This document shows positions 1 to 64,000 of a stretch of 64,000 nt of DNA, in pieces. The translations under genes and the position numbers were made by a program. A model generated the notes under the pieces. That model was given only the letters and a program-made list of their open reading frames with translations, made no database searches and was not told where the DNA came from. Positions within the stretch are counted from its first letter, which is position 1. Every line of letters begins with the position of its first letter. The stretch is from Methylobacterium oxalidis. GTDB taxonomy: Bacteria; Pseudomonadota; Alphaproteobacteria; Rhizobiales; Beijerinckiaceae. The stretch is from contig NZ_BJZU01000003.1 of assembly GCF_007992195.1 (NCBI RefSeq), positions 62,001 to 126,000 of the forward strand. Direction: 5' to 3'.

Positions 1-177
1 ACCACGACGAAGCCCCCCGAGGGGCAGGGCAAGCCCGGCTTCCGGCAGGACAGCCCGAAGCCCGACGACAAGGCGAACCCGGCGAACCGCCAGGAAGCGA
101 TGAACGAGCGCCTCGACGAGGCCCTGGAGGAGACCTTCCCGTCGAGCGACCCCGTCTCCGTGAAGGTCACGAAGTAG
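1..177 (+). CDS. C-terminal part of a small hypothetical protein
   Basis: The frame is open from the first base to a TAG at 175-177, giving 58 residues of a protein whose start lies outside the window. The visible part is hydrophilic, rich in Pro, Lys, Asp and Glu, with no membrane segment. Its end reads LDEALEETFPSSDPVSV, a short tail found on many small alphaproteobacterial proteins of unknown function. A strong hairpin follows 26 bases after the stop, which supports a real gene end. Function is unknown. Confidence 0.6.
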   Translation, partial: TTTKPPEGQGKPGFRQDSPKPDDKANPANRQEAMNERLDEALEETFPSSDPVSVKVTK

Positions 178-202
178 GCCACACCCGGTCATCCGAAACG
201 AG

Positions 203-233
203 GAGAGCCGGGGCCCCGTGGGCTCCGGCTCTC
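203..233. terminator. Bidirectional hairpin terminator between convergent genes
   Basis: Bases 203-216 pair with 220-233 as a 14-bp stem with one G-U pair and a 3-base loop. It sits between two convergent stop codons (177 on plus, 258 on minus). T-runs on either side are weak, so the call rests on stem strength and position. Confidence 0.6.
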
Positions 234-257
234 GTCATGTTCGGGCCGTGATGCGCC

Positions 258-1940
258 TCAGGCCGCTTCGAGCAGGCGCCGCGCGATGACCTGCGCCTGG
301 ATCTCGGCGGCACCCTCGAAGATCGAGAGGATGCGCGCGTCGCAGAGGATGCGGCTCACCGTGTACTCCAGGGCGAAGCCGTTGCCGCCGTGGATCTGCA
401 GGGCGTTGTCGGCCGCCGCCCAGGCGACGCGGGCGCCGAGGAGCTTGGCCATGCCGGCCTCGAGGTCGCAGCGCTTGCCCTCGTCCTTCTCGCGGGCCGA
501 GAAGTAGGTGAGCTGGCGGGCGATGTTGATCTCGACCGCCATCATGGCGAGCTTGTCGGCCACGCGCGGGAAGTTCACCAGCGCCTTGCCGAACTGCACC
601 CGCTCCTCCGCGTAGCGCAGGCCCACGTCGAGGGCCGACTGCGCCACGCCGATGGCGCGGGCCGCGGTCTGGATGCGGGCCGATTCGAAGGTCTGCATGA
701 GCTGGGCGAAGCCCTTGCCCTCGACCTCGCCGAGGAGGTTCGACGCCGGCACCTCGAAATTCTCGAAGGCGAGCTCGTACTCCTTCATGCCGCGGTAGCC
801 GAGCACCTCGATCTCGCCGCCGGACAGGCCGTTCACCGGGAAGGGGTCCGCATCCGTGCCCCGCGGCTTCTCGGCGATCAGCATCGAGAGGCCCCGGTGG
901 CCCTTCTCCTCGGGCTTGGTTCGCACGAGCACCGTCATGATGTCGGCGCGCACGGGGTGGGTGATCCAGGTCTTGTTGCCGGAGATCTTCCAGGCGTCGC
1001 CGTCCTTGACCGCCTTGGTGCGCAGGCTCGCGAGGTCGGAGCCGGTGTTCGGCTCGGTGAACACGGCGGTCGGCAGGATCTCGCCCGAGGCGAGCTTGGG
1101 CAGGAAGCGCTGCTTCTGCTCCTCGGTGCCGCCGCACAGGATCAGCTCCGCCGCGATCTCCGTGCGGGTGCCGAGCGAGCCGACGCCGATATAGGCGCGC
1201 GACAGCTCCTCCGAGACGACGCACATCGAGATCTTCGGCAGGCCCATCCCGCCGTACTCCTCGGGGATCGTCAGGCCGAAGACGCCGAGCTCGGCCATCT
1301 TCTCGATGATCTCCATCGGGATGTAGGCGTTCTCGCGGTGCCACTCCTGCGCCTTCTCCACCACCTCGGCCTTGCCGAAGCGGCGCATCTCGGAGCGGAT
1401 CGCCTCCATGTCTTCGTCGAGGCCCGAATCTCCCACCGTGGCGGAGCCGCCGCCGTCGCGGATCCTGGCGACGAGAGCGGCGCGGTTCTCCGGCGTGTTG
1501 CCTTCCGCGATCATCGCCTCGATGGCGGAGGTGCGGAACTGGGCGAGCTCACGGCCGGAGAGGCCGAGCGAGGAGGTCGGGCGCACCATCTCGCCCTGGC
1601 TCATCGGGATGCCGCCGAACATCTGGTCGAGGTACTCGCCCATGCCGATCCGCACGAGGAGCGTCTCGGTCTCGCCGAGGCGGCCGGCCTCCTGAAGGTT
1701 GGCGGCGTAGTGGGCGAGTTCGCGCACCGCCTCACCGTAGGTGGCGAGCCAGGCGAGGCCGTGGGCGGCGTGCTGCTCGGCCTCGAGCTTGGCCGCGTCG
1801 AGCTTGCCGTCCGACGAGAGGACGCGGGCGCGGACACGGCGCGTCGCCTCGGCGACGAGCTTCTTGGCTCCCTCGGCCGCGTCGCGGCTCAGCGTGACGA
1901 GGTCCTGCGGCGCGGGCGTGAGGGCGGGTGAGGCTGACAT
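258..1940 (-). CDS. mcd: Long-form acyl-CoA dehydrogenase, probable (2S)-methylsuccinyl-CoA dehydrogenase
   Basis: A flavoprotein of the acyl-CoA dehydrogenase family, 560 residues, clearly longer than the usual ~380. The extra ~150 N-terminal residues are the hallmark of methylsuccinyl-CoA dehydrogenase (Mcd; called Ibd2 in Methylobacterium), which oxidises (2S)-methylsuccinyl-CoA to mesaconyl-CoA in the ethylmalonyl-CoA pathway. Visible family motifs are FTEPNTGSD and WITHP in the FAD/substrate region, YAEERVQFGK, QIHGGNGF, and FEG near residue 542, whose Glu occupies the catalytic-base position. The gene is monocistronic, ending at a strong hairpin. The Mcd assignment over other long acyl-CoA dehydrogenases is inferred from length and the Methylobacterium-like context; family membership is certain. 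Confidence 0.8.
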   Translation of the reverse strand: MSASPALTPAPQDLVTLSRDAAEGAKKLVAEATRRVRARVLSSDGKLDAAKLEAEQHAAHGLAWLATYGEAVRELAHYAANLQEAGRLGETETLLVRIGMGEYLDQMFGGIPMSQGEMVRPTSSLGLSGRELAQFRTSAIEAMIAEGNTPENRAALVARIRDGGGSATVGDSGLDEDMEAIRSEMRRFGKAEVVEKAQEWHRENAYIPMEIIEKMAELGVFGLTIPEEYGGMGLPKISMCVVSEELSRAYIGVGSLGTRTEIAAELILCGGTEEQKQRFLPKLASGEILPTAVFTEPNTGSDLASLRTKAVKDGDAWKISGNKTWITHPVRADIMTVLVRTKPEEKGHRGLSMLIAEKPRGTDADPFPVNGLSGGEIEVLGYRGMKEYELAFENFEVPASNLLGEVEGKGFAQLMQTFESARIQTAARAIGVAQSALDVGLRYAEERVQFGKALVNFPRVADKLAMMAVEINIARQLTYFSAREKDEGKRCDLEAGMAKLLGARVAWAAADNALQIHGGNGFALEYTVSRILCDARILSIFEGAAEIQAQVIARRLLEAA

Positions 1941-2063
1941 TGGCGGTCTCTCGTAACGTGAAGTCTGGGGTTCATTATAGGCAGGCGCGCCCGCGCAGTA
2001 GAGGTTTAATGCCGCTCTCCCCCTCTTCGAGTGACTGAATTCATTATACTTTTGGCCGCCTCA

Positions 2064-2927
2064 TCACGCTCTGCTGGCGATCGCGACGCCGGCCGCGGCG
2101 ACGGCCATGCCGGCGAACTGGACCGGGCTGAGGGTCTCGCCGAACAGGGCGAACGCCATCGCGGCCGAGACCGGGGGCACCAGGAAGAGCAGCGAGGCCA
2201 CGCCCGCCACCGCCCCGCGCCGGATCAGCCAGAGCAGGAGCAGGATCCCGGCCACCGAGTTCACGAGGATCGACCACGACAGGCCGAGCCAGAAGGCGGG
2301 CACGTTCTCGATCCGTCCGTCCTCGAAGGCGAGCGCCATCGGGATCGTGAGGATCGCCGCGCCGACGAACTGGACGGAGGCATTGGTGACGAGGTTGGCG
2401 CCCGCGGCCGTGCGCTTCTGCCAGAGCGTGCCGAGCGTCATCGCCGCCATGGCCCCGAGGCAGGCGGCGAGCGCCACCGGCGGGATGCCGGAAGCTCCGG
2501 CCGCCCCGATCTTGGGCGCGAGGACGAGCCCGGCCCCCACGAACCCCGCGCCGATGCCGAGCCAGCGGCGCGGGCTCACGAACTCGCCGAGGACGGGCCG
2601 CGCGAGCATGGCGGTGAGCAGCGGCTGGAGGCTGCCGACGAGTGCGGCGATGCCGGCCGGCAGGCCGCGGTGGACGGACCAGAACACGCCGGCCACGTAG
2701 ACGCCCTGCATCAGCACGCCGGCCACGAGGGCGTCGCGCCAGCCCGTGCGCCCCTGCGGCCAGGAGGCGCCCGTCGCCGCTGCGAGCGCCGCCAGCACCA
2801 GGGCGACCCCCGTCACCCGGATCGCCACGAAGGTCAGGGGCTCGGCGTACGGCGCCACGAAGCGGGCGGCGACGAAGCCCGTGGCCCAGATGACGACGAA
2901 GAGACTCGGAATTGCGGGGTTCGGCAT
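2064..2927 (-). CDS. EamA/DMT-superfamily transporter (RhaT/YdcZ-like exporter)
   Basis: A 287-residue, very hydrophobic protein with about ten predicted membrane helices arranged as two EamA repeats, the standard size and layout of drug/metabolite exporters. The N-terminus (LFVVIWATGFVAARF) and the GETLSPVQFAGMAVAAAGV segment near the C-terminus are typical of the family. The substrate cannot be read from sequence. It is transcribed alone in the same direction as the dehydrogenase gene, 123 bp upstream of it. A direct repeat lies just upstream of its start. Confidence 0.85.
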   Translation of the reverse strand: MPNPAIPSLFVVIWATGFVAARFVAPYAEPLTFVAIRVTGVALVLAALAAATGASWPQGRTGWRDALVAGVLMQGVYVAGVFWSVHRGLPAGIAALVGSLQPLLTAMLARPVLGEFVSPRRWLGIGAGFVGAGLVLAPKIGAAGASGIPPVALAACLGAMAAMTLGTLWQKRTAAGANLVTNASVQFVGAAILTIPMALAFEDGRIENVPAFWLGLSWSILVNSVAGILLLLWLIRRGAVAGVASLLFLVPPVSAAMAFALFGETLSPVQFAGMAVAAAGVAIASRA

Positions 2928-2943
2928 CGGCTTCGATCACGCG

Positions 2944-2969
2944 GCGGCGCCATGCTTGCGGCGCCATGC
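2944..2969. repeat. Tandem 12-bp direct repeat upstream of the DMT gene
   Basis: GCGGCGCCATGC occurs at 2944-2955 and again at 2958-2969, 14 bp apart, 17-42 bp before the start of the minus-strand transporter gene. The position suits a regulator site, but two copies of a GC-rich word may be chance. Confidence 0.35.
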
Positions 2970-3181
2970 ACCACGCGAGAACCGCCGAGGCAATCGCCGA
3001 ATGCGGAGGCCAGCCATGCGAGCCGCCGGGCGCCGCCTCCGGACCCGAGTGCGTGGCGGCTCGGCCTCGTGAAACGCCAGCGCCGGTCTAATCTGATCTA
3101 CTCTACCACAAACAGGGTATTACGGCGGGATTTCACGCACAGATACTGATTTCCTCGCCGATATCAGGCAGGGAGGTCGTC

Positions 3182-3424
3182 ATGTGCAGATCGGAATTTG
3201 GAATCGCGATGTTCCTCTTACCGCTGGCAGTGGGGTACAGCACCCCCTCGCAGGCCGGTCACCTGTACAAGCATCACGGCGGGAAGTTCACGCTCCGCCA
3301 CATCGCCCCGCCGCTTCAAGCCGGTGCGATCGGTGTTTCCTCGGCAGCCCCCCTCTCTCCGGCCGCGCTGAACGCCGATCTCGCGATCAGATGGCAGGAC
3401 TCGCTTCACGGCGAGACCAACTGA
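3182..3424 (+). CDS. Small secreted hypothetical protein
   Basis: An 80-residue reading frame with an ATG preceded by AGGGAGG at good spacing. The N-terminus has a hydrophobic stretch (FLLPLAVGY) and a plausible signal-peptidase site after SQA near residue 25, so the product may be exported. The mature part is short, with a His/Lys-rich start, and has no motif I recognise. The DNA before it (about 3080-3180) is less GC-rich than its surroundings, consistent with a promoter. No homologue is known to me; start and ribosome site are the main support. Confidence 0.5.
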   Translation: MCRSEFGIAMFLLPLAVGYSTPSQAGHLYKHHGGKFTLRHIAPPLQAGAIGVSSAAPLSPAALNADLAIRWQDSLHGETN

Positions 3425-3572
3425 TCCCTCGGGACCGAGACCGGCGCGGCGATGCCCATCGCCGCGCTTCGACGTTTGCTGCCCCCTGGTCCGTGCTCGC
3501 GATACGTGCAATTTTGCAACAGCCAGGCGTTGCTAGATCAGGCAAATTCCACCTTGGATCGGGCCAGACGGC

Positions 3573-4715
3573 ATGATCGAGTTCGATTACGAACTTCTGG
3601 TCGAGACTTGTTACGCAGCCGCGCTCAGCCTGGAACTCTGGCCGGAACTTCTCGCTAAGGTTGCATTTTGTCTCGGAGCTCGCGGAGCGGCGGTGGTCCC
3701 ACAGGACGAGCGGCGGGCCACGGATTGCCTCGCGTCCGAGTCCCTCGCGGAGGCCAACGCGGCCTATGCCTCGGTCTGGTGGGAGCTCGACCCCTGGAAC
3801 CTTCGGTCACGGAGCTTGACGATCCGGCCGGGTGCCGTCGTGCGGGACAGCGATCTGATCAGTCCTGAGGACAGGCTTTCGCTTCCGTTCTTCCAGGATT
3901 TCTGCCGGCCGCATCGGATGGGCGATTTCGCGGCCTGCTTCTTCGTCGATCCGCACGATGGGAGATCCTACACCATCAGCGCCTTCAAGGACGATCGAGC
4001 AGGACTTCACACGGCCGAGGACATCGAGCGCCTGCGGGCGATGACGCCGCACGTCGCGCGCGCCTTCACATTGAGCGGGGTGCTCTCCGACGCGCGCGAT
4101 CACGCCGCCGGCCTGGCCGCCGGGCTCGAAGGGCTCAGGTTCGGCACGATCGTCCTCGACGCGTCAGGCCGAGCCCGGGACATCAACTCGAACGCTCACG
4201 GCTTCCTCGGCACCTACCTGCGGCTGGACGGCGACCGGCGCCTTCATGCGCTCTCCTCACGGGATCGATCCCGTTTCGCACGCCTGCTCGCCTCGGCTCT
4301 GCCCGGCGGCATCGGGCCGGGGGACACCGGCATGTTGCTCCGGCCCCTCGCGGACGGGCGCCCGCTTCTGGTCGAGGCCGTGCCGCTCCGCTTCGTGGAC
4401 GTCGCACTCTCGCTCGTCGGCTCGCGGCGCGGCGGAGCACTGATACTCCTGCACGACATCTTCGCGCCGATCAGGCCGGACATCGTGGAGCTGCTCGTCC
4501 AGCTGGGTCTGAGCGCCGCCGAGGCCCGGCTCGCCCAGCTCGTGGGCCGGGGCCTGTCTCCGCGCGCCGCCGCGTCCAGCCTCCAGATCGCGGAGAGCAC
4601 GGTCCGGGTCCATCTGCGCTCCTGTTTCGCCAAGCTCGGCATCGCGCGCCAGAGCGAACTCGCGATCCTCGTCACGCGGCTCGACAGCCTCGCGGGTTTG
4701 CCGCGCATCCGGTGA
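3573..4715 (+). CDS. LuxR-type HTH transcriptional regulator
   Basis: A 380-residue regulator. The last ~60 residues form a LuxR/GerE helix-turn-helix: LGLSAAEARLAQLVGRGLS leads into the DNA-recognition helix AESTVRVHLRSCFAKLGI. The N-terminal ~190 residues look like a sensory region and are followed by a PAS-like stretch (FGTIVLDASGRARDINSNA). There is no receiver domain and no LuxI-type synthase gene nearby, so this is probably a solo ligand- or redox-sensing regulator rather than part of a quorum pair. Its target is unknown. The next gene, yihY, starts 32 bp downstream and may be co-transcribed. Confidence 0.85.
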   Translation: MIEFDYELLVETCYAAALSLELWPELLAKVAFCLGARGAAVVPQDERRATDCLASESLAEANAAYASVWWELDPWNLRSRSLTIRPGAVVRDSDLISPEDRLSLPFFQDFCRPHRMGDFAACFFVDPHDGRSYTISAFKDDRAGLHTAEDIERLRAMTPHVARAFTLSGVLSDARDHAAGLAAGLEGLRFGTIVLDASGRARDINSNAHGFLGTYLRLDGDRRLHALSSRDRSRFARLLASALPGGIGPGDTGMLLRPLADGRPLLVEAVPLRFVDVALSLVGSRRGGALILLHDIFAPIRPDIVELLVQLGLSAAEARLAQLVGRGLSPRAAASSLQIAESTVRVHLRSCFAKLGIARQSELAILVTRLDSLAGLPRIR

Positions 4716-4747
4716 TGCGCGTCGGAGCAGGTGGTAACGCTTGACGG

Positions 4748-5695
4748 ATGCGGTGCGCATCGTCCGTAACGCGCACCGAAAGCCTGCTGCGCCGTCAACC
4801 GGACCTGTTCGTGCCACGCCTCCGCACCAGCCTCGCCGTCGCGGGCCTCGCCGCGCAGCGCTTCGTCGCCCACGACGGCTGGGCGATCGCGAGCCACATC
4901 GCGCTGTCGATGCTGACCTCGCTGTTCCCGTTCCTGATCCTGCTCGCCGCGCTGGCGGGCGTGTTCGGCACGAAGTCGCTGGCCGACGAGGCGGGGGTGC
5001 TGATCTTCGACGCCTGGCCGAGGGAGGTGGCCAAGCCCATCGTGAACGAGATGCACCGCGTGCTCACCGAGCAGCGCGGCGGCGTCCTCACCATCGGCGC
5101 GGTGCTCGCCCTCTACTTCTCGTCATCCGGGGTCGAGAGCCTGCGGGTCGGGCTCAACCGCGCCTACGGGCTTCGCGAGATGCGGCCCTGGTGGCTGACC
5201 CGCCTCGAATCGATCGGCTACGTGGTCTGCGGCGCCTTCGCGATGCTGGCCTTCGCGCTCCTCGTGGTGCTCGGCCCCCTGATCTGGCGCAACCTTCTCA
5301 ACGTTGCGCCGGGGCTGGAGCCGCTGAGCCTCACCGTGGCGATCGGGCGGATCGGCGTCACCGCCTTCCTGATCATGACCGTGCTGGTCATCGCGCACAA
5401 ATTCGTGGCTGCGGGGCGGCGCTCCCTGTGGTCTGTGCTGCCCGGCGTGGCGGTGACGCTCGGCCTCTGGTTCCTGGCCGGCCTCGGCTTCGGCTTCTAC
5501 CTCGACCGGTTCTCCTCGGCCTACGCCTCGACCTACGGTGGCCTCGCCACCGCGATGGTGTTCCTCGTCTTCCTCTACTGGCTGGCCGCGATGTTCCTGT
5601 TCGGCGGCGAGATCAACGGCACGGTGATCGCGGCGAAGCGCCGGCGCCTCCAGGCCCGGATGCAGGCGCGGCAGGAGCGCTCGGCCATGTTGTGA
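4748..5695 (+). CDS. YihY/virulence factor BrkB family membrane protein
   Basis: An inner-membrane protein of 315 residues with six or seven predicted helices. Typical YihY/BrkB features are LSMLTSLFPFLILLAAL near the N-terminus, the SSSGVESLRVGLNRAY segment in the middle, and YLDRFSSAYASTYGGLATAMVFLVFLYW-type helices near the end, followed by a basic tail. Biochemical function of the family is unsettled; the old name RNase BN is wrong. The ATG at 4748 gives a slightly long N-terminus and a GTG at 4810 is an alternative. A rho-independent terminator lies about 105 bp downstream. Confidence 0.85.
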   Translation: MRCASSVTRTESLLRRQPDLFVPRLRTSLAVAGLAAQRFVAHDGWAIASHIALSMLTSLFPFLILLAALAGVFGTKSLADEAGVLIFDAWPREVAKPIVNEMHRVLTEQRGGVLTIGAVLALYFSSSGVESLRVGLNRAYGLREMRPWWLTRLESIGYVVCGAFAMLAFALLVVLGPLIWRNLLNVAPGLEPLSLTVAIGRIGVTAFLIMTVLVIAHKFVAAGRRSLWSVLPGVAVTLGLWFLAGLGFGFYLDRFSSAYASTYGGLATAMVFLVFLYWLAAMFLFGGEINGTVIAAKRRRLQARMQARQERSAML

Positions 5696-5800
5696 GCACC
5701 GGCGGAATTCACCCTTGTACGGTTGCGGGCGCGGAGGCCGGAACCGAATGACGGTTCCGTGACTTTGCCTCATGCTCCATGCGATGTTTCCACCTTGCCC

Positions 5801-5833
5801 GGCCTGCTTCCCCGAAGGGAGGCGGGCCGTTTT
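5801..5833 (+). terminator. Rho-independent terminator after yihY
   Basis: Bases 5801-5812 pair with 5817-5828 as a 12-bp stem (two G-U pairs) with loop CGAA, followed by GTTTTG. The T-run is on the plus strand, so it serves the upstream LuxR-yihY transcript. Confidence 0.75.
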
Positions 5834-5854
5834 GTGAGCCTTCGGGAGCGGCCC

Positions 5855-7633
5855 TCAAGCGGCGAGCGGCATCTCCTCCGCCACGGCCTCGGCGGCCATG
5901 AACTGGGCCCGGGCGAGATCGGCGAAGCGACCGCCCTCCGCCACCAGCGCGTCGAAGGTGCCCGCCTCCACGATGCGCCCCTCGTGGAAGACGAGGATGC
6001 GGTCGGCGTTGCGGATCGTGGCGAGACGGTGGGCGATCACGAAGGTCGTGCGGCCCTCCATCACCGCCTCCAGTGCGCCCTGGAGCTTGCGCTCGGTGGC
6101 GGCGTCGAGGGCGCTCGTCGCCTCGTCGAGGATCAGCACCGGAGGATTCTTGAGGAGCGCGCGGGCGATGGACAGGCGCTGGCGCTCGCCGCCCGACAGC
6201 GAGCGGCCGCGCTCGCCGATCACGGTGTCGAGGCCGTCGGGCTGGCGGGCCATAAACTCGCTGGCCTGGGCGCGGTCCAGGGCGTCGAGCATCTCGGCGT
6301 CCGTGGCGTCGGGGCGGCCGACCTGCAGGTTCTCGCGGATCGAGCGGGCGAACAGCATCGGCTCCTGGAACACGACGCCGATGTTGTGGCGCAGGGAGGC
6401 GAGGCCGATGTCGCGGATGTCGGTGCCGTCGATGCGGATCGCGCCCGCGTCGGGGTCGAAGGTCCGGTGCAGCAGGCCGAGCGTCGTCGACTTGCCCGAG
6501 CCCGTGGTGCCCACGAGCGCCACCGTCTCGCCGGCCCGGGCCGTGAAGGACACGCCGTCGAGCGCCCGCCGGCGGCCGTCGTAGGAGAAGCCGACATCCT
6601 CGAAGGTGACCTCGCCGTCGAGCCGGGCGATGGGCTTGGCGTTCGGGCGGTCGCGCACGGCCGGCACCGTGTCGAGGATCTCGAAGAACTCGGCCATCTT
6701 CGGCGCCTGCTGGAACAGGCCGTTCACGAAGGAGACGACGTGGTCGAGGCGGGCCACCAGCATGGTCGCGAGGCTCATGAAGGCCACCACCTCGCCGACC
6801 GTGGTCGAGCCGGCCTGGTAGAGCGCGATGCCGGTGATGAAGATCGCCGTCATGGTGATCGTCGCCGACGCCTTCGTGGCCACCGCCGCCAGCGCCCACC
6901 ACGACAGGACCGGGATCTGAGCGTTGAGCAGGTTGCGGATGATGCCGTGCATCGCCTCCTTCTCCGCCTTCGCGCGGGTGAAGGACTGGATGACAGCGAC
7001 GTTACCGAGCGCGTCCGAGGCGTGGGCGGCGAGGCCCGAATGGTAGTGCTCGACCTCGCCCTGCAGCGCCTCGGTGCGGCGCATCACGAAGGTGGTGAGC
7101 GCCGTGAAGACGACGACCAGGACGACGAGGATCGAGCCGAGCTGCCAGTTCACGAACAGCGTCAGCGGCAGCAGGACCCCGAGCGAGACGAGCGCCGCGA
7201 AATGATCGCGGAAGAAGCCGAGCCAGAGCCAGGCCATGCCGTTCGTGCCCTCCAGCATCGCCTTGAGGACGCGGCCCGAGTGGTTGGCCGAGTGGAAGGC
7301 GAGCGGCAGGTCGAGGACGTGCTCGAAGTAGTTCGCCATGGTGGAAAGCCGGCTGCGGTGGGCGAGCCGGTCCGAGTGCAGGGCGATGGCGACGCCCGCC
7401 ACGATCGTGAAGAAGCCGAACGCCACCCAGGCCGCGATCAGCGGCACGAGGGTCGCGAAGGCGTTGCCGTTGCGGCTGAGATGCGTGAGCTGGTCGATGA
7501 TCCGGCCCATCAGCAGCGGCTCGGCGAAGGCGGCCACCGCCAGCGCCACGTTCGCCACCGCGAGGCCGATCGCGAGGCCCCTGTCCGGGCCGAGGAGGCC
7601 CATCACCCGTCCGTAGAGACGAAACATCGACAT
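5855..7633 (-). CDS. ndvA: NdvA/ChvA-type glucan ABC exporter, fused permease and ATPase
   Basis: A 592-residue half-transporter: an exporter-type membrane domain (residues ~1-310, about six helices) fused to an ATPase. Walker [10 protein letters not shown] is at 375-383, the signature LSGGERQ at 479-485 and Walker B VLILDE at 499-504, followed by DEATSALD and the H-loop IAHRLATI. Length (588 in rhizobial NdvA), the [11 protein letters not shown] segment and the membrane-domain pattern match the family that exports cyclic beta-1,2-glucan to the periplasm. A glucan synthase gene is not nearby. A related lipid or peptide exporter is possible, but NdvA/ChvA is the best fit. Confidence 0.75.
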
Positions 7634-7898
7634 CCCCAGCTCCAGCTACCTCCCGGCGCGGCCCGTGTGATCCGGGTCCTTCGCCGTCCGCGGCCCGGAA
7701 AGCCTCCCGGGCAGAGTGGCTTATGGCAGATCCTGCCTGAACGGCGCATGACGCGGATCCCGCGAATCCGCTCAAAGCGCGCGCCGCAGGGTAAAGGGCG
7801 CCACCCCGGCTTTTACGGTTCGTTCAGCCCGATTCCCTACTGATGGGCAGGAAGTTGTCCCCAGGGGACGGCGCATCCCGCCGTCAGGCATCGTCGTC

Positions 7899-8672
7899 AT
7901 GGATCTCGCAACCGGTGTCGGCCTGCTCGGCGGCTTCGCCGTCGTGTTCGTGCTGATCATGATCGACGGCGGCAACTTCGCCGCCTACTTCGACAAGCAC
8001 GCGGTCATCGTGATCTTCGGGGGCGCCACCGCCGCCACGATGATGCGCTTCCCGTTCTCCACCATCATGCACGGCCTGCCCATGGGCCTGCGCTTCGCCT
8101 TCACGATGCGCTCGGTGAAGCCGCGCGAGCTCATCGACGAGATCACCAAGATCGCCGACGTCGTGCGCAAGAGCGGCCCGATGGCGCTCGAGAACATGGA
8201 GATCTCCGACCCCTTCCTGGCCCAGGGCGCGCGCTACATCGCCGACGGCTACGACCGCGAGTTCATCCGCGACACGATGGAGCGCGACCGCGACAACTTC
8301 CTGATGCATCTCGACGAGGGCTCGAAGATCTACCGCGCCTTCGGCGACTGCGCTCCGGCCTGGGGCATGATCGGCACCATCCTCGGCATGGTGACGATGT
8401 TCGCCAATATGTCGGACCCCTCGAAGCTCGGCCCCGCCATGGCGACCGCGCTGCTCGCCACCCTCTACGGCGCGCTCATCGCCAACATGATCACCCTGCC
8501 GCTCGCGGACAAATTGCACGTCAAGCTCGAGGAGGAGGACGTCTCCCGCTCGCTCATCATCGACGGCATCCTGCTGATCCGCGACCAGAAGAGCTCCTCG
8601 CTGGTGCGCGAGATGCTGATCGCCTACCTGCCGCACAACCACCGCGAGGAACTCAGCGAGGCCGCCGCGTGA
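7899..8672 (+). CDS. motA: MotA/PomA-type flagellar stator subunit
   Basis: A 257-residue proton-channel subunit of the flagellar stator. The opening, with a first helix GLLGGFAVVFVLIMI, then IVIFGGATAATMMRFPF, is the PomA/LafT-type MotA pattern. The helix-3 and helix-4 motifs CAPAWGMIGTILGMV and ATLYGALIANMITLPLADKL contain the conserved prolines, and a charged cytoplasmic loop lies between. It precedes motB by 29 bp in the same direction, and the two proteins build the stator in the inner membrane. No other flagellar genes are in this window. Confidence 0.85.
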   Translation: MDLATGVGLLGGFAVVFVLIMIDGGNFAAYFDKHAVIVIFGGATAATMMRFPFSTIMHGLPMGLRFAFTMRSVKPRELIDEITKIADVVRKSGPMALENMEISDPFLAQGARYIADGYDREFIRDTMERDRDNFLMHLDEGSKIYRAFGDCAPAWGMIGTILGMVTMFANMSDPSKLGPAMATALLATLYGALIANMITLPLADKLHVKLEEEDVSRSLIIDGILLIRDQKSSSLVREMLIAYLPHNHREELSEAAA

Positions 8673-8701
8673 GCGCGGCCGCGCGCTAGGAGGGCCGCCC
8701 G

Positions 8702-9535
8702 GTGGCCAAGAAGAAGCGCGGCGGCGCGCATGGCGGCCACGGCTGGTTCGTGACCTTCGCCGACCTGATGGCGCTCCTGATGAGCTTCTTCGTGATGATC
8801 GCCGCGTACTCGACGCAGGATCAGAAGAAGATGCAGGCGGTGGCAGGCTCGATGCGCGACGCCTTCGGCGTCAACAAGGAATCGCGCTTCGCCGGGATCA
8901 TCGAGCAGACCGGCCTGCCGACCGCCGACCGGGTGCGCTACCTGCGCGACGTGCCGCCCGAGCGCGCGAGCGACCGCACCACCCCGCCGCGCATCGACCA
9001 GACCGCGGAGAACGGCCTCTCCGACCGCGGAGAGGTGGAGAATTTCGGGCTCGCGGCCGCCTCGCTGCGGCAGGCGCTGCAGGACATGCCGGAGGTCGCC
9101 GAGATCTCCAAGAACATCATCATCGCGCCGACGGCCAAGGGTCTCGACGTGACGATCGTCGACCAGGACGGGCGCTCCATGTTCCCGGAAGGATCGAGCC
9201 GGCCGAACGACCGCACGCGGCGCCTCCTCGAGAAGCTCGCTCCGGCCCTGCGGCAATTGCCGAACCGCATCGCGGTGACCGGCTTCACGGCGAGCGACCG
9301 GCCGGGCAACAGGCCCCCTGCCCCGCCCTGGGAGCTCTCGGCCAACCGCGCCATCAGCGTGCGCGAGATCCTGGCGGGCGCCGGCATCCCCGACGACCGC
9401 TTCGCCTCGGTGAGCGGCAAGGCCGACACCGAGCCCTTGTTCCCGGACAACCCGTACCTGCCGGCCAACCGCCGTGTTACGGTGACGCTCCTCAAGGAGG
9501 CGCCCCCCACGCCGGCCGGGCGCGGTCTGCCCTGA
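8702..9535 (+). CDS. motB: MotB-type stator subunit with OmpA-like peptidoglycan-binding domain
   Basis: A 277-residue protein that anchors the stator to the cell wall. It starts with GTG, placed by AGGAGG eight bases upstream. The single N-terminal membrane helix carries the essential Asp in FADLMALLMSFF (Asp21). After a linker comes an OmpA/MotB domain with LSANRAISVREILAGAGI and YLPANRRVTVTL, the peptidoglycan-contact motifs. An unusual Pro-rich insertion (PPAPPWELS) precedes the conserved LSANR. It is cotranscribed with motA. Confidence 0.85.
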   Translation: MAKKKRGGAHGGHGWFVTFADLMALLMSFFVMIAAYSTQDQKKMQAVAGSMRDAFGVNKESRFAGIIEQTGLPTADRVRYLRDVPPERASDRTTPPRIDQTAENGLSDRGEVENFGLAAASLRQALQDMPEVAEISKNIIIAPTAKGLDVTIVDQDGRSMFPEGSSRPNDRTRRLLEKLAPALRQLPNRIAVTGFTASDRPGNRPPAPPWELSANRAISVREILAGAGIPDDRFASVSGKADTEPLFPDNPYLPANRRVTVTLLKEAPPTPAGRGLP

Positions 9536-9554
9536 GGCCCCGGCCGTCCCGCCG

Positions 9555-10055
9555 CTATTTCGCGACGAGCAGCGCCCAGTAGACCCTGTACTTCGAGTTC
9601 GGCGCGTAGGCGGTGGCGATGCCCATGCGCGTCGCGTTCGCGTCGAGCATCACGGCGTTGTGGGGCGCGCTGTCGCGCCAGCCCGAGAACGCCTCGGCCA
9701 GGGTATGGTAGCCCGCCGAGAGGTTGGCATTCGCCTTGTCGTAGCCGAGGCGCTCCACCGCGACCTTGACGGTCTGGGCCTTGCTCGGCCGGTCGGCGGC
9801 GGCCATCGCGGCCGCCTCGGTCTCGGCGAGGCGCTGCAGTTCCGGGTCGAGGGTGAGCGGGGCCTCGCCGCGCCCGCGCCGGTAGGCCGAGATCATGTCC
9901 CGGGCCGCATTCACGTCGAGCTGCGCGGTGTTCGTGGTCATCGGCCAGTACAGGCTCGGCAGCGCGGACGTCGCCTGCGGCTCGCCCGCGCAACCGCCGA
10001 GGCAGGCGGCGCCGAGGAGCGCCGCGGCCGACCCGATCAAACCCAACCGTCCCAC
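9555..10055 (-). CDS. CAP-domain (SCP/PR-1) lipoprotein
   Basis: A 166-residue exported protein. The N-terminus is a lipoprotein signal with lipobox LGGC near residue 22. The rest is a CAP domain: DMISAYRRGRGEAPLTLDPELQRLAETEAAAM-type helix, a conserved WRDSAPHN segment with the family His, and a C-terminal YWALLVAK strand. Bacterial CAP proteins are secreted or envelope-bound with poorly known roles. It lies 30 bp upstream... of nothing obvious on its own strand: the large MscS gene ends just before it, so the two could share a minus-strand transcript. Confidence 0.8.
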   Translation of the reverse strand: MGRLGLIGSAAALLGAACLGGCAGEPQATSALPSLYWPMTTNTAQLDVNAARDMISAYRRGRGEAPLTLDPELQRLAETEAAAMAAADRPSKAQTVKVAVERLGYDKANANLSAGYHTLAEAFSGWRDSAPHNAVMLDANATRMGIATAYAPNSKYRVYWALLVAK

Positions 10056-10085
10056 GTCGTCTCGTCCTCTTCTCGTCGCCCCGCC

Positions 10086-12827
10086 TCAGCCGGCCTTGCC
10101 CGCGCTGCGCCGGTTCAGGTCCCGCGGCGTCGCGGACCGGACCGGCTCGGGCTCCTCCGGCGCGGCCGGAGCCCGCTCGACCGCCGCGGCCGTCTCCGGC
10201 TCCGGGGTCGGGCGCACGAACCGGCTCGCGATCTCGCCCAGCGCGTCCTGCATGCCGTCGAGCCCCTGCACCGTGACGATGCTGGAGCCCGGCCCGAGCG
10301 GCGGGATGTAGCCGGCCTCGGATAAGGTCTTGAACACCGCAAAGTTCAAGTCCGTCTGCACCTTCAGACCGAGGCTGACGTCGGAGATCATGGCGATCAG
10401 CTCGAATTCGAGGAACGGGTCGCCGATCTTGCGGAACACCACCCGCGGCTCGGGCTCCTTCAGCACGTCCGCATGTGCCCGCGCGCACCCGACGATGAGC
10501 TCCGCCGCCCGGACCGGGTCCTGGTTGCGCAGCACGCTGACCGTGATGGTGACGCGCCCCGTGCGGTCGCCGCGGACGCGGTTCTTCACCACGCCCGAGA
10601 TCAGGTTCGAGTTCGGGACGATCACCGCCGAGCGGTCGAAGGTCTGGATCTCGGTGGAGCGCACGGAGATGCGCTTCACGATGCCCTCGCTGTCGCCGAT
10701 CAGCACCTGATCGCCGACGCGGATGGGCCGCTCCCACAGCAGCAGCAGGCCGGACACGAAGTTGTTGACGATCGACTGCAGGCCGAAACCGATACCGACC
10801 GAGAGCGCGCCGGCCACGATCGTGAGCTTCTCCAGGCTGAGGCCGAGGTAGGAGAAGGCGAGCGCCAGGGCGAGCAGGAAGCCGAAATAGCCGCTCACCG
10901 TCGAGATCGAGTTACGCAGCCCCGCGTCGAGATCGGTGGCGGGCAGGTAGGTGTTCTCCAGCCAGCGCTGCACGGCCCGGGTGATCAGGATGCCGAGGAT
11001 CAGGATCCCGATGCCGAAGGTGATCGAGGACAGCGAGATCGTGACGTCGCCGACCTTGAAGCCGAAGAACGCCGTGCGCACCGAGGTCAGCACGTCCGTC
11101 GAGTCGAGGCCCCAGGGCGCGAGCGCGAGGAGCGCCACGAGCAGGATCAGCACCACCCGCGTCGCGCCGGTGGTCAGCACCGCGATCTGGTTCAGCGAGC
11201 GCTTGCGCAGGCCCGTATTCGCCTGGAGCGTCGTGGCGAGGCGCGTATCGTCGCTGAGCGAGCCGCCGATGAAGGTGTCGGCGCTCTGGATCAGCAGGTA
11301 GAGCAGAACCAGCAGGCTCGCCGTCCAGACGAGCTGGTCGATCAGGAAGGCGGCGAAGGCGACGTAGCCGACGAGCGCCGCGACCCCGATCACGACGACC
11401 GCCACCCATCCGAGCAGCCGCGCCGGCCCGCCGATGCCCGTCGTCGTGCGGGTCGGCACGTAGGGGCCGAGGCAGGCCTCCTCCTCCTCCTCGCGGTCGG
11501 CGAAGCGGTGCAGGCCGATCGCGAGAATCAGCACCATCGCGAGCGCGCCGATGCCGCGGGTGGCGATCGAGATCGGCAGGGCCGCCGAGATCCCCGAGTT
11601 GAGCGCCTCGATGGACTTGGTGACCGTGATGACGGTGGCGATGCCGACCGCGAGGCGCCGGACCCGGAAGGCGGCGGCGTCGCTCACGGGGGCCGGGCGC
11701 CAGGACGGCTTGTCCGGGGAGAGCAGCCCGTCGCAGAGCGCCTCGACGAAGGCGATGAAGGCGAGGCCCCCGAGGATCGCCCCCGCGACCGGCAGCAGGC
11801 GGGACGGCAGCAGGTCCGTCGCGTCGAGGGCGTAGTAGACGGCATAACTGCCGACCACGGCCGGCACGGTGCCGAGCAGGATCACGCGCCAAGCGCCCAG
11901 CAACCTCTGGCGCCGCGTCGGGTCGACCTGCGTCTGGTCGCGTCGCCCGAAGCGCGGGGCGATGTTGCGGCGGCCGAAATACAGCGCCACCGAGACGCCG
12001 AAGGCGATGCCGAGCAGGAGCAGGTTCGGCAGCGTGCCGTTGCGGCCGAACAGCAGCAGGATGTCGGACAGGGCGCTCTGGAGCGCCCGGAGGTCGCGCG
12101 GCATGTCCGCGGCGACCTTCGTCCAGAGGGTCGGGGTGAGGAGACCCTGCGAGCGCTCGAACAGGCCCCTGGTGAAGGATTCGCGGCGCTTGTTCGAGAT
12201 CCGGTCCACGAGCTGGTCGCTCTGGACGAGGAGGGAGCGGGCGAGGCGCTGCGTCTCGTCGATGCGGGCGACCGCCGCCTCCCGCTCCACGCGCTCCTGC
12301 GCCACCTCGGCGCTCTCCTCGACATCCTTCGATTTGGGCCCGAGCTGGGTCAGGCGCTCGCGCGCGGACTCCAGCGGCTGGTCGAGGCGGTCGACGATGG
12401 TGCGGATCTCGTCGGCCACCGGCGTGATGCCCTCGCGCACACGGGCGAGGTCGACCGCGGTGAGGTTCGGGCGCCCGAGGTCCTTCTCGCGCTGGGTCAG
12501 GTCGGCCTTGGCCGCGTCGAGCTTCGCCCGCACGGCCTTCAGCGCCTCCGACATTTCCGGCTTCGGCGGAGCGGGCTTCGCTTCTGCGGGCTTGGCGTCC
12601 GCGGGCTTCTGCTCGGCGGCCTTGCCGTCCGCCGGCTTCGCCTCGCCGGGCTTCGTCTCGGACGGCTTGGCCGCCTCCTTCGCGCCCGGTTGCGGCTTCG
12701 CCTGCTCGGCTGGCGCGGCGGGCGTGGCCTGCTGCGCGGTGGCCGGGACCGGCGCGAGCAGCGCGGCGGCGAGCAGGGCGGCGATGGCCGTGAGGCGCGG
12801 GCTGCGGGTCGGCAGGCGTCGATGCAT
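10086..12827 (-). CDS. Large MscS-family mechanosensitive channel with periplasmic DUF3772-type domain
   Basis: A 913-residue inner-membrane channel of the large MscS/MscK type. It has a signal peptide, then an Ala/Lys/Pro-rich low-complexity stretch (residues ~30-95), an alpha-helical periplasmic region, about ten membrane helices and a C-terminal MscS core. The core shows the pore helix and beta domain: SVGIGFGLQSIVNNFVSGL, then RPIRVGDQVLIG and VIVPNSNLISG. The protein opens under membrane tension to relieve osmotic shock. I place the start at the ATG at 12827 because AAAGGA lies just ahead of it and a signal peptide follows; longer in-frame starts would bury that signal. A Pro/Glu-rich tail is dispensable-looking. 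Confidence 0.85.
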   Translation of the reverse strand: MHRRLPTRSPRLTAIAALLAAALLAPVPATAQQATPAAPAEQAKPQPGAKEAAKPSETKPGEAKPADGKAAEQKPADAKPAEAKPAPPKPEMSEALKAVRAKLDAAKADLTQREKDLGRPNLTAVDLARVREGITPVADEIRTIVDRLDQPLESARERLTQLGPKSKDVEESAEVAQERVEREAAVARIDETQRLARSLLVQSDQLVDRISNKRRESFTRGLFERSQGLLTPTLWTKVAADMPRDLRALQSALSDILLLFGRNGTLPNLLLLGIAFGVSVALYFGRRNIAPRFGRRDQTQVDPTRRQRLLGAWRVILLGTVPAVVGSYAVYYALDATDLLPSRLLPVAGAILGGLAFIAFVEALCDGLLSPDKPSWRPAPVSDAAAFRVRRLAVGIATVITVTKSIEALNSGISAALPISIATRGIGALAMVLILAIGLHRFADREEEEEACLGPYVPTRTTTGIGGPARLLGWVAVVVIGVAALVGYVAFAAFLIDQLVWTASLLVLLYLLIQSADTFIGGSLSDDTRLATTLQANTGLRKRSLNQIAVLTTGATRVVLILLVALLALAPWGLDSTDVLTSVRTAFFGFKVGDVTISLSSITFGIGILILGILITRAVQRWLENTYLPATDLDAGLRNSISTVSGYFGFLLALALAFSYLGLSLEKLTIVAGALSVGIGFGLQSIVNNFVSGLLLLWERPIRVGDQVLIGDSEGIVKRISVRSTEIQTFDRSAVIVPNSNLISGVVKNRVRGDRTGRVTITVSVLRNQDPVRAAELIVGCARAHADVLKEPEPRVVFRKIGDPFLEFELIAMISDVSLGLKVQTDLNFAVFKTLSEAGYIPPLGPGSSIVTVQGLDGMQDALGEIASRFVRPTPEPETAAAVERAPAAPEEPEPVRSATPRDLNRRSAGKAG

Positions 12828-13409
12828 GAGCATCCTTTCACGGGTGCGCGCCGCGCGCCGGGACGTGTCGGTCCGGCACGGGCACGGCCTCGCGGCCCCG
12901 GGGCCGGATGAGGCGGGAAGCGGCGCGACGGCGGGTGGCGGCGTCGCGGAGCGGCGTTGATCGTTGCGGCCGATCCATAATGCGAAAGGCCGGCCCTGCC
13001 CACCCGGGGGCGCGCATGGGGCGATCAAACCTCCGCGCGAGCCGTGCCTGTGGGTGCGTCGTCGCGGGTGGGCGGCAAACCTTCACAAGCGTGTCACGCT
13101 GATATTAGACTAAGCCCCGATGGACAGGGCCTTTTCGTCTCGTAGCGAGGAGGTGGCGCTGACGCCGGACCGCGTTCAGCCCCGCCAGGATCTGGGCGTT
13201 GCCGCCCAGCGCGGTCGCCGTGAGCGGCCGATCCCTGCCCCGTCCCCCGATCTTCGAACGCTTCCGCCGATCGTGGCGCCGATCCTCAGCATCCGCGAGC
13301 CCGGAGCCGGCGCGAGACGGAGGATCGCGATCTTTCGCCCTCCCGGGGCAGCGCGCCGGCCGACTCCCGCGCGTTGTCCCCTGCATCAGCCGTTCCGAGA
13401 GTAGCGCCG
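12828..13409. other. 582-bp stretch without a convincing gene
   Basis: This divergent intergenic region between the MscS channel and the HNH gene holds only short open frames on both strands (about 93-94 codons, around 13105-13404) lacking good ribosome sites or recognisable products. It must contain two promoters. I see no clear -35/-10 pair, RNA gene or repeat. Confidence 0.5.
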
Positions 13410-13958
13410 ATGATGGACCTTCAAACCCTCGTCCTGAACGCGGATTACCGGCCGCTCTCCTACAATCCGCTCTCGCTGTGGTCCTGGAAGGACGCCTTCA
13501 CGGCCCTGTTCCTCGACCGCGTCACGCTGGTGGCGAGCTACGACGTCGAGGCGCGCTCGCCGAGCCGCTCGCTCCGGGTGCCGAGCGTCGTGGCGCTCAA
13601 GAACTACGTGACGCTGGCCCGGTCCCCCGCCTTCACGCGCTACAACATCTACCTGCGCGACGGCTTCTCCTGCCAGTATTGCGGCCTGCGCCTGCCCTCG
13701 GGCGGCCTGACCTTCGACCACGTGGTGCCGCGCTCGCGCGGCGGCCTCTCGAGCTGGGAGAACGTCGTCTCGGCCTGCTCGCCGTGCAACCTGCGCAAGG
13801 CCAACCGCACGCCCGCCGAGGCGGAGATGCCGCTGCTCACCGAGCCGCGCCGGCCGACCCGCTACGAGCTGCACCACCGGCAGCCCGAGTTCGACCACCG
13901 GCAGTATCACCACACCTGGCTCGACTATCTCTACTGGGACAGCGAGCTCGACAGCTGA
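13410..13958 (+). CDS. HNH endonuclease family protein
   Basis: A 182-residue protein of the widespread alphaproteobacterial HNH family that begins LQTLVLNADYRPLSY. The nuclease motif lies in the middle: zinc-type cysteine pair CQYC, then LTFDHVVPRSRGG with the catalytic His, WENVVSAC, and a second pair ending in CNLRK. The metal-chelating His residues near the end (HHRQ, HHTWLDYLYW) are part of the family. The family's natural substrate is unknown; it is a housekeeping-type gene, not next to any restriction or phage gene. The ATG at 13410 fits the family N-terminus. Confidence 0.85.
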   Translation: MMDLQTLVLNADYRPLSYNPLSLWSWKDAFTALFLDRVTLVASYDVEARSPSRSLRVPSVVALKNYVTLARSPAFTRYNIYLRDGFSCQYCGLRLPSGGLTFDHVVPRSRGGLSSWENVVSACSPCNLRKANRTPAEAEMPLLTEPRRPTRYELHHRQPEFDHRQYHHTWLDYLYWDSELDS

Positions 13959-13963
13959 GGCTC

Positions 13964-14260
13964 TCAGGGCTGCGGAAAGCGTGCCGGCGGCTCGTTGTAC
14001 AGCGGCACCGCGTGGTTGCGGGGCATGTAGGCGCGGATGATCGTGGGTGGGAGGAGCCGCGGGTCGCGGTAGGCGATCTCCGGCGGCAGGTGCGGGCGCG
14101 CGTGACGGCGGTGCAGGCGCGGCGCGCCGTGACGCTCGGCCGAGCGGTAGCCGCCGGGCGCGCCGCCGGCCGCGGCCGGAAGGCAGGCCGCCAGCAGCAG
14201 CACGGCGCCGCCGCCGACGAGGCGCGCCGCGGCGCCCAAGCTGCGCGGACCGTTCGCCAT
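13964..14260 (-). CDS. Small exported hypothetical protein
   Basis: A 98-residue protein whose ATG at 14260 follows GGAGGGC. It has a hydrophobic signal (AAARLVGGGAVLLLAACLPAAA) with a possible lipobox LAAC, then a short basic and Pro-rich mature part with many Arg and His residues. No domain is recognised. It lies directly after an outer-membrane protein gene on the same strand (35-bp gap) and converges with the HNH gene five bases away. Confidence 0.55.
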   Translation of the reverse strand: MANGPRSLGAAARLVGGGAVLLLAACLPAAAGGAPGGYRSAERHGAPRLHRRHARPHLPPEIAYRDPRLLPPTIIRAYMPRNHAVPLYNEPPARFPQP

Positions 14261-14295
14261 GCCGCCCTCCTTCGTGCGCAGAATTCTCAAGGCCA

Positions 14296-15237
14296 TCAGA
14301 ACTTCACGGCGGCGCCGCCGCGGACCGTGTTCAGGTTCGCCTTGTGCCCGTCGAAATCGTTGAAGAGCACGTACTGGTACTCGGCGCGCAGCAGCAGGTT
14401 CTGGGTCAGCGCGTATTCGAGGCCCGCGCCGAGCGTGATACCGCCGACCGTCTTGGTCTTTGCGACGGCGGCGAGCGCTGTCGGCGCGCTCGGCACGGTC
14501 TGCACCCCCTGCCCGGCCGGCGTCGACCGGTTGCCCGGATAGTTTTGGTTGAAGGCGGCGTAGCCGTGGTTCGTCACGTAGGCGGGACTGCCTGACGTGA
14601 GCTGCTGGTTCGCCAGATAGGTGGTCTGGTTGTATCCGTAGTTCTGGACCGTGACCGCGTCCGTGATGTTTGCCCGCCCGATCGCGAAGCCGCCGGTGAC
14701 GAAGGGCAGGAAGTTCCCCATCGCGTAGCCGGCGCGACCGCGGATCGTGCCGTAATCCTCGATCTTCGTCGTCGACGTGCCGGCCACATATACGGATTCG
14801 AGCATCCCGCTGCTGGTCGTCATCAGCCGGGCGATGTCGTTGTAGCTGCTGCTCTGTTTGCCGAAGCGCGTGTAGTCGACCTCGAAGCCGAGCACTGTCT
14901 CGTCAAACTGGAAATTGTAGCCTGCGAAGGCGCCGAAGCTCGTCCCGTCCACGCGGCGCGAGCCCGTGGTCAGCAGCGACGAGACGTTGAATTCACTCTC
15001 GATGACGGTACGGCGGAAATAGTCGGCGAGTGCCGGCTGGAAGACGCCGCCGTAGGAGTGGCTCGCCGAGGTGTAGCCGGCATGGGCACCGAAATAGATG
15101 CCGCTCCAGTCGATCAGCGGCACGGCGGGCTCGTATTCCGGGCCGCGCAGCACGCCGTAGTCGAGATCGGCCGCCTGGGCCGCGGAGAGGCCGAACAGGC
15201 CGAGGGCCACCAGCACGGGAACGGTGACGGTACGCAT
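14296..15237 (-). CDS. Outer-membrane beta-barrel protein (Omp25/Omp31-like)
   Basis: A 313-residue outer-membrane protein. The ATG at 15237 follows GAGGAA and begins a clear signal peptide ending ...SAAQA. The mature protein opens with WSGIYFGAHAGYTSAS, typical of alphaproteobacterial Omp25/Omp31 barrels, continues as alternating beta strands with aromatic residues (e.g. FGAFAGYNFQF, LLLRAEYQYVLF), and ends in Phe, the usual barrel-assembly signal. Probably a small structural porin. It is one of two related barrel genes in tandem; the stretch between them contains a long palindrome. Confidence 0.8.
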   Translation of the reverse strand: MRTVTVPVLVALGLFGLSAAQAADLDYGVLRGPEYEPAVPLIDWSGIYFGAHAGYTSASHSYGGVFQPALADYFRRTVIESEFNVSSLLTTGSRRVDGTSFGAFAGYNFQFDETVLGFEVDYTRFGKQSSSYNDIARLMTTSSGMLESVYVAGTSTTKIEDYGTIRGRAGYAMGNFLPFVTGGFAIGRANITDAVTVQNYGYNQTTYLANQQLTSGSPAYVTNHGYAAFNQNYPGNRSTPAGQGVQTVPSAPTALAAVAKTKTVGGITLGAGLEYALTQNLLLRAEYQYVLFNDFDGHKANLNTVRGGAAVKF

Positions 15238-15425
15238 CGAATTCTTCCTCAGGGCGACAGAACGACTCACCGTGCCGCTCCCCTGAGGCATTGATACCGC
15301 GGTAACCTTAATGTTCCGTTGCGGCGTGGGGTATTGCTGTGTCCGGGAAAGGTCAACCGAAGATCGACGGGGCGCATCCGGGAAGATCAGCCTCGATCCA
15401 GCCGAGGTTTCGCTATGGCTCTGCT

Positions 15426-15455
15426 GGCAAGATCTGCCGATCGGCAGATCTTGCC
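15426..15455. promoter_or_regulatory. Perfect 30-bp palindrome between two outer-membrane protein genes
   Basis: Bases 15426-15440 are the exact reverse complement of 15441-15455, with no central spacer; symmetry ends one base outside on each side. It lies about 190 bp upstream of the start of the barrel gene at 14296-15237 and about 105 bp past the stop of the next barrel gene. Perfect palindromes of this length usually mark a dimeric-regulator site or an intercistronic hairpin. There is no adjacent T-run, so a terminator is less likely. Confidence 0.6.
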
Positions 15456-15504
15456 GAGATTTCGGATCGGACAGCTTCGAGCATCGGCCGGCCGCACGAA
15501 CGAG

Positions 15505-15531
15505 AACGGCGCGGATGCGATCCGCGCCGTT
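15505..15531 (-). terminator. Hairpin terminator after the second barrel gene
   Basis: Bases 15505-15516 and 15520-15531 form a perfect 12-bp stem with a 3-base loop, 30 bp past the stop of the minus-strand gene at 15562. The run after it (CTCGTTCGT) is only weakly T-rich. Confidence 0.6.
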
Positions 15532-15561
15532 GCCCAGACGTCCGGGTTGTGTCTGCGAGGC

Positions 15562-16557
15562 TCAGTACTTGCGCACCAGCGGGCCGGGCGCGGGTTGGTA
15601 GTCGGCCATGAGCGGCGGCAGCGGGGCCGCCACGACGCCGCCGAGGAGGTAGCGCAGGCCGATCTTCACGTCGTGCGCCTCGAGCGTCTTCACCTTGTAC
15701 CCGCCGATGGACGAGCAGCAGTAGGTCTCGCCGAGGCCGGTCTTGGCCGTGCCGAGGTTCAGGTAACGGTAGGCGAGTTCGACCTTGAAGTTCGAGGTCA
15801 CGTCGTAGGCGAGACCGGCGTGGAGGGCCCAGGCGAAGCTCGCCTTGGTCTTGTCCTTGTAATCGTAGCGGTCGGTGCGGGTGCCGTAGACGTAGCCGCC
15901 GTTCCCGTCCGGCACGGCGTAGCCCGTGAAGCAGCCGGCCGCGCAATTGTACTGGTAGCTCAGGGTCGGCGCCGTCTCGCGCGCGTCCGTCTTGGCCCCG
16001 GAGAGATGGTTGAAGGAAACGCCGACGCCGCCGCCGACGAACGGGGTCACGCCGTACCACGTGCCAAGATCGAAGTAGGCGTTGGCCAGCACCACCGCCG
16101 CGTCGAACCGGGCCTGGGTGTCGTCGTCGTAGCGGCTGCGCAGCGAGACCGCGTTGCCGTCGAGATCGGTGTAGCCGTTCTCGGTCTGGAAGCGGCGCGA
16201 GGTGCGCAGCTCGTTAGAGAACCGGTACTCGCCCGTGATGTCGCCGCGGAAGAACGGGTTGAACTGGTAGCCGATGCCGATGCCGCCGAACGCGCCGCTG
16301 CCGATGCCGCGGTCGTGATAGGTGTCGTCGATGTAGCCTCCCGTGCCCTTCTCGCCGTAGGCGGCGAACTGCGAGCTGGTGTAGGCGCTCACGCCAACGT
16401 CGCCGCGCAGGTACCAGCCGCCGCCGACTTCGACGGGGGGCGGCGGCGGGGGCGGCGGGGGCGGCAGCAGATCCGCGGCCTGGGCGAGGCAGGGCGCGCC
16501 GACGCTCGCGACGAGCGTGAGGGAGCGCGCCAAGGCATGAAGCTTGGAGCGGGCCAT
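15562..16557 (-). CDS. Outer-membrane beta-barrel protein with polyproline linker
   Basis: A 331-residue outer-membrane protein with a signal peptide ending ...LAQA. The mature N-terminus is a run of about ten prolines, then a barrel opening GGGWYLRGDVGVSAY. Strands such as GSGAFGGIGIGYQFN and AYRYLNLG follow, and the protein ends in a short Pro-rich tail with a terminal aromatic residue. Two cysteine pairs (CAAGC and CC) could form disulfides in loops. The polyproline spacer probably bridges the periplasm or peptidoglycan. The layout is common in Methylobacterium and Bradyrhizobium outer-membrane proteins; exact role unknown. Confidence 0.8.
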   Translation of the reverse strand: MARSKLHALARSLTLVASVGAPCLAQAADLLPPPPPPPPPPVEVGGGWYLRGDVGVSAYTSSQFAAYGEKGTGGYIDDTYHDRGIGSGAFGGIGIGYQFNPFFRGDITGEYRFSNELRTSRRFQTENGYTDLDGNAVSLRSRYDDDTQARFDAAVVLANAYFDLGTWYGVTPFVGGGVGVSFNHLSGAKTDARETAPTLSYQYNCAAGCFTGYAVPDGNGGYVYGTRTDRYDYKDKTKASFAWALHAGLAYDVTSNFKVELAYRYLNLGTAKTGLGETYCCSSIGGYKVKTLEAHDVKIGLRYLLGGVVAAPLPPLMADYQPAPGPLVRKY

Positions 16558-16802
16558 AAGTTTTCCTTCACTCGATCGTGTGCCGGAAGCTTGCTGTGCC
16601 GGCTCGGATGACGGAGCGACTCTGGCCGAAACGTCTTAAACCGCGCTTAACGTTAAATCTTATCCTTGCCGAAGCGTCTCCGCGCCGGTGCAAACCTAGC
16701 GTTGTGAAAGGGGCCCCGCGACGCAACTGTGACGAACCGCGCTCTCGCGCGTTGCCCTTCGCGGGATCGAGCCGCCCCAACTACCTCGCCACGGGATGAA
16801 GC

Positions 16803-17045
16803 ATGACGCGATTGTTCATCGCTAGGATCCGGTCGCCGCAGGGCGAGCGCCCCCTCGTCACGGTTCGCGCGGCGGCCGAGGGCGAGGCACGCCTCTTCCT
16901 CGAAGCGGAATATCCCGACGACACCGTCGAAGCGGTGGTCGAGCCTGAGGACTGGGTGTCCGACGCCGATACCGGCAGCGCGCCGGGCGACATCCGCGAG
17001 CATGCGGGGGTGTCCTGGCCCGAATCCGCGGAACCGCGCGGCTGA
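16803..17045 (+). CDS. Small acidic hypothetical protein
   Basis: An 80-residue acidic protein beginning MTRLFIARIRSPQGERPLV. It has no signal or membrane segment. A predicted alpha/beta fold of about 60 residues is followed by a disordered Ser/Pro/Glu tail. It sits eight bases before the MmcQ/YjbR gene on the same strand, so the two are probably co-transcribed. I do not recognise the family. Confidence 0.6.
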   Translation: MTRLFIARIRSPQGERPLVTVRAAAEGEARLFLEAEYPDDTVEAVVEPEDWVSDADTGSAPGDIREHAGVSWPESAEPRG

Positions 17046-17053
17046 GTTGCGCC

Positions 17054-17392
17054 GTGCTCGCCGAGGACGTTCGCGCGCTCTGCCTGATGCTGCCGGGGAC
17101 GGTGGAGGGCGCCCATATGGGCAATCCCGATTTCCGCGTCGGCGGCCGCATCTACGCGACGCTCTGGGTCGAGGAGGAGCGCACGGTGCTGCGCCTGACG
17201 CCGGCGCATCAGGCGATGCTGGCCGAGGCGGAGCCCGACCTGTTCGCCCCCGTGCCTGGGGCCTGGGGGCGCCGCGGCTGGACGAACCTCGACCTGCCCG
17301 AGGCCGACGAGGAGACGTTGCGGGGCGCGCTCCTCGCCGCGTGGCGGGCGACGGCGCCGCGCGATCTCGTCGCCGCCTACGAGCCGGCCTGA
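17054..17392 (+). CDS. MmcQ/YjbR family protein
   Basis: A 112-residue protein starting with GTG. The opening (VRALCLMLPGTVEGAHMGNPDFRV split around the start helix) followed by a beta-sheet (YATLWVEEERTVLRL) and a helix ending in WTNLDL and LLAAWRATAP matches the MmcQ/YjbR family, which adopts a CyaY-like fold and is usually labelled DNA-binding without strong proof. Length is typical. It converges with glmM, whose stop is four bases away. Confidence 0.8.
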   Translation: MLAEDVRALCLMLPGTVEGAHMGNPDFRVGGRIYATLWVEEERTVLRLTPAHQAMLAEAEPDLFAPVPGAWGRRGWTNLDLPEADEETLRGALLAAWRATAPRDLVAAYEPA

Positions 17393-17396
17393 CGCG

Positions 17397-18737
<1,341 letters not shown>

Positions 18738-18880
18738 CTGCGTCTCCGCCTCATCCACGGATATCTTGGCCGCCAACCTACCAGCTTTCGCGCCGGGCCG
18801 GGCGACGAGATTCGGTGGTAGTGAATCGTAACTATCCGCCTCGCCGTCCGGATGATCCGCAAAGGCGGCGACCATGCGGC

Positions 18881-18912
18881 CAAACGAGAAGGGCGCCCCG
18901 AATGGGACGCCC
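18881..18912 (-). terminator. Hairpin terminator after ftsH
   Basis: On the minus strand, 18912-18904 pairs with 18899-18891 (9 bp with one G-U pair, 4-base loop), followed by TTCTCGTTT. It lies 30 bp past the ftsH stop and may be partial, since glmM follows in the same direction. Confidence 0.5.
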
Positions 18913-18941
18913 CTCCGTCAGTCGCTTGCCGCCTGCAGGCA

Positions 18942-20864
18942 TCAGGCTTGGGGCTGGGGCTCCAGGCTGCCGTCGTTCTCGCGGGGACGTCCGCGCCCGG
19001 CGCTCGGCACCGGCGAGCCGCGAGCGGGCGTCGGCGGCACGTCGCCGCCGTCGCGCACCGGCGGTCGGCCGTTGATGAGGTTGCGGATCTCCTCGCCGGT
19101 CAGCGTCTCGTACTCGAGGAGTCCTTGCGCCAGCGCCTCGAGATCGTCCTTGCGCTCGCCGAGGATGCGGCGCGCCTCCTCGAGGCCCTGCTCCACGAGG
19201 CGGCGGACCTCCGCGTCGATCTTCTGGGCGGTCGATTCCGAGACGGTCTGCTGCCGGCCCATCGACATGCCGAGGAAGACCTCGTCGTTGTTGTCGCCGT
19301 AGGCGACGGTGCCGAGCTCGGGCGAGAAGCCCCAGCGCGTGACCATCATCTTGGCGAGGCGCGTCGCCTGCTCGATGTCGGACTGCGCGCCCGAGGTCAC
19401 CTTCTCGGGCCCGAAGATCATCTCCTCGGCGATGCGGCCGCCCATCATGATCGCGAGGCGCGAGGTCATCTGCTCGTAGCTCATCGAGAGCTTGTCGCGC
19501 TCGGGGAGCTGCATGACCATGCCGAGCGCGCGGCCGCGGGGGATGATCGTCGCCTTGTGGACGGGATCGGTCGCCGGAACGTTCAGCGCCACGATGGCGT
19601 GGCCGCCCTCGTGGTAGGCGGTGAGCCGCTTCTCGTCCTCGGTCATCACGAGGGTGCGCCGCTCGGCGCCCATCATGACCTTGTCCTTCGCGTCCTCGAA
19701 CTCGTGCATCGTGACGATGCGCTTGCCGCGGCGGGCGGCCAGCAGCGCCGACTCGTTGACGAGATTCATCAGGTCCGCGCCCGAGAAGCCGGGCGTGCCG
19801 CGGGCGATGGTCTTGAGGTCGACGTCCGGCGCCAGCGGGACCTTGCGGACGTGAACGCGCAGGATGCGCTCGCGGCCGGTCACGTCCGGGTTCGGCACCA
19901 TGATCTGACGGTCGAAGCGGCCGGGGCGCAGCAGCGCCGGGTCGAGCACGTCGGGTCGGTTCGTGGCCGCGATGATGATCACGCCCTCGTTCGCCTCGAA
20001 GCCGTCCATCTCCACGAGGAGCTGGTTCAGCGTCTGCTCGCGCTCGTCGTTGCCGCCGCCGAGGCCGGCGCCGCGATGGCGGCCGACAGCGTCGATCTCG
20101 TCGATGAAGATAATGCAGGGTGCGTTCTTCTTGGCCTGCTCGAACATGTCGCGCACGCGGCTCGCGCCGACGCCGACGAACATCTCCACGAAGTCGGAGC
20201 CCGAGATCGTGAAGAACGGCACGTTCGCCTCGCCGGCGACCGCGCGTGCGATCAGCGTCTTACCCGTGCCGGGCGGGCCGACGAGCAGCACGCCGCGCGG
20301 GATCCGGCCGCCGAGCCGCTGGAACTTCTGCGGGTCGCGCAGGAACTCGACGATCTCCTGCAGGTCCTCCTTGGCCTCCTCGACGCCGGCGACGTCCTCG
20401 AAGGAGACGCGCCCGTGCGCCTCGTTGAGGAGCTTGGCCTTCGACTTGCCGAAGCCCATGGCGCGTCCCGCGCCCGACTGCATCTGGCGCGAGAGGAAGA
20501 TCCAGGCGCCGATGAACACGAGGATCGGCAGCCAGCTCACGAGGAGCTGGATGAACCAGGGCGTGTTGTCGGAAGGCGGGCGCGCGGTGATCTGAACGCC
20601 CTTGCCCTGGAGCTTCGAGACGAGGCTCGGGTCGTTGGGCGCGTAGGAGGTGAAGTTGCCGCCGCCCACGTAGGTGCCGCTCACGTCCTGGCCCGAGATG
20701 ACCACGGACTGGATCTTGCCGGCATCGGCGTCATTGAGGAGCTGGCTGTACGCGATCTCGCTCCCGCCGCCGCGATGACCCGGGTTCTGAAACAGGGTCA
20801 CGAGCGCGAGGACGAGGAGGAAGATGACGACCCAAAGGGCAAAATTCCGAAAGTTCGGGTTCAT
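18942..20864 (-). CDS. ftsH: ATP-dependent zinc metalloprotease FtsH
   Basis: A 640-residue membrane-anchored AAA+ protease that degrades misfolded membrane proteins and regulators. It has two N-terminal membrane helices (about 8-25 and 105-125) bracketing a periplasmic domain. Walker A GPPGTGKT is at 196-203, Walker B IIFIDEID at 251-258, the second region of homology around [23 protein letters not shown] residues (301-319), and the zinc motif HEGGH at 418-422. Its start overlaps the tilS stop by four bases, implying translational coupling. The C-terminal ~30 residues are Pro/Arg-rich and disordered. Confidence 0.97.
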
Positions 20865-22024
20865 CGATCAATCCTTGGCGAGTGCTGGCCCCCTGCCCTG
20901 GATCCCTCGGCCGCAGCGGTGGGACCTTCCTCGCACTCCGGGCCAATGTAGGTGGCGGGGCCACCCTTGCCAAGTAACTCGGGCGGCGTCTCCGCTGCGA
21001 CGGATTTCGCGGTCCCGCCACGGCGGGGCGGGGCTGCCCGTACGATCACGTCTCCGGCGGCCGTCGCCGCGACGACGAGCCCCCTGAGCGTGCGCCGTAC
21101 GGGCCAGCCGCCCCGCAGGGCGGGTAGGATGACAGGCAGCACCAGCCGCTCCAATCGCTCCAGCCGGCGGGGCCCCTCCCCGCCCGCCTCGTCGAGGGCG
21201 CGGTCGAGCGCCCGGAGCGCGACCGCGTCCGGGCAGGAGGCCAGGGCTCGCCCGTCGAGGCGGAGCCCGCCGGTCGGCGCCGGGCGCCTCGCTGCCGCGA
21301 GAGCCTCCGCCGCCGCCCGCTGCAGGGCCGCCTCGTCGCGCGCCGCCCGCTCGGCGAGGCGCGCCAGGCGGCCGGCGTCGAGGCCCTCGCGCTTCAGTCG
21401 CGGCAATAGGCTGCGGAGGCGGGCGCGGGTGAAGGTTTCGTCCGTGTTCGAGGGATCGCGCAGGTAGGCGATGCCCTCCGCCTCGCACCACGTTACGAGG
21501 TCGGCCTTCGGGATCCCCAGGAAGGGACGCGCGAGGACGAGGCCCGGGCCCAGCGGCCGCGCGGCCCGCATCCCGGCGAGGCCGCCGAGGCCGCTGCCCG
21601 CGATCAGGCGCATCAGGACCGTCTCGGCCTGGTCGTCGAGGGTATGACCGGTGAGGATCAAGCCGGCACCGATCTCCCGGGCGAAGGCGGCGAGCAGAGC
21701 GTAGCGCGCCGTCCGCGCGGCGGCCTGGATGCCGGTCGCCGGCCGCGCGCCGTCCCAGACGAGCGTGCGGTGAGGCAGGCCGAGGCGTGCCGCGGTCGCG
21801 GCGACGCGCAGGGCCTCGACGCCGGATTCCGGCCTCAGCCGGTGATCGACGGTGGCGACATGGAGCCGCCCCGGCGCCCTGCCGGCGGCGGCGTGCATCA
21901 AGGCCGTGGAATCGGGCCCGCCCGAGACCGCGAGGACGGCGACCGTGCCGGGCTCCGAGAGGACGGGGTCGAGGGCGCCGGCAATCCTCGCGCGGAGCGT
22001 GTCGGCGGAGGCGCTCGCGCTCAC
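20861..22024 (-). CDS. tilS: tRNA(Ile)-lysidine synthase
   Basis: Modifies C34 of the minor isoleucine tRNA to lysidine so that it reads AUA. The protein has 387 residues. The N-type ATP pyrophosphatase loop SGGPDST is at 34-40, and [14 protein letters not shown] and GLGGLAGM are the usual TilS signatures, with RDPSNTD before the C-terminal part. The C-terminal third is Arg/Ala-rich and shorter than in E. coli, as in other alphaproteobacteria. It lies 25 bp after ybgF and overlaps ftsH by four bases. Confidence 0.93.
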
Positions 22025-22049
22025 GGCCGCCCGGCGGCCCGCGCCCGCC

Positions 22050-23024
22050 TCACGCCGCGCAGCGCGCGCGCTTCTGCTCGCGGGTCACGCCCTGGCGGAC
22101 GTTGGCGGAGGCGCTCGGGAACTTGCGCTCCAGCTCGGCCAGCGTCGCGCAGGCCTGCTCGCGCGCGCCGAGCGCGTTGAGGGAGGCGCCGAGCTTCAGC
22201 ATGGCCTCCGGCGCCTGGGCGGAGCGGGCATAGTCGGTCGAGACCTTCAGGAACTGCTCGGCCGCCTCGCGGTTGCGGTTGCGCTGCAGGTAGCTCTCGC
22301 CGAGCCAGTAGGTGGCGGCCGGCACGAGCCCGTCGCGCGGGTGCGACTGGATGAACTGGCGCAGGCTCATCTCGGCCTGCTCGTACTGGCGCTGGAGGAT
22401 GTAGGCGTAGGCCACCTCGTAATCGGCCTTGGCGTCGCCGCTGCCGGTCGCCGCCACGCTGGCCTTCGGCCGCACGGCGGGCGGGAGCGCGCCGGTGGTG
22501 CCGATCCGCGAGGGCGGGGTGAGGTCCACCGGCGCGCCGGGGCCCGCCGCATCGAGGTCGCCCTCGGCCTCCTCGGCCTCGTCGATCGCGCCGGCCGGCA
22601 GGCGCGACGGTCCAGCGGCCGGAACCGGGGCCGCCTGCGCCGCGACCGGGGCGGAGGGCGTCGTCGTGCCGAGCTGCATCGGCGCGCCGGGCCGGCCCGG
22701 GTTCTGCTCGGGGTCGAAGGCGTCGCCGCGCTTCTGGGGCTTGGGCGTGCCGGGGTTGCCGCCGTTGACGGCGCCGCCGCCCGCGGGCTTGGCGCCCCCG
22801 CCCTTGCCTTCCTGGAGGCGGTACTCGACGTCCTCCTGGAACTTGCGCAGCTGCTCCTTGAGCTGTCGATTCTCGTACTGGAGCGTCTCGATCTGCCCGG
22901 CCATCATCCGCGACTGGTTCTCCAGCCGGTTCAGCCGCACCACGAATTCCGAGGCGTCCTGTGCGGCCGCCGGCAGGCCGACGGAAAGGCTGAGGCAGAG
23001 CGCGAGGAGAAGGCGGCGAAGCAT
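22050..23024 (-). CDS. cpoB: Tol-Pal system protein YbgF/CpoB
   Basis: A 324-residue periplasmic protein that coordinates Tol-Pal constriction with peptidoglycan synthesis. It has a signal peptide (cleavage near AAAQ-DA), a coiled-coil trimerisation segment (residues ~28-72: VVRLNRLENQSRMM onwards), a Pro/Ala-rich linker to about residue 195, and TPR repeats (DYEVAYAYILQRQYEQAEMS, then PAATYWLGESYLQRN). It ends in a Cys/Ala tail. It is located 126 bp after pal in the same direction. Confidence 0.92.
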   Translation of the reverse strand: MLRRLLLALCLSLSVGLPAAAQDASEFVVRLNRLENQSRMMAGQIETLQYENRQLKEQLRKFQEDVEYRLQEGKGGGAKPAGGGAVNGGNPGTPKPQKRGDAFDPEQNPGRPGAPMQLGTTTPSAPVAAQAAPVPAAGPSRLPAGAIDEAEEAEGDLDAAGPGAPVDLTPPSRIGTTGALPPAVRPKASVAATGSGDAKADYEVAYAYILQRQYEQAEMSLRQFIQSHPRDGLVPAATYWLGESYLQRNRNREAAEQFLKVSTDYARSAQAPEAMLKLGASLNALGAREQACATLAELERKFPSASANVRQGVTREQKRARCAA

Positions 23025-23150
23025 GGCGTGAGCCGATCGTTGCAGCGATGGTGCGCCGCGTCATCCGCGCGGCGCGCCCGCACTATCAGATGCGCCGCCC
23101 CGCGGCAAAAGTGCGGGGGAGCACGAGCTTAGCGCTTGTCGCCCGCTGCC

Positions 23151-23651
23151 TCAGGAGCCGGCGCCCCGGTCCAGCACCGTGACGGCGCGGCGGTTCTGCG
23201 ACCAGCAGGAGATGTCGTTGCAGACCGCGACCGGCCGCTCCTTGCCGTACGAGACCGTGCGGATGCGCCCGCTCGCGATGCCGCGGGAGGCGAGGTAGTC
23301 GTTCACCGCCTGGGCGCGCCGGGCGCCGAGCGAGTAGTTGTACTCGCGGGTGCCGCGCTCGTCGGCGTGGCCCTCGATCAGGAACGTGTAGCGCGGGTAG
23401 CGCTGCAGCCACGCGGCCTGCTTGTCGAGGGTGGCGGTGGCGGTCGGCGTCAGGTCGGTGGAATCCGACTCGAAGAACACGCGGTCGCCGACATTCACCA
23501 CGAAATCCTGAGCGCTGCCCGGCGTCGCCGCGCCAGCCCCGAAGGCCGAGGCGTCGGCGAGGTCCTTGTCGTTGCTGCAGGCTGCGACGCTGAGCGCGGC
23601 AGCGAGCACCGCGGCGAGCGGGAGCACGCGGGTGCGCGCGGTCTTGAGCAT
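23151..23651 (-). CDS. pal: Peptidoglycan-associated lipoprotein Pal
   Basis: A 166-residue outer-membrane lipoprotein. The ATG at 23651 follows GAGGAG and begins a signal with lipobox VAAC (Cys25). The OmpA-like domain has VFFESDSTDLTP, IEGHADERGTREYN (the diaminopimelate-binding Asp and Arg region) and NRRAVTV at the end. A Cys pair (CNDISC) near the C-terminus is usual for alphaproteobacterial Pal. It is the first gene of the train; tolQRA and tolB are not adjacent, unlike the common arrangement. Confidence 0.95.
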   Translation of the reverse strand: MLKTARTRVLPLAAVLAAALSVAACSNDKDLADASAFGAGAATPGSAQDFVVNVGDRVFFESDSTDLTPTATATLDKQAAWLQRYPRYTFLIEGHADERGTREYNYSLGARRAQAVNDYLASRGIASGRIRTVSYGKERPVAVCNDISCWSQNRRAVTVLDRGAGS

Positions 23652-23757
23652 GATGGTCGTTCTCCTCGGGCGGGGCCGAAGGCCGGCTGCGGTCTTCGAG
23701 GCGGTCTCCGCGGTCGTGATGGTCATTGTTCTAGGCCGGCCGGGTTAAGCGAATGTT

Positions 23758-23773
23758 CCGTCAACCTTGACGG
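23758..23773. promoter_or_regulatory. 16-bp inverted repeat upstream of pal
   Basis: CCGTCAA and TTGACGG face each other with a 2-base centre, about 110 bp before the pal start. Each arm contains a TTGAC-like -35 word. It may be a promoter element or operator; I could not pair it with a clear -10. Confidence 0.3.
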
Positions 23774-23943
23774 TGCGTATCGAACATCGATCGAAAGCTG
23801 CGGATGTGTCTCCGCGCACGTCCGCGGCTCTCGGGCCCGGCTGTGTCGCTCCGAGAATGGGGCGCCGCTGCGGCGTTGACCCTCGCGGCGGTGCGTTCGC
23901 GGGCCGCCTGTGTTGCGGCTGCAACAGGTGCGCCGCGCGCCGC

Positions 23944-25107
23944 TCAGGCGCCCTTCGCCGCCTCGAAGACGGCGCGGATCTCGGGCGTCACAAGCCAGGC
24001 CTCCACCCGCGCGCAGTGCAGCTGCTCGGGCGTGTGCCGGTCGTAGATGGCGAAGCTCTCGCCCAAGAAGGTCGGGAGGTCGAAGAGCGGCGGGAAGTTG
24101 CCGCCGCGGGGCTTGCGCTTGAACAGGTACGAGCCGGTGAAGCCGAACGCCTCGGCCACTTCGGGATAGACCGGCCAGACGACGTCGCGGGCGAGATCGT
24201 CGCCGAGATAGTCGACGCTCGACACGGATTGCGGCCGCAGGCCGTGCTCTGCGAGGAGGCGGCGCGCGATGTCGTCGATCACCGCGCCCTTCGGATGGTT
24301 GATGACGTGCATGAAGCTGCCGCCGCGGGCCCAGCGGCCGACCTCCCGCTCCAGGGAGAAACCGACCTGCGCGGCGCTCGCGAGGAGGTCGCGCACGGAG
24401 GAATCCCAGGCTTGGAGGTAGCCGAGCAGGGCGAAGACGTCCTCGCGAAACAGCGTCAGGGTCTGGGGGACGGACAGGCCGAGCCGGTGCGCCGTCAGCG
24501 CGATGGCCGAGTGGTAGTGCCCCATCGGCGACGGGGCGAGCTTCAGCGCCGCGAGGTGCGCGAGGTTGCCGGCATAGACCGTGTCCGGGTGGAAGGCGTT
24601 GAACACGATCGTCGGGAACAGGACGAGCCTCGGCTCGCGCGTGTGGAGGGCGTAGACGTCGCCGCCCGGGATCAGGCCCTCGGGGAAGTGCTGCGCGAAG
24701 ACGTGGTCGTAGCCGGAAAGCGTGCGGGCGAGATTGTCGAGATGGCCGTGCTCACGCTTGAGCCACGCCATCTGAATGAAGCGCACAGGGCTCGTCGGCG
24801 CGAGCAGGCGCATGGCCTGCGCGACGGCGCGAGCTTGACAATTCCCGATCACGGCGATCTTGGGCCCGATGCGGCCGCCGTCCTCGCGCTCGCGCGCCCG
24901 CCACGGCTTCGCCCAGGATGGGGCCGATAAGCCGACGGCTCGGAGCGCGCGCCGATGCAGGGTCGTGAGGTCCAAGGTGCGCGCCGGGGCTGTGAGCGGG
25001 ATCCGCGTGGGCTTGCGGACGGTCTTCCGGAAGTGCGGCTTTTCCAGTGCCGCCGCGCGCCGGGATAGGGCCGCCCGAGGTGTTTGGGAAAGGTCGGGGC
25101 ATGGCAT
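23944..25107 (-). CDS. WcbI-family polysaccharide biosynthesis putative acetyltransferase
   Basis: About 387 residues. The core opens with KIAVIGNCQARAVAQAMRLL-type sequence, and the NCQ motif (residues ~89-91) is the hallmark of WcbI, a capsule-associated enzyme with a fold related to SGNH hydrolases/acyltransferases. The C-terminal half has several conserved aromatic and His-rich segments (GSFMHVINHPKG). The first ~80 residues are basic and poorly conserved-looking, so the start is uncertain: the ATG at 25107 overlaps the start of the divergent GSCFA gene by seven bases. It lies 293 bp upstream of pal. Substrate unknown. Confidence 0.75.
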   Translation of the reverse strand: MPCPDLSQTPRAALSRRAAALEKPHFRKTVRKPTRIPLTAPARTLDLTTLHRRALRAVGLSAPSWAKPWRAREREDGGRIGPKIAVIGNCQARAVAQAMRLLAPTSPVRFIQMAWLKREHGHLDNLARTLSGYDHVFAQHFPEGLIPGGDVYALHTREPRLVLFPTIVFNAFHPDTVYAGNLAHLAALKLAPSPMGHYHSAIALTAHRLGLSVPQTLTLFREDVFALLGYLQAWDSSVRDLLASAAQVGFSLEREVGRWARGGSFMHVINHPKGAVIDDIARRLLAEHGLRPQSVSSVDYLGDDLARDVVWPVYPEVAEAFGFTGSYLFKRKPRGGNFPPLFDLPTFLGESFAIYDRHTPEQLHCARVEAWLVTPEIRAVFEAAKGA

Positions 25108-26168
25108 CGAACCCCTACAGCGATCTACCGGCGGAGCAATTCTGGCGCAAGGCGGTGGCGAACGTCGCGCCCTTCGCGGTCGATCCGCGCCCGCACGGCG
25201 CATTCACCATCGCCCGGACCGACCGGGTCGCCACCGCGGGCTCCTGCTTCGCGCAGCGCGTGGCGCAGGCGCTGCGCTCCGCCGGGTTCAATTTTCACGT
25301 GACAGAGGCGGCACCCGGCGGCCTCAGCCCCGCCGAGGCCGAGGCCCGGCAGTTCGGCACCTATACGGCGCGCTACGGCAACCTCTACCTTACGCGCCAG
25401 TTCACGCAGCTCTTCGACCGCGCCTTCGGCCGTTTCGAGCCGGAACTGACGGTTTGGGAGCGGCCCGACGGGCGCTACGTCGACCCGTTCCGTCCGACCA
25501 TCGAGCCGGGCGGCTTCGACAGCCCCGCGGCCGTGTCCGCTTCACGCGAGGCGCACCTCGCCGAGGTCCGCCGGATGTTCGAGACGCTCGACGTGTTCGT
25601 CGTCACTCTCGGGCTGACCGAGGGGTTCCGCTACCGCGCGGACGGGGCCGCCCTACCGCTGGCGCCGGGTGTCGCGGGTGGCAGCTTCGACCCGGACCTC
25701 TACGAGTTCGTGAATGTTGGCGCGGCCGAGGTGACGGCGGATCTGCGCGGCCTCCTCGACCGGCTCTGGAGCGTCAACCCGGCCGCGCGGGTCATCCTGA
25801 CAGTCTCGCCGGTGCCGCTCATCGCGACCTACCTGCCGCAGCACGTGATGATCTCGAACACCTACTCGAAGGCGGTGCTGCGGGCGGCCGCCGGGGAGGT
25901 CTGCGCGGCGGGCGACCCCCGCCTCGTCTACTTCCCCTCCTTCGACCTGATCACCAGCAACGTGAATGCCGGGCGCTACTACGCCGAGGACCAGCGCAGC
26001 GTCACGGATGCGGGCGTGCGCCACGTCATGCGCTGCTTCCTCGCGACCTTCGCGCCGGACAGCGCGCGGCCGGCTCTCGCGTCCCCCGCCGGCGCGTCGG
26101 CGGCCGAGTTCGAGGGGACGGCGGGCGTCATCTGCGACGAGGAGCAGATCGAGCGCAGCGTCGCCTGA
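25101..26168 (+). CDS. GSCFA-domain protein
   Basis: A 355-residue protein named for its motif GSCFA, seen here at residues 47-51, followed by QRVAQALRSAGFNF. The family belongs to the SGNH/GDSL-like hydrolases; the Ser of the motif is the presumed nucleophile. Further segments (TLGLTEGFRY, ILTVSPVPL, YFPSFDL) fit the fold. GSCFA genes often accompany capsule or glycan-modification loci. The ATG at 25101 follows AAAGG. It is divergent from, and overlaps at its 5' end with, the WcbI-type gene, which suggests a functional pair. Confidence 0.85.
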   Translation: MASNPYSDLPAEQFWRKAVANVAPFAVDPRPHGAFTIARTDRVATAGSCFAQRVAQALRSAGFNFHVTEAAPGGLSPAEAEARQFGTYTARYGNLYLTRQFTQLFDRAFGRFEPELTVWERPDGRYVDPFRPTIEPGGFDSPAAVSASREAHLAEVRRMFETLDVFVVTLGLTEGFRYRADGAALPLAPGVAGGSFDPDLYEFVNVGAAEVTADLRGLLDRLWSVNPAARVILTVSPVPLIATYLPQHVMISNTYSKAVLRAAAGEVCAAGDPRLVYFPSFDLITSNVNAGRYYAEDQRSVTDAGVRHVMRCFLATFAPDSARPALASPAGASAAEFEGTAGVICDEEQIERSVA

Positions 26169-26174
26169 GGGCGC

Positions 26175-27137
26175 CTACTGCAGGTGCTGGGTGTAGGTGG
26201 CGCCGGCCTGCGTCTTGAGGTCGGCGCCGGCCTCGCGCCCGATACCCTCGGCGTCCGAGACGGAGCCCGTGCGCGAGACGCCCCAGTGCGCGCTTCCGTC
26301 CGGCAGGAAGAGCAGGCCGTCGAGGCGCAGCGTCTCGCCGTCGATCTGCGCCAGCGCTGCGATCGGGGTGCGGCAGGAACCGTCGAGCTCGGCCAGCAGC
26401 GCGCGCTCGGCCGCGATCGCGGTCGTGGTGCGGGCGCAGGCGACGGGCGCCAGCAGGGCGCGGACATCGGCGTCCGCCTCCCGGCACTCGATGCCGAGGG
26501 CCCCCTGCGCCACCGCCGGCAGCATCTCGTCGACCGGGAGGATGCTACGGGCCATCCCTTCGAGCCCGAGGCGCTGCAGGCCGGCGAGCGCCAGCAGCGT
26601 CGCGTCGCACTCACCCGATTCGAGCTTGCGCATCCGGGTATTCGCGTTGCCGCGCAGGGGGACGATCTTGAGGTCTGGCCGGCGCATCAATACCTGGGCC
26701 CCCCGGCGGAGCGACGAGGTGCCCACGCGTGCGCCCTCCGGCAGGTCCGCGAAGCCCGCCGCGTGCGGCGACAGGAAGGCGTCGCGCGGATCGTCCCGCT
26801 CCAGGATGCAGGCGATCACCAGCCCCTCGGGCAGCCACGTCTCCACGTCCTTCATGGAGTGGACGGCGACGTCGATCTGATCGGCGAAGAGGGCCTGCTC
26901 CAGTTCCTTGGTGAACAGGCCCTTGCCGCCGATCTCGGAGAGCGGCCGGTCCAGCACCTTGTCGGCCACCGTCGTGATGACGACGATCTCGGTCTCGAGG
27001 CCGGGATTGGCCGCGACGATCCGGTCGCGGACCATGCCGGTCTGCGCGAGCGCCATCGGGGAGCCGCGGGTGCCGATGCGGAGGGGGCGCTGGGTCATGG
27101 TGCGGCGGAGGCTCGGGTCTCGGACGGGCTCCGACAT
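26175..27137 (-). CDS. hemC: Hydroxymethylbilane synthase (porphobilinogen deaminase)
   Basis: Joins four porphobilinogen units into hydroxymethylbilane in haem, cobalamin and bacteriochlorophyll synthesis. The protein has 320 residues, with RIGTRGSPMALAQ at the N-terminus, VHSMKDV, TSSLRRGAQ and RGNANTRM in the active site, and DGSCRTPIAA holding the dipyrromethane-binding Cys (Cys255). A shorter start at 27098 would give the more common N-terminus (MTQRPLRIGTRGS, 307 residues); I cannot decide between them from ribosome sites. It converges with the GSCFA gene, six bases away. Confidence 0.95.
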   Translation of the reverse strand: MSEPVRDPSLRRTMTQRPLRIGTRGSPMALAQTGMVRDRIVAANPGLETEIVVITTVADKVLDRPLSEIGGKGLFTKELEQALFADQIDVAVHSMKDVETWLPEGLVIACILERDDPRDAFLSPHAAGFADLPEGARVGTSSLRRGAQVLMRRPDLKIVPLRGNANTRMRKLESGECDATLLALAGLQRLGLEGMARSILPVDEMLPAVAQGALGIECREADADVRALLAPVACARTTTAIAAERALLAELDGSCRTPIAALAQIDGETLRLDGLLFLPDGSAHWGVSRTGSVSDAEGIGREAGADLKTQAGATYTQHLQ

Positions 27138-27180
27138 GGCGTAGCGGTTCGGGCCGGCGCTGTCACCGCGCCTTCCGGGC

Positions 27181-27483
27181 TCAGAACGCCCGCAGCGTCA
27201 GTTCGGTGTGCTCGACGCTCGGCGGGTTCTCGAAATACGGCGAGACCATCGCGCGGTAATCCATCCAGGCCTGTGAGCCGGTGAAATCCTTCGTGTGGGC
27301 CTCCAGGGTCTCCCACTCGATCAGCAGGCGGTAGCGCTGCGGCTTCTCCACGGAGCGGCGCACCGCGAAGGAACGGCAGCCCTTCGCGGCCTTGAAGATG
27401 GCGGAGGCCCGCTCGATGCCGGCCTCGAACTCGGCCTCGGAGCCGGGCTTCACGTCGATCTGCGCGATCTCGAGAATCATCAT
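27181..27483 (-). CDS. Antibiotic biosynthesis monooxygenase (ABM) family small protein
   Basis: A 100-residue protein with the dimeric alpha-beta barrel pattern: first strand LEIAQIDVKPG, helix EFEAGIERASAIFKAAKG, strands RRSVEKPQRYRLLIEWETL and the helix HTKDFTGSQAWMDYRAM. The family contains quinone-forming monooxygenases, haem-degrading enzymes and many uncharacterised members, so the reaction cannot be assigned. The ATG at 27483 has GGAG five bases ahead. It follows the Kdo hydroxylase gene by 20 bp and precedes hemC by 43 bp, all minus strand, so these three may be co-transcribed. Confidence 0.8.
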   Translation of the reverse strand: MMILEIAQIDVKPGSEAEFEAGIERASAIFKAAKGCRSFAVRRSVEKPQRYRLLIEWETLEAHTKDFTGSQAWMDYRAMVSPYFENPPSVEHTELTLRAF

Positions 27484-27503
27484 TCCTGCTCCGTCTCGGG
27501 TGA

Positions 27504-28367
27504 TCAGCGCAGAGGGCGGCCGAGCTTGGCCGCGAGGATGCGCTGAGGGCTCTTCTCCGGGTGGGCCTGCGCCGCCACGGGCAGGTAGGCCGTCTGCTCC
27601 AGCATGTACTGCCCGCCCATGGCGCCGTGCATGACGAGGTCCGAGAAGGTCACCCAGGTCTGGCCCGGCAGGAACTCGACGTCCGCCTGCGGCGCCCGTT
27701 CCTGGTACGCCATGTCCTGCTTCAGCGCGTCGTGCAGGTGGAGCATCAGGTGGTCGTACTCCGAGCGCCGGGCCTTGGTGATGCGCAGGCCCGCGAGGAG
27801 GCGCGCCGAGAGCGGCGAGTAGCCCGGCAGCCGCGGCAGGAACTTCTCCGCCATCGAGCCGAAATCCTCGCCGACCCGCCAGCGGCGGGGCTGGCCGCTC
27901 GGGTTGATGTTGCGGAAGACGCGCAGGATGCGCTTCTCGCCGATCGGGTTCGACGGGAAGGCGTCGACGTGGAGGCGCGTGTCGTCGCGCCGCCAGCTCA
28001 GCTTGCGCCGGTCGACGTCGAAGGGCCGGTAGGAGGTGCCGGCGAGCGTGATGCGGCCGGTGTACTCGGGCAGGTGGCGGTCGATCAGCCCCTGCGCGAA
28101 GGCGCGGTAGCGGATCAGGACCTGACGGAGCGCCTCCTGCTCCTCCGGCGTGCCGGCCGCCCCCTTGAGGGCCGCCGCCTCGCCGCGAATACTCACGTTC
28201 TTGGCCTTGCCGTCCGCGAAGGGGCGCTCGACGAAGCGTGTCTCGAAGTCGCTGAACGGGAAGGCGAGGTCCGGGAACATCAGCACCGCCCCGTCCTCCA
28301 GGGCCTCCACGAGGGAGCGGCCACCCGGCGCCGCGCCGCCGGAGACGGTCAGGATGGGGCTGATCAT
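27504..28367 (-). CDS. Kdo hydroxylase family protein
   Basis: A 287-residue protein similar to KdoO, the Fe(II)/oxoglutarate-dependent enzyme that hydroxylates the 3-deoxy-D-manno-octulosonic acid (Kdo) of lipid A to Ko. The iron-binding HxD appears in RLHVDAFPSNP (His133, Asp135), followed by GEKRILRVFRNINP; a distal His lies in FSDLVMHGAMGGQ near residue 246. No signal peptide is seen, so the active site is cytoplasmic. Family assignment is by pattern; whether this protein acts on Kdo is inferred. Confidence 0.8.
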   Translation of the reverse strand: MISPILTVSGGAAPGGRSLVEALEDGAVLMFPDLAFPFSDFETRFVERPFADGKAKNVSIRGEAAALKGAAGTPEEQEALRQVLIRYRAFAQGLIDRHLPEYTGRITLAGTSYRPFDVDRRKLSWRRDDTRLHVDAFPSNPIGEKRILRVFRNINPSGQPRRWRVGEDFGSMAEKFLPRLPGYSPLSARLLAGLRITKARRSEYDHLMLHLHDALKQDMAYQERAPQADVEFLPGQTWVTFSDLVMHGAMGGQYMLEQTAYLPVAAQAHPEKSPQRILAAKLGRPLR

Positions 28368-28548
28368 GCTCGAACGAACTCCTCGTGCCGCGCCTCGCGA
28401 AGGGCGCGGTGTAGCCGAGGGCGGCGGCGCAGGCCAGCGCCGCGGGTTTTTGCGGTGGATGAATCCGGCTGCGGGTTGTCAGGCCCGACCCCGCGCCCCA
28501 CGATTCCCGGGTGCGCCTCTCCACCCGGCGCCCCGCGAGGAAGCGGCC

Positions 28549-28995
28549 ATGGCGACGCTGAAGGAATTCGAGGAGGCCCTGCGCGAGCACGGCATGCACA
28601 TGGCGCTCGCCCTCCTGGAGCGCCTGCGGGAGCGCGACCGCGCCACCCGCACCGTGAAGCCCGCGCGCCGGCTCACCGGCCAGAAGATGACGCCGGACCT
28701 TGCCCGCGCCATCCTCGACCTGCACGCCTCGACCGGCATGACCCAGCAGGAGATCGCCTTCAAGGTCGGGGTCAACCAGGGCCGCGTGAACGAGGTGATC
28801 AAGCGCGGCAAGTGGCTGACGGACGATCCGCACGCGCCGGAGGCGGTGGCGCGCGACAGGGCCCTCGCCCGGATGCGCGGCGACCCGCGCCCGCGCAAGG
28901 CGTCGCGGCCGGCCAAGGCGGCCAAGCGCGAGAAGGACGGGGGCGCCCCGCGCCGCGCGGCGAACCAGGGTCAGCTCGCCTTCGGGGATCTCTGA
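28549..28995 (+). CDS. Small helix-turn-helix protein
   Basis: A 148-residue basic protein. The ATG at 28549 follows GAGGAA. A helix-turn-helix is visible in the middle (GMTQQEIAFKVGVNQGRVNE), with the pattern of a sigma-like or MarR/Xre-type DNA-binding helix pair; QQEIAFKVGVNQGRV resembles an invertase/resolvase-type HTH. The N-terminal third is a charged helix (EFEEALREHGMHMALALLERL) and the C-terminal third is Lys/Arg/Ala-rich and disordered. A DNA-binding role is likely. I do not recognise a named family. Confidence 0.7.
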   Translation: MATLKEFEEALREHGMHMALALLERLRERDRATRTVKPARRLTGQKMTPDLARAILDLHASTGMTQQEIAFKVGVNQGRVNEVIKRGKWLTDDPHAPEAVARDRALARMRGDPRPRKASRPAKAAKREKDGGAPRRAANQGQLAFGDL

Positions 28996-29111
28996 GCCGT
29001 CCGTGAGCGCGACCGCACGAAAGCGGGTCGCGACATCGCGGCGCCCGGGCGCGGCGGGAGCCGCGGAGGCGGAACGCGCGTTCTCGTCGCGCCATCCCGA
29101 GGGATCCGACG

Positions 29112-29411
29112 ATGACCCGCCTCGCCCTTCTCACGCTCGCTGCCGGGCTCGCCAGCACCGCCGCGTACGCCCAGCGCCAGTCCACCACCGACCTGACCTG
29201 CCCCCAGGCCCAGAGCATCGTCGCCCGGGCGGGCGGCATCGTGCTCGGCACGGGCGGGCCCACCTACGACCGCTTCGTGCGCGACCGGACGTTCTGCGCG
29301 CCCACCGAGTACACGAAGGCGGCCTACGCGCCGACGCGGACGAACCCGCAATGCTTCGTGGGGTACACCTGCTTCGAGCCGGGCCGCAGCGACTGGTTCG
29401 GCGATTACTGA
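29112..29411 (+). CDS. Small exported cysteine-containing hypothetical protein
   Basis: A 99-residue protein with a signal peptide (cleavage after AYA near residue 20). The mature part has four cysteines (TCPQAQ, TFCAPT, QCFVGYTC) that could form two disulfides in the periplasm, and a conserved-looking core IVARAGGIVLGTGGPTYDRF. Similar short proteins occur in Hyphomicrobiales with no assigned role. It is followed by a hairpin shared with the convergent hsp20 gene. Confidence 0.7.
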   Translation: MTRLALLTLAAGLASTAAYAQRQSTTDLTCPQAQSIVARAGGIVLGTGGPTYDRFVRDRTFCAPTEYTKAAYAPTRTNPQCFVGYTCFEPGRSDWFGDY

Positions 29412-29423
29412 CGCCGGCACGCG

Positions 29424-29450
29424 AAAACGCCCCGGCAGCTGGCCGGGGCG
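29424..29450 (-). terminator. Rho-independent terminator of hsp20
   Basis: Bases 29428-29450 form a 9-bp GC-rich stem with a 5-base loop. On the minus strand it is followed by TTTT (29427-29424). It lies 24 bp past the hsp20 stop; the same stem also lies 17 bp past the convergent small gene. Confidence 0.75.
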
Positions 29451-29473
29451 CTCCTACTCCGATCGGGCTGCGA

Positions 29474-29947
29474 TCACGCGGCCTGCTGCACCTGACCCTC
29501 GATCGCGGGGGCTTCGGCCGGGCGACCGGCGGCGATCTGGATCTGGCGCGGCTTCTTCGCCTCCGGAATCTCGCGGACAAGATCGATATGGAGGAGGCCG
29601 TTCTCAAGCACCGCGCCCGTCACCTGCACGTAGTCGGCGAGCTGGAACCGGCGCTCGAAGCCGCGCGCGGCGATGCCCTGGTGCAGCACCTCGACGCGCT
29701 TGGCCTGGTCGGCCTTGCGCTCTCCCTTCAGGGTCAGCGCATTCTCCTTGACCTCGATCGAGAGATCGGCCTCGGTGAATCCGGCGACCGCGACCGTGAT
29801 CCGGTAGGCGTTCTCGCCGGTGCGCTCGATGTTGTAGGGCGGATAGCTCGGTACCGACTCGGCGCCGACGAACTGGTCGAGGGCCGAGAAGAGACGGTCG
29901 AAGCCGACAGTCGAACGGTAGAGGGGAGCAAGATCGAACTGACGCAT
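29474..29947 (-). CDS. Small heat-shock protein, Hsp20/IbpA family
   Basis: A 157-residue holdase chaperone that binds unfolding proteins. The N-terminus MRQFDLAPLYRSTVGFDRLF is the IbpA/HspA type, the alpha-crystallin domain spans about residues 35-130 (PYNIERTGENAYRITVAV-type first strands, ALTLKGERK, then FERRFQLADYVQV), and the C-terminal extension contains an IQI-type motif. The ATG at 29947 follows GGAG eight bases upstream. The leader holds a ROSE-like RNA thermometer and, further up, a heat-shock-type promoter, so heat probably controls both transcription and translation. Confidence 0.92.
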   Translation of the reverse strand: MRQFDLAPLYRSTVGFDRLFSALDQFVGAESVPSYPPYNIERTGENAYRITVAVAGFTEADLSIEVKENALTLKGERKADQAKRVEVLHQGIAARGFERRFQLADYVQVTGAVLENGLLHIDLVREIPEAKKPRQIQIAAGRPAEAPAIEGQVQQAA

Positions 29948-30033
29948 CACATATTCTCCGAAAGAAGCAACATGCTGTCTGCAAGGTCCGCCCGTGGGCC
30001 GGACCGGTCTCGTACCGCCTGATGGCCGGTACG
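29948..30033 (-). promoter_or_regulatory. ROSE-like RNA thermometer in the hsp20 leader
   Basis: The ~86-nt leader folds as three consecutive hairpins. The first pairs 30033-30027 with 30017-30011 (7 bp); the second pairs 30005-30000 with 29990-29985 (6 bp) plus an inner CCC/GGG. The third (29974-29948) places the ribosome site GGAGAA opposite a pyrimidine run (TTGCTTCTTTC) with several mismatches, the weak SD-sequestering stem that melts in ROSE elements. Position before an alphaproteobacterial hsp20 gene fits. Confidence 0.75.
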
Positions 30034-30039
30034 GACTGC

Positions 30040-30068
30040 ATATCGGCGGGCTCCGGCCGTGCTTCAAG
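30040..30068 (-). promoter_or_regulatory. RpoH (sigma-32)-type promoter of hsp20
   Basis: On the minus strand CTTGAA (30068-30063) is followed after exactly 17 bp by CGATAT (30045-30040). This fits the alphaproteobacterial RpoH consensus (CTTGAA, then a C/T-rich AT -10). The predicted start near 30033 coincides with the first ROSE hairpin. Confidence 0.7.
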
Positions 30069-30119
30069 GCCCCGAATGCTGCCACCGTGCAAAATTTTTG
30101 AGTTCCGTTCTTCTCTCTC

Positions 30120-31124
30120 GTGACCGGCCCCGCATCGATGCTGACCCTGCGTTCCACGCCCGGAAACCCCGTTCCCCCCGGCGGCATCCTCGTGCCCGTG
30201 CGCACCGCGGACGGATGCGACCTCCGCGCCGCCTACTGGCGGCCGACGACGCGCAGCGTGAAGGGCACGGTCTGCCTGCTGCAGGGCCGCGCGGAGTTCA
30301 TCGAGAAGTACTACGAGACGATCGGCGACCTGCGGCAGCGCGGCTTCTGCGTCGTCGCCTTCGACTGGCGCGGGCAGGGCGAGTCGGGCCGTGAGGTCGA
30401 CAACCCGCACAAGGGCCACGTCGCCCGCTTCGACGATTACCGTCTCGACATCCTCGCCATAGCGGAGAGCGTTCTCGTTCCGCTGATGCCGCGCCCGCAC
30501 CTCTGCCTCGCCCACTCGATGGGCGGCTGCGTCGCCTTCACGGGCTCGCTGGAGGGCTGGCTCCCGTTCTCCCGCCTCGTCACCGTGGCGCCGATGCTCT
30601 CGATCCGGATGGTGAGCTGGCCGGCCGGCGTCTCGGTGCTCGCCCGAGCCCTGCACCGCCTCGGCTTCGGCGGCCGCTTCGTGCCGTTCGGCACCGCAAT
30701 CTCGATCGCCTCGAAGCCGTATGCCGGCAACCGCCTCTCGCGCGACCCTGAGCGCTACGCCCGCAACGCCGCCGCCGCCACCTCGGTCGGCGCCGGAGCC
30801 GTGGGCGACCCGACCATCGCCTGGCTCGCGAGCGCCTTCCGGGCGATGGCGCGGCTGCGCGACCCGCGGGTGCCGCCGCGCATCACGGTGCCGACGCTCA
30901 TCGTCGCGGCGGGCGCCGACCCGGTCTGCGGCACCGCCCAGACGGAGCGGTTCGCGGCCCGCCTCAAGGCCGGGCACATCCTGGTCCTGGCGGACGCGCG
31001 CCACGAGATCCTGTCCGAGCGGGAGGCGATCCGTTCCGACTTCTGGGCCGCCTTCGACGCCTTCATGCCGGGAACCCCCGCCCTGGAGGACGCCGGCGAC
31101 GAGCCCGAGGCGCTCAGCGCCTGA
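30120..31124 (+). CDS. Alpha/beta hydrolase, lysophospholipase (PldB)-like
   Basis: A 334-residue alpha/beta hydrolase. Before the nucleophile come LLQGRAEFIEKYYETIGDL and the oxyanion/turn segment FDWRGQGESGR; the nucleophile elbow is LAHSMGG, with Ala replacing the first Gly of GxSxG. The acid is probably in ADPVCGT and the His in ARHEILSE near residue 300. This is the monoglyceride-lipase/lysophospholipase pattern. It starts either at GTG 30120 or at ATG 30138; neither has a clear ribosome site. It is divergent from hsp20 with the promoter regions adjacent. Confidence 0.85.
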   Translation: MTGPASMLTLRSTPGNPVPPGGILVPVRTADGCDLRAAYWRPTTRSVKGTVCLLQGRAEFIEKYYETIGDLRQRGFCVVAFDWRGQGESGREVDNPHKGHVARFDDYRLDILAIAESVLVPLMPRPHLCLAHSMGGCVAFTGSLEGWLPFSRLVTVAPMLSIRMVSWPAGVSVLARALHRLGFGGRFVPFGTAISIASKPYAGNRLSRDPERYARNAAAATSVGAGAVGDPTIAWLASAFRAMARLRDPRVPPRITVPTLIVAAGADPVCGTAQTERFAARLKAGHILVLADARHEILSEREAIRSDFWAAFDAFMPGTPALEDAGDEPEALSA

Positions 31125-31145
31125 GGCGTCGCGGGCGCCGCCGCT

Positions 31146-31670
31146 TCAATCGTCGAATTCAGCCCGCAGCTCCTTCGGCGTCACGAAGCGCTCAAGGCGG
31201 CCGCCGCCATGCCCGACCTCGGACCAAGCGCCGACGTCGAAATCGATCACCGCGACGGCGGCGGTCGGGAACTGCGTCCGCAGCCGCCGGCGCGCACCAG
31301 GCTCGCCGTGGCCGGCGAGCTTCACGGCGAGATCCTGCATGCCGGGGTTATGACCGACGAGGATCAGGCTTGCGGCGGCCTCGTCGGCCTCGCGGATCGC
31401 CGCGAGGAGGGACGAGGCCGGTGCCTCGTAGATCGCCCGCACCGTCTCGGTTCGCACCGCCCCGAGGCTCGCCGCGGCGGCATCCCAGGTCTCCTGCGTC
31501 CGCTTCGAGGGCGAGACGAGTGCGAGGTCTGGCTTGAGGCCCTGTTCGGCGAGGTAGCGGCCCATGAAGGGGGCCGCCTCGCGCCCGCGCGGGTTGAGGG
31601 GGCGGTCGAGGTCGCCGATACCGGGCGGACGGTCGGACTTGGCGTGGCGCAGGAGGATGAGGCGGCGCAC
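31146..31670 (-). CDS. sixA: SixA-type phosphohistidine phosphatase
   Basis: A 174-residue member of the histidine phosphatase superfamily. The catalytic LLRHAKS is at the N-terminus (the SixA form of the RHG motif) and the second histidine lies in VGHNPGMQDL. SixA proteins dephosphorylate phosphohistidine, classically of Hpt or phosphotransferase-system proteins. Here an Hpt gene lies 9 kb away, too far to suggest a direct link. It follows the aldo/keto reductase gene by ten bases on the same strand. Confidence 0.88.
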   Translation of the reverse strand: MRRLILLRHAKSDRPPGIGDLDRPLNPRGREAAPFMGRYLAEQGLKPDLALVSPSKRTQETWDAAAASLGAVRTETVRAIYEAPASSLLAAIREADEAAASLILVGHNPGMQDLAVKLAGHGEPGARRRLRTQFPTAAVAVIDFDVGAWSEVGHGGGRLERFVTPKELRAEFDD

Positions 31671-31680
31671 GGGTGACCCT

Positions 31681-32661
<981 letters not shown>

Positions 32662-32736
32662 GGCGGGCTGTCCGCGGGATCCGAGGGGCAGCCCCCTATC
32701 TGGGCCGACGCGCCGCGTTCGCCAGGGCTCCGCCCG

Positions 32737-33588
<852 letters not shown>

Positions 33589-33666
33589 CGGCGTCTCGCG
33601 GCTGCGGGCGGGAGCCGCCCGGTTACGCGGCGGACAGCCTGCCTGCAAGCCGGATGCCGCCAGCGG

Positions 33667-34317
33667 CTAGAGCGACTTGCCGTCGTGCCAGACGCAGTTC
33701 GTGGCCAGGATCGCGAGATTGACGTCCGATTTCTGGGGCTGCGGCAGCACCTTCCCGTCCATGGCGAGGTCGATCTTGATTTCGACCTGCCCCTTCGGCT
33801 CGTTCGAGCGGCGGGAGAAGTAGCAGTATTGCTGGAAGGGCTTGTCCTCGTTCGCCCGGAAGTTCCAGCCGGAGACGATCTGTCCGTCGAGGTAGGGCAC
33901 CTGCTTGAACACCGTGAAGGTGGTGTTCACCGGCGCCTTCGAGGCGGGCGTCGCGTCCTGCCCGAGCTGCGCCTGTGTCGGCGTCGGCACGCCGTTGCCG
34001 CCCTTCGGCAGGCCCTCGACGCGCAGCGTGTTGTCGGTGAGCGTCACCTCGCCCTTGGTCTTCAGCGTCACGTCCGAGAGCGCCGTCTGCATGGCGGCGG
34101 CGATGCGCTCGGCCGCGGAGTCGAACTGGTTCATATAGGCGTAGCCGTAAGCCGCGGCGCCCACGCCGATGCCGAGGAGCGCCGCGAACAGGCCGGCGCC
34201 GGCCGCACGGAATAGAAAGGCGCGCGCCGCCACGATGCGCGATTCCGCCCGCAGGCGGCCGTTCACGTGCTGGGCGAGCGCGACGTTCTCGGGTGATCCC
34301 GGGGCGAGATAGCTCAT
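33667..34317 (-). CDS. Single-pass membrane protein, unknown function
   Basis: A 216-residue protein with one hydrophobic helix (about residues 33-62, FLFRAAGAGLFAALLGIGVGAA) and a larger C-terminal domain of beta-strand character that probably lies in the periplasm. That domain has Cys residues in QYCYFSRRS and ATNCVWHD. I recognise no family. Its ATG overlaps the stop codon of the upstream membrane-protein gene (34314-34317), so the two are translationally coupled and probably form a complex. Confidence 0.75.
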   Translation of the reverse strand: MSYLAPGSPENVALAQHVNGRLRAESRIVAARAFLFRAAGAGLFAALLGIGVGAAAYGYAYMNQFDSAAERIAAAMQTALSDVTLKTKGEVTLTDNTLRVEGLPKGGNGVPTPTQAQLGQDATPASKAPVNTTFTVFKQVPYLDGQIVSGWNFRANEDKPFQQYCYFSRRSNEPKGQVEIKIDLAMDGKVLPQPQKSDVNLAILATNCVWHDGKSL

Positions 34318-35522
34318 GCGCCGGCTCCCGCTGTGCCCGCGGCCGGGTTCGCTACCGGCCCGGGGCGCCGCTCGAGGGGGATCGCCGCGCCGGAGGCGAC
34401 GGCGTCCTTCACGGATTTCTGCAGCGAGGCGTTCACCTCGCGCACGATGCCCTCGGCGAAGGGCGCCAGCATGTAGTTCGTCGCCTCGGGGTTCACGCTC
34501 GCGCCGAGGTCGTCCTCGTCCATGAAGGTCTTGCGCACCGAGACCGCGCAGAGCGCCAGGATCGTCGAGGCGAAGGCGGCGCAGAGAGCGGGCACGAATA
34601 CGAAGATGCGCAGGAAGGCGTGGACCTGGGCATCCGTCACCTCGATCGGGTCGACGCCGTACACCATCGCCGTGAAGGAGTGGAGCTGCGAGCGGTTGAC
34701 CGCCTGCCGGTAGGCCTGCTCGGCGTCCGCCACGCGCCGGTCGGCGGAGCCGCGGTCGAGCTGGGCGCGGGCCTTGCGCGCTTCCTCCAGGTCCTTCGTC
34801 AAGGCGGTGCGGTCGGCGCCGGCCTTGGCGACGCTCGCCGAGAGGGTCGCCACGCGCGGGTCGGTGACGCATTTCAGGTTCTGGTAGCGCACGCCCTTGC
34901 TGTTCGTGCCGAACACCTTCTCGCAGCGCTGCGCCGGCAAGCCCGCGAGCTGCGCGGCGTTGTCGGTGGAGCGCTTCTCGATCTGCTCCAGCTCGGTCGT
35001 GTACTGGGCGACGCGGGCGTCGGCGGCCGCGATCCGGGTGTCGAGGCTCGCGCGGTCGGCCTGGGCGTCCTTCAGCGCCGTCTTGGTGCGGGCCGCCTCC
35101 ATGAGACGGGGATGGAACATCATCTCGCCGAGCTGCGAGACCGACTTCGTGGTCACGCCGGCGGCGAAGATGATGCCGATGATGGCGAGCCCGCGCACGA
35201 AATTGGATCGCTGCGTGCGCGCCAGGATGCCCAGCGGCACCCGGCAGAGCTCGACGGCCGCGTAGACGAGCGGCGCCAGCAGCATGAAGTAGAAGCTGTG
35301 GTTGTCCCCGTCGCTGTAGACACCCGCGAAGAGCCAGGCGCCCGCGAGCGAGGCGCCGATCACCATCGCCTCGACGAGGTAGGCGATCCCGACATAGCCC
35401 CACTTGATGCGGTAGCCCCGGTCGACGTGGCGGGCGTGGCGCCACTTCTCGGATTCGAGGAGCCAGTCGCGGTGCTCGCGCTGGACGTCCCGGCTCGGGA
35501 GCGACTTGGACAGCCTGAACAT
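34314..35522 (-). CDS. Multi-pass membrane protein with coiled-coil loop, unknown function
   Basis: A 402-residue protein with three hydrophobic helices (about 41-68, 76-100, 108-130), a long helical loop (139-276) and one more membrane segment (302-330), then a cytoplasmic tail. The loop consists of two coiled-coil arms flanking a short segment with a Cys pair (Cys200, Cys218), suggesting a disulfide-tipped hairpin. The overall layout resembles DUF4407-type proteins, but I am not sure of the family. The ATG at 35522 was preferred to a GTG nine codons earlier. It is coupled to the next gene. Confidence 0.75.
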   Translation of the reverse strand: MFRLSKSLPSRDVQREHRDWLLESEKWRHARHVDRGYRIKWGYVGIAYLVEAMVIGASLAGAWLFAGVYSDGDNHSFYFMLLAPLVYAAVELCRVPLGILARTQRSNFVRGLAIIGIIFAAGVTTKSVSQLGEMMFHPRLMEAARTKTALKDAQADRASLDTRIAAADARVAQYTTELEQIEKRSTDNAAQLAGLPAQRCEKVFGTNSKGVRYQNLKCVTDPRVATLSASVAKAGADRTALTKDLEEARKARAQLDRGSADRRVADAEQAYRQAVNRSQLHSFTAMVYGVDPIEVTDAQVHAFLRIFVFVPALCAAFASTILALCAVSVRKTFMDEDDLGASVNPEATNYMLAPFAEGIVREVNASLQKSVKDAVASGAAIPLERRPGPVANPAAGTAGAGA

Positions 35523-35850
35523 GGGCACTCGGGTTCCGCGCTTCCCCACGGGGGGTTGAGCTTAACACTTCCTTAATCGCCTGGGGTGTGCGGGAAATGT
35601 GCCGTTTTTGCGTTGCGTCAGGGCTATCCACGGCCAAGCGTACGCTGGTTGCCGAAAAGCCGCACTGCCGGGACCATCGTCCGCGCCGGCCGCGGGCAAC
35701 GTGTTGCGCGGCGGGCCCCGCCGTGTGATGCCCGCTTGAGGCGGGCCGCGCGGATAAGTGTTGCCCGCACCCCCTCACACTCCGATGATCGTGGCATCGC
35801 TCCTGCTGGGCGGCCCGCGACACCGCCGCACGAGAGGCCCCGGACGGCCG
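35523..35850. other. 328-bp divergent intergenic region
   Basis: This lies between the coiled-coil membrane gene and the antiporter gene and must hold both promoters. I see no strong hairpin, repeat or convincing -35/-10 pair. Upstream in-frame codons of the antiporter extend to 35758 but look non-coding. Confidence 0.4.
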
Positions 35851-37692
35851 ATGCCAGAGGTTCACGCCGGCTCCTACAAGGAAGCGATCCTCTTCCTCGT
35901 CACAGCGGGCGTGGTGGTGCCGCTGTTCCACCGGCTGCGCATCAGCCCGGTGCTCGGCTTCATCGGCGCGGGGGCGCTGCTGGGTCCGTTCGGCCTCGGG
36001 CGGCTCGCCGACGACGTGCACTGGCTCTCGCACGTCACCATCAGCGACCGCACCGAGATGTCGCACCTCGCCGAGTTCGGCGTGATCTTCCTCATGTTCA
36101 TGATCGGGATCGAGCTGTCCTGGGAGCGGCTGCGGACGCTGCGCCGCCTCGTTTTCGGCCTCGGCTCGATCCAGGTGCTCTCCTCGGCCCTGGTGATCGG
36201 CACGATCCTCTACGGGCTGCGGGTACCGCTCGCGGCCGCGGTCATCGTCGGCCTTGCCCTGGCGCTCTCCTCCACCGCCGTCGTGCTCCCGGTGCTGGCC
36301 GAGCAGAAGCGCCTGAACACGCCGGCCGGCCGCGCGAGCTTCGCGGTGCTGCTGTTCCAGGACCTCGCCGTCGCGCCCATCCTGTTCGCCATCGCCGTGC
36401 TGGGGCGGGGTGACGGGACGAATGTCGGCGGCGCGCTCGCCCTCGCCCTCGGGCAGGCGGCCGTAGCCCTGGTGGTCATCGTCGTGGCGGGCCGCCTCGC
36501 CCTGCGCCCGCTCTTCCAGCTCGTGGCACGGACGCGCTCGCCCGAGCTCTTCATGGCGGCCTGCCTCCTCACCATCGTGGCGACCGCGCTGACGGCGGCC
36601 GCGAGCGGGCTGTCGATGTCGCTCGGCGCGCTGGTGGCGGGTCTGCTGCTCGCCGAGACCGAGTACCGCCGCGCCATCGAGGCGACGATCGACCCGTTCA
36701 AGGGCCTCCTGCTCGGCGTGTTCTTCGTCTCCGTCGGGATGAACATCGATCCGGCCCAGCTCCTGGCCGCGCCCGGCACGATTCTCGGCCTCGCGGTCGC
36801 GCTTCTCGTGATCAAGGCCGCGATGGTGATGCTCGCCGCTCCCGTCATGAAGGTCAGCCGTCCGGTCGCCCTCGAGACCGCGCTCCTGCTGGCGCCGGGC
36901 GGCGAATTCGCCTTCGTCCTCGTCGGCGGGGCGGTGGCGGCCGGCCTTGTCCCCGACAGCGTCGGCAGCGCGGCGCTGATCGTGACGACGGTGTCGATGG
37001 TGGCGATTCCGGCGCTCGCCTCCCTCGGGCGCCGAGCGGGCAAGCGCATGGCCGGCGCCAATCTCGGCCGCGCCCGCGCCGAGCCGCCGCCGGACAAGAT
37101 GCAGAACCGGGTCATCATCGCCGGCTACGGCCGGGTCGGGCGGATGGTCGGGGAGATGCTGGCGCGCCACAAGATCCCCTACCTCGCCCTCGATTCGGAC
37201 GCCGCCCGCGTCGCCGAGCAGCGGCGGCTCGGCAACCCGGTCTATTTCGGGGATTCCGCGAACCCCGAGCTGCTGCGCCGCTGCGACATCGCCACCGCGC
37301 GGGCCCTCGTCGTCACCCTCGACAATCCGCGCGCCGTCGAGGCGGTCGTGGAGGCGGCGCGCGCAGAGCGGCCGGACCTCACCATCGTCGCCCGCGCCCG
37401 CGACGCGCGCCACGCCACCGCGCTCTACGAGCTCGGGGTGGACGACGCGGTGCCCGAGACGATCGAGGCCTCGCTCCAGCTCTCCGAGGCGGTTCTCGTC
37501 GATGTGGGCGTGCCGATGGGGCTCGTCATCGCCTCGATCCACGAGCGGCGCGACGAGTACCGGGTGATGCTCAAGCGCAAGGAATCGGAGACGCGCCCGA
37601 CCTTCCGGGCCCGCCGCACGGTGGGCAAGTCGGTGGAGGCGCGCGAGGCGCCCCAGAAGGAAGAGCCGGGCACCGTCAGCAAGCGGGCGTGA
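35851..37692 (+). CDS. KefB-type monovalent cation:proton antiporter with TrkA-N domain
   Basis: A 613-residue CPA2 antiporter. About 12 membrane helices span residues ~10-395, with EFGVIFLMFMIGIELS and LALSSTAVVLPVLAEQ typical of the KefB/KefC/YbaL group. A cytosolic RCK/TrkA-N domain follows, with the nucleotide-binding motif GYGRVGRMVGEMLARH and an acidic second strand (ALDSDAARV). It likely exports K+ in exchange for H+ under redox or electrophile control. The start ATG at 35851 leads into the first helix; no KefF/KefG ancillary gene is next to it. Confidence 0.88.
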   Translation: MPEVHAGSYKEAILFLVTAGVVVPLFHRLRISPVLGFIGAGALLGPFGLGRLADDVHWLSHVTISDRTEMSHLAEFGVIFLMFMIGIELSWERLRTLRRLVFGLGSIQVLSSALVIGTILYGLRVPLAAAVIVGLALALSSTAVVLPVLAEQKRLNTPAGRASFAVLLFQDLAVAPILFAIAVLGRGDGTNVGGALALALGQAAVALVVIVVAGRLALRPLFQLVARTRSPELFMAACLLTIVATALTAAASGLSMSLGALVAGLLLAETEYRRAIEATIDPFKGLLLGVFFVSVGMNIDPAQLLAAPGTILGLAVALLVIKAAMVMLAAPVMKVSRPVALETALLLAPGGEFAFVLVGGAVAAGLVPDSVGSAALIVTTVSMVAIPALASLGRRAGKRMAGANLGRARAEPPPDKMQNRVIIAGYGRVGRMVGEMLARHKIPYLALDSDAARVAEQRRLGNPVYFGDSANPELLRRCDIATARALVVTLDNPRAVEAVVEAARAERPDLTIVARARDARHATALYELGVDDAVPETIEASLQLSEAVLVDVGVPMGLVIASIHERRDEYRVMLKRKESETRPTFRARRTVGKSVEAREAPQKEEPGTVSKRA

Positions 37693-37701
37693 GCCTCGCC
37701 T

Positions 37702-38106
37702 TCAGGGATGGGCCTGCGCGCCGTCCTCGCGCGGGGGCCGCACGCGCACCCGCCGGTCCGGCGGCTCGAAGCCCGGGGCGAAGGTGCAGCGGTAGACGAT
37801 GGCGTCGGGCGGGCCCATCGCCGTATCCAGGGGCACCGTCACGGTGTCGCCGGAGAAGCGCCAGCGCCGGACGCCCTTGTCCCAGTAGAGCCAGACCGTC
37901 GTCGGGTGGCCCTTCACGGCGAAGACCGCCGCCTTGCGGGAGAGCGCCTGCACGGTGCGCGGCTCGTACATGCCCTTGGCACGGTAGGCCTCGCGCGCGG
38001 CCTCCGGCTGCCGGTCCATGAACGTGTTCTGCACGATCTGAATCGTCGCGCCGGGCTTCCCGAGGAAGCGCTTGAAATCGCTCAGGGAGCGCAAGACGAC
38101 GGCCAT
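37702..38106 (-). CDS. Conserved hypothetical protein
   Basis: A 134-residue protein with no signal or membrane helix, beginning MAVVLRSLSDFKRFLGKPG. Predicted beta strands include AAVFAVKGHPTTVWLYWDKG and RRWRFSGDTVTVPL, followed by a Pro/Arg-rich tail. No motif identifies a function. It converges with the antiporter gene (nine bases between stops) and is divergent from the VWA gene. Size and coding pattern support a real gene. Confidence 0.65.
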   Translation of the reverse strand: MAVVLRSLSDFKRFLGKPGATIQIVQNTFMDRQPEAAREAYRAKGMYEPRTVQALSRKAAVFAVKGHPTTVWLYWDKGVRRWRFSGDTVTVPLDTAMGPPDAIVYRCTFAPGFEPPDRRVRVRPPREDGAQAHP

Positions 38107-38388
38107 GACGCTTCTCCTGTTAGAGCCGACCGTTACGGGATCCTTCCGTGCAGGAACTGTGCCCGCCTCCGTGTTGATTTCGATGACAGTCGAGGCACGT
38201 CAACGATGGAGTCTCGACTACATATCAACAGGAATCCGGACTTATACCCAGGATTCAGCTTGCCCGTTGCGTCAGCTCCGTCTGTCCTAGAACCGACAAA
38301 GTACCACTTCTGCTTGAATCGATCCCGGCCGCGTCCCGGATCGGAACGCCGGCTTGACCTCGCGGCCCGCATCGGTCGATCTCGCCCG

Positions 38389-39564
38389 ATGCTGCTGCAC
38401 TTCTTCACGGCCCTGCGCGAGGCCAAGGTTCCGGTCACCCTGCGCGAGTACCTCGCGCTGCTCGGTGCGCTGGAGCGCGACCTCGCCGAAAAGCGGGTCG
38501 AGGAGTTCTACTTCCTGGCCCGGACCGCGCTCGTGAAGGACGAGCGCAACCTCGACCGGTTCGACCGCGTGTTCGGCTCCGTCTTCAAAGGGGTCGAGAG
38601 CTTGGGCGAGGCGGTGGAGCCCGCCGCCGTTCCCGAGGAGTGGCTGCGCAAGCTCGCCGAGAAGTACCTGACCGAGGCCGAGAAGGCGGAACTGAAGGCG
38701 CTCGGCTGGGACAAGCTGTTCGAGACGCTGAAGCAGCGCCTCGCCGAGCAGAAGGGCCGGCACCAGGGCGGCTCGAAGTGGATCGGCACGGGCGGCACCT
38801 CACCCTTCGGCGCCTACGGGTTCAACCCGGAGGGCATACGCATCGGGCAGGAGGGCAACCGCAACTTCCGCGCCGTGAAGGTCTGGGACAAGCGCGAGTT
38901 CCGCGACCTCGACGACGGCGTCGAGCTCGGTACCCGCAACATGCGGCTGGCGCTCCGGCGCCTGCGCCGCTTCGCCCGCACGGGCGCGGCCGAGGAGCTG
39001 GACCTCGACGGCACCATCCGGGAGACGGCCCGGCAGGGCTACCTCGACGTGAGATTGCGGCCGGAGCGGCGCAACGCCGTGAAGGTGCTGCTCTTCCTCG
39101 ACGTCGGCGGCTCGATGGATTGGCACGTGGAGCTCGCCGAGGAGTTGTTCTCGGCCGCGCGCTCGGAGTTCAAGCACTTCGCGCACTTCTACTTCCACAA
39201 CTGCCCCTACGAGGCGGTGTGGACCGAGAACCGGCGGCGCCACGACGAGCGCACGCCGCTCCTCGACGTGATCCGGACCTACCCGCCCGACTACCGGGTG
39301 GTCTTCGTCGGCGACGCCTCGATGAGCCCCTACGAGATCGCGATGCCGGGCGGCTCGGTCGAGCACTGGAACGAGGAGGCGGGTGCCGTCTGGCTTCAGC
39401 GGGTGCTCGACCATTTCCCGAAGGCGGTCTGGCTGAACCCGGTGCCGCGGGAGCAGTGGGCCTACACGCAGTCGATCGCGATGGTGCGGAGGATCTTCTC
39501 CGAGCGGATGTTCCCGCTCTCGCTGGAGGGGCTCGACGAGGCCATGCGCGCCCTGGTGCGGTGA
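38389..39564 (+). CDS. VWA-domain protein (CoxE/YehP-like partner of MoxR)
   Basis: A 391-residue soluble protein with a von Willebrand A domain in its C-terminal half. The MIDAS metal site is visible as DVGGS (Asp238-Ser242), with the later Asp in FVGDASMSPYE. The N-terminal half is helical and charged (REYLALLGALERDLAEKRVEEF). Proteins of this kind pair with MoxR ATPases to activate metalloenzymes or protein complexes. The MoxR gene is 4.8 kb upstream on the opposite strand. Translation was placed at the ATG at 38389; in-frame codons upstream look non-coding. Confidence 0.85.
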   Translation: MLLHFFTALREAKVPVTLREYLALLGALERDLAEKRVEEFYFLARTALVKDERNLDRFDRVFGSVFKGVESLGEAVEPAAVPEEWLRKLAEKYLTEAEKAELKALGWDKLFETLKQRLAEQKGRHQGGSKWIGTGGTSPFGAYGFNPEGIRIGQEGNRNFRAVKVWDKREFRDLDDGVELGTRNMRLALRRLRRFARTGAAEELDLDGTIRETARQGYLDVRLRPERRNAVKVLLFLDVGGSMDWHVELAEELFSAARSEFKHFAHFYFHNCPYEAVWTENRRRHDERTPLLDVIRTYPPDYRVVFVGDASMSPYEIAMPGGSVEHWNEEAGAVWLQRVLDHFPKAVWLNPVPREQWAYTQSIAMVRRIFSERMFPLSLEGLDEAMRALVR

Positions 39565-39589
39565 AGCTTGGCCCCGAGGTCGACGGGCC

Positions 39590-39910
39590 TCAGCCCTGCC
39601 GCGCCGGGGTGGTGACGCTGAGCCCGTCGAGCTCGGGGGTGATGCGGATCTGGCAGCAGAGGCGGGAGGTGTCGCGCACGTCGCTCGCGAAATCGAGCAT
39701 GTCGCGTTCCATGTCCTCGGCGGTGCCGACCACCTCCGCCCAGGGCTCGTTCACGTAGACGTGGCAGGTCGCGCAGGCGCAGGCACCGCCGCACTCGGCG
39801 TCGATGCCCGGAACGTTGTTTCGCAGTGCCGTCTCCATCACGGTGGCGCCGACGCTGCCCTCGACCGTTCGGGCCGTGCCGGCATGGTCGACGTAGGTGA
39901 TCTTCGGCAT
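39590..39910 (-). CDS. Adrenodoxin-type [2Fe-2S] ferredoxin
   Basis: A 106-residue electron carrier. The cluster cysteines follow the adrenodoxin pattern: Cys40-x5-Cys46-x2-Cys49 in ECGGACACATCHVYV, and the fourth in LCCQI (Cys86). Length and sequence match ferredoxin VI of Rhodobacter capsulatus. Such proteins serve cytochromes P450, ISC iron-sulfur assembly or other oxidases; no partner reductase is adjacent. The ATG follows GGAG six bases upstream. It converges with the VWA gene, 25 bp apart. Confidence 0.93.
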   Translation of the reverse strand: MPKITYVDHAGTARTVEGSVGATVMETALRNNVPGIDAECGGACACATCHVYVNEPWAEVVGTAEDMERDMLDFASDVRDTSRLCCQIRITPELDGLSVTTPARQG

Positions 39911-40086
39911 CGTTGGCTCCAGGCTCGTGCAGCGGTCAACATCGGTCGTGCGGCGGCGCCTGCTTGGCGGTGCCGGCGGCGGAATGCAAGCGCGCGCGCA
40001 CCGAGAACGGAATTTCATGCCCCATACGTCGGAACGCCGCGCCCGTTCCCGAAAACCGCGCCGGGTCGCCTTTTGCCGCAGGCGCG

Positions 40087-40425
40087 TCACCCGCGCCGGG
40101 CGCCCTCGATCTCCGCGAGCGCCGCGGCCACCGCGGCCGCGAGCGCGGCGAGGTCGGCGGGCTCGACCGGACCGCCGCGCCGCAGCCCGTTCTCGATCCG
40201 GGACGCGGCCTCCGCCACCGCCCCCGCGCCGACCCCGAGGGCCGAGCCCTTGAGGGTGTGCGCCGCGTCGGCGCGCTCCGCGGGCGAGGCCACAACATCC
40301 CTGATGCGGGGGGACAGGCTTCGGCACTGCCCCGCGAACAGGTCGAGCAACTCGTCGGCGAGGGCCCCGTCGCCGAAGGTCTGGGCGTCTAGATGGACGC
40401 GATCGATGGCGGATCCGTGCTGCAC
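40087..40425 (-). CDS. Hpt (histidine phosphotransfer) domain protein
   Basis: A ~112-residue single-domain phosphotransfer protein. The helical bundle carries the phosphorylatable His in AHTLKGSALGVGA; surrounding helices are Ala/Glu-rich (ADELLDLFAGQCRSL, GAVAEAASRIENGL). It would shuttle a phosphate between a hybrid kinase and response regulators, but none is encoded next to it. I place the start at GTG 40425; an upstream TTG at 40473 would add 16 residues. It lies on the opposite strand from the giant gene that starts 260 bp further. Confidence 0.78.
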   Translation of the reverse strand: MQHGSAIDRVHLDAQTFGDGALADELLDLFAGQCRSLSPRIRDVVASPAERADAAHTLKGSALGVGAGAVAEAASRIENGLRRGGPVEPADLAALAAAVAAALAEIEGARRG

Positions 40426-40684
40426 CGTACCGGCGGCTCCTGCTATCCACAGGCGCGCCCGTGGCGGTCTCAACCGTTTAAGCCCTGTGGCGACATGGGA
40501 TAAAGCGGTCTCGGCGGAGCCGCCCGTCGCTTGGTAACCATTTCGTTAAGGTTTTTTCGAGCGGTTCCCCGGCTCGGGTATCCCGGCCCGCCGCCGAGGT
40601 CTAAACTTCCTTGGTAAACGGGAATTTCTGTCTCCGCTTCCGGACGCGGCCGGTTGCGCGGGACTGCGCGTGGCGAGGCGTTGC

Positions 40685-43600
40685 ATGGCGACCGAGAAGA
40701 AGCTGAAGGACCCGGCCGAGGCGGCCCTGTCTGCGATCGAGCAGGCGCTCAACCTCGACCTCCTGACGCCCGGTGCCGAGAAGCGGACGGAGCCGCGCCT
40801 GCCCGATGTCGGCGACACCGATCCTCTCGACGAGCCGAACGGCCGCCAGGCCCCGCCCCGCCTCAGCTTCGACGAGCCCCTCGCCTCGGACGTGCCGCCG
40901 CCGGACCGCAACCGGCCGCACCGCGAGGGCGGCCTGCTCCCGCCGGACCGCTCCCTCGTGGCCAACGACGACCGCCGCAACATCGGCATCCTGCAGCAGA
41001 CGCTGCGGGTGCGCCCCTCGCGCAAGCCCTACCTGATCGCCGCCGCCGCCGCCTTCCTGTGGCTCAACAGCCTCGTCCTTCTGGCCTGGAGCCAGTCGGG
41101 CGGCGACCTCAAGGGCTTCCTGGTGGGGCTCACGGCGCTGCAGGCGACGGTGGGCGCGGCCGCCGTGCTCGGGCCGATCCTGCTCTTCCTCATCACGGCG
41201 ATGCTGGCCGTGCGCGCGCAGGAGATGCGCCTCGTTGCCCGCGCGGTCGGCGAGGTGGCGGTGCGGCTCGCGGAGCCGGAGAGCTTCTCCACCGACGCGG
41301 TGCTGACCATGTCGCAGACCGTGCGCCGCGAGGTGGCGGCGGTGGGCGACGGCGTCGAGCGGGCGCTCGCCCGCGCGGGCGAGCTCGAGACCCTGGTGCG
41401 CGGCGAGATCGCCACGCTGGAGCGCGCCTACTCGGACAACGAGATCCGCATCCGCTCGCTCGTGGACGAGCTCGTCGCCCAGCGCGAGTCGATCGTCGCC
41501 AACGCCGAGCGCGTGCGCGGCGCCATCACGGGCACGCACCAGAGCCTCAGCCAGGAACTGGAGGGCGCCGCCGAGCGCATCGTCACCGCGATGACGGGCG
41601 CGGGCGAGCGCGTCACCAGCGCCCTCGATGCCCGTGGCGAGGCGATCACCAGCGCGCTCGGCAACCGCGGCGACGCGATCACCACCGCGCTCGGCGATGC
41701 GGGCGACCGCGTCGTGGAGGTGATGTCCGGCCGCGGCGACGACCTGATCCAGCGCCTCGTCAGCACCAGCGAGGGTGTCCGCACCAGCCTCAACGAGGTC
41801 GGCAACAGCCTGACGGAGTCGCTGGAGCGGCGCGCCGACGAGGTGACGCGCGCCTTCGAGCGCACGGGCGGCCTCCTGACGACGACGCTCGCCGACAATG
41901 CCGGCCAGGTGGCCCGCACCCTCGCGGAGACCGGCAGCGGCGTCATCGAGGCGCTCGACCGCCAGGGCGGCGCGGTCCGCGAGAGCTTCGAGCGCTCGGC
42001 GAAGGGACTGGAGGACGCCTTCCTGTCGCGCGGGAGCGAGCTGACGGAGCGTTTCTCCAACACCGGCGGTGAGATCACCGCTCGCTTCGCCGAGATCGGC
42101 GAGGGTCTGCGCGCGCATTTCGCGGCGACCGGCAGTGCCCTCACGGACGACCTCGCGAGCCGCGGCGCGGGCCTGCGCGCCGAGATCGAGGCGGCGGGCG
42201 CCGGTGTCTCCGACATGATTGAGGCCCGCGGCCGCGAGACCCAGGCCGGGCTGGCGCTCGCCGCGAGCGGGATCGTGGAGAGCTTCTCGAACCGGGCCAC
42301 GGGCCTGCGCGACGACCTCGTCGGTTCCGTCGAGCGCCTCGCCGAGACGATGGACAATCGCGGCGGCGCGCTCGCCGGGCGCATCGAGGCGGTGGCGGAC
42401 CGCCTGCACGAGACGATCACGGTGCACGGCGCCACCCTCGAGACCAGCCTGAACGCCGCGGGCGAGCAGGTGGGCGGCCTCGTCGCCGCGCGGACAGGGG
42501 CTGCCACGCAGGCCCTGGAGGGTGCCTTCGCGGCGCTCAGCGCGACCTTCGAGTCGAATGCCGACGCGGCGCTCGGCACGCTGCGCGCCACCGTCGACGG
42601 CCTGACGGCCGATCTCGGCGGCCGCACCCAGGAGGCCGCGGACACGATCCGCCGCAGCGCGGAGGAGACCACGGTCGCGCTCGGCGCCAGCACGGCGGAA
42701 GCCGCCCAGGCGCTGCGGCGCTCGGCGGCCGGGGCGACCGGCGAGCTCGAGGCCCGCACGGTCGAGGCGGTGCAGATCTTCGAGAGCCGGCTCGCGGCGA
42801 CCGCCGAGGCGCTGGCCGGGCGTACCGAGGAGGCTGCCGCGCACCTGCGCCGCGTCTCCGAGGAGGCGAGCGGCGAGGCTTCCGAGCGCGCGGCCGCGCT
42901 CGTGGCCCGCTTCACCGAGGCGACGGACGCGCTCCGCGCCGCCTCCGAGAGCGGCACCAGCGCCCTGGAAACCCGCACCGTCGCCCTGCTCGCCGATTTC
43001 CGCACGCAGGCCGAGGGCCTGCACGGCGAGATGGGCGGCCGGGTCGAGGCGTCACTGGAGGCCCTGCGCCGGACGCTCGACGAGCTTCAGACCGCGCTCG
43101 CGCAGCGCGCCGAGGAGGCCACGGGCACGATCGCCCGCGCGGCGGAAGCGCTCGGCACCGATCTCACCATCCGCATCGGCGACGTCGAGAGCGCCTTCGG
43201 CACGCACAGCCGCGGCATGACCGACCTGATCAGCCAGCACGCGGAGGAGGCCCACACCCGCCTCGCCACGACCGGGCGCGACATCGTGCTGGCGGTGGCG
43301 AGCCAGGGCGCGCGCGTGGCGGACGCCCTCAACCAGACCGGGGCGAGCTTCGCCGAGACCGCGGAGAACCGCGCCCGCGCCATGGACGAGGTGCTCGGCA
43401 GCCGGCTCGCTGCCCTGCAGGAGACGATCGCCCGCGGCGACATCCTGGCCGACCGCATCTCCCGCGACACAAACTCCCTCAGCGAGGTGGTCACCGGTCG
43501 CCTGGAGGAGATGGACCGCGTCATCACCGTGCAGGGCAAGGCGGTGGCCGAGAGCATCGCCGAGCGCGCCCGCGAGGCGCGGGAGGTGGTCGAGACGCAT

Positions 43601-46600
43601 CTCGGCGCCCTGGAGGAGCGCACGACCAAGCGCTCGCAGGAGATCGGCGAGACCTTCGCCAACCTCGTCACCCACATCGACGGCCACCTCGGCGCCCGCG
43701 CCACCGCCCTCAACGAGGCGCTCATCGTGCGCACCGGCGAGATGGCGCGCATCATGGCCGAGGGCGGGCGCGACATCGTCCAGTCCCTCGACGCGCGGGC
43801 CGACACCATGGCCGAGGACATCGCGGCCCGCTCGGCGCGGCTCGGCGACGCCCTCGCCGCCCGCACGGCCGAGATCAGCGACCGTCTCGACGGGCAGACG
43901 CGGGACCTCGCGCGCCGCCTCGACGAGGGAGCCGACCGCTTCGACAGCGGCGTCCTGGCGCGGCTCGAGGCGATCGGCACCGCGCTCGAGGAGCGCAGCC
44001 GCCTGATCGACGAGACCTTCGGCGCGCAGGCCTTCGAGGCGATCCGCCTGATCGAGGCGCGCACCCGCGCCGTCGACGAGGAGCTTGCCGGCCGCACCCG
44101 CGAGCTCGTCGACCTGATCCAGACCCGTGCCGGCGAGGCCGACACCCTGCTCGGCGCGCAGGCGGGCGCGATCCGCGCCGCCTTCTCGGAGCGCGCGGAC
44201 GACCTCGGCCGGCTCATCGACGAGCGCACGGCGGCGATGTCGAACGAGCTCGACGAGAAGGGCCGGATCGTGTTCGGCGCCATCGGCGGCCGCGTCACAG
44301 AGCTCGCCCGCCTGTTCGACCGCGGCGGCACCTCCCTCGCCGAGCTCATCGAGAGCCGCGGTGACAGCGTGCTGGCCAAGCTGCGCGAGACCATCGCGGA
44401 GGCCGACCGCATGCTCGGCGACGGCGAGGGCCGCCTCGGCCGCACCCTCGACAGCCGCACCTCCGACATCAGCGCGCTCCTCGACGAGGGCGTGCGGACC
44501 GTCCACGGCCTCCTCGACGCGCGCACCAGCGAGATGCGCAGTCTCCTCGACGAGCACGCCCGCACCCTCAGCGACAGCCTCGACGGGCGCCTCGGCCCGT
44601 TGCACGACGCCCTCGACGAGCGCGGCCGGACCCTCGTCCAGACCATCGAGTCGACGCTCGGCCATGCCGCCGGCGCGCTGGCGGACCGCACGCAGCATCT
44701 CGGCGGCCTGTTCGACGAGCGCCTGCGCGACCTCGACGCGGTGGTGGAAGGGCGCGGCCTGCAGCTCGCCGAGACGGTCGATGCCCGCACGCAGGGGCTG
44801 CGCACCCTGTTCGACGAGGTGCTCCACGCCCTCGACCGCGTCGTGGAGAGCCGCACCGGCGCCTTCCGCGAGCAGGTCGACGTCCGCGGCCAGGCGCTCG
44901 CCAGCCTCCTGGACGAGCGCCTGCGCGAGCTCGAGGGGATCGTGGACGGCCGCACAACCGCCTTCTCGGAGCAGGTCGACGCCCGCAGCCAGGCGCTGAC
45001 TGCCCTGTTCGACGAGCGGCTGCGCGAGCTCGACGGTCTGGTCGAGGGCCGCACCGCGGCGCTCGCCCGCACCATCGAGTCGCAGGGCAGTGCCCTCACC
45101 CAGGCGGTGGATTCCCGCAGCGAGGCTTTCACCAGCCGCATCGACACCCGGATGAAGACGTTCGCGACGCTCGTCGCCTCCCGCGGCGACGCCCTCGCGA
45201 CCGCTTTCGACGACCGCCACGACGCCTTCGCGGCCCTGGTCGAGGAGCGGATCGTCGCGATGGCCGCGGCCCTCGACGAGCGGGCCCGCAACCACGCGGC
45301 CCTGGCCGAGGCCCACACCACGGCCCTGGGCGCCGCGCTCGACCAGCGCAACGACGCGGTCGCGGCGCTCATCGACGCGCGCAACCGCCAGATGTCGGAG
45401 GGCTTCGAGCGCCGCGCGACGGCACTCGGCGCCCTGGTGGATTCCCGCGGCGAGGCCCTGTCGCTCCGCCTCGCCGAGAGCGCCGAGCGGATCGTCCGCG
45501 CGATCGAGGAGCGCGGCGGCGAGCTCGTGACGCATGTGGACGATCGCGGCCAGGCCGTGGCCGAGACGCTCGGCAGCAACGTCGAGCGCCTGCGCGCCGT
45601 CATCGACGGCCCGGTCCTTCATCTGGCCGACGCGCTGGCCGAGCGCAGCGACGCGATCGAGCGCGCGCTCGCCGAGACCGGAACGCCGCTGGTCGAGGCC
45701 CTGCGGGCACGCACCGAGGAGCTGGTCGCGCAGTCGAGCGAGTCGGCCCGGCTTCTGCGCGCCGCGATCGAGGACGGGGCCGCCCGCACCGTCACCGGGC
45801 TCTCCGAGACGAACGATCGCCTGCGCCGCGACCTCAACGGCGTCCTCGCCCGCATCGAGCAGGCCAACGACGCGCTCAAGGACCTCGTCGCGGGTGCCGG
45901 CGAGAATCTCGGCGCGATCGAGGGCGGGCTCGCCGGCCGCGTGCAGCAGATCGAGGCGGCCCTCGCCGAGATCGCCAGCGAGACGAGCCGCGCGAGCGAG
46001 GGCGTCTCGGCGCAGGTCGCCGCCCTCCGGGACGTGTCGGAAGGCGCGCTCAAGGAGGCTTCCGCGCTCGCCGCGACCCTCGACAGCCAGGGCCGGACGC
46101 TGGCGGAGCGGGCGGGCGCGCATGTCCGCACGCTCACCGAGGCGGCCGGCACGCTGGAGACCGTCGAGGGCCGGCTCGCCGAGACCCTGTCGGGCCGCGA
46201 GGGTGCGGTGACGGCGGCGCTCGCCGCCATCGAGGGCCGCTCGTCGGACCTCGAGGCGCAGACGGCCCGCTTCGGCCAGATGATCGAGGAGACCCTGCGC
46301 GCCGCCGAGGAGCGCGCCCGCAGCGTCGGCGCCAACCTCTCGCAGGCCGCCCAGCAGGCGGGCGCCACCGTGACCGGCGAGTTCGAGCGGCTGCGCACGG
46401 GCGCCGGCACCGAGAGCGAGCGCACCGCGCAGGCCGTCCGTTCCGCGATCGAGGCCGCCTCGCAGCAGATGCGGGCCGTTTTCGAGGAGTCGCAGGCCCG
46501 CTTCGGGGAAACCGTCGCCAGCATGCGGGAGATGGCCACGACCATCCGCTCCGAGCTGGAGGCCACCCGCGGCGACCTGCAGCGGGGCGTGCTGGAGATC

Positions 46601-47401
46601 CCGCGCGAGACGCAGGACGCGACGAGCGAGATGCGCCGCGTCGTCTCCGATCAGATCAAGGCCCTCAACGAGCTGTCCGCCCTGGTCTCCCGCTCGAACC
46701 GCTCGGTCGACGTCGTCCAGCCACAGGCCGCCGAGCAGCGGCGGGTGGCCGAGGCGGGCCGCTCGTCGGCCGCGACGGTGCGGGCCTCCGCGCCGCCCGC
46801 CGCGGCGGCACCCGCGAAGGCGCCCGCTCCAGCGGCGAGCGCTCCGCAGCCTGTCGGCTCCCGGCCCGCCACGCCGACCGCCCGCGCCGAGACCCCGGCC
46901 GCGCGGCCGGGCGGGACCCCGACCCGGCCGGCCGCCGCGGGCGACAAGCGCGGCTGGCTCTCCGACCTGCTCACTCGCGCCTCCCTCGACGAGGAGGAGG
47001 CGCCCGCCGCCCGCAACGTCCAGGCCGAGGCGGCCAAGGTGGGCAGCGAGCGCAGCCGCACCACGCTCGAATCGATCTCGACCGACATCGCGCGGATGAT
47101 CGACCACAGGACCGCGGTGGAGCTCTGGGAGCGCTACCGGCGCGGCGAGCCGAACCTGTTCGAGCCCGGCATCTACACGCCGCAGGGCCGGCAGACCTTC
47201 ACCGAGCTGCAGCGGCGCTACCGCGGAGACGCGGATTTCCGCCGGACGGTCGACCGCTACGTCAGCGAGTTCGAGCGCCTTCTCGGGGACGTCTCGAAGA
47301 ACGACCGCGACTCGAAGCGGGCCGACGCCTATCTCACCTCCGAGACCGGCAAGGTCTACACGATGCTCGCGCACGCGAGCGGGCGCTTCGAGGGGGCCTG
47401 A
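40685..47401 (+). CDS. Giant membrane-anchored 11-residue-repeat protein, Growth Pole Ring (GPR/RgsE)-like
   Basis: A 2238-residue protein (ATG at 40685 after GAGG). Residues 1-110 are acidic, Pro-rich and cytoplasmic. Two membrane segments follow (about 115-138 and 150-180). From ~230 to ~2000 the chain is almost purely helical and built of 11-residue repeats of the form R-x-x-x-L-x-x-x-L-D-E; two runs (273-723 and 917-1719) contain 41 and 73 units without a slip. Then come a Pro/Ala linker (~2010-2086) and a C-terminal domain (2087-2238) with WLSDLL, RMIDHRTAVELWERY and KVYTMLAHASGRF. Repeats of this apolipoprotein type, the two N-terminal helices and the size match the Growth Pole Ring protein of Agrobacterium (2115 residues) and RgsE of Sinorhizobium, which organise the growing cell pole. 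Homology is inferred from architecture, not alignment. Confidence 0.75.
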   Translation: MATEKKLKDPAEAALSAIEQALNLDLLTPGAEKRTEPRLPDVGDTDPLDEPNGRQAPPRLSFDEPLASDVPPPDRNRPHREGGLLPPDRSLVANDDRRNIGILQQTLRVRPSRKPYLIAAAAAFLWLNSLVLLAWSQSGGDLKGFLVGLTALQATVGAAAVLGPILLFLITAMLAVRAQEMRLVARAVGEVAVRLAEPESFSTDAVLTMSQTVRREVAAVGDGVERALARAGELETLVRGEIATLERAYSDNEIRIRSLVDELVAQRESIVANAERVRGAITGTHQSLSQELEGAAERIVTAMTGAGERVTSALDARGEAITSALGNRGDAITTALGDAGDRVVEVMSGRGDDLIQRLVSTSEGVRTSLNEVGNSLTESLERRADEVTRAFERTGGLLTTTLADNAGQVARTLAETGSGVIEALDRQGGAVRESFERSAKGLEDAFLSRGSELTERFSNTGGEITARFAEIGEGLRAHFAATGSALTDDLASRGAGLRAEIEAAGAGVSDMIEARGRETQAGLALAASGIVESFSNRATGLRDDLVGSVERLAETMDNRGGALAGRIEAVADRLHETITVHGATLETSLNAAGEQVGGLVAARTGAATQALEGAFAALSATFESNADAALGTLRATVDGLTADLGGRTQEAADTIRRSAEETTVALGASTAEAAQALRRSAAGATGELEARTVEAVQIFESRLAATAEALAGRTEEAAAHLRRVSEEASGEASERAAALVARFTEATDALRAASESGTSALETRTVALLADFRTQAEGLHGEMGGRVEASLEALRRTLDELQTALAQRAEEATGTIARAAEALGTDLTIRIGDVESAFGTHSRGMTDLISQHAEEAHTRLATTGRDIVLAVASQGARVADALNQTGASFAETAENRARAMDEVLGSRLAALQETIARGDILADRISRDTNSLSEVVTGRLEEMDRVITVQGKAVAESIAERAREAREVVETHLGALEERTTKRSQEIGETFANLVTHIDGHLGARATALNEALIVRTGEMARIMAEGGRDIVQSLDARADTMAEDIAARSARLGDALAARTAEISDRLDGQTRDLARRLDEGADRFDSGVLARLEAIGTALEERSRLIDETFGAQAFEAIRLIEARTRAVDEELAGRTRELVDLIQTRAGEADTLLGAQAGAIRAAFSERADDLGRLIDERTAAMSNELDEKGRIVFGAIGGRVTELARLFDRGGTSLAELIESRGDSVLAKLRETIAEADRMLGDGEGRLGRTLDSRTSDISALLDEGVRTVHGLLDARTSEMRSLLDEHARTLSDSLDGRLGPLHDALDERGRTLVQTIESTLGHAAGALADRTQHLGGLFDERLRDLDAVVEGRGLQLAETVDARTQGLRTLFDEVLHALDRVVESRTGAFREQVDVRGQALASLLDERLRELEGIVDGRTTAFSEQVDARSQALTALFDERLRELDGLVEGRTAALARTIESQGSALTQAVDSRSEAFTSRIDTRMKTFATLVASRGDALATAFDDRHDAFAALVEERIVAMAAALDERARNHAALAEAHTTALGAALDQRNDAVAALIDARNRQMSEGFERRATALGALVDSRGEALSLRLAESAERIVRAIEERGGELVTHVDDRGQAVAETLGSNVERLRAVIDGPVLHLADALAERSDAIERALAETGTPLVEALRARTEELVAQSSESARLLRAAIEDGAARTVTGLSETNDRLRRDLNGVLARIEQANDALKDLVAGAGENLGAIEGGLAGRVQQIEAALAEIASETSRASEGVSAQVAALRDVSEGALKEASALAATLDSQGRTLAERAGAHVRTLTEAAGTLETVEGRLAETLSGREGAVTAALAAIEGRSSDLEAQTARFGQMIEETLRAAEERARSVGANLSQAAQQAGATVTGEFERLRTGAGTESERTAQAVRSAIEAASQQMRAVFEESQARFGETVASMREMATTIRSELEATRGDLQRGVLEIPRETQDATSEMRRVVSDQIKALNELSALVSRSNRSVDVVQPQAAEQRRVAEAGRSSAATVRASAPPAAAAPAKAPAPAASAPQPVGSRPATPTARAETPAARPGGTPTRPAAAGDKRGWLSDLLTRASLDEEEAPAARNVQAEAAKVGSERSRTTLESISTDIARMIDHRTAVELWERYRRGEPNLFEPGIYTPQGRQTFTELQRRYRGDADFRRTVDRYVSEFERLLGDVSKNDRDSKRADAYLTSETGKVYTMLAHASGRFEGA
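41501..42853 (+). repeat. First run of 11-residue (33-bp) coding repeats, 41 units
   Basis: Residues 273-723 of the giant protein parse as 41 consecutive 11-mers in one register, such as RGEAITSALGN, RGDAITTALGD and TGSGVIEALDR. Positions 5 and 9 are nearly always hydrophobic; position 1 is often Arg, Thr or Ser and position 2 often Gly or Ala. Divergence between units is high, so the DNA is only weakly repetitive. Confidence 0.9.
43433..45841 (+). repeat. Second run of 11-residue (33-bp) coding repeats, 73 units
   Basis: Residues 917-1719 parse as 73 consecutive 11-mers in one register. Position 1 is Arg in most units, positions 5 and 9 hydrophobic, position 10 usually Asp, Glu or Ala: RTSEMRSLLDE, RLGPLHDALDE, RSQALTALFDE. 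The register slips by one residue just before this run (RLAALQETIA is a 10-mer). Confidence 0.9.
44870..45067 (+). repeat. Recent 99-bp in-frame duplication inside the giant gene
   Basis: Two adjacent 33-residue blocks, beginning EQVDVRGQAL (44870) and EQVDARSQAL (44969), share 22 of 33 residues, well above neighbouring units. Each block equals three 11-mers, suggesting expansion of the repeat array in 99-bp steps. Confidence 0.75.
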
Positions 47402-47425
47402 GGTCCGGGCTGGACCCGTCTTGAA

Positions 47426-47458
47426 CGCCGGCGGCGCCCCGTGCGGGCGGCGTCGGCG
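47426..47458. terminator. Hairpin between the giant gene and DUF1489
   Basis: Bases 47426-47439 and 47445-47458 form a GC-rich 14-bp stem with one mismatch and a G-T pair, loop of five. It sits between convergent stops (47401 and 47460). There is no T-run. Confidence 0.4.
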
Positions 47459-47459
47459 C

Positions 47460-47900
47460 CTACAGGAGCCCGAGGCTGACGAGCTCGCGACGGAGCGCTT
47501 CGGGCATCTCGGCGAGATCGCCGGCGCCCGCGGCGTCGAGATCGGCGGGAGCGTCCTTCGCCGTCAGGTAGCGCCAGCCCTGGAACGGCCGGTAGGAGCG
47601 CGGGCTGACGGGGACGAGGCGCGGATCGAAGACGAGGCGGCAGCGCGCGATGCCGTCCGTGCTCGTGAAGGGCTCGATAGCGGTGATACCCTGGCGGCAG
47701 GACAGCGTGCCCTTGATCACCCAGTAGATCGAGCCGGCGCCGACGATCTCCCGGTGCCGCTTCGGGATCATCCGCGTGGTGTGGAAGGGCGCGGGATCCG
47801 TGCCCGTCCGCAGGGCCTCGCTGCGATACGCGTCCTGCCGCGCCAGGAGATCCTCGATCGTCCTCGGGCCGACGCAGAGCTTGATCAGGTGAAGGGGCAT
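47460..47900 (-). CDS. DUF1489 family protein
   Basis: A 146-residue protein matching the alphaproteobacterial DUF1489 family: LHLIKLCVG at the start, TTRMIPKRHREIVGAGSIYWVIKG in the middle, and FQGWRYLTAKDAPADL towards the end, closing with MPEALRRELVSLGLL. The family is conserved in the class and has no known function; its members are soluble. Length is standard. It converges with the giant gene, and its promoter side faces the CheZ-like gene end. Confidence 0.9.
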   Translation of the reverse strand: MPLHLIKLCVGPRTIEDLLARQDAYRSEALRTGTDPAPFHTTRMIPKRHREIVGAGSIYWVIKGTLSCRQGITAIEPFTSTDGIARCRLVFDPRLVPVSPRSYRPFQGWRYLTAKDAPADLDAAGAGDLAEMPEALRRELVSLGLL

Positions 47901-48040
47901 GAGGCGTGCGGGCCGGGTGCTGATGCTCCGCGCCGGAGGGCCATGCGGGCTGGCGCGGATCGTGCACCGGACTTAATCGCCCTGCGCGACCGTGCAAGCG
48001 GCCACGGTTCCGACCGCGCGCGATCTGCGGCCGCGCGGCC

Positions 48041-49159
48041 TCAGGAGAACAGCCGGAGCTTCGCCTCGATGCTCAGCGCGTCTATGTCGTCGAAGGCGAA
48101 CACGTCCTCGGCATCCGGCTCGGCCGACGACGGTGCGTGCGCGGGCGCCGCCGCGACGAGGGCGAGCGGGGGCCGCAGGTCGAACTGCGGCTCGGCCTCC
48201 GGACCCTCGTCCGCGTCCGTGTTCTCCTGAAGGTCGGTGCTCTCCCGAAGGACCGAGCCCGCCTGAAGGTCCGCTAAAGCCTGGACGAGCGCGGGCTCGG
48301 CGGCCTCGCTCTCGGCCGGCCCGAACTCGAGGTCGGTGGCGGAGCCGTCGCGGTCCCAGCCCTCGCCGACGGGCGCGGCCGGCTCCTCGGAAGGCAGGAA
48401 GGCGAGATCCTCGTGGAGCGGGATCGCCGCGGGAACCGGGGCGCGCTGAGCCTCGACCGGGTCGGCACCCGCCATGTCGATGAAGCGGTCAACGTCGCTC
48501 TGGCAGAGATCGACCGCCGCGGACTCGATGGCCGGGCGGTGGCCCTGCGCGCCCGGAGCCGGCGGGATCTCCAGGCCGTCGTCGCCCCAGATCCCGATCA
48601 TCGCGATCAGGCGCTCCTCCAGGTAGCGTAGCGTGTGGACGATGCGGCTGGTGCGCTGGGCGGTCAGGTCCTGGAACGAGCAGGCCGTGTAGATCTGCGT
48701 CGCGCGGCGATCGAGCTCGTCGCAGATCGCGGCGTCCGCACCGCGCTCGCGCAGGGTCCAAGCCGCTTCCTGCACCTCCTCGGCGGCGCCGAGGATGTCC
48801 GAGGTGGCGCGCTCCGTCGCGCGCACGATCGCGTCGAGCGCTTCCGAGGCGACGCTGAGGTGGGTCTGGTCCTGGTCGGGAGCGCTGATCGCGGCGATCT
48901 CGGCCTTGGTCCGGGCGATGGCGCTCGCCATCTCCATCAGGTCGCCACGCAGGCGCCCTACCCCGTCGAGGCCGCGCTCGCCCGTGACCGCGCTCTCCAG
49001 CCGGCCGATCGCGCCGAGCAGCATGTCGGTGTCGGCGCTCCGGTTGCGGCGCGCATACTCGCTGAGGAACCAGCGCCCGCGGGCGCTCTCGCTCATCGTC
49101 GCCTCGATCAGGTCGTACTCGGACGGCTCGATCGTGCTGAGCGATTGGGACCCTGACAT
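48041..49159 (-). CDS. CheZ-like protein phosphatase
   Basis: A 372-residue protein. Its N-terminal 190 residues are helical and contain the CheZ signature ACSFQDLTAQRTSRI; Asp164 and Gln168 occupy the positions of the E. coli CheZ catalytic pair Asp143/Gln147 that dephosphorylates CheY. The C-terminal half is acidic, Pro/Ala-rich and disordered, ending in a short helix (IEAKLRLFS) that could be the CheY-docking peptide. In alphaproteobacteria such proteins are often found apart from chemotaxis clusters, as here. It may act on CheY or on a related receiver. Confidence 0.8.
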   Translation of the reverse strand: MSGSQSLSTIEPSEYDLIEATMSESARGRWFLSEYARRNRSADTDMLLGAIGRLESAVTGERGLDGVGRLRGDLMEMASAIARTKAEIAAISAPDQDQTHLSVASEALDAIVRATERATSDILGAAEEVQEAAWTLRERGADAAICDELDRRATQIYTACSFQDLTAQRTSRIVHTLRYLEERLIAMIGIWGDDGLEIPPAPGAQGHRPAIESAAVDLCQSDVDRFIDMAGADPVEAQRAPVPAAIPLHEDLAFLPSEEPAAPVGEGWDRDGSATDLEFGPAESEAAEPALVQALADLQAGSVLRESTDLQENTDADEGPEAEPQFDLRPPLALVAAAPAHAPSSAEPDAEDVFAFDDIDALSIEAKLRLFS

Positions 49160-49284
49160 CGAACAAAACCTCGGGTTTTCTCAGGACCCCGCGGTCCCTG
49201 CCCTGGTTCAGGCCGGCCCAATGTGACAGGGCGTGTTTAACGCGCGCTTACGGTGCCGCCGCTCCCGACCCCGATCCGTTCACG

Positions 49285-50463
49285 TTGCCGTTGTCCCATC
49301 CCGCCTCCACCGGCGCCCTGCGCCTGTCGCTCCTCTACGCGGTGGTCTTCGTGGAGATCGGCATCGCGATGCCGTTCCTGCCGCTCTGGCTGGGCGCCCT
49401 CGGTCTCGACGCCTCGGTCATCGGCCTCCTGCTAGCGCTGCCGATCGCCACGCGGATCGTGGCGACGGCGCCCCTGATGAGCCTGATCGACCGCGGCGTG
49501 GCGGCGCGCGCGCTCCTGATCGCCGGCAGCCTCGGCGTCGCCCTCACCTACGGGCTGATGCCGGCGGGCGCCGCCCTCGGCTGGCCGCTCCTCGCCGCGC
49601 TGACCGTGCTCAACGCGGTCGCGGCCGCGCCGCTGGTGCCGAGCATCGACTACCTGACCCTCGCGGCGGTGCGGCGCGAGCCGCGCCTCGACTACGCGCG
49701 CATCCGCCTCTCCGGCTCGGTGGCGTTCCTGGCGGCCAACATCCTCGGGGGCGCGCTCCTCGGGGCTCTGGGCGAGGCGGTCGCGGTCCCGCTGCTCCTG
49801 ACGGGGCTCGCCCTGGTGGCGAGCCTCGTTGCGCTCGCCAGCCGCACGGTGGCCGCGCCGCCTCCGCCCTCCGAAGCGGCGGGCCCGCGCCCGCGCCTCC
49901 CGGCCTGTCTCTGGCTCGCCATCGCGGCGGCGGCGGCGATCCAGGCGAGCCACGCGGCGATCTACGGCTTCGCGAGCCTGCACTGGACGGCGCACGGCAT
50001 CGCGACCGCCTGGGTCGGTACGCTCTGGGCGATCGGCGTCGGCGCCGAGATCGTGCTCTTCTCCGGCATCGGCTTCCTGCCTCCGTCCTGGCGAACGCCC
50101 TTCCGCCTCCTGGCGATGGGCGGCGTGGCGGCCCTCCTGCGCGCGGTCGGCATGACGTTCCTCGGGACCGAGCTGCCGGCCGTGGTCGCGCTCCAGTGCC
50201 TGCACGGTTTCACCTTCGGCGCGACCCAGCTCGGCGCCATGGCGGCCGTCTCCGCCTTCGCCCCGGACGGGGCGCGGGGCCGGGCGCAGGGGACGCTGAG
50301 CGCCGTGAATGCCCTCGCGTCGGCCTGCGCGACGCTGCTCAGCGGCCTCGCCTATCGCGAGGGCGGCGCCCTCGTCTTCGCGCTGATGGCCCCGCTCGCG
50401 CTCGTCGGCCTCGGGCTGGCGGCCGCCGCGGCACGGGCCGCGGGAGGTGCGCCGCGGTCCTGA
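49285..50463 (+). CDS. MFS transporter, HcaT/PPP-like
   Basis: A 392-residue major-facilitator protein with about 12 membrane helices. The first helix and loop (LLYAVVFVEIGIAMPFLPLWLGALGL) and FTFGATQLGAMAAVSAFAPDGARGRAQ near the end resemble the HcaT (3-phenylpropionate permease) / LacY-like branch. The substrate cannot be assigned. The first possible start is TTG at 49285, with no good ribosome site; no in-frame ATG exists before the first helix. It precedes the mla operon by 142 bp. Confidence 0.82.
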   Translation: MPLSHPASTGALRLSLLYAVVFVEIGIAMPFLPLWLGALGLDASVIGLLLALPIATRIVATAPLMSLIDRGVAARALLIAGSLGVALTYGLMPAGAALGWPLLAALTVLNAVAAAPLVPSIDYLTLAAVRREPRLDYARIRLSGSVAFLAANILGGALLGALGEAVAVPLLLTGLALVASLVALASRTVAAPPPPSEAAGPRPRLPACLWLAIAAAAAIQASHAAIYGFASLHWTAHGIATAWVGTLWAIGVGAEIVLFSGIGFLPPSWRTPFRLLAMGGVAALLRAVGMTFLGTELPAVVALQCLHGFTFGATQLGAMAAVSAFAPDGARGRAQGTLSAVNALASACATLLSGLAYREGGALVFALMAPLALVGLGLAAAAARAAGGAPRS

Positions 50464-50605
50464 GCCCGCCTGGCCGCGTGCCCCTCGGCACGCCGCGGAG
50501 CTGGGCGGTTTGGCACGGCCGGCCCGGAGACGGTATGGTAACCATTCATTCAGCATGAAGACGGGGAACGGGAGACGCGGGTTCGTGCGGACCGAGGACG
50601 GCACG

Positions 50606-51733
50606 ATGCTGAGCGAGGCGGCCACCGCGACCCTGGATCCGGGCAGCGGGCGCGTCGCGCTGGCCGGACGCTGGACGGCCGACCAGGCGCCCTCCGTCGA
50701 GGCCGCCGCGGCCCGCATCGCCGCCGAGGCGGCCGGGCGGCCGGTGCTGGTCGATCTCGGCCGAATCGAGCGTCTCGACACGCTCGGCGCCTGGGTGCTG
50801 GAGCGGACCAGGGGCGAGATCGAGGCCGCGGGCGGGCGGCTCGCCTATGCCGGCGCGGCGCCCGAGCACCGCATTCTTCTCGGCGAGATGGGCCTGCGCC
50901 AACCGGAGGCACCAGCCGCACCGCGGCGCGGCCGCCTCTACGGCTTCCTCGACGATCTCGGCCGCTATGTGGTGGCGGCCAAGACCGACTTCGTGACGGG
51001 CCTTGCCTTCCTGGGCGAGGTCGTGGTCGCCTGCATGCGGGTCGCCGCCCGCCCGAGCACGTTCCGGGGCACCGCCTTCGTCAACCAGATCGAGCAGGTC
51101 GCCTTCCGCGGCGTCCCGATCATCGTCCTGATCTCGTTCCTGGTCGGCGGAATCGTCGCCCAGCAGGGCATCTTCCAGCTCCAGCGCTTCGGTGCGCAGA
51201 CCTTCGTCGTCAACCTGATCGGTCTCCTGATCCTGCGCGAGCTCGGCGTGCTTCTCACCTCGATCATGGTGGCGGGCCGCTCAGGGTCCGCCTTCACGGC
51301 CGAGATCGGCTCGATGCGGATGCGCGAGGAGGTCGACGCGCTGCGCGTCATGGGCCTCGACCCGATCGAGATCCTGATCGTCCCGCGCATCCTCGCCCTC
51401 GTCGTCGGGTTGCCGATGCTGGCGCTGATCGCCTCGCTGGCCGCGCTCGCGGGCGGCGGGCTCACCGCGATGCTCTACGGCGGCATGACGGTCGAGGGCT
51501 TCCTCTCCCGCCTTCAGGCGGCGATCTCGCTCCACCACGTCGCCGTGGGGCTGATCAAGGCGCCGTTCATGGCGCTGATCATCGGCATCATCGCGACGAT
51601 CGAGGGGTTCGAGGTGGAGGGCTCCGCCGAGTCGCTGGGCCGCCACGTCACCGCCTCAGTCGTCAAGTCAATCTTCATGGTCATCGTGCTTGATGGACTC
51701 TTCGCGGTGTTCTTCGCGGCTATCGATTTCTAA
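50606..51733 (+). CDS. mlaE: Mla-type lipid ABC transporter permease with N-terminal STAS domain (MlaB-MlaE fusion)
   Basis: A 375-residue inner-membrane permease. Residues ~10-98 are a STAS/MlaB-like domain (VLVDLGRIERLDTLGAWVLE); residues from ~110 are the MlaE permease, with VNQIEQVAFRGVPIIVLISF, QRFGAQTFVVNLIGLLILRELGVLLTSIMVAGRSG and MRMREEVDALRVMG as family hallmarks. In E. coli these are separate subunits. The ATG at 50606 follows AGGA. It is the first gene of a four-gene operon (mlaE, mlaF, mlaD, lipoprotein) for phospholipid traffic across the periplasm. Confidence 0.9.
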   Translation: MLSEAATATLDPGSGRVALAGRWTADQAPSVEAAAARIAAEAAGRPVLVDLGRIERLDTLGAWVLERTRGEIEAAGGRLAYAGAAPEHRILLGEMGLRQPEAPAAPRRGRLYGFLDDLGRYVVAAKTDFVTGLAFLGEVVVACMRVAARPSTFRGTAFVNQIEQVAFRGVPIIVLISFLVGGIVAQQGIFQLQRFGAQTFVVNLIGLLILRELGVLLTSIMVAGRSGSAFTAEIGSMRMREEVDALRVMGLDPIEILIVPRILALVVGLPMLALIASLAALAGGGLTAMLYGGMTVEGFLSRLQAAISLHHVAVGLIKAPFMALIIGIIATIEGFEVEGSAESLGRHVTASVVKSIFMVIVLDGLFAVFFAAIDF

Positions 51734-51738
51734 ACCAC

Positions 51739-52566
51739 GTGTCAGACCTCGCGCGCACCAGCCCTGACCCGACCGGCGACGCGATCATCCGCGTGCGCGA
51801 TCTCGTCGTGGGCTTTCGCGACCGCACGGTGCTGAAGGGCCTCAACCTCGACATCCAGCGCGGCGAGATCCTCGGCTTCGTCGGACCTTCGGGTCAGGGC
51901 AAGTCGGTCCTCACCCGCACCATCCTCGGCCTCGTGCCGAAGCGCTCGGGCACGATCGAGGTGTTCGGCGAGAACGTGGACGGGATGAGCACGGCGCGCC
52001 GCCGGCGCATCGAGCAGCGCTGGGGCGTGCTGTTCCAGCAGGGAGCCCTGTTCTCGGCGCTCACCGTGAAGCAGAACATCCAGATGCCGATGCGCGAGCA
52101 CCTGAACCTGTCCGAGCGCCTGCTCGACGAGTTCGCGCGCCTCAAGATCGAGATGGTGGGCCTGAAGCCGGATGCGGCCGACAAGCTGCCCTCGGAACTC
52201 TCCGGCGGCATGATCAAGCGCGCGGCGCTCGCACGCGCCCTGGCCCTCGACCCCGAGATCCTGTTCCTCGACGAGCCGACCTCCGGCCTCGACCCGATCG
52301 GCGCCGGAGAGTTCGACGAGCTCGTCGCCACCCTGAAGCAGACGCTCGGACTGACCGTCTTCATGGTGACGCACGACCTCGACAGTCTCTACACGGCCTG
52401 CGACCGCATCGCGGCTCTGGGCGACGGCCAGATCATCGCGGAGGGACCGATCGAGTCGATGCTCGCCTCCGACCACCCGTGGTTGCGCTCCTACTTCCAC
52501 GGCAAGCGCGCCCGCTCGATCGTCGTCGGCGAGCCGATCGCGGCGCGGGAGCACGCCCATGTCTGA
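51739..52566 (+). CDS. mlaF: Mla-type lipid ABC transporter ATPase
   Basis: A 275-residue ATPase that powers the MlaE permease. Walker A GPSGQGKS is at 49-56, the signature LSGGMIKRAALARAL and Walker B ILFLDEPTSGLDP are in order, and the H-loop is VTHDLDS. GMIKR after LSGG is characteristic of MlaF. It starts with GTG only five bases after the mlaE stop, so the two are translationally linked. The C-terminal tail is short and polar. Confidence 0.92.
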   Translation: MSDLARTSPDPTGDAIIRVRDLVVGFRDRTVLKGLNLDIQRGEILGFVGPSGQGKSVLTRTILGLVPKRSGTIEVFGENVDGMSTARRRRIEQRWGVLFQQGALFSALTVKQNIQMPMREHLNLSERLLDEFARLKIEMVGLKPDAADKLPSELSGGMIKRAALARALALDPEILFLDEPTSGLDPIGAGEFDELVATLKQTLGLTVFMVTHDLDSLYTACDRIAALGDGQIIAEGPIESMLASDHPWLRSYFHGKRARSIVVGEPIAAREHAHV

Positions 52567-52676
52567 GAGGATGTCGCCGCCGCGCGCGCACGATCACGAC
52601 AGCCGCTCGCGTCCGGCAGGTCCGCGTGCGCTGACGCACATCCCCGCCCCCGCCGATCCGGGACACCGCTGATCCG

Positions 52677-53759
52677 ATGGAAACGCGTGCCAACTATGCG
52701 CTGATCGGCGCCTTCACCCTGGCGGTGATCGTGGCCGGGTTCGGCTTCGTGTTCTGGCTCCAGGGCGGCGCCTCGCGGCAGGTCTCGCAGGCAGTGCGCA
52801 TCGTCTTCTCGGGCAGCGTCGGCGGGCTGGCGAAGGGATCGAGCGTCACTTTCAACGGCATCAAGGTCGGCGAGGTGACGGATGTGCGCCTGCTGCCCCA
52901 GGATCCGCGCCGGGTCATCGCACTCATCAACGTCGCGCCCTCGACGCCTTTGCGTGCCGACACCCGCGCCCGGCTTGATTCGGCGCTTCTCACCGGCGTC
53001 TCCGTGATCGCGCTGAGCGGCGGCAACGCCGACGCGCCGCCGCTGCCGGCCGGCACGGGCGAGCAGATGCCGACGATCTTCGCCGATTCCTCTGACATCC
53101 AGGACATGCTGGCCGCCGCCAAGCAGATCGCCCAACGCGCCGACGACGTTCTCCAGCGCCTCGACAAGGTGGTGGCCGGCAACGAGGGCGCGATCAACCG
53201 GACGCTCGCCAACGTCGAGTCCTTCTCGAAGACGCTCGCCGATGCCGGCCCCTCGATCAGCGGCCTCGTGAGGGCGATCGACGGCCAGAAGGTCAACCGC
53301 GTCGTCGACAACGCCGACCGCTTCTCCGCGGCGCTCAGCGCGGCGAGCCCGGACATCGAGGCCGGCCTCCACGACGCGCGGACGCTCGCCGCCAAGCTGA
53401 ACGCCTCCGCCGACCGGATCGACGGCGTGCTCAAGGGCGCCGAGACCTTCCTCGGCTCGGCTTCCGGGGAGGCGGGGACCAGCACTTTCTCCGAGGTGCG
53501 CGACGCGGCGATCTCCGTCCGCGACGCGGGCCGGGCCTTCCGCACGCTCTCGGAGAACCTCGACAAGCGCACCGCCAACATCGCCACGAGCTTCAACAGG
53601 CTCAGCGGCACCGGGCGGCGCGAGGTCGAGGCTCTCTCCACGGATGGCCAGCGCACCCTCAACACGCTCAACCGTACGGTGAAGAGCCTCGAGCGGGATC
53701 CGTCGCAGGTCATCTTCGGCGGCAAGCCGTCGTTGCCCGAATACAACGGTGGGCGGTAA
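52677..53759 (+). CDS. mlaD: MCE-domain lipid transporter subunit (MlaD-like)
   Basis: A 360-residue protein with one N-terminal membrane helix (YALIGAFTLAVIVAGFGFVFWL) and an MCE domain in residues ~45-125 (VGGLAKGSSVTFNGIKVGEV, RADTRARLDSALLTGVSVIAL), which forms a periplasmic hexameric ring carrying lipid. The rest is helical and Ala/Asp-rich, longer than E. coli MlaD (183 residues), and may form a tube or coiled barrel as in other extended MCE proteins. It follows mlaF by 110 bp. Confidence 0.9.
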   Translation: METRANYALIGAFTLAVIVAGFGFVFWLQGGASRQVSQAVRIVFSGSVGGLAKGSSVTFNGIKVGEVTDVRLLPQDPRRVIALINVAPSTPLRADTRARLDSALLTGVSVIALSGGNADAPPLPAGTGEQMPTIFADSSDIQDMLAAAKQIAQRADDVLQRLDKVVAGNEGAINRTLANVESFSKTLADAGPSISGLVRAIDGQKVNRVVDNADRFSAALSAASPDIEAGLHDARTLAAKLNASADRIDGVLKGAETFLGSASGEAGTSTFSEVRDAAISVRDAGRAFRTLSENLDKRTANIATSFNRLSGTGRREVEALSTDGQRTLNTLNRTVKSLERDPSQVIFGGKPSLPEYNGGR

Positions 53760-53869
53760 ATCCTGATTCCGCCCGGCCGATGTGCCCGCCCGCACGGCAC
53801 AAGCACAGCTTTGCCGTAGTTTCCCCTCGCCGCACCCGTGCGGCGCCAGGAGATTCCCAGGTCCACCGG

Positions 53870-54454
53870 ATGATGGTCCGTTCCCCCGCCCTCGCGCTCG
53901 GCGCGACGATCCTCGCGGCTGCCCTCGGCGGCTGCGGCGGCTCCGCGCCCCTGACCTTCGACCTCGCGGCCTTGCCGGCCTCGGGGCGTCCGGCCGCGTC
54001 GGCGCGCTCGATCGTGGTGGCCGAGCCAGTGGGCATCCAGCCCTTCGAGGCCGACCGCATCATCGTGCGGGAGCCGGGCGGCGCCCTCTCCTTCCTCGGC
54101 GGCGGGCAATGGGCCGACCGCCTGCCGCGCCTCGTCCAGACCCGGCTGATCCAGAGCCTGGAGAATTCCGGGCGCCTGCGTTCCGTGAGCCGCCCCGGCG
54201 ACAAGATCGTGGCCGATTATCAGCTCATCAGCGAGATCCGCGCCTTCGACATCGCGGCCGGGTCCGGAGAGGCGGTGGTCGACCTCTCGGCGAAGCTGAT
54301 CACGGAGGGGACAGGCCGGGTCGCGGCGGCCCGGGTGTTCCAGGCGCGGATTCCCGTGGCGAAGGTGGACGCGGGCAGCGCCGCCGTCGCCCTCGATGCG
54401 GCGCTCGCGCAGGTGCTCGCCGAGATGGTGCGCTGGGTGAATTCGGGGCGTTGA
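53870..54454 (+). CDS. ABC-type transport auxiliary lipoprotein (PqiC/YmbA-like)
   Basis: A 194-residue outer-membrane lipoprotein with lipobox LGGC about 22 residues in. The mature domain (LTFDLAALPA, IVVAEPVGIQPFEADRIIVRE, QWADRLPRLVQTRLIQSLENSG) is the PqiC/DUF330 fold found with MCE systems. It probably receives lipid from, or docks, the MlaD ring at the outer membrane; there is no MlaA or MlaC gene here. The ATG at 53870 gives the signal peptide directly. It is the last gene of the operon and converges with a regulator gene eight bases away. Confidence 0.88.
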   Translation: MMVRSPALALGATILAAALGGCGGSAPLTFDLAALPASGRPAASARSIVVAEPVGIQPFEADRIIVREPGGALSFLGGGQWADRLPRLVQTRLIQSLENSGRLRSVSRPGDKIVADYQLISEIRAFDIAAGSGEAVVDLSAKLITEGTGRVAAARVFQARIPVAKVDAGSAAVALDAALAQVLAEMVRWVNSGR

Positions 54455-54461
54455 GCCGCCC

Positions 54462-55091
54462 CTACTCCATCACCGCGGCCTTCATGATCACGACCATCGT
54501 CGCGCGGCCCGGCGTCTCGCCGACGCAGCGCACGGTGTGCGGCCGGTCGCAGCGGTAGCGCAGGGTCTCGCCCGCGCGCGCCCGCTGGACGCTGCCGTTG
54601 ACGTCGACCTCGAACACGCCCTCGATGACCGAGAGCGACTCCACGGAGCCGCGCTGGTGCGGATCGGAGTCGAGGACGCCGCCCGGGTCCGCCGAGACGT
54701 CGTACCATTGCAGCCACTCGACCGTCTTGATCCAGCCGATGATGGCGAGGCGCACCTTGCCGTCCTCCGAGAGGAGGATCGGCGTGTCGGCGCGCGAGGT
54801 GCGCTCGATGAACGGCTCCTCGTCGCCGGTGGCGAGCACGCGCTCGATCGAGACGTCGAGAGCTTGGCTCAGGCGCCAGATCGTGGCCAGGGTCGGGTTG
54901 GTCTCGTTGCGCTCGATCTGGCTGATGATCGACTTGGCGACGCCGGACTGCTCGGCCAGTTCCGAGAGGGAAAGGTTGTAGGCTTTGCGCAACCGCTGGA
55001 TCGTCTTGCCGAGCTGGCCGGACAGCACCTGGGCGCCGCTGAGGAGATCCTTCGACCGCCCTCGATCCAACCGTTCCGCCTGATCCTGCAT
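54462..55091 (-). CDS. XRE-cupin transcriptional regulator (PuuR/SutR-like)
   Basis: A 209-residue regulator. The N-terminal HTH (residues ~27-85: RLRKAYNLSLSELAEQSGVA, SIISQIERNETNPTL) is of the XRE type; the C-terminal cupin domain (VESLSVIEGVFEVDVNG, GETLRYRCDRPHTVRCVG) likely binds a small ligand. Related proteins repress amine, sulfur or amino-acid metabolism genes. The gene stands alone. An inverted repeat just upstream of its start suggests autoregulation. Target genes are unknown. Confidence 0.9.
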   Translation of the reverse strand: MQDQAERLDRGRSKDLLSGAQVLSGQLGKTIQRLRKAYNLSLSELAEQSGVAKSIISQIERNETNPTLATIWRLSQALDVSIERVLATGDEEPFIERTSRADTPILLSEDGKVRLAIIGWIKTVEWLQWYDVSADPGGVLDSDPHQRGSVESLSVIEGVFEVDVNGSVQRARAGETLRYRCDRPHTVRCVGETPGRATMVVIMKAAVME

Positions 55092-55108
55092 CGTCCCGCG
55101 CCTGCCCG

Positions 55109-55132
55109 GATCGTTCCGTTCAACGAACGATC
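55109..55132. promoter_or_regulatory. Candidate operator of the XRE-cupin regulator
   Basis: GATCGTTC (55109-55116) and GAACGATC (55125-55132) are perfect inverted arms with an 8-base centre, itself holding a nested CGTTC-3-GAACG repeat (55117-55129). It lies 18-41 bp upstream of the regulator start, the usual place for autoregulation. Confidence 0.6.
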
Positions 55133-55233
55133 GTGCGCTACTTCAAACGCAATCGGCGCGCCGATGCAAGGCTCGAAACGGGACGCTGCACGGACTTCCG
55201 GCCGCGCGCGACGGGGGGGCGGTCCCTCCGGGC

Positions 55234-56043
55234 TCAACCCCAGAGAGCGTGGAAATGATGCACCGGACCGTGCCCCCGGCCGATTCTAAGCGTGTCGGCG
55301 GCGGCGATCGCGGCGGTCACGTAGGCTTTGGCCCGGGATACCGCCTCGGGCAGCGGGAGGCCGTGGGCGAGGCCCGCGGCGATCGCCGCGGACAGCGTGC
55401 AGCCCGTCCCGTGCGTGTTCGCCGTGGGCAGGCGGGGCGTCGCGAGCCGGCGCAGGGTTCCGTCCCGCATCAGGAGATGGTCGACGCTCTCGCTGCCCGC
55501 GCCGTGCCCGCCCTTCACCAGGACGGCCCGCGCGCCGAGGTCGAGGAGGCGCCGGCCCTGCGCCACCGCGGCGTTCTCGCTCTCCGCCACGGTCTCGCCG
55601 AGGAGGGCCGCGGCCTCCGGCAGGTTCGGCGTGATGAGGTCGACCTGCGGCAGCAGGCGGCGGCGCAGCGTGTCGATCGCCGCGTCCGAGATCAGGCGGT
55701 CGCCGCTCGTCGCCACCATGACGGGGTCGAGCACCACGGGGATCCGCGGCGCGAGGCGGGCGAGGGCTTCCGTCACGGTCGCGATCACGTCGCCCTGCGA
55801 GAGCATGCCGATCTTGGCGGCGGTGACCGCGAGGTCCGTGAGCACGCTCTCCATCTGCGCCGCGATGAAGGCCGGCGGCACGTCGTGGATGCCCTGCACG
55901 CCGCGGGTGTTCTGCGCCGTCAGCGCCGTGACGACGCTCGCCCCGTAGGTGCCGAGCGCCGAGAAGGTCTTCAGATCGGCCTGGATGCCGGCGCCGCCGC
56001 CGGAATCCGAGCCCGCGATGGTGACGGCGATCGGCGTGCTCAC
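55234..56043 (-). CDS. thiD: Hydroxymethylpyrimidine/phosphomethylpyrimidine kinase
   Basis: Phosphorylates HMP to HMP-pyrophosphate for thiamine synthesis and salvage. The protein has 269 residues from a GTG start. [17 protein letters not shown] at the N-terminus binds substrate; [10 protein letters not shown] and [18 protein letters not shown] near the end are the ribokinase-type catalytic motifs, with the catalytic Cys in GTGC. It overlaps the thiE stop (GTGA at 56040-56043), so thiE and thiD form a coupled pair with thiE first. No TPP riboswitch is visible upstream of thiE. Confidence 0.93.
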
Positions 56044-56768
56044 CCGGCTGCTCCCCTGCTGCGCAGGGCAGTGTCCACCCGGTCCCGGAGGTCGCGCGCC
56101 CGCGCCTCGACGGAATCCGCGCCGAACAGGGCCGAGATCAGCGCGACGCCGTCCGCTCCCGCCGCCACGACGGCCGCCGCGTTGCTCGAATCGATCCCCG
56201 CGATGGCGCCGACCGGAAGCCCGGCCCCGCGGGCGAGCCGAGCCCGGAACGCGATGCGCTGGAAGCCGTCGATCCCGACCGGCGGGTCCGGGTTGTCCTT
56301 GCTCTTCGTGGCGAAGACGCCGCCGATGCAGGCGTAGTCGACCGGCAGGCGGTAGAGCTCGTCCGCCTGCGCGCCGGTCTTCAGGGTGATGCCGATGATG
56401 GCGGAGGCGCCGAGCAGGCGCCGCGCATCCGCCGGGTGCATGTCCGACTGGCCGAGATGGACGCCCTCGGCCTCCGCCGCGAGGGCGAGGTCGACCCGGT
56501 CGTTGACGAGGAGCGGCACGCGGCCGCCGGTCGCGGCGCGGATGGCCCGGATGCGGACGAGCGCGGCGCGGGCGTCGTCGATGGTCTTCTCGCGGTACTG
56601 GAGCAGCGTGCAGCCGCCGGCCACCGCCTCCGCCGCCATCTCGGCGAGGCGGCCCGCATCGCAACCGCAGACGTCGACGTCGAGGATGCCGTAGACGCGC
56701 AGGTCGACCTTCGGCCCTGGCGCGGCCGCGATCCCCGCGGCGCCGGACGTCTCGGAGCGTTCGGGCAT
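56040..56768 (-). CDS. thiE: Thiamine phosphate synthase
   Basis: Joins HMP-pyrophosphate and thiazole phosphate into thiamine phosphate. The protein has 242 residues with a TIM barrel: LLQYREK binds pyrophosphate, then [29 protein letters not shown] and the C-terminal phosphate-binding turns ([12 protein letters not shown]). About 25 N-terminal residues before the barrel are poorly ordered, so the true start may be a few codons later. It is upstream of and coupled to thiD. The thiazole-branch genes are absent here, which fits a salvage role. Confidence 0.93.
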
Positions 56769-57048
56769 CGGCTCTCTGTCTCCCTTCGGGCTCTCCGGCC
56801 CGGAGCACGGGGTTAGGCGCCCGCCGCGTCCCTTGGCAAGACCTTCTGGAAGCGCAGACGCTTAACCGCCGTCATCCCCCGCGCGATTGCCGCACCGCGT
56901 TGACGGCGGGGTGCGGTCTCGGGCTAAAGCAACGTGACGTCGCGACGGGTGGGCGGCCTCCCGCACGGTTTGCGGCGGCGTGACCGGGCCGTCGCGGACG
57001 CGGTCCTCGCTCGGAGCCGGGACGCCTCAGGGGAGATCACGCGCTGCC

Positions 57049-58041
57049 ATGACGACGGCGGAGACACGCGCGAGCGCCGGCTCACGGCCGGTCGCCAGCC
57101 CCTCCTCCGTCGGCCTCGTCGCCGTGATCGTGGCGGCGACCGAGGGCGAGCCCCGGGCGCTCACGGTGCAGGTGCCGGGCCAGGCGGAGGGCCGCAGCGT
57201 CGGCCTGCCCGCCGGTCCGCTCGTCCCCGAGCACGCGACCCTCGAGCGCGGCCTGCGCGCCTGGGTGGAGCGCCAGACCCACCAGCGCCTCGGCTACGTC
57301 GAGCAGCTCTACACCTTCGGCGACCGGGACCGGCAGGCGGGCGGCCCGGAGGGCGTCCACTCGCTCTCGGTCGCCTATCTGGCCCTCGTGCGCGAGGTCC
57401 GCCCGGGCGGGCTCGCGGAAGCGTCCTGGCAGAACTGGTACCGCTACCTTCCTTACGAGGATTTCCGGAACGGACGCCCGAAGGCCCTCGACGCCATCGA
57501 GCCGAAGCTGCTGGCCTGGGCCGCGGAGGCGCCCGACGCGAAGCTTCGGCGCCTGCGGGAGGACCGGCTCGGCCTCACCTTCGGCCTCTGCGGCGGCTCC
57601 TGGAACGAGGAGCGCGTGCTGGAGCGCTACGAGCTCCTGTTCGAGGCCGGCCTGATCCCGGAGGCGCGGGGCAACGCGGGCTCCGCGTCGGCGGGCGACC
57701 CGACCGGCGCGCCGATGGCCTTCGACCACCGCCGCGTGCTCGCCACCGCGATCGGGCGCATGCGCGGCAAGATCAAGTACCGGCCGGTCGTGTTCGAGCT
57801 GATGCCGCCGACCTTCACGCTGTTCCAGCTCCAGCGGACCGTCGAGGCCCTGGCCGGCACGCAGCTGCACAAGCAGAATTTCCGACGCCTCGTCGCGCAG
57901 CAGGGCCTCGTCGAGGAGACGGAGGACGTCACGAGCGGCACCGCCGGCCGGCCTGCCCGGCTCGTCCGCTTCCGCCGCGAGGTGCTGCTGGAGCGCCCGG
58001 CGCCGGGGCTCCGGCTGACGCCGTCGCGCCGGCCGAACTGA
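57049..58041 (+). CDS. Nudix-domain regulator, NrtR/NAD regulator-like
   Basis: A 330-residue protein with an N-terminal Nudix-type fold (GLVAVIVAATEGEPRALTVQV, then a degenerate Nudix box GLPAGPLVPEHATLERGLRAWV) and a C-terminal winged helix (MPPTFTLFQLQRTVEALAG, HKQNFRRLV) followed by a basic tail. Lacking the catalytic Nudix glutamates, it fits NrtR-type repressors that sense ADP-ribose and control NAD genes. No NAD-synthesis genes are adjacent, so its targets must lie elsewhere. It converges with the kinase gene ten bases away. Confidence 0.75.
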   Translation: MTTAETRASAGSRPVASPSSVGLVAVIVAATEGEPRALTVQVPGQAEGRSVGLPAGPLVPEHATLERGLRAWVERQTHQRLGYVEQLYTFGDRDRQAGGPEGVHSLSVAYLALVREVRPGGLAEASWQNWYRYLPYEDFRNGRPKALDAIEPKLLAWAAEAPDAKLRRLREDRLGLTFGLCGGSWNEERVLERYELLFEAGLIPEARGNAGSASAGDPTGAPMAFDHRRVLATAIGRMRGKIKYRPVVFELMPPTFTLFQLQRTVEALAGTQLHKQNFRRLVAQQGLVEETEDVTSGTAGRPARLVRFRREVLLERPAPGLRLTPSRRPN

Positions 58042-58051
58042 GGGGCGGCCG

Positions 58052-60262
58052 TCAGCCCTCCGCCGACACCGCGTGGACCGAGCCGCCGCGCCGCTCCAGC
58101 AGGCCGGGCGGCGGCACCGGCGCCTCGATGGTGCAGACGACGCCGGTGGGCGCGAACAGGAGCTGCACCTCGCCGGCGAGTTCCCGCGCGAGGCTGCGCT
58201 CGATCAGGCGCGAGCCGAAGCCGGTGCGGGTCGGCTGCGTCACCGGCGGGCCGCCCGACTCGGTCCAGCGCAGGAACAGGCGCGTCTCGCCCTCCTCCCG
58301 CTGCACCGACCAGGTGATGCCGACCGTGCCGCCCTCCTTCGAGAGGGCGCCGTACTTGACGGCGTTGGTGCCGAGCTCGTGCAGCGCCATGGCGATCGAG
58401 AGGGCGAGCCGCGGCGGCAGGCGCAGCGCCGGACCCGAGACCGTGAAGCGCGAGCGCCCCTCCGCGGCGTCGAGGGGCCGGATCGCGTCCGCCACGACGG
58501 TGCCGAGCTCGGCCCCCTCCCAGCTCTCGCGGGTGAGCACGTCGTGGACGCGGGCGAGCGCCAGGAGCCGGGCCTCGAAGGCGGCGCGGGCGGCCTTGGC
58601 CTCCTCGCCTTCCAGTCGGCGCAGGGACTGGCCGGCGATCGACTGTACGGTGGCGAGCGTGTTCTTCACCCGGTGGTTCAGCTCGTGGATGAGCAGGATC
58701 AGGTGCTCCTCGGCGAACTTCGCGTCCGTGATGTCCACGTTGCATCCGGTGTAGCCGAGGAACGTGCCCGCGTCGTTGAGGCGGGGAACGCCCTCGCAGC
58801 GCAGCCAGCGCACGTTGCCCTCGCTGTCGACGACCCGGACCTCGGTGCGGAACGGGGCGCGGGCCTCGAACGCCTCGTTGAAGGTCGCCGCGAAGCTCTC
58901 GAGGTCGTCGGGGTAGATGATCCGCTTCCAGCCCTCGTCCTCGAGCTCCGAGGCCGGCATGCCGAACATGTGGTCGAAGTGCATGTTGGCGAAGCTGACG
59001 GTGGCCTTGTCGTCGGTCATCCAGATCAGGGCTGGCGCCGAATCCGCCATGTGGCGGAAGCGCGCCTCGCTCTCGCGCAGGTCCGAGAGGCCCCGCCGCG
59101 TGTCGGCGAGCGCCCGGTCGCGCTCCTCCTCGCGCGTGCGGATGCGCAGCGAGGCGTCGGCGAGCACGTCGGCGAGCAGGCGGATCTCGTGGACCGGCGA
59201 GGCGACGCGCGGGATCGCCTCGCCGCGGGCCAGCGCCGGCCCCGAGGCGGCGAGCAACCGCAGCGGGCGCGACACGCGCGACCACAGGTTGACGGCGAGC
59301 GCCGAGGATGTGGCGAGCACGAGCAGGCCGAACCCGCCGAAGGCCCAGATCCAGCGCCTCAGCCGCGCGTCGACGAGGGCCTGCGGGATGCTCGCGGCCA
59401 CCGTCCAGCCGGTCAGCCGGGAGCGGGCCTCGACCACGATGACGGGCCGCCGCTCCCGGTCCTTGCCCTCCCAGACGCCGGGCGTGTCGGTCTGCGTCTC
59501 GCGCAGGCTGCTGAGGCGGGGCCGCCCGACGATGGTCTCGTTCTCGGGGATCCGCGCGAGGACGGTGGTGTCGCGGTCCGAGATGCCGGTCGTCCAGCCC
59601 TCGACCACCTCCCGCTGGAGGATGGCCTGGAGCCGGTTCACGGGTGCCGAGAAGCTCAGGATGTAGGTGACCTCGCCCTCGACGAGGACCGGCACGGCGA
59701 CCGCGTAGGTGGCCTGGGCGGGGCTGCTGCCGGCGATCAGGCCCGAGACCATCGCCCGCTGCGCGCCGGAGGCGATCTCCTTGTCGAAGGGCAGCGTCGA
59801 GACGGGCAGCGGCGCGTTGCGCTTGAGGCCGGTGTTGACGACCTGCTGCCCGTCCGGCCTGCGCAGGACGATGTCGAGGTCGATCGCGTCGCGCACGAGC
59901 CGTGCCTGGGCGTCGAACGCCTCGAACTCGCCGTCCTTGAGACGCGGCGAGGTCGCCAGGGTCTGCAGCACCGAGACGAGCCCGGCCGTGTCGCGGTCGA
60001 TCGAGAGGGCGATGCCGCGCACGTTCTCCCGCGCGTCCTGCTCGAACCGGGCTCGCTCGGCCGCGGCGTAGCGCATCAGCAGGATCGCCGTGAAGATCAG
60101 GCCCGGCCCGATCAGCGCCACGACCAGGGCGACGAGGTAGACCTGCGTCGAGAATCCGCGATGGACCAGCCGGTCGAGGAACCGGCGGATCCCCGAGGGA
60201 CGTTGCGGGCGCTGCCCGACGGCGCCCGCCACGGGGTTCGCGGATTCGAGGTCCCGTCTCAC
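58052..60262 (-). CDS. HWE-family sensor histidine kinase with extracytoplasmic sensor and PAS domain
   Basis: A 736-residue membrane kinase. Membrane helices at about 40-64 and 304-326 bracket a periplasmic Cache-like sensor; a HAMP-like linker and a PAS domain (~395-515) follow. The kinase core is HWE type: the phosphoacceptor His530 lies in ELNHRVKNTLATVQ, with MALHELGTNAVKYGALS as the N-box and GFGSRLIERSL as the G-box. HWE kinases usually signal stress or light through a response regulator, but no receiver gene is near. Its ligand is unknown. Confidence 0.9.
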   Translation of the reverse strand: MRRDLESANPVAGAVGQRPQRPSGIRRFLDRLVHRGFSTQVYLVALVVALIGPGLIFTAILLMRYAAAERARFEQDARENVRGIALSIDRDTAGLVSVLQTLATSPRLKDGEFEAFDAQARLVRDAIDLDIVLRRPDGQQVVNTGLKRNAPLPVSTLPFDKEIASGAQRAMVSGLIAGSSPAQATYAVAVPVLVEGEVTYILSFSAPVNRLQAILQREVVEGWTTGISDRDTTVLARIPENETIVGRPRLSSLRETQTDTPGVWEGKDRERRPVIVVEARSRLTGWTVAASIPQALVDARLRRWIWAFGGFGLLVLATSSALAVNLWSRVSRPLRLLAASGPALARGEAIPRVASPVHEIRLLADVLADASLRIRTREEERDRALADTRRGLSDLRESEARFRHMADSAPALIWMTDDKATVSFANMHFDHMFGMPASELEDEGWKRIIYPDDLESFAATFNEAFEARAPFRTEVRVVDSEGNVRWLRCEGVPRLNDAGTFLGYTGCNVDITDAKFAEEHLILLIHELNHRVKNTLATVQSIAGQSLRRLEGEEAKAARAAFEARLLALARVHDVLTRESWEGAELGTVVADAIRPLDAAEGRSRFTVSGPALRLPPRLALSIAMALHELGTNAVKYGALSKEGGTVGITWSVQREEGETRLFLRWTESGGPPVTQPTRTGFGSRLIERSLARELAGEVQLLFAPTGVVCTIEAPVPPPGLLERRGGSVHAVSAEG

Positions 60263-60332
60263 GCCGGCACCCGCTCGCCGCCCCCAGCGGCGATCCGCGC
60301 GAGGGCCGGGGCCGGCCGCTGTCGGTGATCGG

Positions 60333-60635
60333 TCATGAGCGGTCGATATGGCCGAGATCGCGGGCGGGATCGAGGCGGTCCCGCACGCGCTGCTTCAGGG
60401 TCTTGATGTCCGGAAAGCCGCCGTCGCGCGTGCGCTCCCAGATCGCCTCCGGGCCGACGACGATCTCGAACACGCCGCCGGTTCCGGGAACCAGCGCGAC
60501 CTCGCCGAGATCGTCGCGGAAGGTCGAGAGCAGTTCCTGCGCCATCCAGGCGGCGCGCAGGAGCCAGTTGCACTGCGTGCAGTAGCTGATGGCGATCCGC
60601 GGCTTGGGCAAGGCGACGTCGGGCGTTCCGTCCAT
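60333..60635 (-). CDS. SelT/SelW/SelH-family protein with CxxC motif
   Basis: A 100-residue thioredoxin-like protein of the Rdx family. The redox motif is CTQC in RIAISYCTQCNWLLRAAWMA, with Cys where the animal selenoproteins have selenocysteine. The second half (ALVPGTGGVFEIVVG, DIKTLKQRVRDRLDP) is the standard family continuation. The start at 60635 was chosen because family members begin shortly before the CxxC strand; an upstream ATG at 60671 would add 12 residues. Role in redox protection is presumed from the family only. Confidence 0.85.
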   Translation of the reverse strand: MDGTPDVALPKPRIAISYCTQCNWLLRAAWMAQELLSTFRDDLGEVALVPGTGGVFEIVVGPEAIWERTRDGGFPDIKTLKQRVRDRLDPARDLGHIDRS

Positions 60636-60726
60636 GGCCCGCACAGCGCACCGCCGCCGCTCCGTTGTCAACCGCCGGGCGCCCGCCGGACCAACCGCCG
60701 CGTGTAGCCCACCCGGCCCGGTACGC

Positions 60727-61485
60727 TCACAGGAGGAGGCTCTGCGCCGCGGCCTCCGGCTGCCGGGCGGCGCGGGTCGCCTGCTCGTGGCGGGCTGTGA
60801 AGCGGACGTCCGCGTCGAAGCCGCCGCGCTTGAGCACCCAGGCCAGGTAGTCGTCGCTCATCGTCGCCCAGCGGCGTCCGCGGTGCTCGCCGAACGTGAC
60901 CCTGGGCAGCAGAGCGGGCTCGCGCGTCCAGGCGATCAGCGTCTCGACGGACGCTTCCCGCAGCATCTCGCGCAGGAGATGCGCGGTGACGTAGGCGTCG
61001 GGCCCCGCCCGGTGCGCGGGCAGTCCCGCCCTGTGGTCGAGCCCCTCCGGCCGGCGGGCGTAGCGCAGGGCCTGGTTGGCGTGGGAGGGCTCGTTCGGCC
61101 ACAGGCGCAGCGCACACTTGTAGGTGCAGATCCAGGGACGGCGACCGGTCAGCGCGTCGCGGCACCAGCGCCGCTCGAAGGCGGCCCGGTGGGCGGCGAG
61201 GGCCGCGAGCGGGCGTCCCGCCGGCCGCAGCACGCCGGGGGCCGCCGCGAGCCAGGTCGGCGCGCCCGCGACGTCCGCGTCGAGGATGTGGTGCACGGCC
61301 TGCGTGCGGGCCGGGATCGGACGCTCCGGGTCGACGTAGCGGGCGCCGCGCTCCGATCCGACCCGCCAGGCGCCGTCGACCCGCTCCACGTCCTGCCAGC
61401 CGATCTCCACCACGCCGTCGCTGCCGGCGCGCGAGCCGGTCGTCTCCAGATCGACGACGCGGATGATGTGGGGGTCGGGCGGCAT
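60727..61485 (-). CDS. DEDDh 3'-5' exonuclease, DnaQ/ExoX-like
   Basis: A 252-residue nuclease. The first exonuclease motif is VDLETTG (Asp12, Glu14), the second lies in the helix after HHILDADVAGAP, and the third, HRAGPDAYVTAHLL, gives the DEDDh His and Asp. A C-terminal ~80-residue stretch (FGEHRGRRWATMSDDYLAWVL) is the accessory domain common in ExoX-type exonucleases. It is probably involved in DNA repair or RNA turnover; a proofreading role is unlikely without a polymerase subunit nearby. Confidence 0.88.
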   Translation of the reverse strand: MPPDPHIIRVVDLETTGSRAGSDGVVEIGWQDVERVDGAWRVGSERGARYVDPERPIPARTQAVHHILDADVAGAPTWLAAAPGVLRPAGRPLAALAAHRAAFERRWCRDALTGRRPWICTYKCALRLWPNEPSHANQALRYARRPEGLDHRAGLPAHRAGPDAYVTAHLLREMLREASVETLIAWTREPALLPRVTFGEHRGRRWATMSDDYLAWVLKRGGFDADVRFTARHEQATRAARQPEAAAQSLLL

Positions 61486-61615
61486 CCGGGCCGATATGGC
61501 GCCCGGCGCGGCGCTGGGAACGCCGCGGCCTTTTCTCGGGGCGGCGGGTGCCTATCTGTCGCAGGGCGGCAAGGCCAAGCTCGGCCGCCCGGTCGCCCGC
61601 GCGAGGAGAGTCACG

Positions 61616-62251
61616 ATGTCGTCAGGCCCGAGCGGCGAGGCCGTCGCCCGCACCCCCGTCCTGGCGCGCATCCTCGGCGCGATCGCGGCGATGCTCCTGG
61701 CCACCTGCCTGTCGGGCTGCGGCGCGATCAACCGCGTGCCGACCCTGCAGGAGCAGGCCAAGTCCGCCTGGAGCGAGGTGCAGAACCAGTACCAGCGCCG
61801 CGCCGACCTGATCCCGAACCTCGTCGAGACCGTGAAGGGCTACGCCCAGCAGGAGAAGGACGTGCTGACCAGCGTGGTCGAGGCGCGGGCGAAGGCGACC
61901 AGCGTCAAGGTCGACGCCTCGACGGTGAGCGACCCGCAGAAGTTCAAGGAATTTCAAGACGCGCAGAACCAACTCTCGGGCGCGCTCGGCCGGCTCCTCG
62001 TCACGGTGGAGCGCTACCCCGACCTGAAGTCGAACCAGAACTTCCTGGCCCTGCAATCGCAGCTCGAGGGCACCGAGAACCGCATCGCCGTGTCCCGGCG
62101 CGACTACATCCAGGCCGTGCAGGAGTACAACACCGAGGTCCGCACCATCCCGGGCCGCTGGATCGCGGCCTTCCTCTATCCCGACGCCAAGCCGATGGAG
62201 ACCTTCACGGCGACGCCCGGGGCCGAGCGGCCGCCGAACGTGAAGTTCTAG
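61616..62251 (+). CDS. LemA family protein
   Basis: A 211-residue membrane-anchored helical protein. The ATG at 61616 follows AGGAGA. A hydrophobic N-terminal segment with a possible lipobox (LSGC) is followed by the LemA core: AWSEVQNQYQRRADLIPNLVE, VKGYAQQEKDVLTSVVEARAKA and ALQSQLEGTENRIAVSRRDY. LemA proteins occur in many bacteria with TPM-domain genes and are thought to act in envelope homeostasis, but no reaction is known. It is first in an operon with two TPM genes. Confidence 0.93.
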   Translation: MSSGPSGEAVARTPVLARILGAIAAMLLATCLSGCGAINRVPTLQEQAKSAWSEVQNQYQRRADLIPNLVETVKGYAQQEKDVLTSVVEARAKATSVKVDASTVSDPQKFKEFQDAQNQLSGALGRLLVTVERYPDLKSNQNFLALQSQLEGTENRIAVSRRDYIQAVQEYNTEVRTIPGRWIAAFLYPDAKPMETFTATPGAERPPNVKF

Positions 62252-62262
62252 GGACGCCGGCC

Positions 62263-63033
62263 GTGTGGCGCGCCGGGCGCGGGCTCGCCCTGTGCGTGCT
62301 GTTTCTCGCCTGCCTGCCGCTCCTGCGCTGGCCTGCGCTCGGCGCCGAGCTCGACTTCCCGGCGCTGAGCGGCCGCGTGGTGGACGCAGCCGGGATCCTC
62401 GGGCCTGAGGCGCGCACGAAGCTCGAGGAGAAGCTGAAGGCCTACGAGGACAAGACCTCGAATCAGGTCGTCGTCGCCACCGTGCCGGGGCTCCAGGGCA
62501 CGACGATCGAGGACTACGCGAACCGCCTGTTCCGGCACTGGCAGCTCGGGCAGAAGAAGGCGAACAACGGCGTACTCCTGGTTGTGGCGCCGAACGAGCG
62601 CAAGGTCCGGATCGAGGTCGGCTACGGGCTGGAGGGGGCGCTGACCGACGCGCTCTCCAAGGTGATCATCACCACGGCGATGGCCCCGCGCTTCAAGACC
62701 GGCGACTTCGCGGGCGGCATCGAGGCCGGAGTCGACGCCGTGCTGTCGATCCTGTCGGGCGACGCCGAGGAGTGGCACCGCCGGGCCGAGGTGCGCGGCG
62801 ACGAGACGAGCCCCGTCGAGATCGTGATGTTCGTCATCATCCTCCTCGTGATCATCTTCCTCGTCTCGCGCATGGGGCGCGGGCGGCGCGGCGGCTTCAT
62901 CATCGTCCCCGGCCCCGCCCCGGGCGGGTTCGGCGGCGGCTGGAGCGGCGGCGTCTCGGGAGGTCCCTCCGGCGGCGGCTTCTCGGGCGGCGGGGGCTCC
63001 TCGGGCGGGGGAGGCGCATCCGGTGACTGGTAG
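62263..63033 (+). CDS. TPM-domain (YgcG-type) membrane protein
   Basis: A 256-residue protein starting with GTG 11 bases after lemA. It has a signal peptide, then a TPM domain (about residues 30-160: FPALSGRVVDAAGILGPEAR, SNQVVVATVPGL, NNGVLLVVAPNERKVRIEVGYGLEG), one membrane helix (EIVMFVIILLVIIFLV) and a Gly/Ser-rich tail ending GGASGDW. This is the standard YgcG layout. TPM domains may act as acid phosphatases or repair factors in plastids; in bacteria the role is unknown. Confidence 0.92.
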   Translation: MWRAGRGLALCVLFLACLPLLRWPALGAELDFPALSGRVVDAAGILGPEARTKLEEKLKAYEDKTSNQVVVATVPGLQGTTIEDYANRLFRHWQLGQKKANNGVLLVVAPNERKVRIEVGYGLEGALTDALSKVIITTAMAPRFKTGDFAGGIEAGVDAVLSILSGDAEEWHRRAEVRGDETSPVEIVMFVIILLVIIFLVSRMGRGRRGGFIIVPGPAPGGFGGGWSGGVSGGPSGGGFSGGGGSSGGGGASGDW

Positions 63034-63655
63034 GGTGACGGAGACGCTCCCGCCCGCGGCGCTGGCACGGATCGCGGAGGCCGTCGGGGTGGCCGAGCGC
63101 GGCACGGCGGGCGAGATCGTCGTGATGGTCAGCGATCACGCGGGGCTGTACCGCTCGACCGTGATGGTCGGCGCACTCGTGGCGGCGTTGGTCCTGCCCT
63201 GGCCGCTGATCCTGCTGACGGGTTGGAGCGCCGCCAGCATCGCGCTGGCGCAAGGGCTTCTCGTCCTCGCATTCCTGGCCGCGACGCTCGATCCGGGCCT
63301 GCGGATGCGCCTCGTGCCGCGGCGGGTGGCGCGGGCACGGGCGCGCGAGGCGGCGCAGCGCGCCTTCCGCCAGCGGGGCCTCAGCCGGACGCGCGGGCGC
63401 ACCGGCGTGCTGATCTTCCTGGCGCTGGCCGAGCACCACGCCGAGATCGTGGCCGACGAGGGCGTCCTGCGCGCGGCCGGGCCCGACCCCTGGAACGGCG
63501 CCATCGCCGGGCTCCTCGACGCCCTGCGCCGGGGGGAGACCGAGGCCGGGCTCGTCGCCGCCGTGCGCGCGGTCGGCGCGATCCTGGCGGAAGCCTGCCC
63601 GCCGGTCGCCGGCGACGTGGACGAGTTGCCGAACCGCGTCATCGTCGAGGAGTGA
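63023..63655 (+). CDS. Second TPM-domain protein
   Basis: A 210-residue protein that overlaps the previous gene by 11 bases; GTG at 63023 has GGAGG at good spacing. It starts with a TPM-like segment (IAEAVGVAERGTAGEIVVMVSDHAG), has two membrane helices (VGALVAALVLPWPLILL and ALAQGLLVLAFLAA), and a C-terminal part with TGVLIFLALAEHHAEIVADEG, the second TPM half. Such split TPM proteins (YcfA/DUF1517-like) follow YgcG genes in LemA operons. It likely works with the two upstream proteins at the membrane. Confidence 0.88.
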   Translation: MTGRVTETLPPAALARIAEAVGVAERGTAGEIVVMVSDHAGLYRSTVMVGALVAALVLPWPLILLTGWSAASIALAQGLLVLAFLAATLDPGLRMRLVPRRVARARAREAAQRAFRQRGLSRTRGRTGVLIFLALAEHHAEIVADEGVLRAAGPDPWNGAIAGLLDALRRGETEAGLVAAVRAVGAILAEACPPVAGDVDELPNRVIVEE

Positions 63656-63805
63656 GGCGAGGTCGGTTTTCGCAAGACGATCCGGATTATGACGGGGCAC
63701 CGGTGCAATCGCCCCGGAACCAACATAATCCTGCGGCCGAAACGCCCAGGTCCCCGCCTAATTCATCGGCGGCGGCCCCCGCGTTCGAGGAGCATTCGAC
63801 CGGCC

Positions 63806-64000
63806 ATGGACAGTCTCGAAGTCACGAAGGCGCCCGCCGGGTCGCGGGAGCCGCTGATTTCGGCCCTGGCTTCGGGCTTTGTCCCGGGTTTGGCGCGCCT
63901 CGGCTCGGGCCTCGCCCGGCGGCTCGACGCCCTGCCGCCGCCGCTCGGCCGCGCGCTGCACCGGCTCCGCACCCGCGGCGAGCGCAGGCGGCTCCACGCC
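63806..64000 (+). CDS. N-terminal part of an unidentified protein
   Basis: An ATG at 63806, with GAGGAG upstream at long spacing, opens a frame that runs to the window end (65 codons). The visible part starts MDSLEVTKAPAGSREPL and is basic and Leu/Arg-rich, with an amphipathic helix but no membrane segment or motif I recognise. Being cut by the window edge, it could also be non-coding. Confidence 0.4.
   Translation, partial: MDSLEVTKAPAGSREPLISALASGFVPGLARLGSGLARRLDALPPPLGRALHRLRTRGERRRLHA

Follow-up and report, generated by a model that had tools for sequence, protein, structure and literature searches.

A GPR/RgsE-Type Giant Repeat Protein of Methylobacterium oxalidis and Its Probable Kinship with Caulobacter TipN

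The Locus and the Layout of the Giant Protein

The window analyzed here is the whole stretch of 64,000 nucleotides from Methylobacterium oxalidis (contig NZ_BJZU01000003.1, positions 62,001 to 126,000), and all coordinates given below refer to it. Positions 40685..47401 of its plus strand encode a protein of 2238 amino acids that, judging from its intact frame and its family matches, is of the GPR/RgsE type. Translation from the ATG at 40685 to the stop at 47401 reveals no internal stop, in agreement with a sequence-only reading made earlier of the same DNA. A GTG codon 15 nt upstream is a possible start, but the ATG is preferred because the congeneric locus L040 opens with identical residues at this codon. 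In the genome to which the window belongs, a search with the whole protein returned the gene itself as the sole match at E <= 0.001.

Hydropathy detects two hydrophobic segments, at residues ~115-136 and 144-179. Together with an alignment with 20 relatives, it places transmembrane helix 1 at residues ~115-136 (41027..41092, plus strand, as for all other parts of the protein) and transmembrane helix 2, hydrophobic from residue ~144, at residues ~152-179 (41138..41221), which bears out the two membrane helices that had been read ahead of the repeats. The alignment with relatives also delineates a conserved juxtamembrane segment, RLAEPE...RREVAA.GDGVERALARA.ELE (41222..41509). The long repetitive rod that follows was resolved with a phase model into a first hendecad run (residues 267-758, 44.7 units; 41483..42958), a phase-shifted run (residues 759-915, 14.3 units; 42959..43429), a second, last run (residues 916-1727, 73.8 units; 43430..45865), and an irregular helical part with many phase breaks (residues 1728-1985; 45866..46639). 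Behind the repeats, where a linker and a C-terminal domain had been announced, the sequence indeed shows a Pro/Ala-rich linker (residues ~1986-2085; 46640..46939), and profile searches and a predicted structure define a conserved, all-helical C-terminal domain (residues ~2086-2238; 46940..47398). This domain has no family match in Pfam or NCBIfam, and Foldseek returned no solved relative at E <= 0.001.

Two genes on the minus strand precede the giant gene. The closer one (40087..40473) encodes an Hpt phosphotransfer protein with an H-x-L-K-G motif (34 bits with the Pfam Hpt model, cut-off 24.6) and is separated from the giant gene by a divergent intergenic region, defined by position (40474..40684). 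The farther one (39590..39910) encodes a 2Fe-2S ferredoxin-type protein, recognized by family match and synteny, and is a conserved neighbor in the order.

Hendecad Repeats and the Nature of the Rod

The hendecad phase model, run over residues 201-1985, yields a score of 1012, against 104-148 in all five shuffles. Strong hydrophobics occupy position 5 in 84% and position 9 in 93% of the units, the two positions singled out by the sequence-only reading. That reading had also counted 41 and then 73 consecutive repeats; the second count holds, and the first is closer to 45, with the out-of-phase run of 14 units in addition. In the second run, 47 of the 74 units have Arg at position 1, so that this residue, described there as near-invariant, is better called common.

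Beyond the basic period, the first run shows a super-period of 22 residues (reached by none of 500 block permutations) and the last run one of 33 residues (reached by none of 2000). The latter dominates the last run of the window protein (autocorrelation 0.55); in two Agrobacterium relatives the peak falls at 22 residues, and in the Sinorhizobium meliloti protein at 11-22. At the DNA level, repeat analysis reveals a tandem array of 99 bp (33 codons) at 44707..45054, with 3.5 copies and 71% matches, in which unit duplication is still legible. The super-periods and the array are absent from the earlier reading.

The 11-mers had been proposed to belong either to a helix on a lipid surface or to a hendecad coiled coil. 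The former possibility has been put forward for GPR (PMC8262873): a helix of the apolipoprotein or perilipin type would lie flat against the membrane or a lipid droplet and would sort or store lipid at the growth pole. Several observations point in that direction: an 11/3 helix fits a surface, PF01442 scores 236 bits over 15 stretches of the protein (cut-off 90), the ApoLp-III model scores 45 bits (cut-off 36), phmmer finds weak matches to apolipoprotein A-IV (E 0.006 with the whole protein, 8e-5 with a 251-aa piece), and genes for MlaE and an MlaF-like ABC-ATPase lie close by, here as in many relatives. Nevertheless, PF01442 also matches 7 of 14 control genomes at E <= 0.001, which indicates that this model responds to the repeat period. 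Moreover, the strong hydrophobics form a stripe only two adjacent wheel positions wide, the mean moment of the rod is 0.35, and its net charge is -79 over 1461 residues, among which Lys occurs 6 times, Pro 3 times and Trp never. By an amphipathicity formula with a lipid-binding threshold, 3% of 18-residue segments of the rod exceed the threshold, against 15% for a fragment of apoA-IV taken as control, itself so low that the comparison discriminates weakly. Human apoA-IV (PDB 3s84, 9hx4) shares with the window protein an amphipathic helical period of 11/22 residues, but has only 396 aa, is less acidic, contains more Pro (3.5% in the fragment used vs 0.2%) and is not known to have either a membrane hairpin or a C-terminal domain of this kind. 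A rod lying on lipid is thus the less likely of the two forms, and we hold it to be unlikely on the whole, its net charge and low amphipathicity having weakened this part of the proposal. Judged from its composition, the acidic rod rather favors a scaffold role; it may act as a coiled-coil-like spacer, which for residues 267-1727 would measure at most ~220 nm if it formed one continuous helix at 0.15 nm per residue.

The length of the rod was compared between two conserved anchors, both of which were found in 84 of 105 proteins (75 from named Rhizobiaceae-type loci, 6 from elsewhere in the order and 3 from the window's family). The remainders of the 58 distinct lengths on division by 11 are clustered (chi-square 99.4, nominal p 7e-17, the lengths being related and hence non-independent), and among moduli 4 to 22 clustering is confined to 11 and its multiple 22, the rest being flat. 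Rod length thus varies by whole 11-residue units in the named Rhizobiaceae-type group only; the three measurable lengths of the window's family leave remainders of 7, 7 and 0. Changes by whole units keep the narrow hydrophobic stripe in register.

Kinship with GPR and RgsE

The relatives used to assess kinship are the best 80 of at least 542, ordered by their similarity to a query of Agrobacterium type, and are nearly all Rhizobiaceae by title. These best 80 include Agrobacterium rubi, A. pusense, A. vitis, a MAG labeled 'A. tumefaciens' and S. meliloti 4H41, and 79 of the 80 named loci contain the full frame. Within the same set, the N-terminal region has a match at E 8e-30 or lower in 78 of 79, the truncated frame L081 giving 8e-16, and the C-terminal domain matches in 79 of 79 (E 1e-47 to 2e-38). 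The comparison of both ends with GPR and RgsE, proposed as a check by the sequence-only reading, was carried out with congeners in place of Atu1348 and with S. meliloti, and both ends match. The N-terminal and juxtamembrane parts align with the A. tumefaciens-labeled MAG at 51% over 120 aa (E 2e-31) and with S. meliloti at 34% over 306 (E 2e-34), and the C-terminal domain at 47% (E 4e-44) and 51% (E 2e-46), respectively.

Gene order agrees as well. The annotated S. meliloti record lists a 2Fe-2S gene (minus), an Hpt gene (minus) and a 'kinesin' gene (plus) of 2089 aa, in the same order as in the window, and 2089 aa is the length given for RgsE in PMC7327166. The window protein also resembles GPR (Atu1348) and RgsE (SMc00190) in its size of the order of 2100 residues, its pair of N-terminal membrane helices, a rod of the PF01442 type, a Pro/Ala linker and a conserved C-terminal domain, an architecture that PMC8262873 describes, in this order, for GPR-type proteins. 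Since both ends match named Agrobacterium and Sinorhizobium proteins and the S. meliloti gene order is retained, the interpretation of the window gene as the probable GPR/RgsE counterpart of its species, as originally suggested, is supported. The existence of such a counterpart is in itself no novelty, RgsE homologs being already reported for all Rhizobiales families (PMC7327166).

Within the order, a 163-aa query of the C-terminal domain finds a match in 190 of 199 genomes, in single copy in 188 of the 190. The nine genomes of the order without a match belong to six families and include three (G036, G068 and G135) of 99-100% completeness. A telomere-resolvase search, in which the enzyme was taken by us as a marker of Agrobacterium, brought 2 of 151 genomes over the cut-off and designated the genus g116 as probable Agrobacterium. 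The g116 proteins stand at the head of alignment A1, which comprises 21 C-terminal loci of the order.

The Hpt Neighbor and the Upstream Region

An Hpt gene was counted as a neighbor when divergent and at most 2.5 kb upstream. It is present at 15 of 20 loci of the order, at all 79 named full-frame loci (best 80 of at least 542), at 5 of 5 further loci of the window's own family, at 12 of 40 loci of other orders and in both annotated plasmid-collection records. Within the same distance, it was found at none of 11 loci of family f74, none of 8 of family f226 and none of 12 of the Caulobacter-like family f115. Outside the counted groups, locus L289 has a match and locus L295 has none. The phosphate-accepting column holds His in 64 of 79 named, 11 of 11 own-family, 11 of 11 further order and 10 of 12 other-order rows of an automatic alignment that may misplace rows; the Sphingomonas Hpt has Leu in this column. 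Such conservation suggests a possible phosphorelay link to the pole landmark; our literature search found no reported role for this conserved neighbor.

The upstream regions differ between groups. Full boxes of the sequence TTAA-N7-TTAA, which we take to be of the CtrA type, occur upstream of the gene in 26 of 79 named Rhizobiaceae-type loci, whose 1.5 Mb contain no others. Neither the window's divergent region nor any of the 10 loci of its family has such a box.

The Link to Caulobacter TipN

A probable Caulobacter genome was located by means of the CcrM sequence of PDB 6pbd ('Modification methylase CcrMI'), presumably a Caulobacter protein. The CcrM of genome G832, from a genus of 75 genomes of which 73 matched, is identical to it over 352 of 352 residues. 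This genome contains a single A1 match at E <= 0.001, and the first ATG of the matching frame, at codon 7, yields a protein of exactly 882 aa, the length indicated for TipN in PMC13170164. From its length, its architecture and the CcrM of its genome, the 882-aa protein is identified here as the presumable TipN.

Both ends of this protein resemble those of the GPR type. When C-termini of the 21 loci of the order were compared by HHalign with those of 12 Caulobacter-like loci (f115), they aligned over 62 columns with a score of 64.5 (E 8.7e-10), the best of 100 column-shuffled decoys reaching 22.9 and shuffled, reversed and rod segments all remaining at or below that value. The hairpin and juxtamembrane region aligns with that of TipN over 161 columns with a score of 76.3 (E 1.2e-11), the juxtamembrane segment alone giving a weak match (E 0.0016). 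Given that membrane helices inflate HHalign scores, shuffles that keep hydropathy were chosen as controls: 200 such local shuffles score up to 44.6 (E 2e-6), so that the E-value of the N-terminal match is overstated. Segments taken from three unrelated membrane proteins (23 in all) score at most 25.1, and rod segments used as further N-terminal decoys also stay within 44.6. The N-terminal match nevertheless stands above its controls. In addition, family f226 bridges the order and the Caulobacter-like family, matching them with E-values of 2.7e-17 and 7.4e-8 at the C-terminus and of 5.1e-12 and 3e-8 at the N-terminus. In AlphaFold2 models (mean pLDDT 77.8 and 82.1), the two C-terminal domains are predicted to share their last three helices (110-133, 138-145 and 147-158 in one, 112-135, 140-147 and 149-161 in the other), and neither modeled domain matched a solved fold.

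TipN and the GPR type further share an acidic helical rod and a single match per genome, and they differ in that the TipN rod is about one third as long, with a weaker 11-residue period and no PF01442 match at E <= 1. Neither an Hpt nor a 2Fe-2S neighbor occurs at any of the 12 f115 loci; the distinct neighborhoods render strict orthology less certain and leave the claim of homology unaffected. Published work ties both proteins to Tol-Pal and to ectopic poles. RgsE binds TolQ in pull-down and two-hybrid assays (PMC7327166), TipN interacts with Tol-Pal (PMC7403779) and requires it for polar localization (PMC7391070), an excess of TipN leads to ectopic poles (PMC5347347), and an excess of GPR or RgsE to multiple poles or branches (PMC8262873; PMC7327166).

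How the two proteins are related is described variously in the literature: GPR has been said to show 'similarity to' TipN, with Zupan 2019 as the source cited (PMC8546619), GPR and TipN have been termed 'analogous' (PMC13170164), and TipN has been called Caulobacter-specific (PMC4460556) or not encoded by most alphaproteobacteria (PMC5182065). Convergence of two unrelated proteins on a hairpin-plus-rod plan, with the terminal matches as artefacts of composition, would accord with the term 'analogous', with the low pairwise identity in HHalign (23-29%), with direct HMMER searches of A1 that reach merely 3e-10 to 7e-4 in f115, with N-terminal decoys that score up to 44.6 from hydropathy alone, and with the differing neighborhoods. 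We regard it as highly improbable, because the scores at both ends exceed those of every decoy, a bridging family matches both sides and the predicted C-terminal helix patterns agree. Sequence comparison thus suggests that GPR/RgsE and TipN are probably forms of one old protein, with rod length as the main difference between them. In the papers and passages covered by our survey of the literature on GPR/RgsE, the TipN link and the neighbor genes, we found no report that the terminal domains are homologous, that relatives occur throughout the class or that an Hpt gene lies next door.

Relatives Across the Class and a Rodless Form

Of the 385 genomes of the class, 138 match alignment A1, and 133 of these belong to other orders. 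In all 40 loci of other orders sampled from these 133 genomes, the domain lies at the extreme C-terminus of a protein of 662-2416 aa, and hydropathy at a lowered threshold detects an N-terminal hairpin in 38 of them; their rods show an 11-residue autocorrelation of 0.11-0.38. The 774-aa homolog of Sphingomonas parapaucimobilis is one example from outside the Rhizobiales. A broader alignment that includes TipN-like rows, A4, matches 93 of the 349 genomes of the phylum, every one a member of the class; by listing order, these correspond to 93 of 111 genomes inside and 0 of 238 outside the class, among the matches listed in both cases.

At the short end of the size range, 11 of 11 loci from the 22 matching genomes of family f74 encode a rodless form of 310-364 aa (~340 aa), made of a hairpin, a linker of ~100-126 residues devoid of an 11-residue period and the C-terminal domain. 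The C-terminus of this form aligns by HHalign with that of the GPR/RgsE family with a score of 47.4 (E 5e-7); none of 50 shuffled decoys scores above 17.8.

Such a wide distribution implies that polar growth of the Rhizobiales need not be the original role of the family, and PMC7327166 suggests that distant homologs have a different role. Accordingly, the window gene might descend from the same ancestor as GPR and yet act in this genus as a general spacer of the envelope or nucleoid, without organizing the pole. Its neighbors and both of its conserved ends are those of RgsE, and TipN is a new-pole protein although its bacterium is described as elongating along the side wall, which makes a general spacer distinctly unlikely. 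We lean, by a modest margin over even odds, toward a broader proposal in which GPR/RgsE, TipN and the ~340-aa rodless form would constitute a single alphaproteobacterial family of new-pole landmarks, built of a hairpin and a docking domain held apart by a spacer that ranges from none to more than 2000 residues and changes, at least in the Rhizobiaceae-type proteins, by steps of 11 residues. Rhizobiales polar growth may then have arisen by enlargement of an existing landmark, and the divergent Hpt partner found in several orders may tie this landmark to a phosphorelay.

Proposed Role and Concluding Remarks

Our main reading, to which we assign a probability of roughly 80%, is that the gene encodes the GPR/RgsE of this species, an inner-membrane landmark and scaffold of the pole whose family includes Caulobacter TipN. 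The two-helix hairpin would anchor the protein in the inner membrane, and the acidic helical rod would project into the cytoplasm and act there as a long coiled-coil-like spacer, whose changes in length by whole 11-residue units, as in the Rhizobiaceae-type proteins, would preserve the register of its narrow hydrophobic stripe. The all-helical C-terminal domain would dock or self-associate at the new pole and recruit the growth machinery, probably via Tol-Pal. The family as a whole, TipN included, would be class-wide, with rod length as the main difference among its members. Membrane anchoring, polar foci, interaction with TolQ/Tol-Pal and ectopic poles or branches upon overproduction are published for relatives, whereas for the present species we infer the polar role, the oligomeric state of the rod, docking by the C-terminal domain and the partnership with Hpt.

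What appears worth following is the link to TipN with a variable rod, a C-terminal domain for which Pfam and NCBIfam hold no model, and the Hpt neighbor; the rest is mostly already explained. The question addressed is how the Rhizobiales came to unipolar growth. Should GPR/RgsE prove to be a greatly enlarged TipN, findings on TipN, such as the dependence on Tol-Pal, the contact with ParA and the ectopic poles, would be transferable to GPR, and reciprocally the ring and the targeting of peptidoglycan described for GPR would be transferable to TipN. Exchanging rods of different lengths between two ends that are kept would then probe the function of the rod directly. The C-terminal domain, to which neither Pfam nor NCBIfam assigned a family, and the conserved Hpt neighbor are defined targets.

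CtrA-type boxes and neighbourhood of the probable landmark gene

The 800 bp around the start of the giant gene were scanned for CtrA-type boxes in the named Rhizobiaceae-type loci (best 80 of 542 relatives), a full box being TTAA-N7-TTAA. Such a box lies within this start region in 26 of the 79 loci with a full frame from this best-80 set, whereas the remaining sequence of those loci, 1.5 Mb, contains none. The full box is missing from the window's divergent region (40474-40684) and from all ten loci of the window's family.

The divergent Hpt gene (40087-40473, minus strand) adjoins the landmark gene in the window as in relatives, an arrangement conserved in several orders. The Hpt of Sphingomonas parapaucimobilis carries Leu in place of the phosphate-accepting His and, judged from this residue, is possibly degenerate. 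Genes for MlaE and an MlaF-like ABC-ATPase (50447-52566, plus strand) also lie close by; among the named loci (best 80 of 542 relatives), MlaE has matches in 46 of 80 and the ATPase in 60 of 80, some of the latter at just 29-35% identity. A DUF1489 gene adjoins that of a 372-aa CheZ-like protein (48041-49159, minus strand), whose Pfam score of 26.7 bits falls under the 30.7-bit cut-off.

Variant forms of the protein

In 11 loci of f74, a single family spanning many genera, the proteins are rodless (310-364 aa): a hairpin and a short linker precede the same C-terminal domain as in the giant protein. In an annotated S. meliloti record, an RgsE-length gene (L299:2190-8459) is labelled 'kinesin'. 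The source record, of 3.7 Mb, is titled plasmid pSymB yet holds this gene, and may therefore be a misfiled chromosome.

Finally, genome G466, from an order other than Rhizobiales, encodes an 878-aa homologue (L183) which resembles TipN in size and retains both the Hpt and the 2Fe-2S neighbour known from Rhizobiales GPR. This lineage is a useful bridge.
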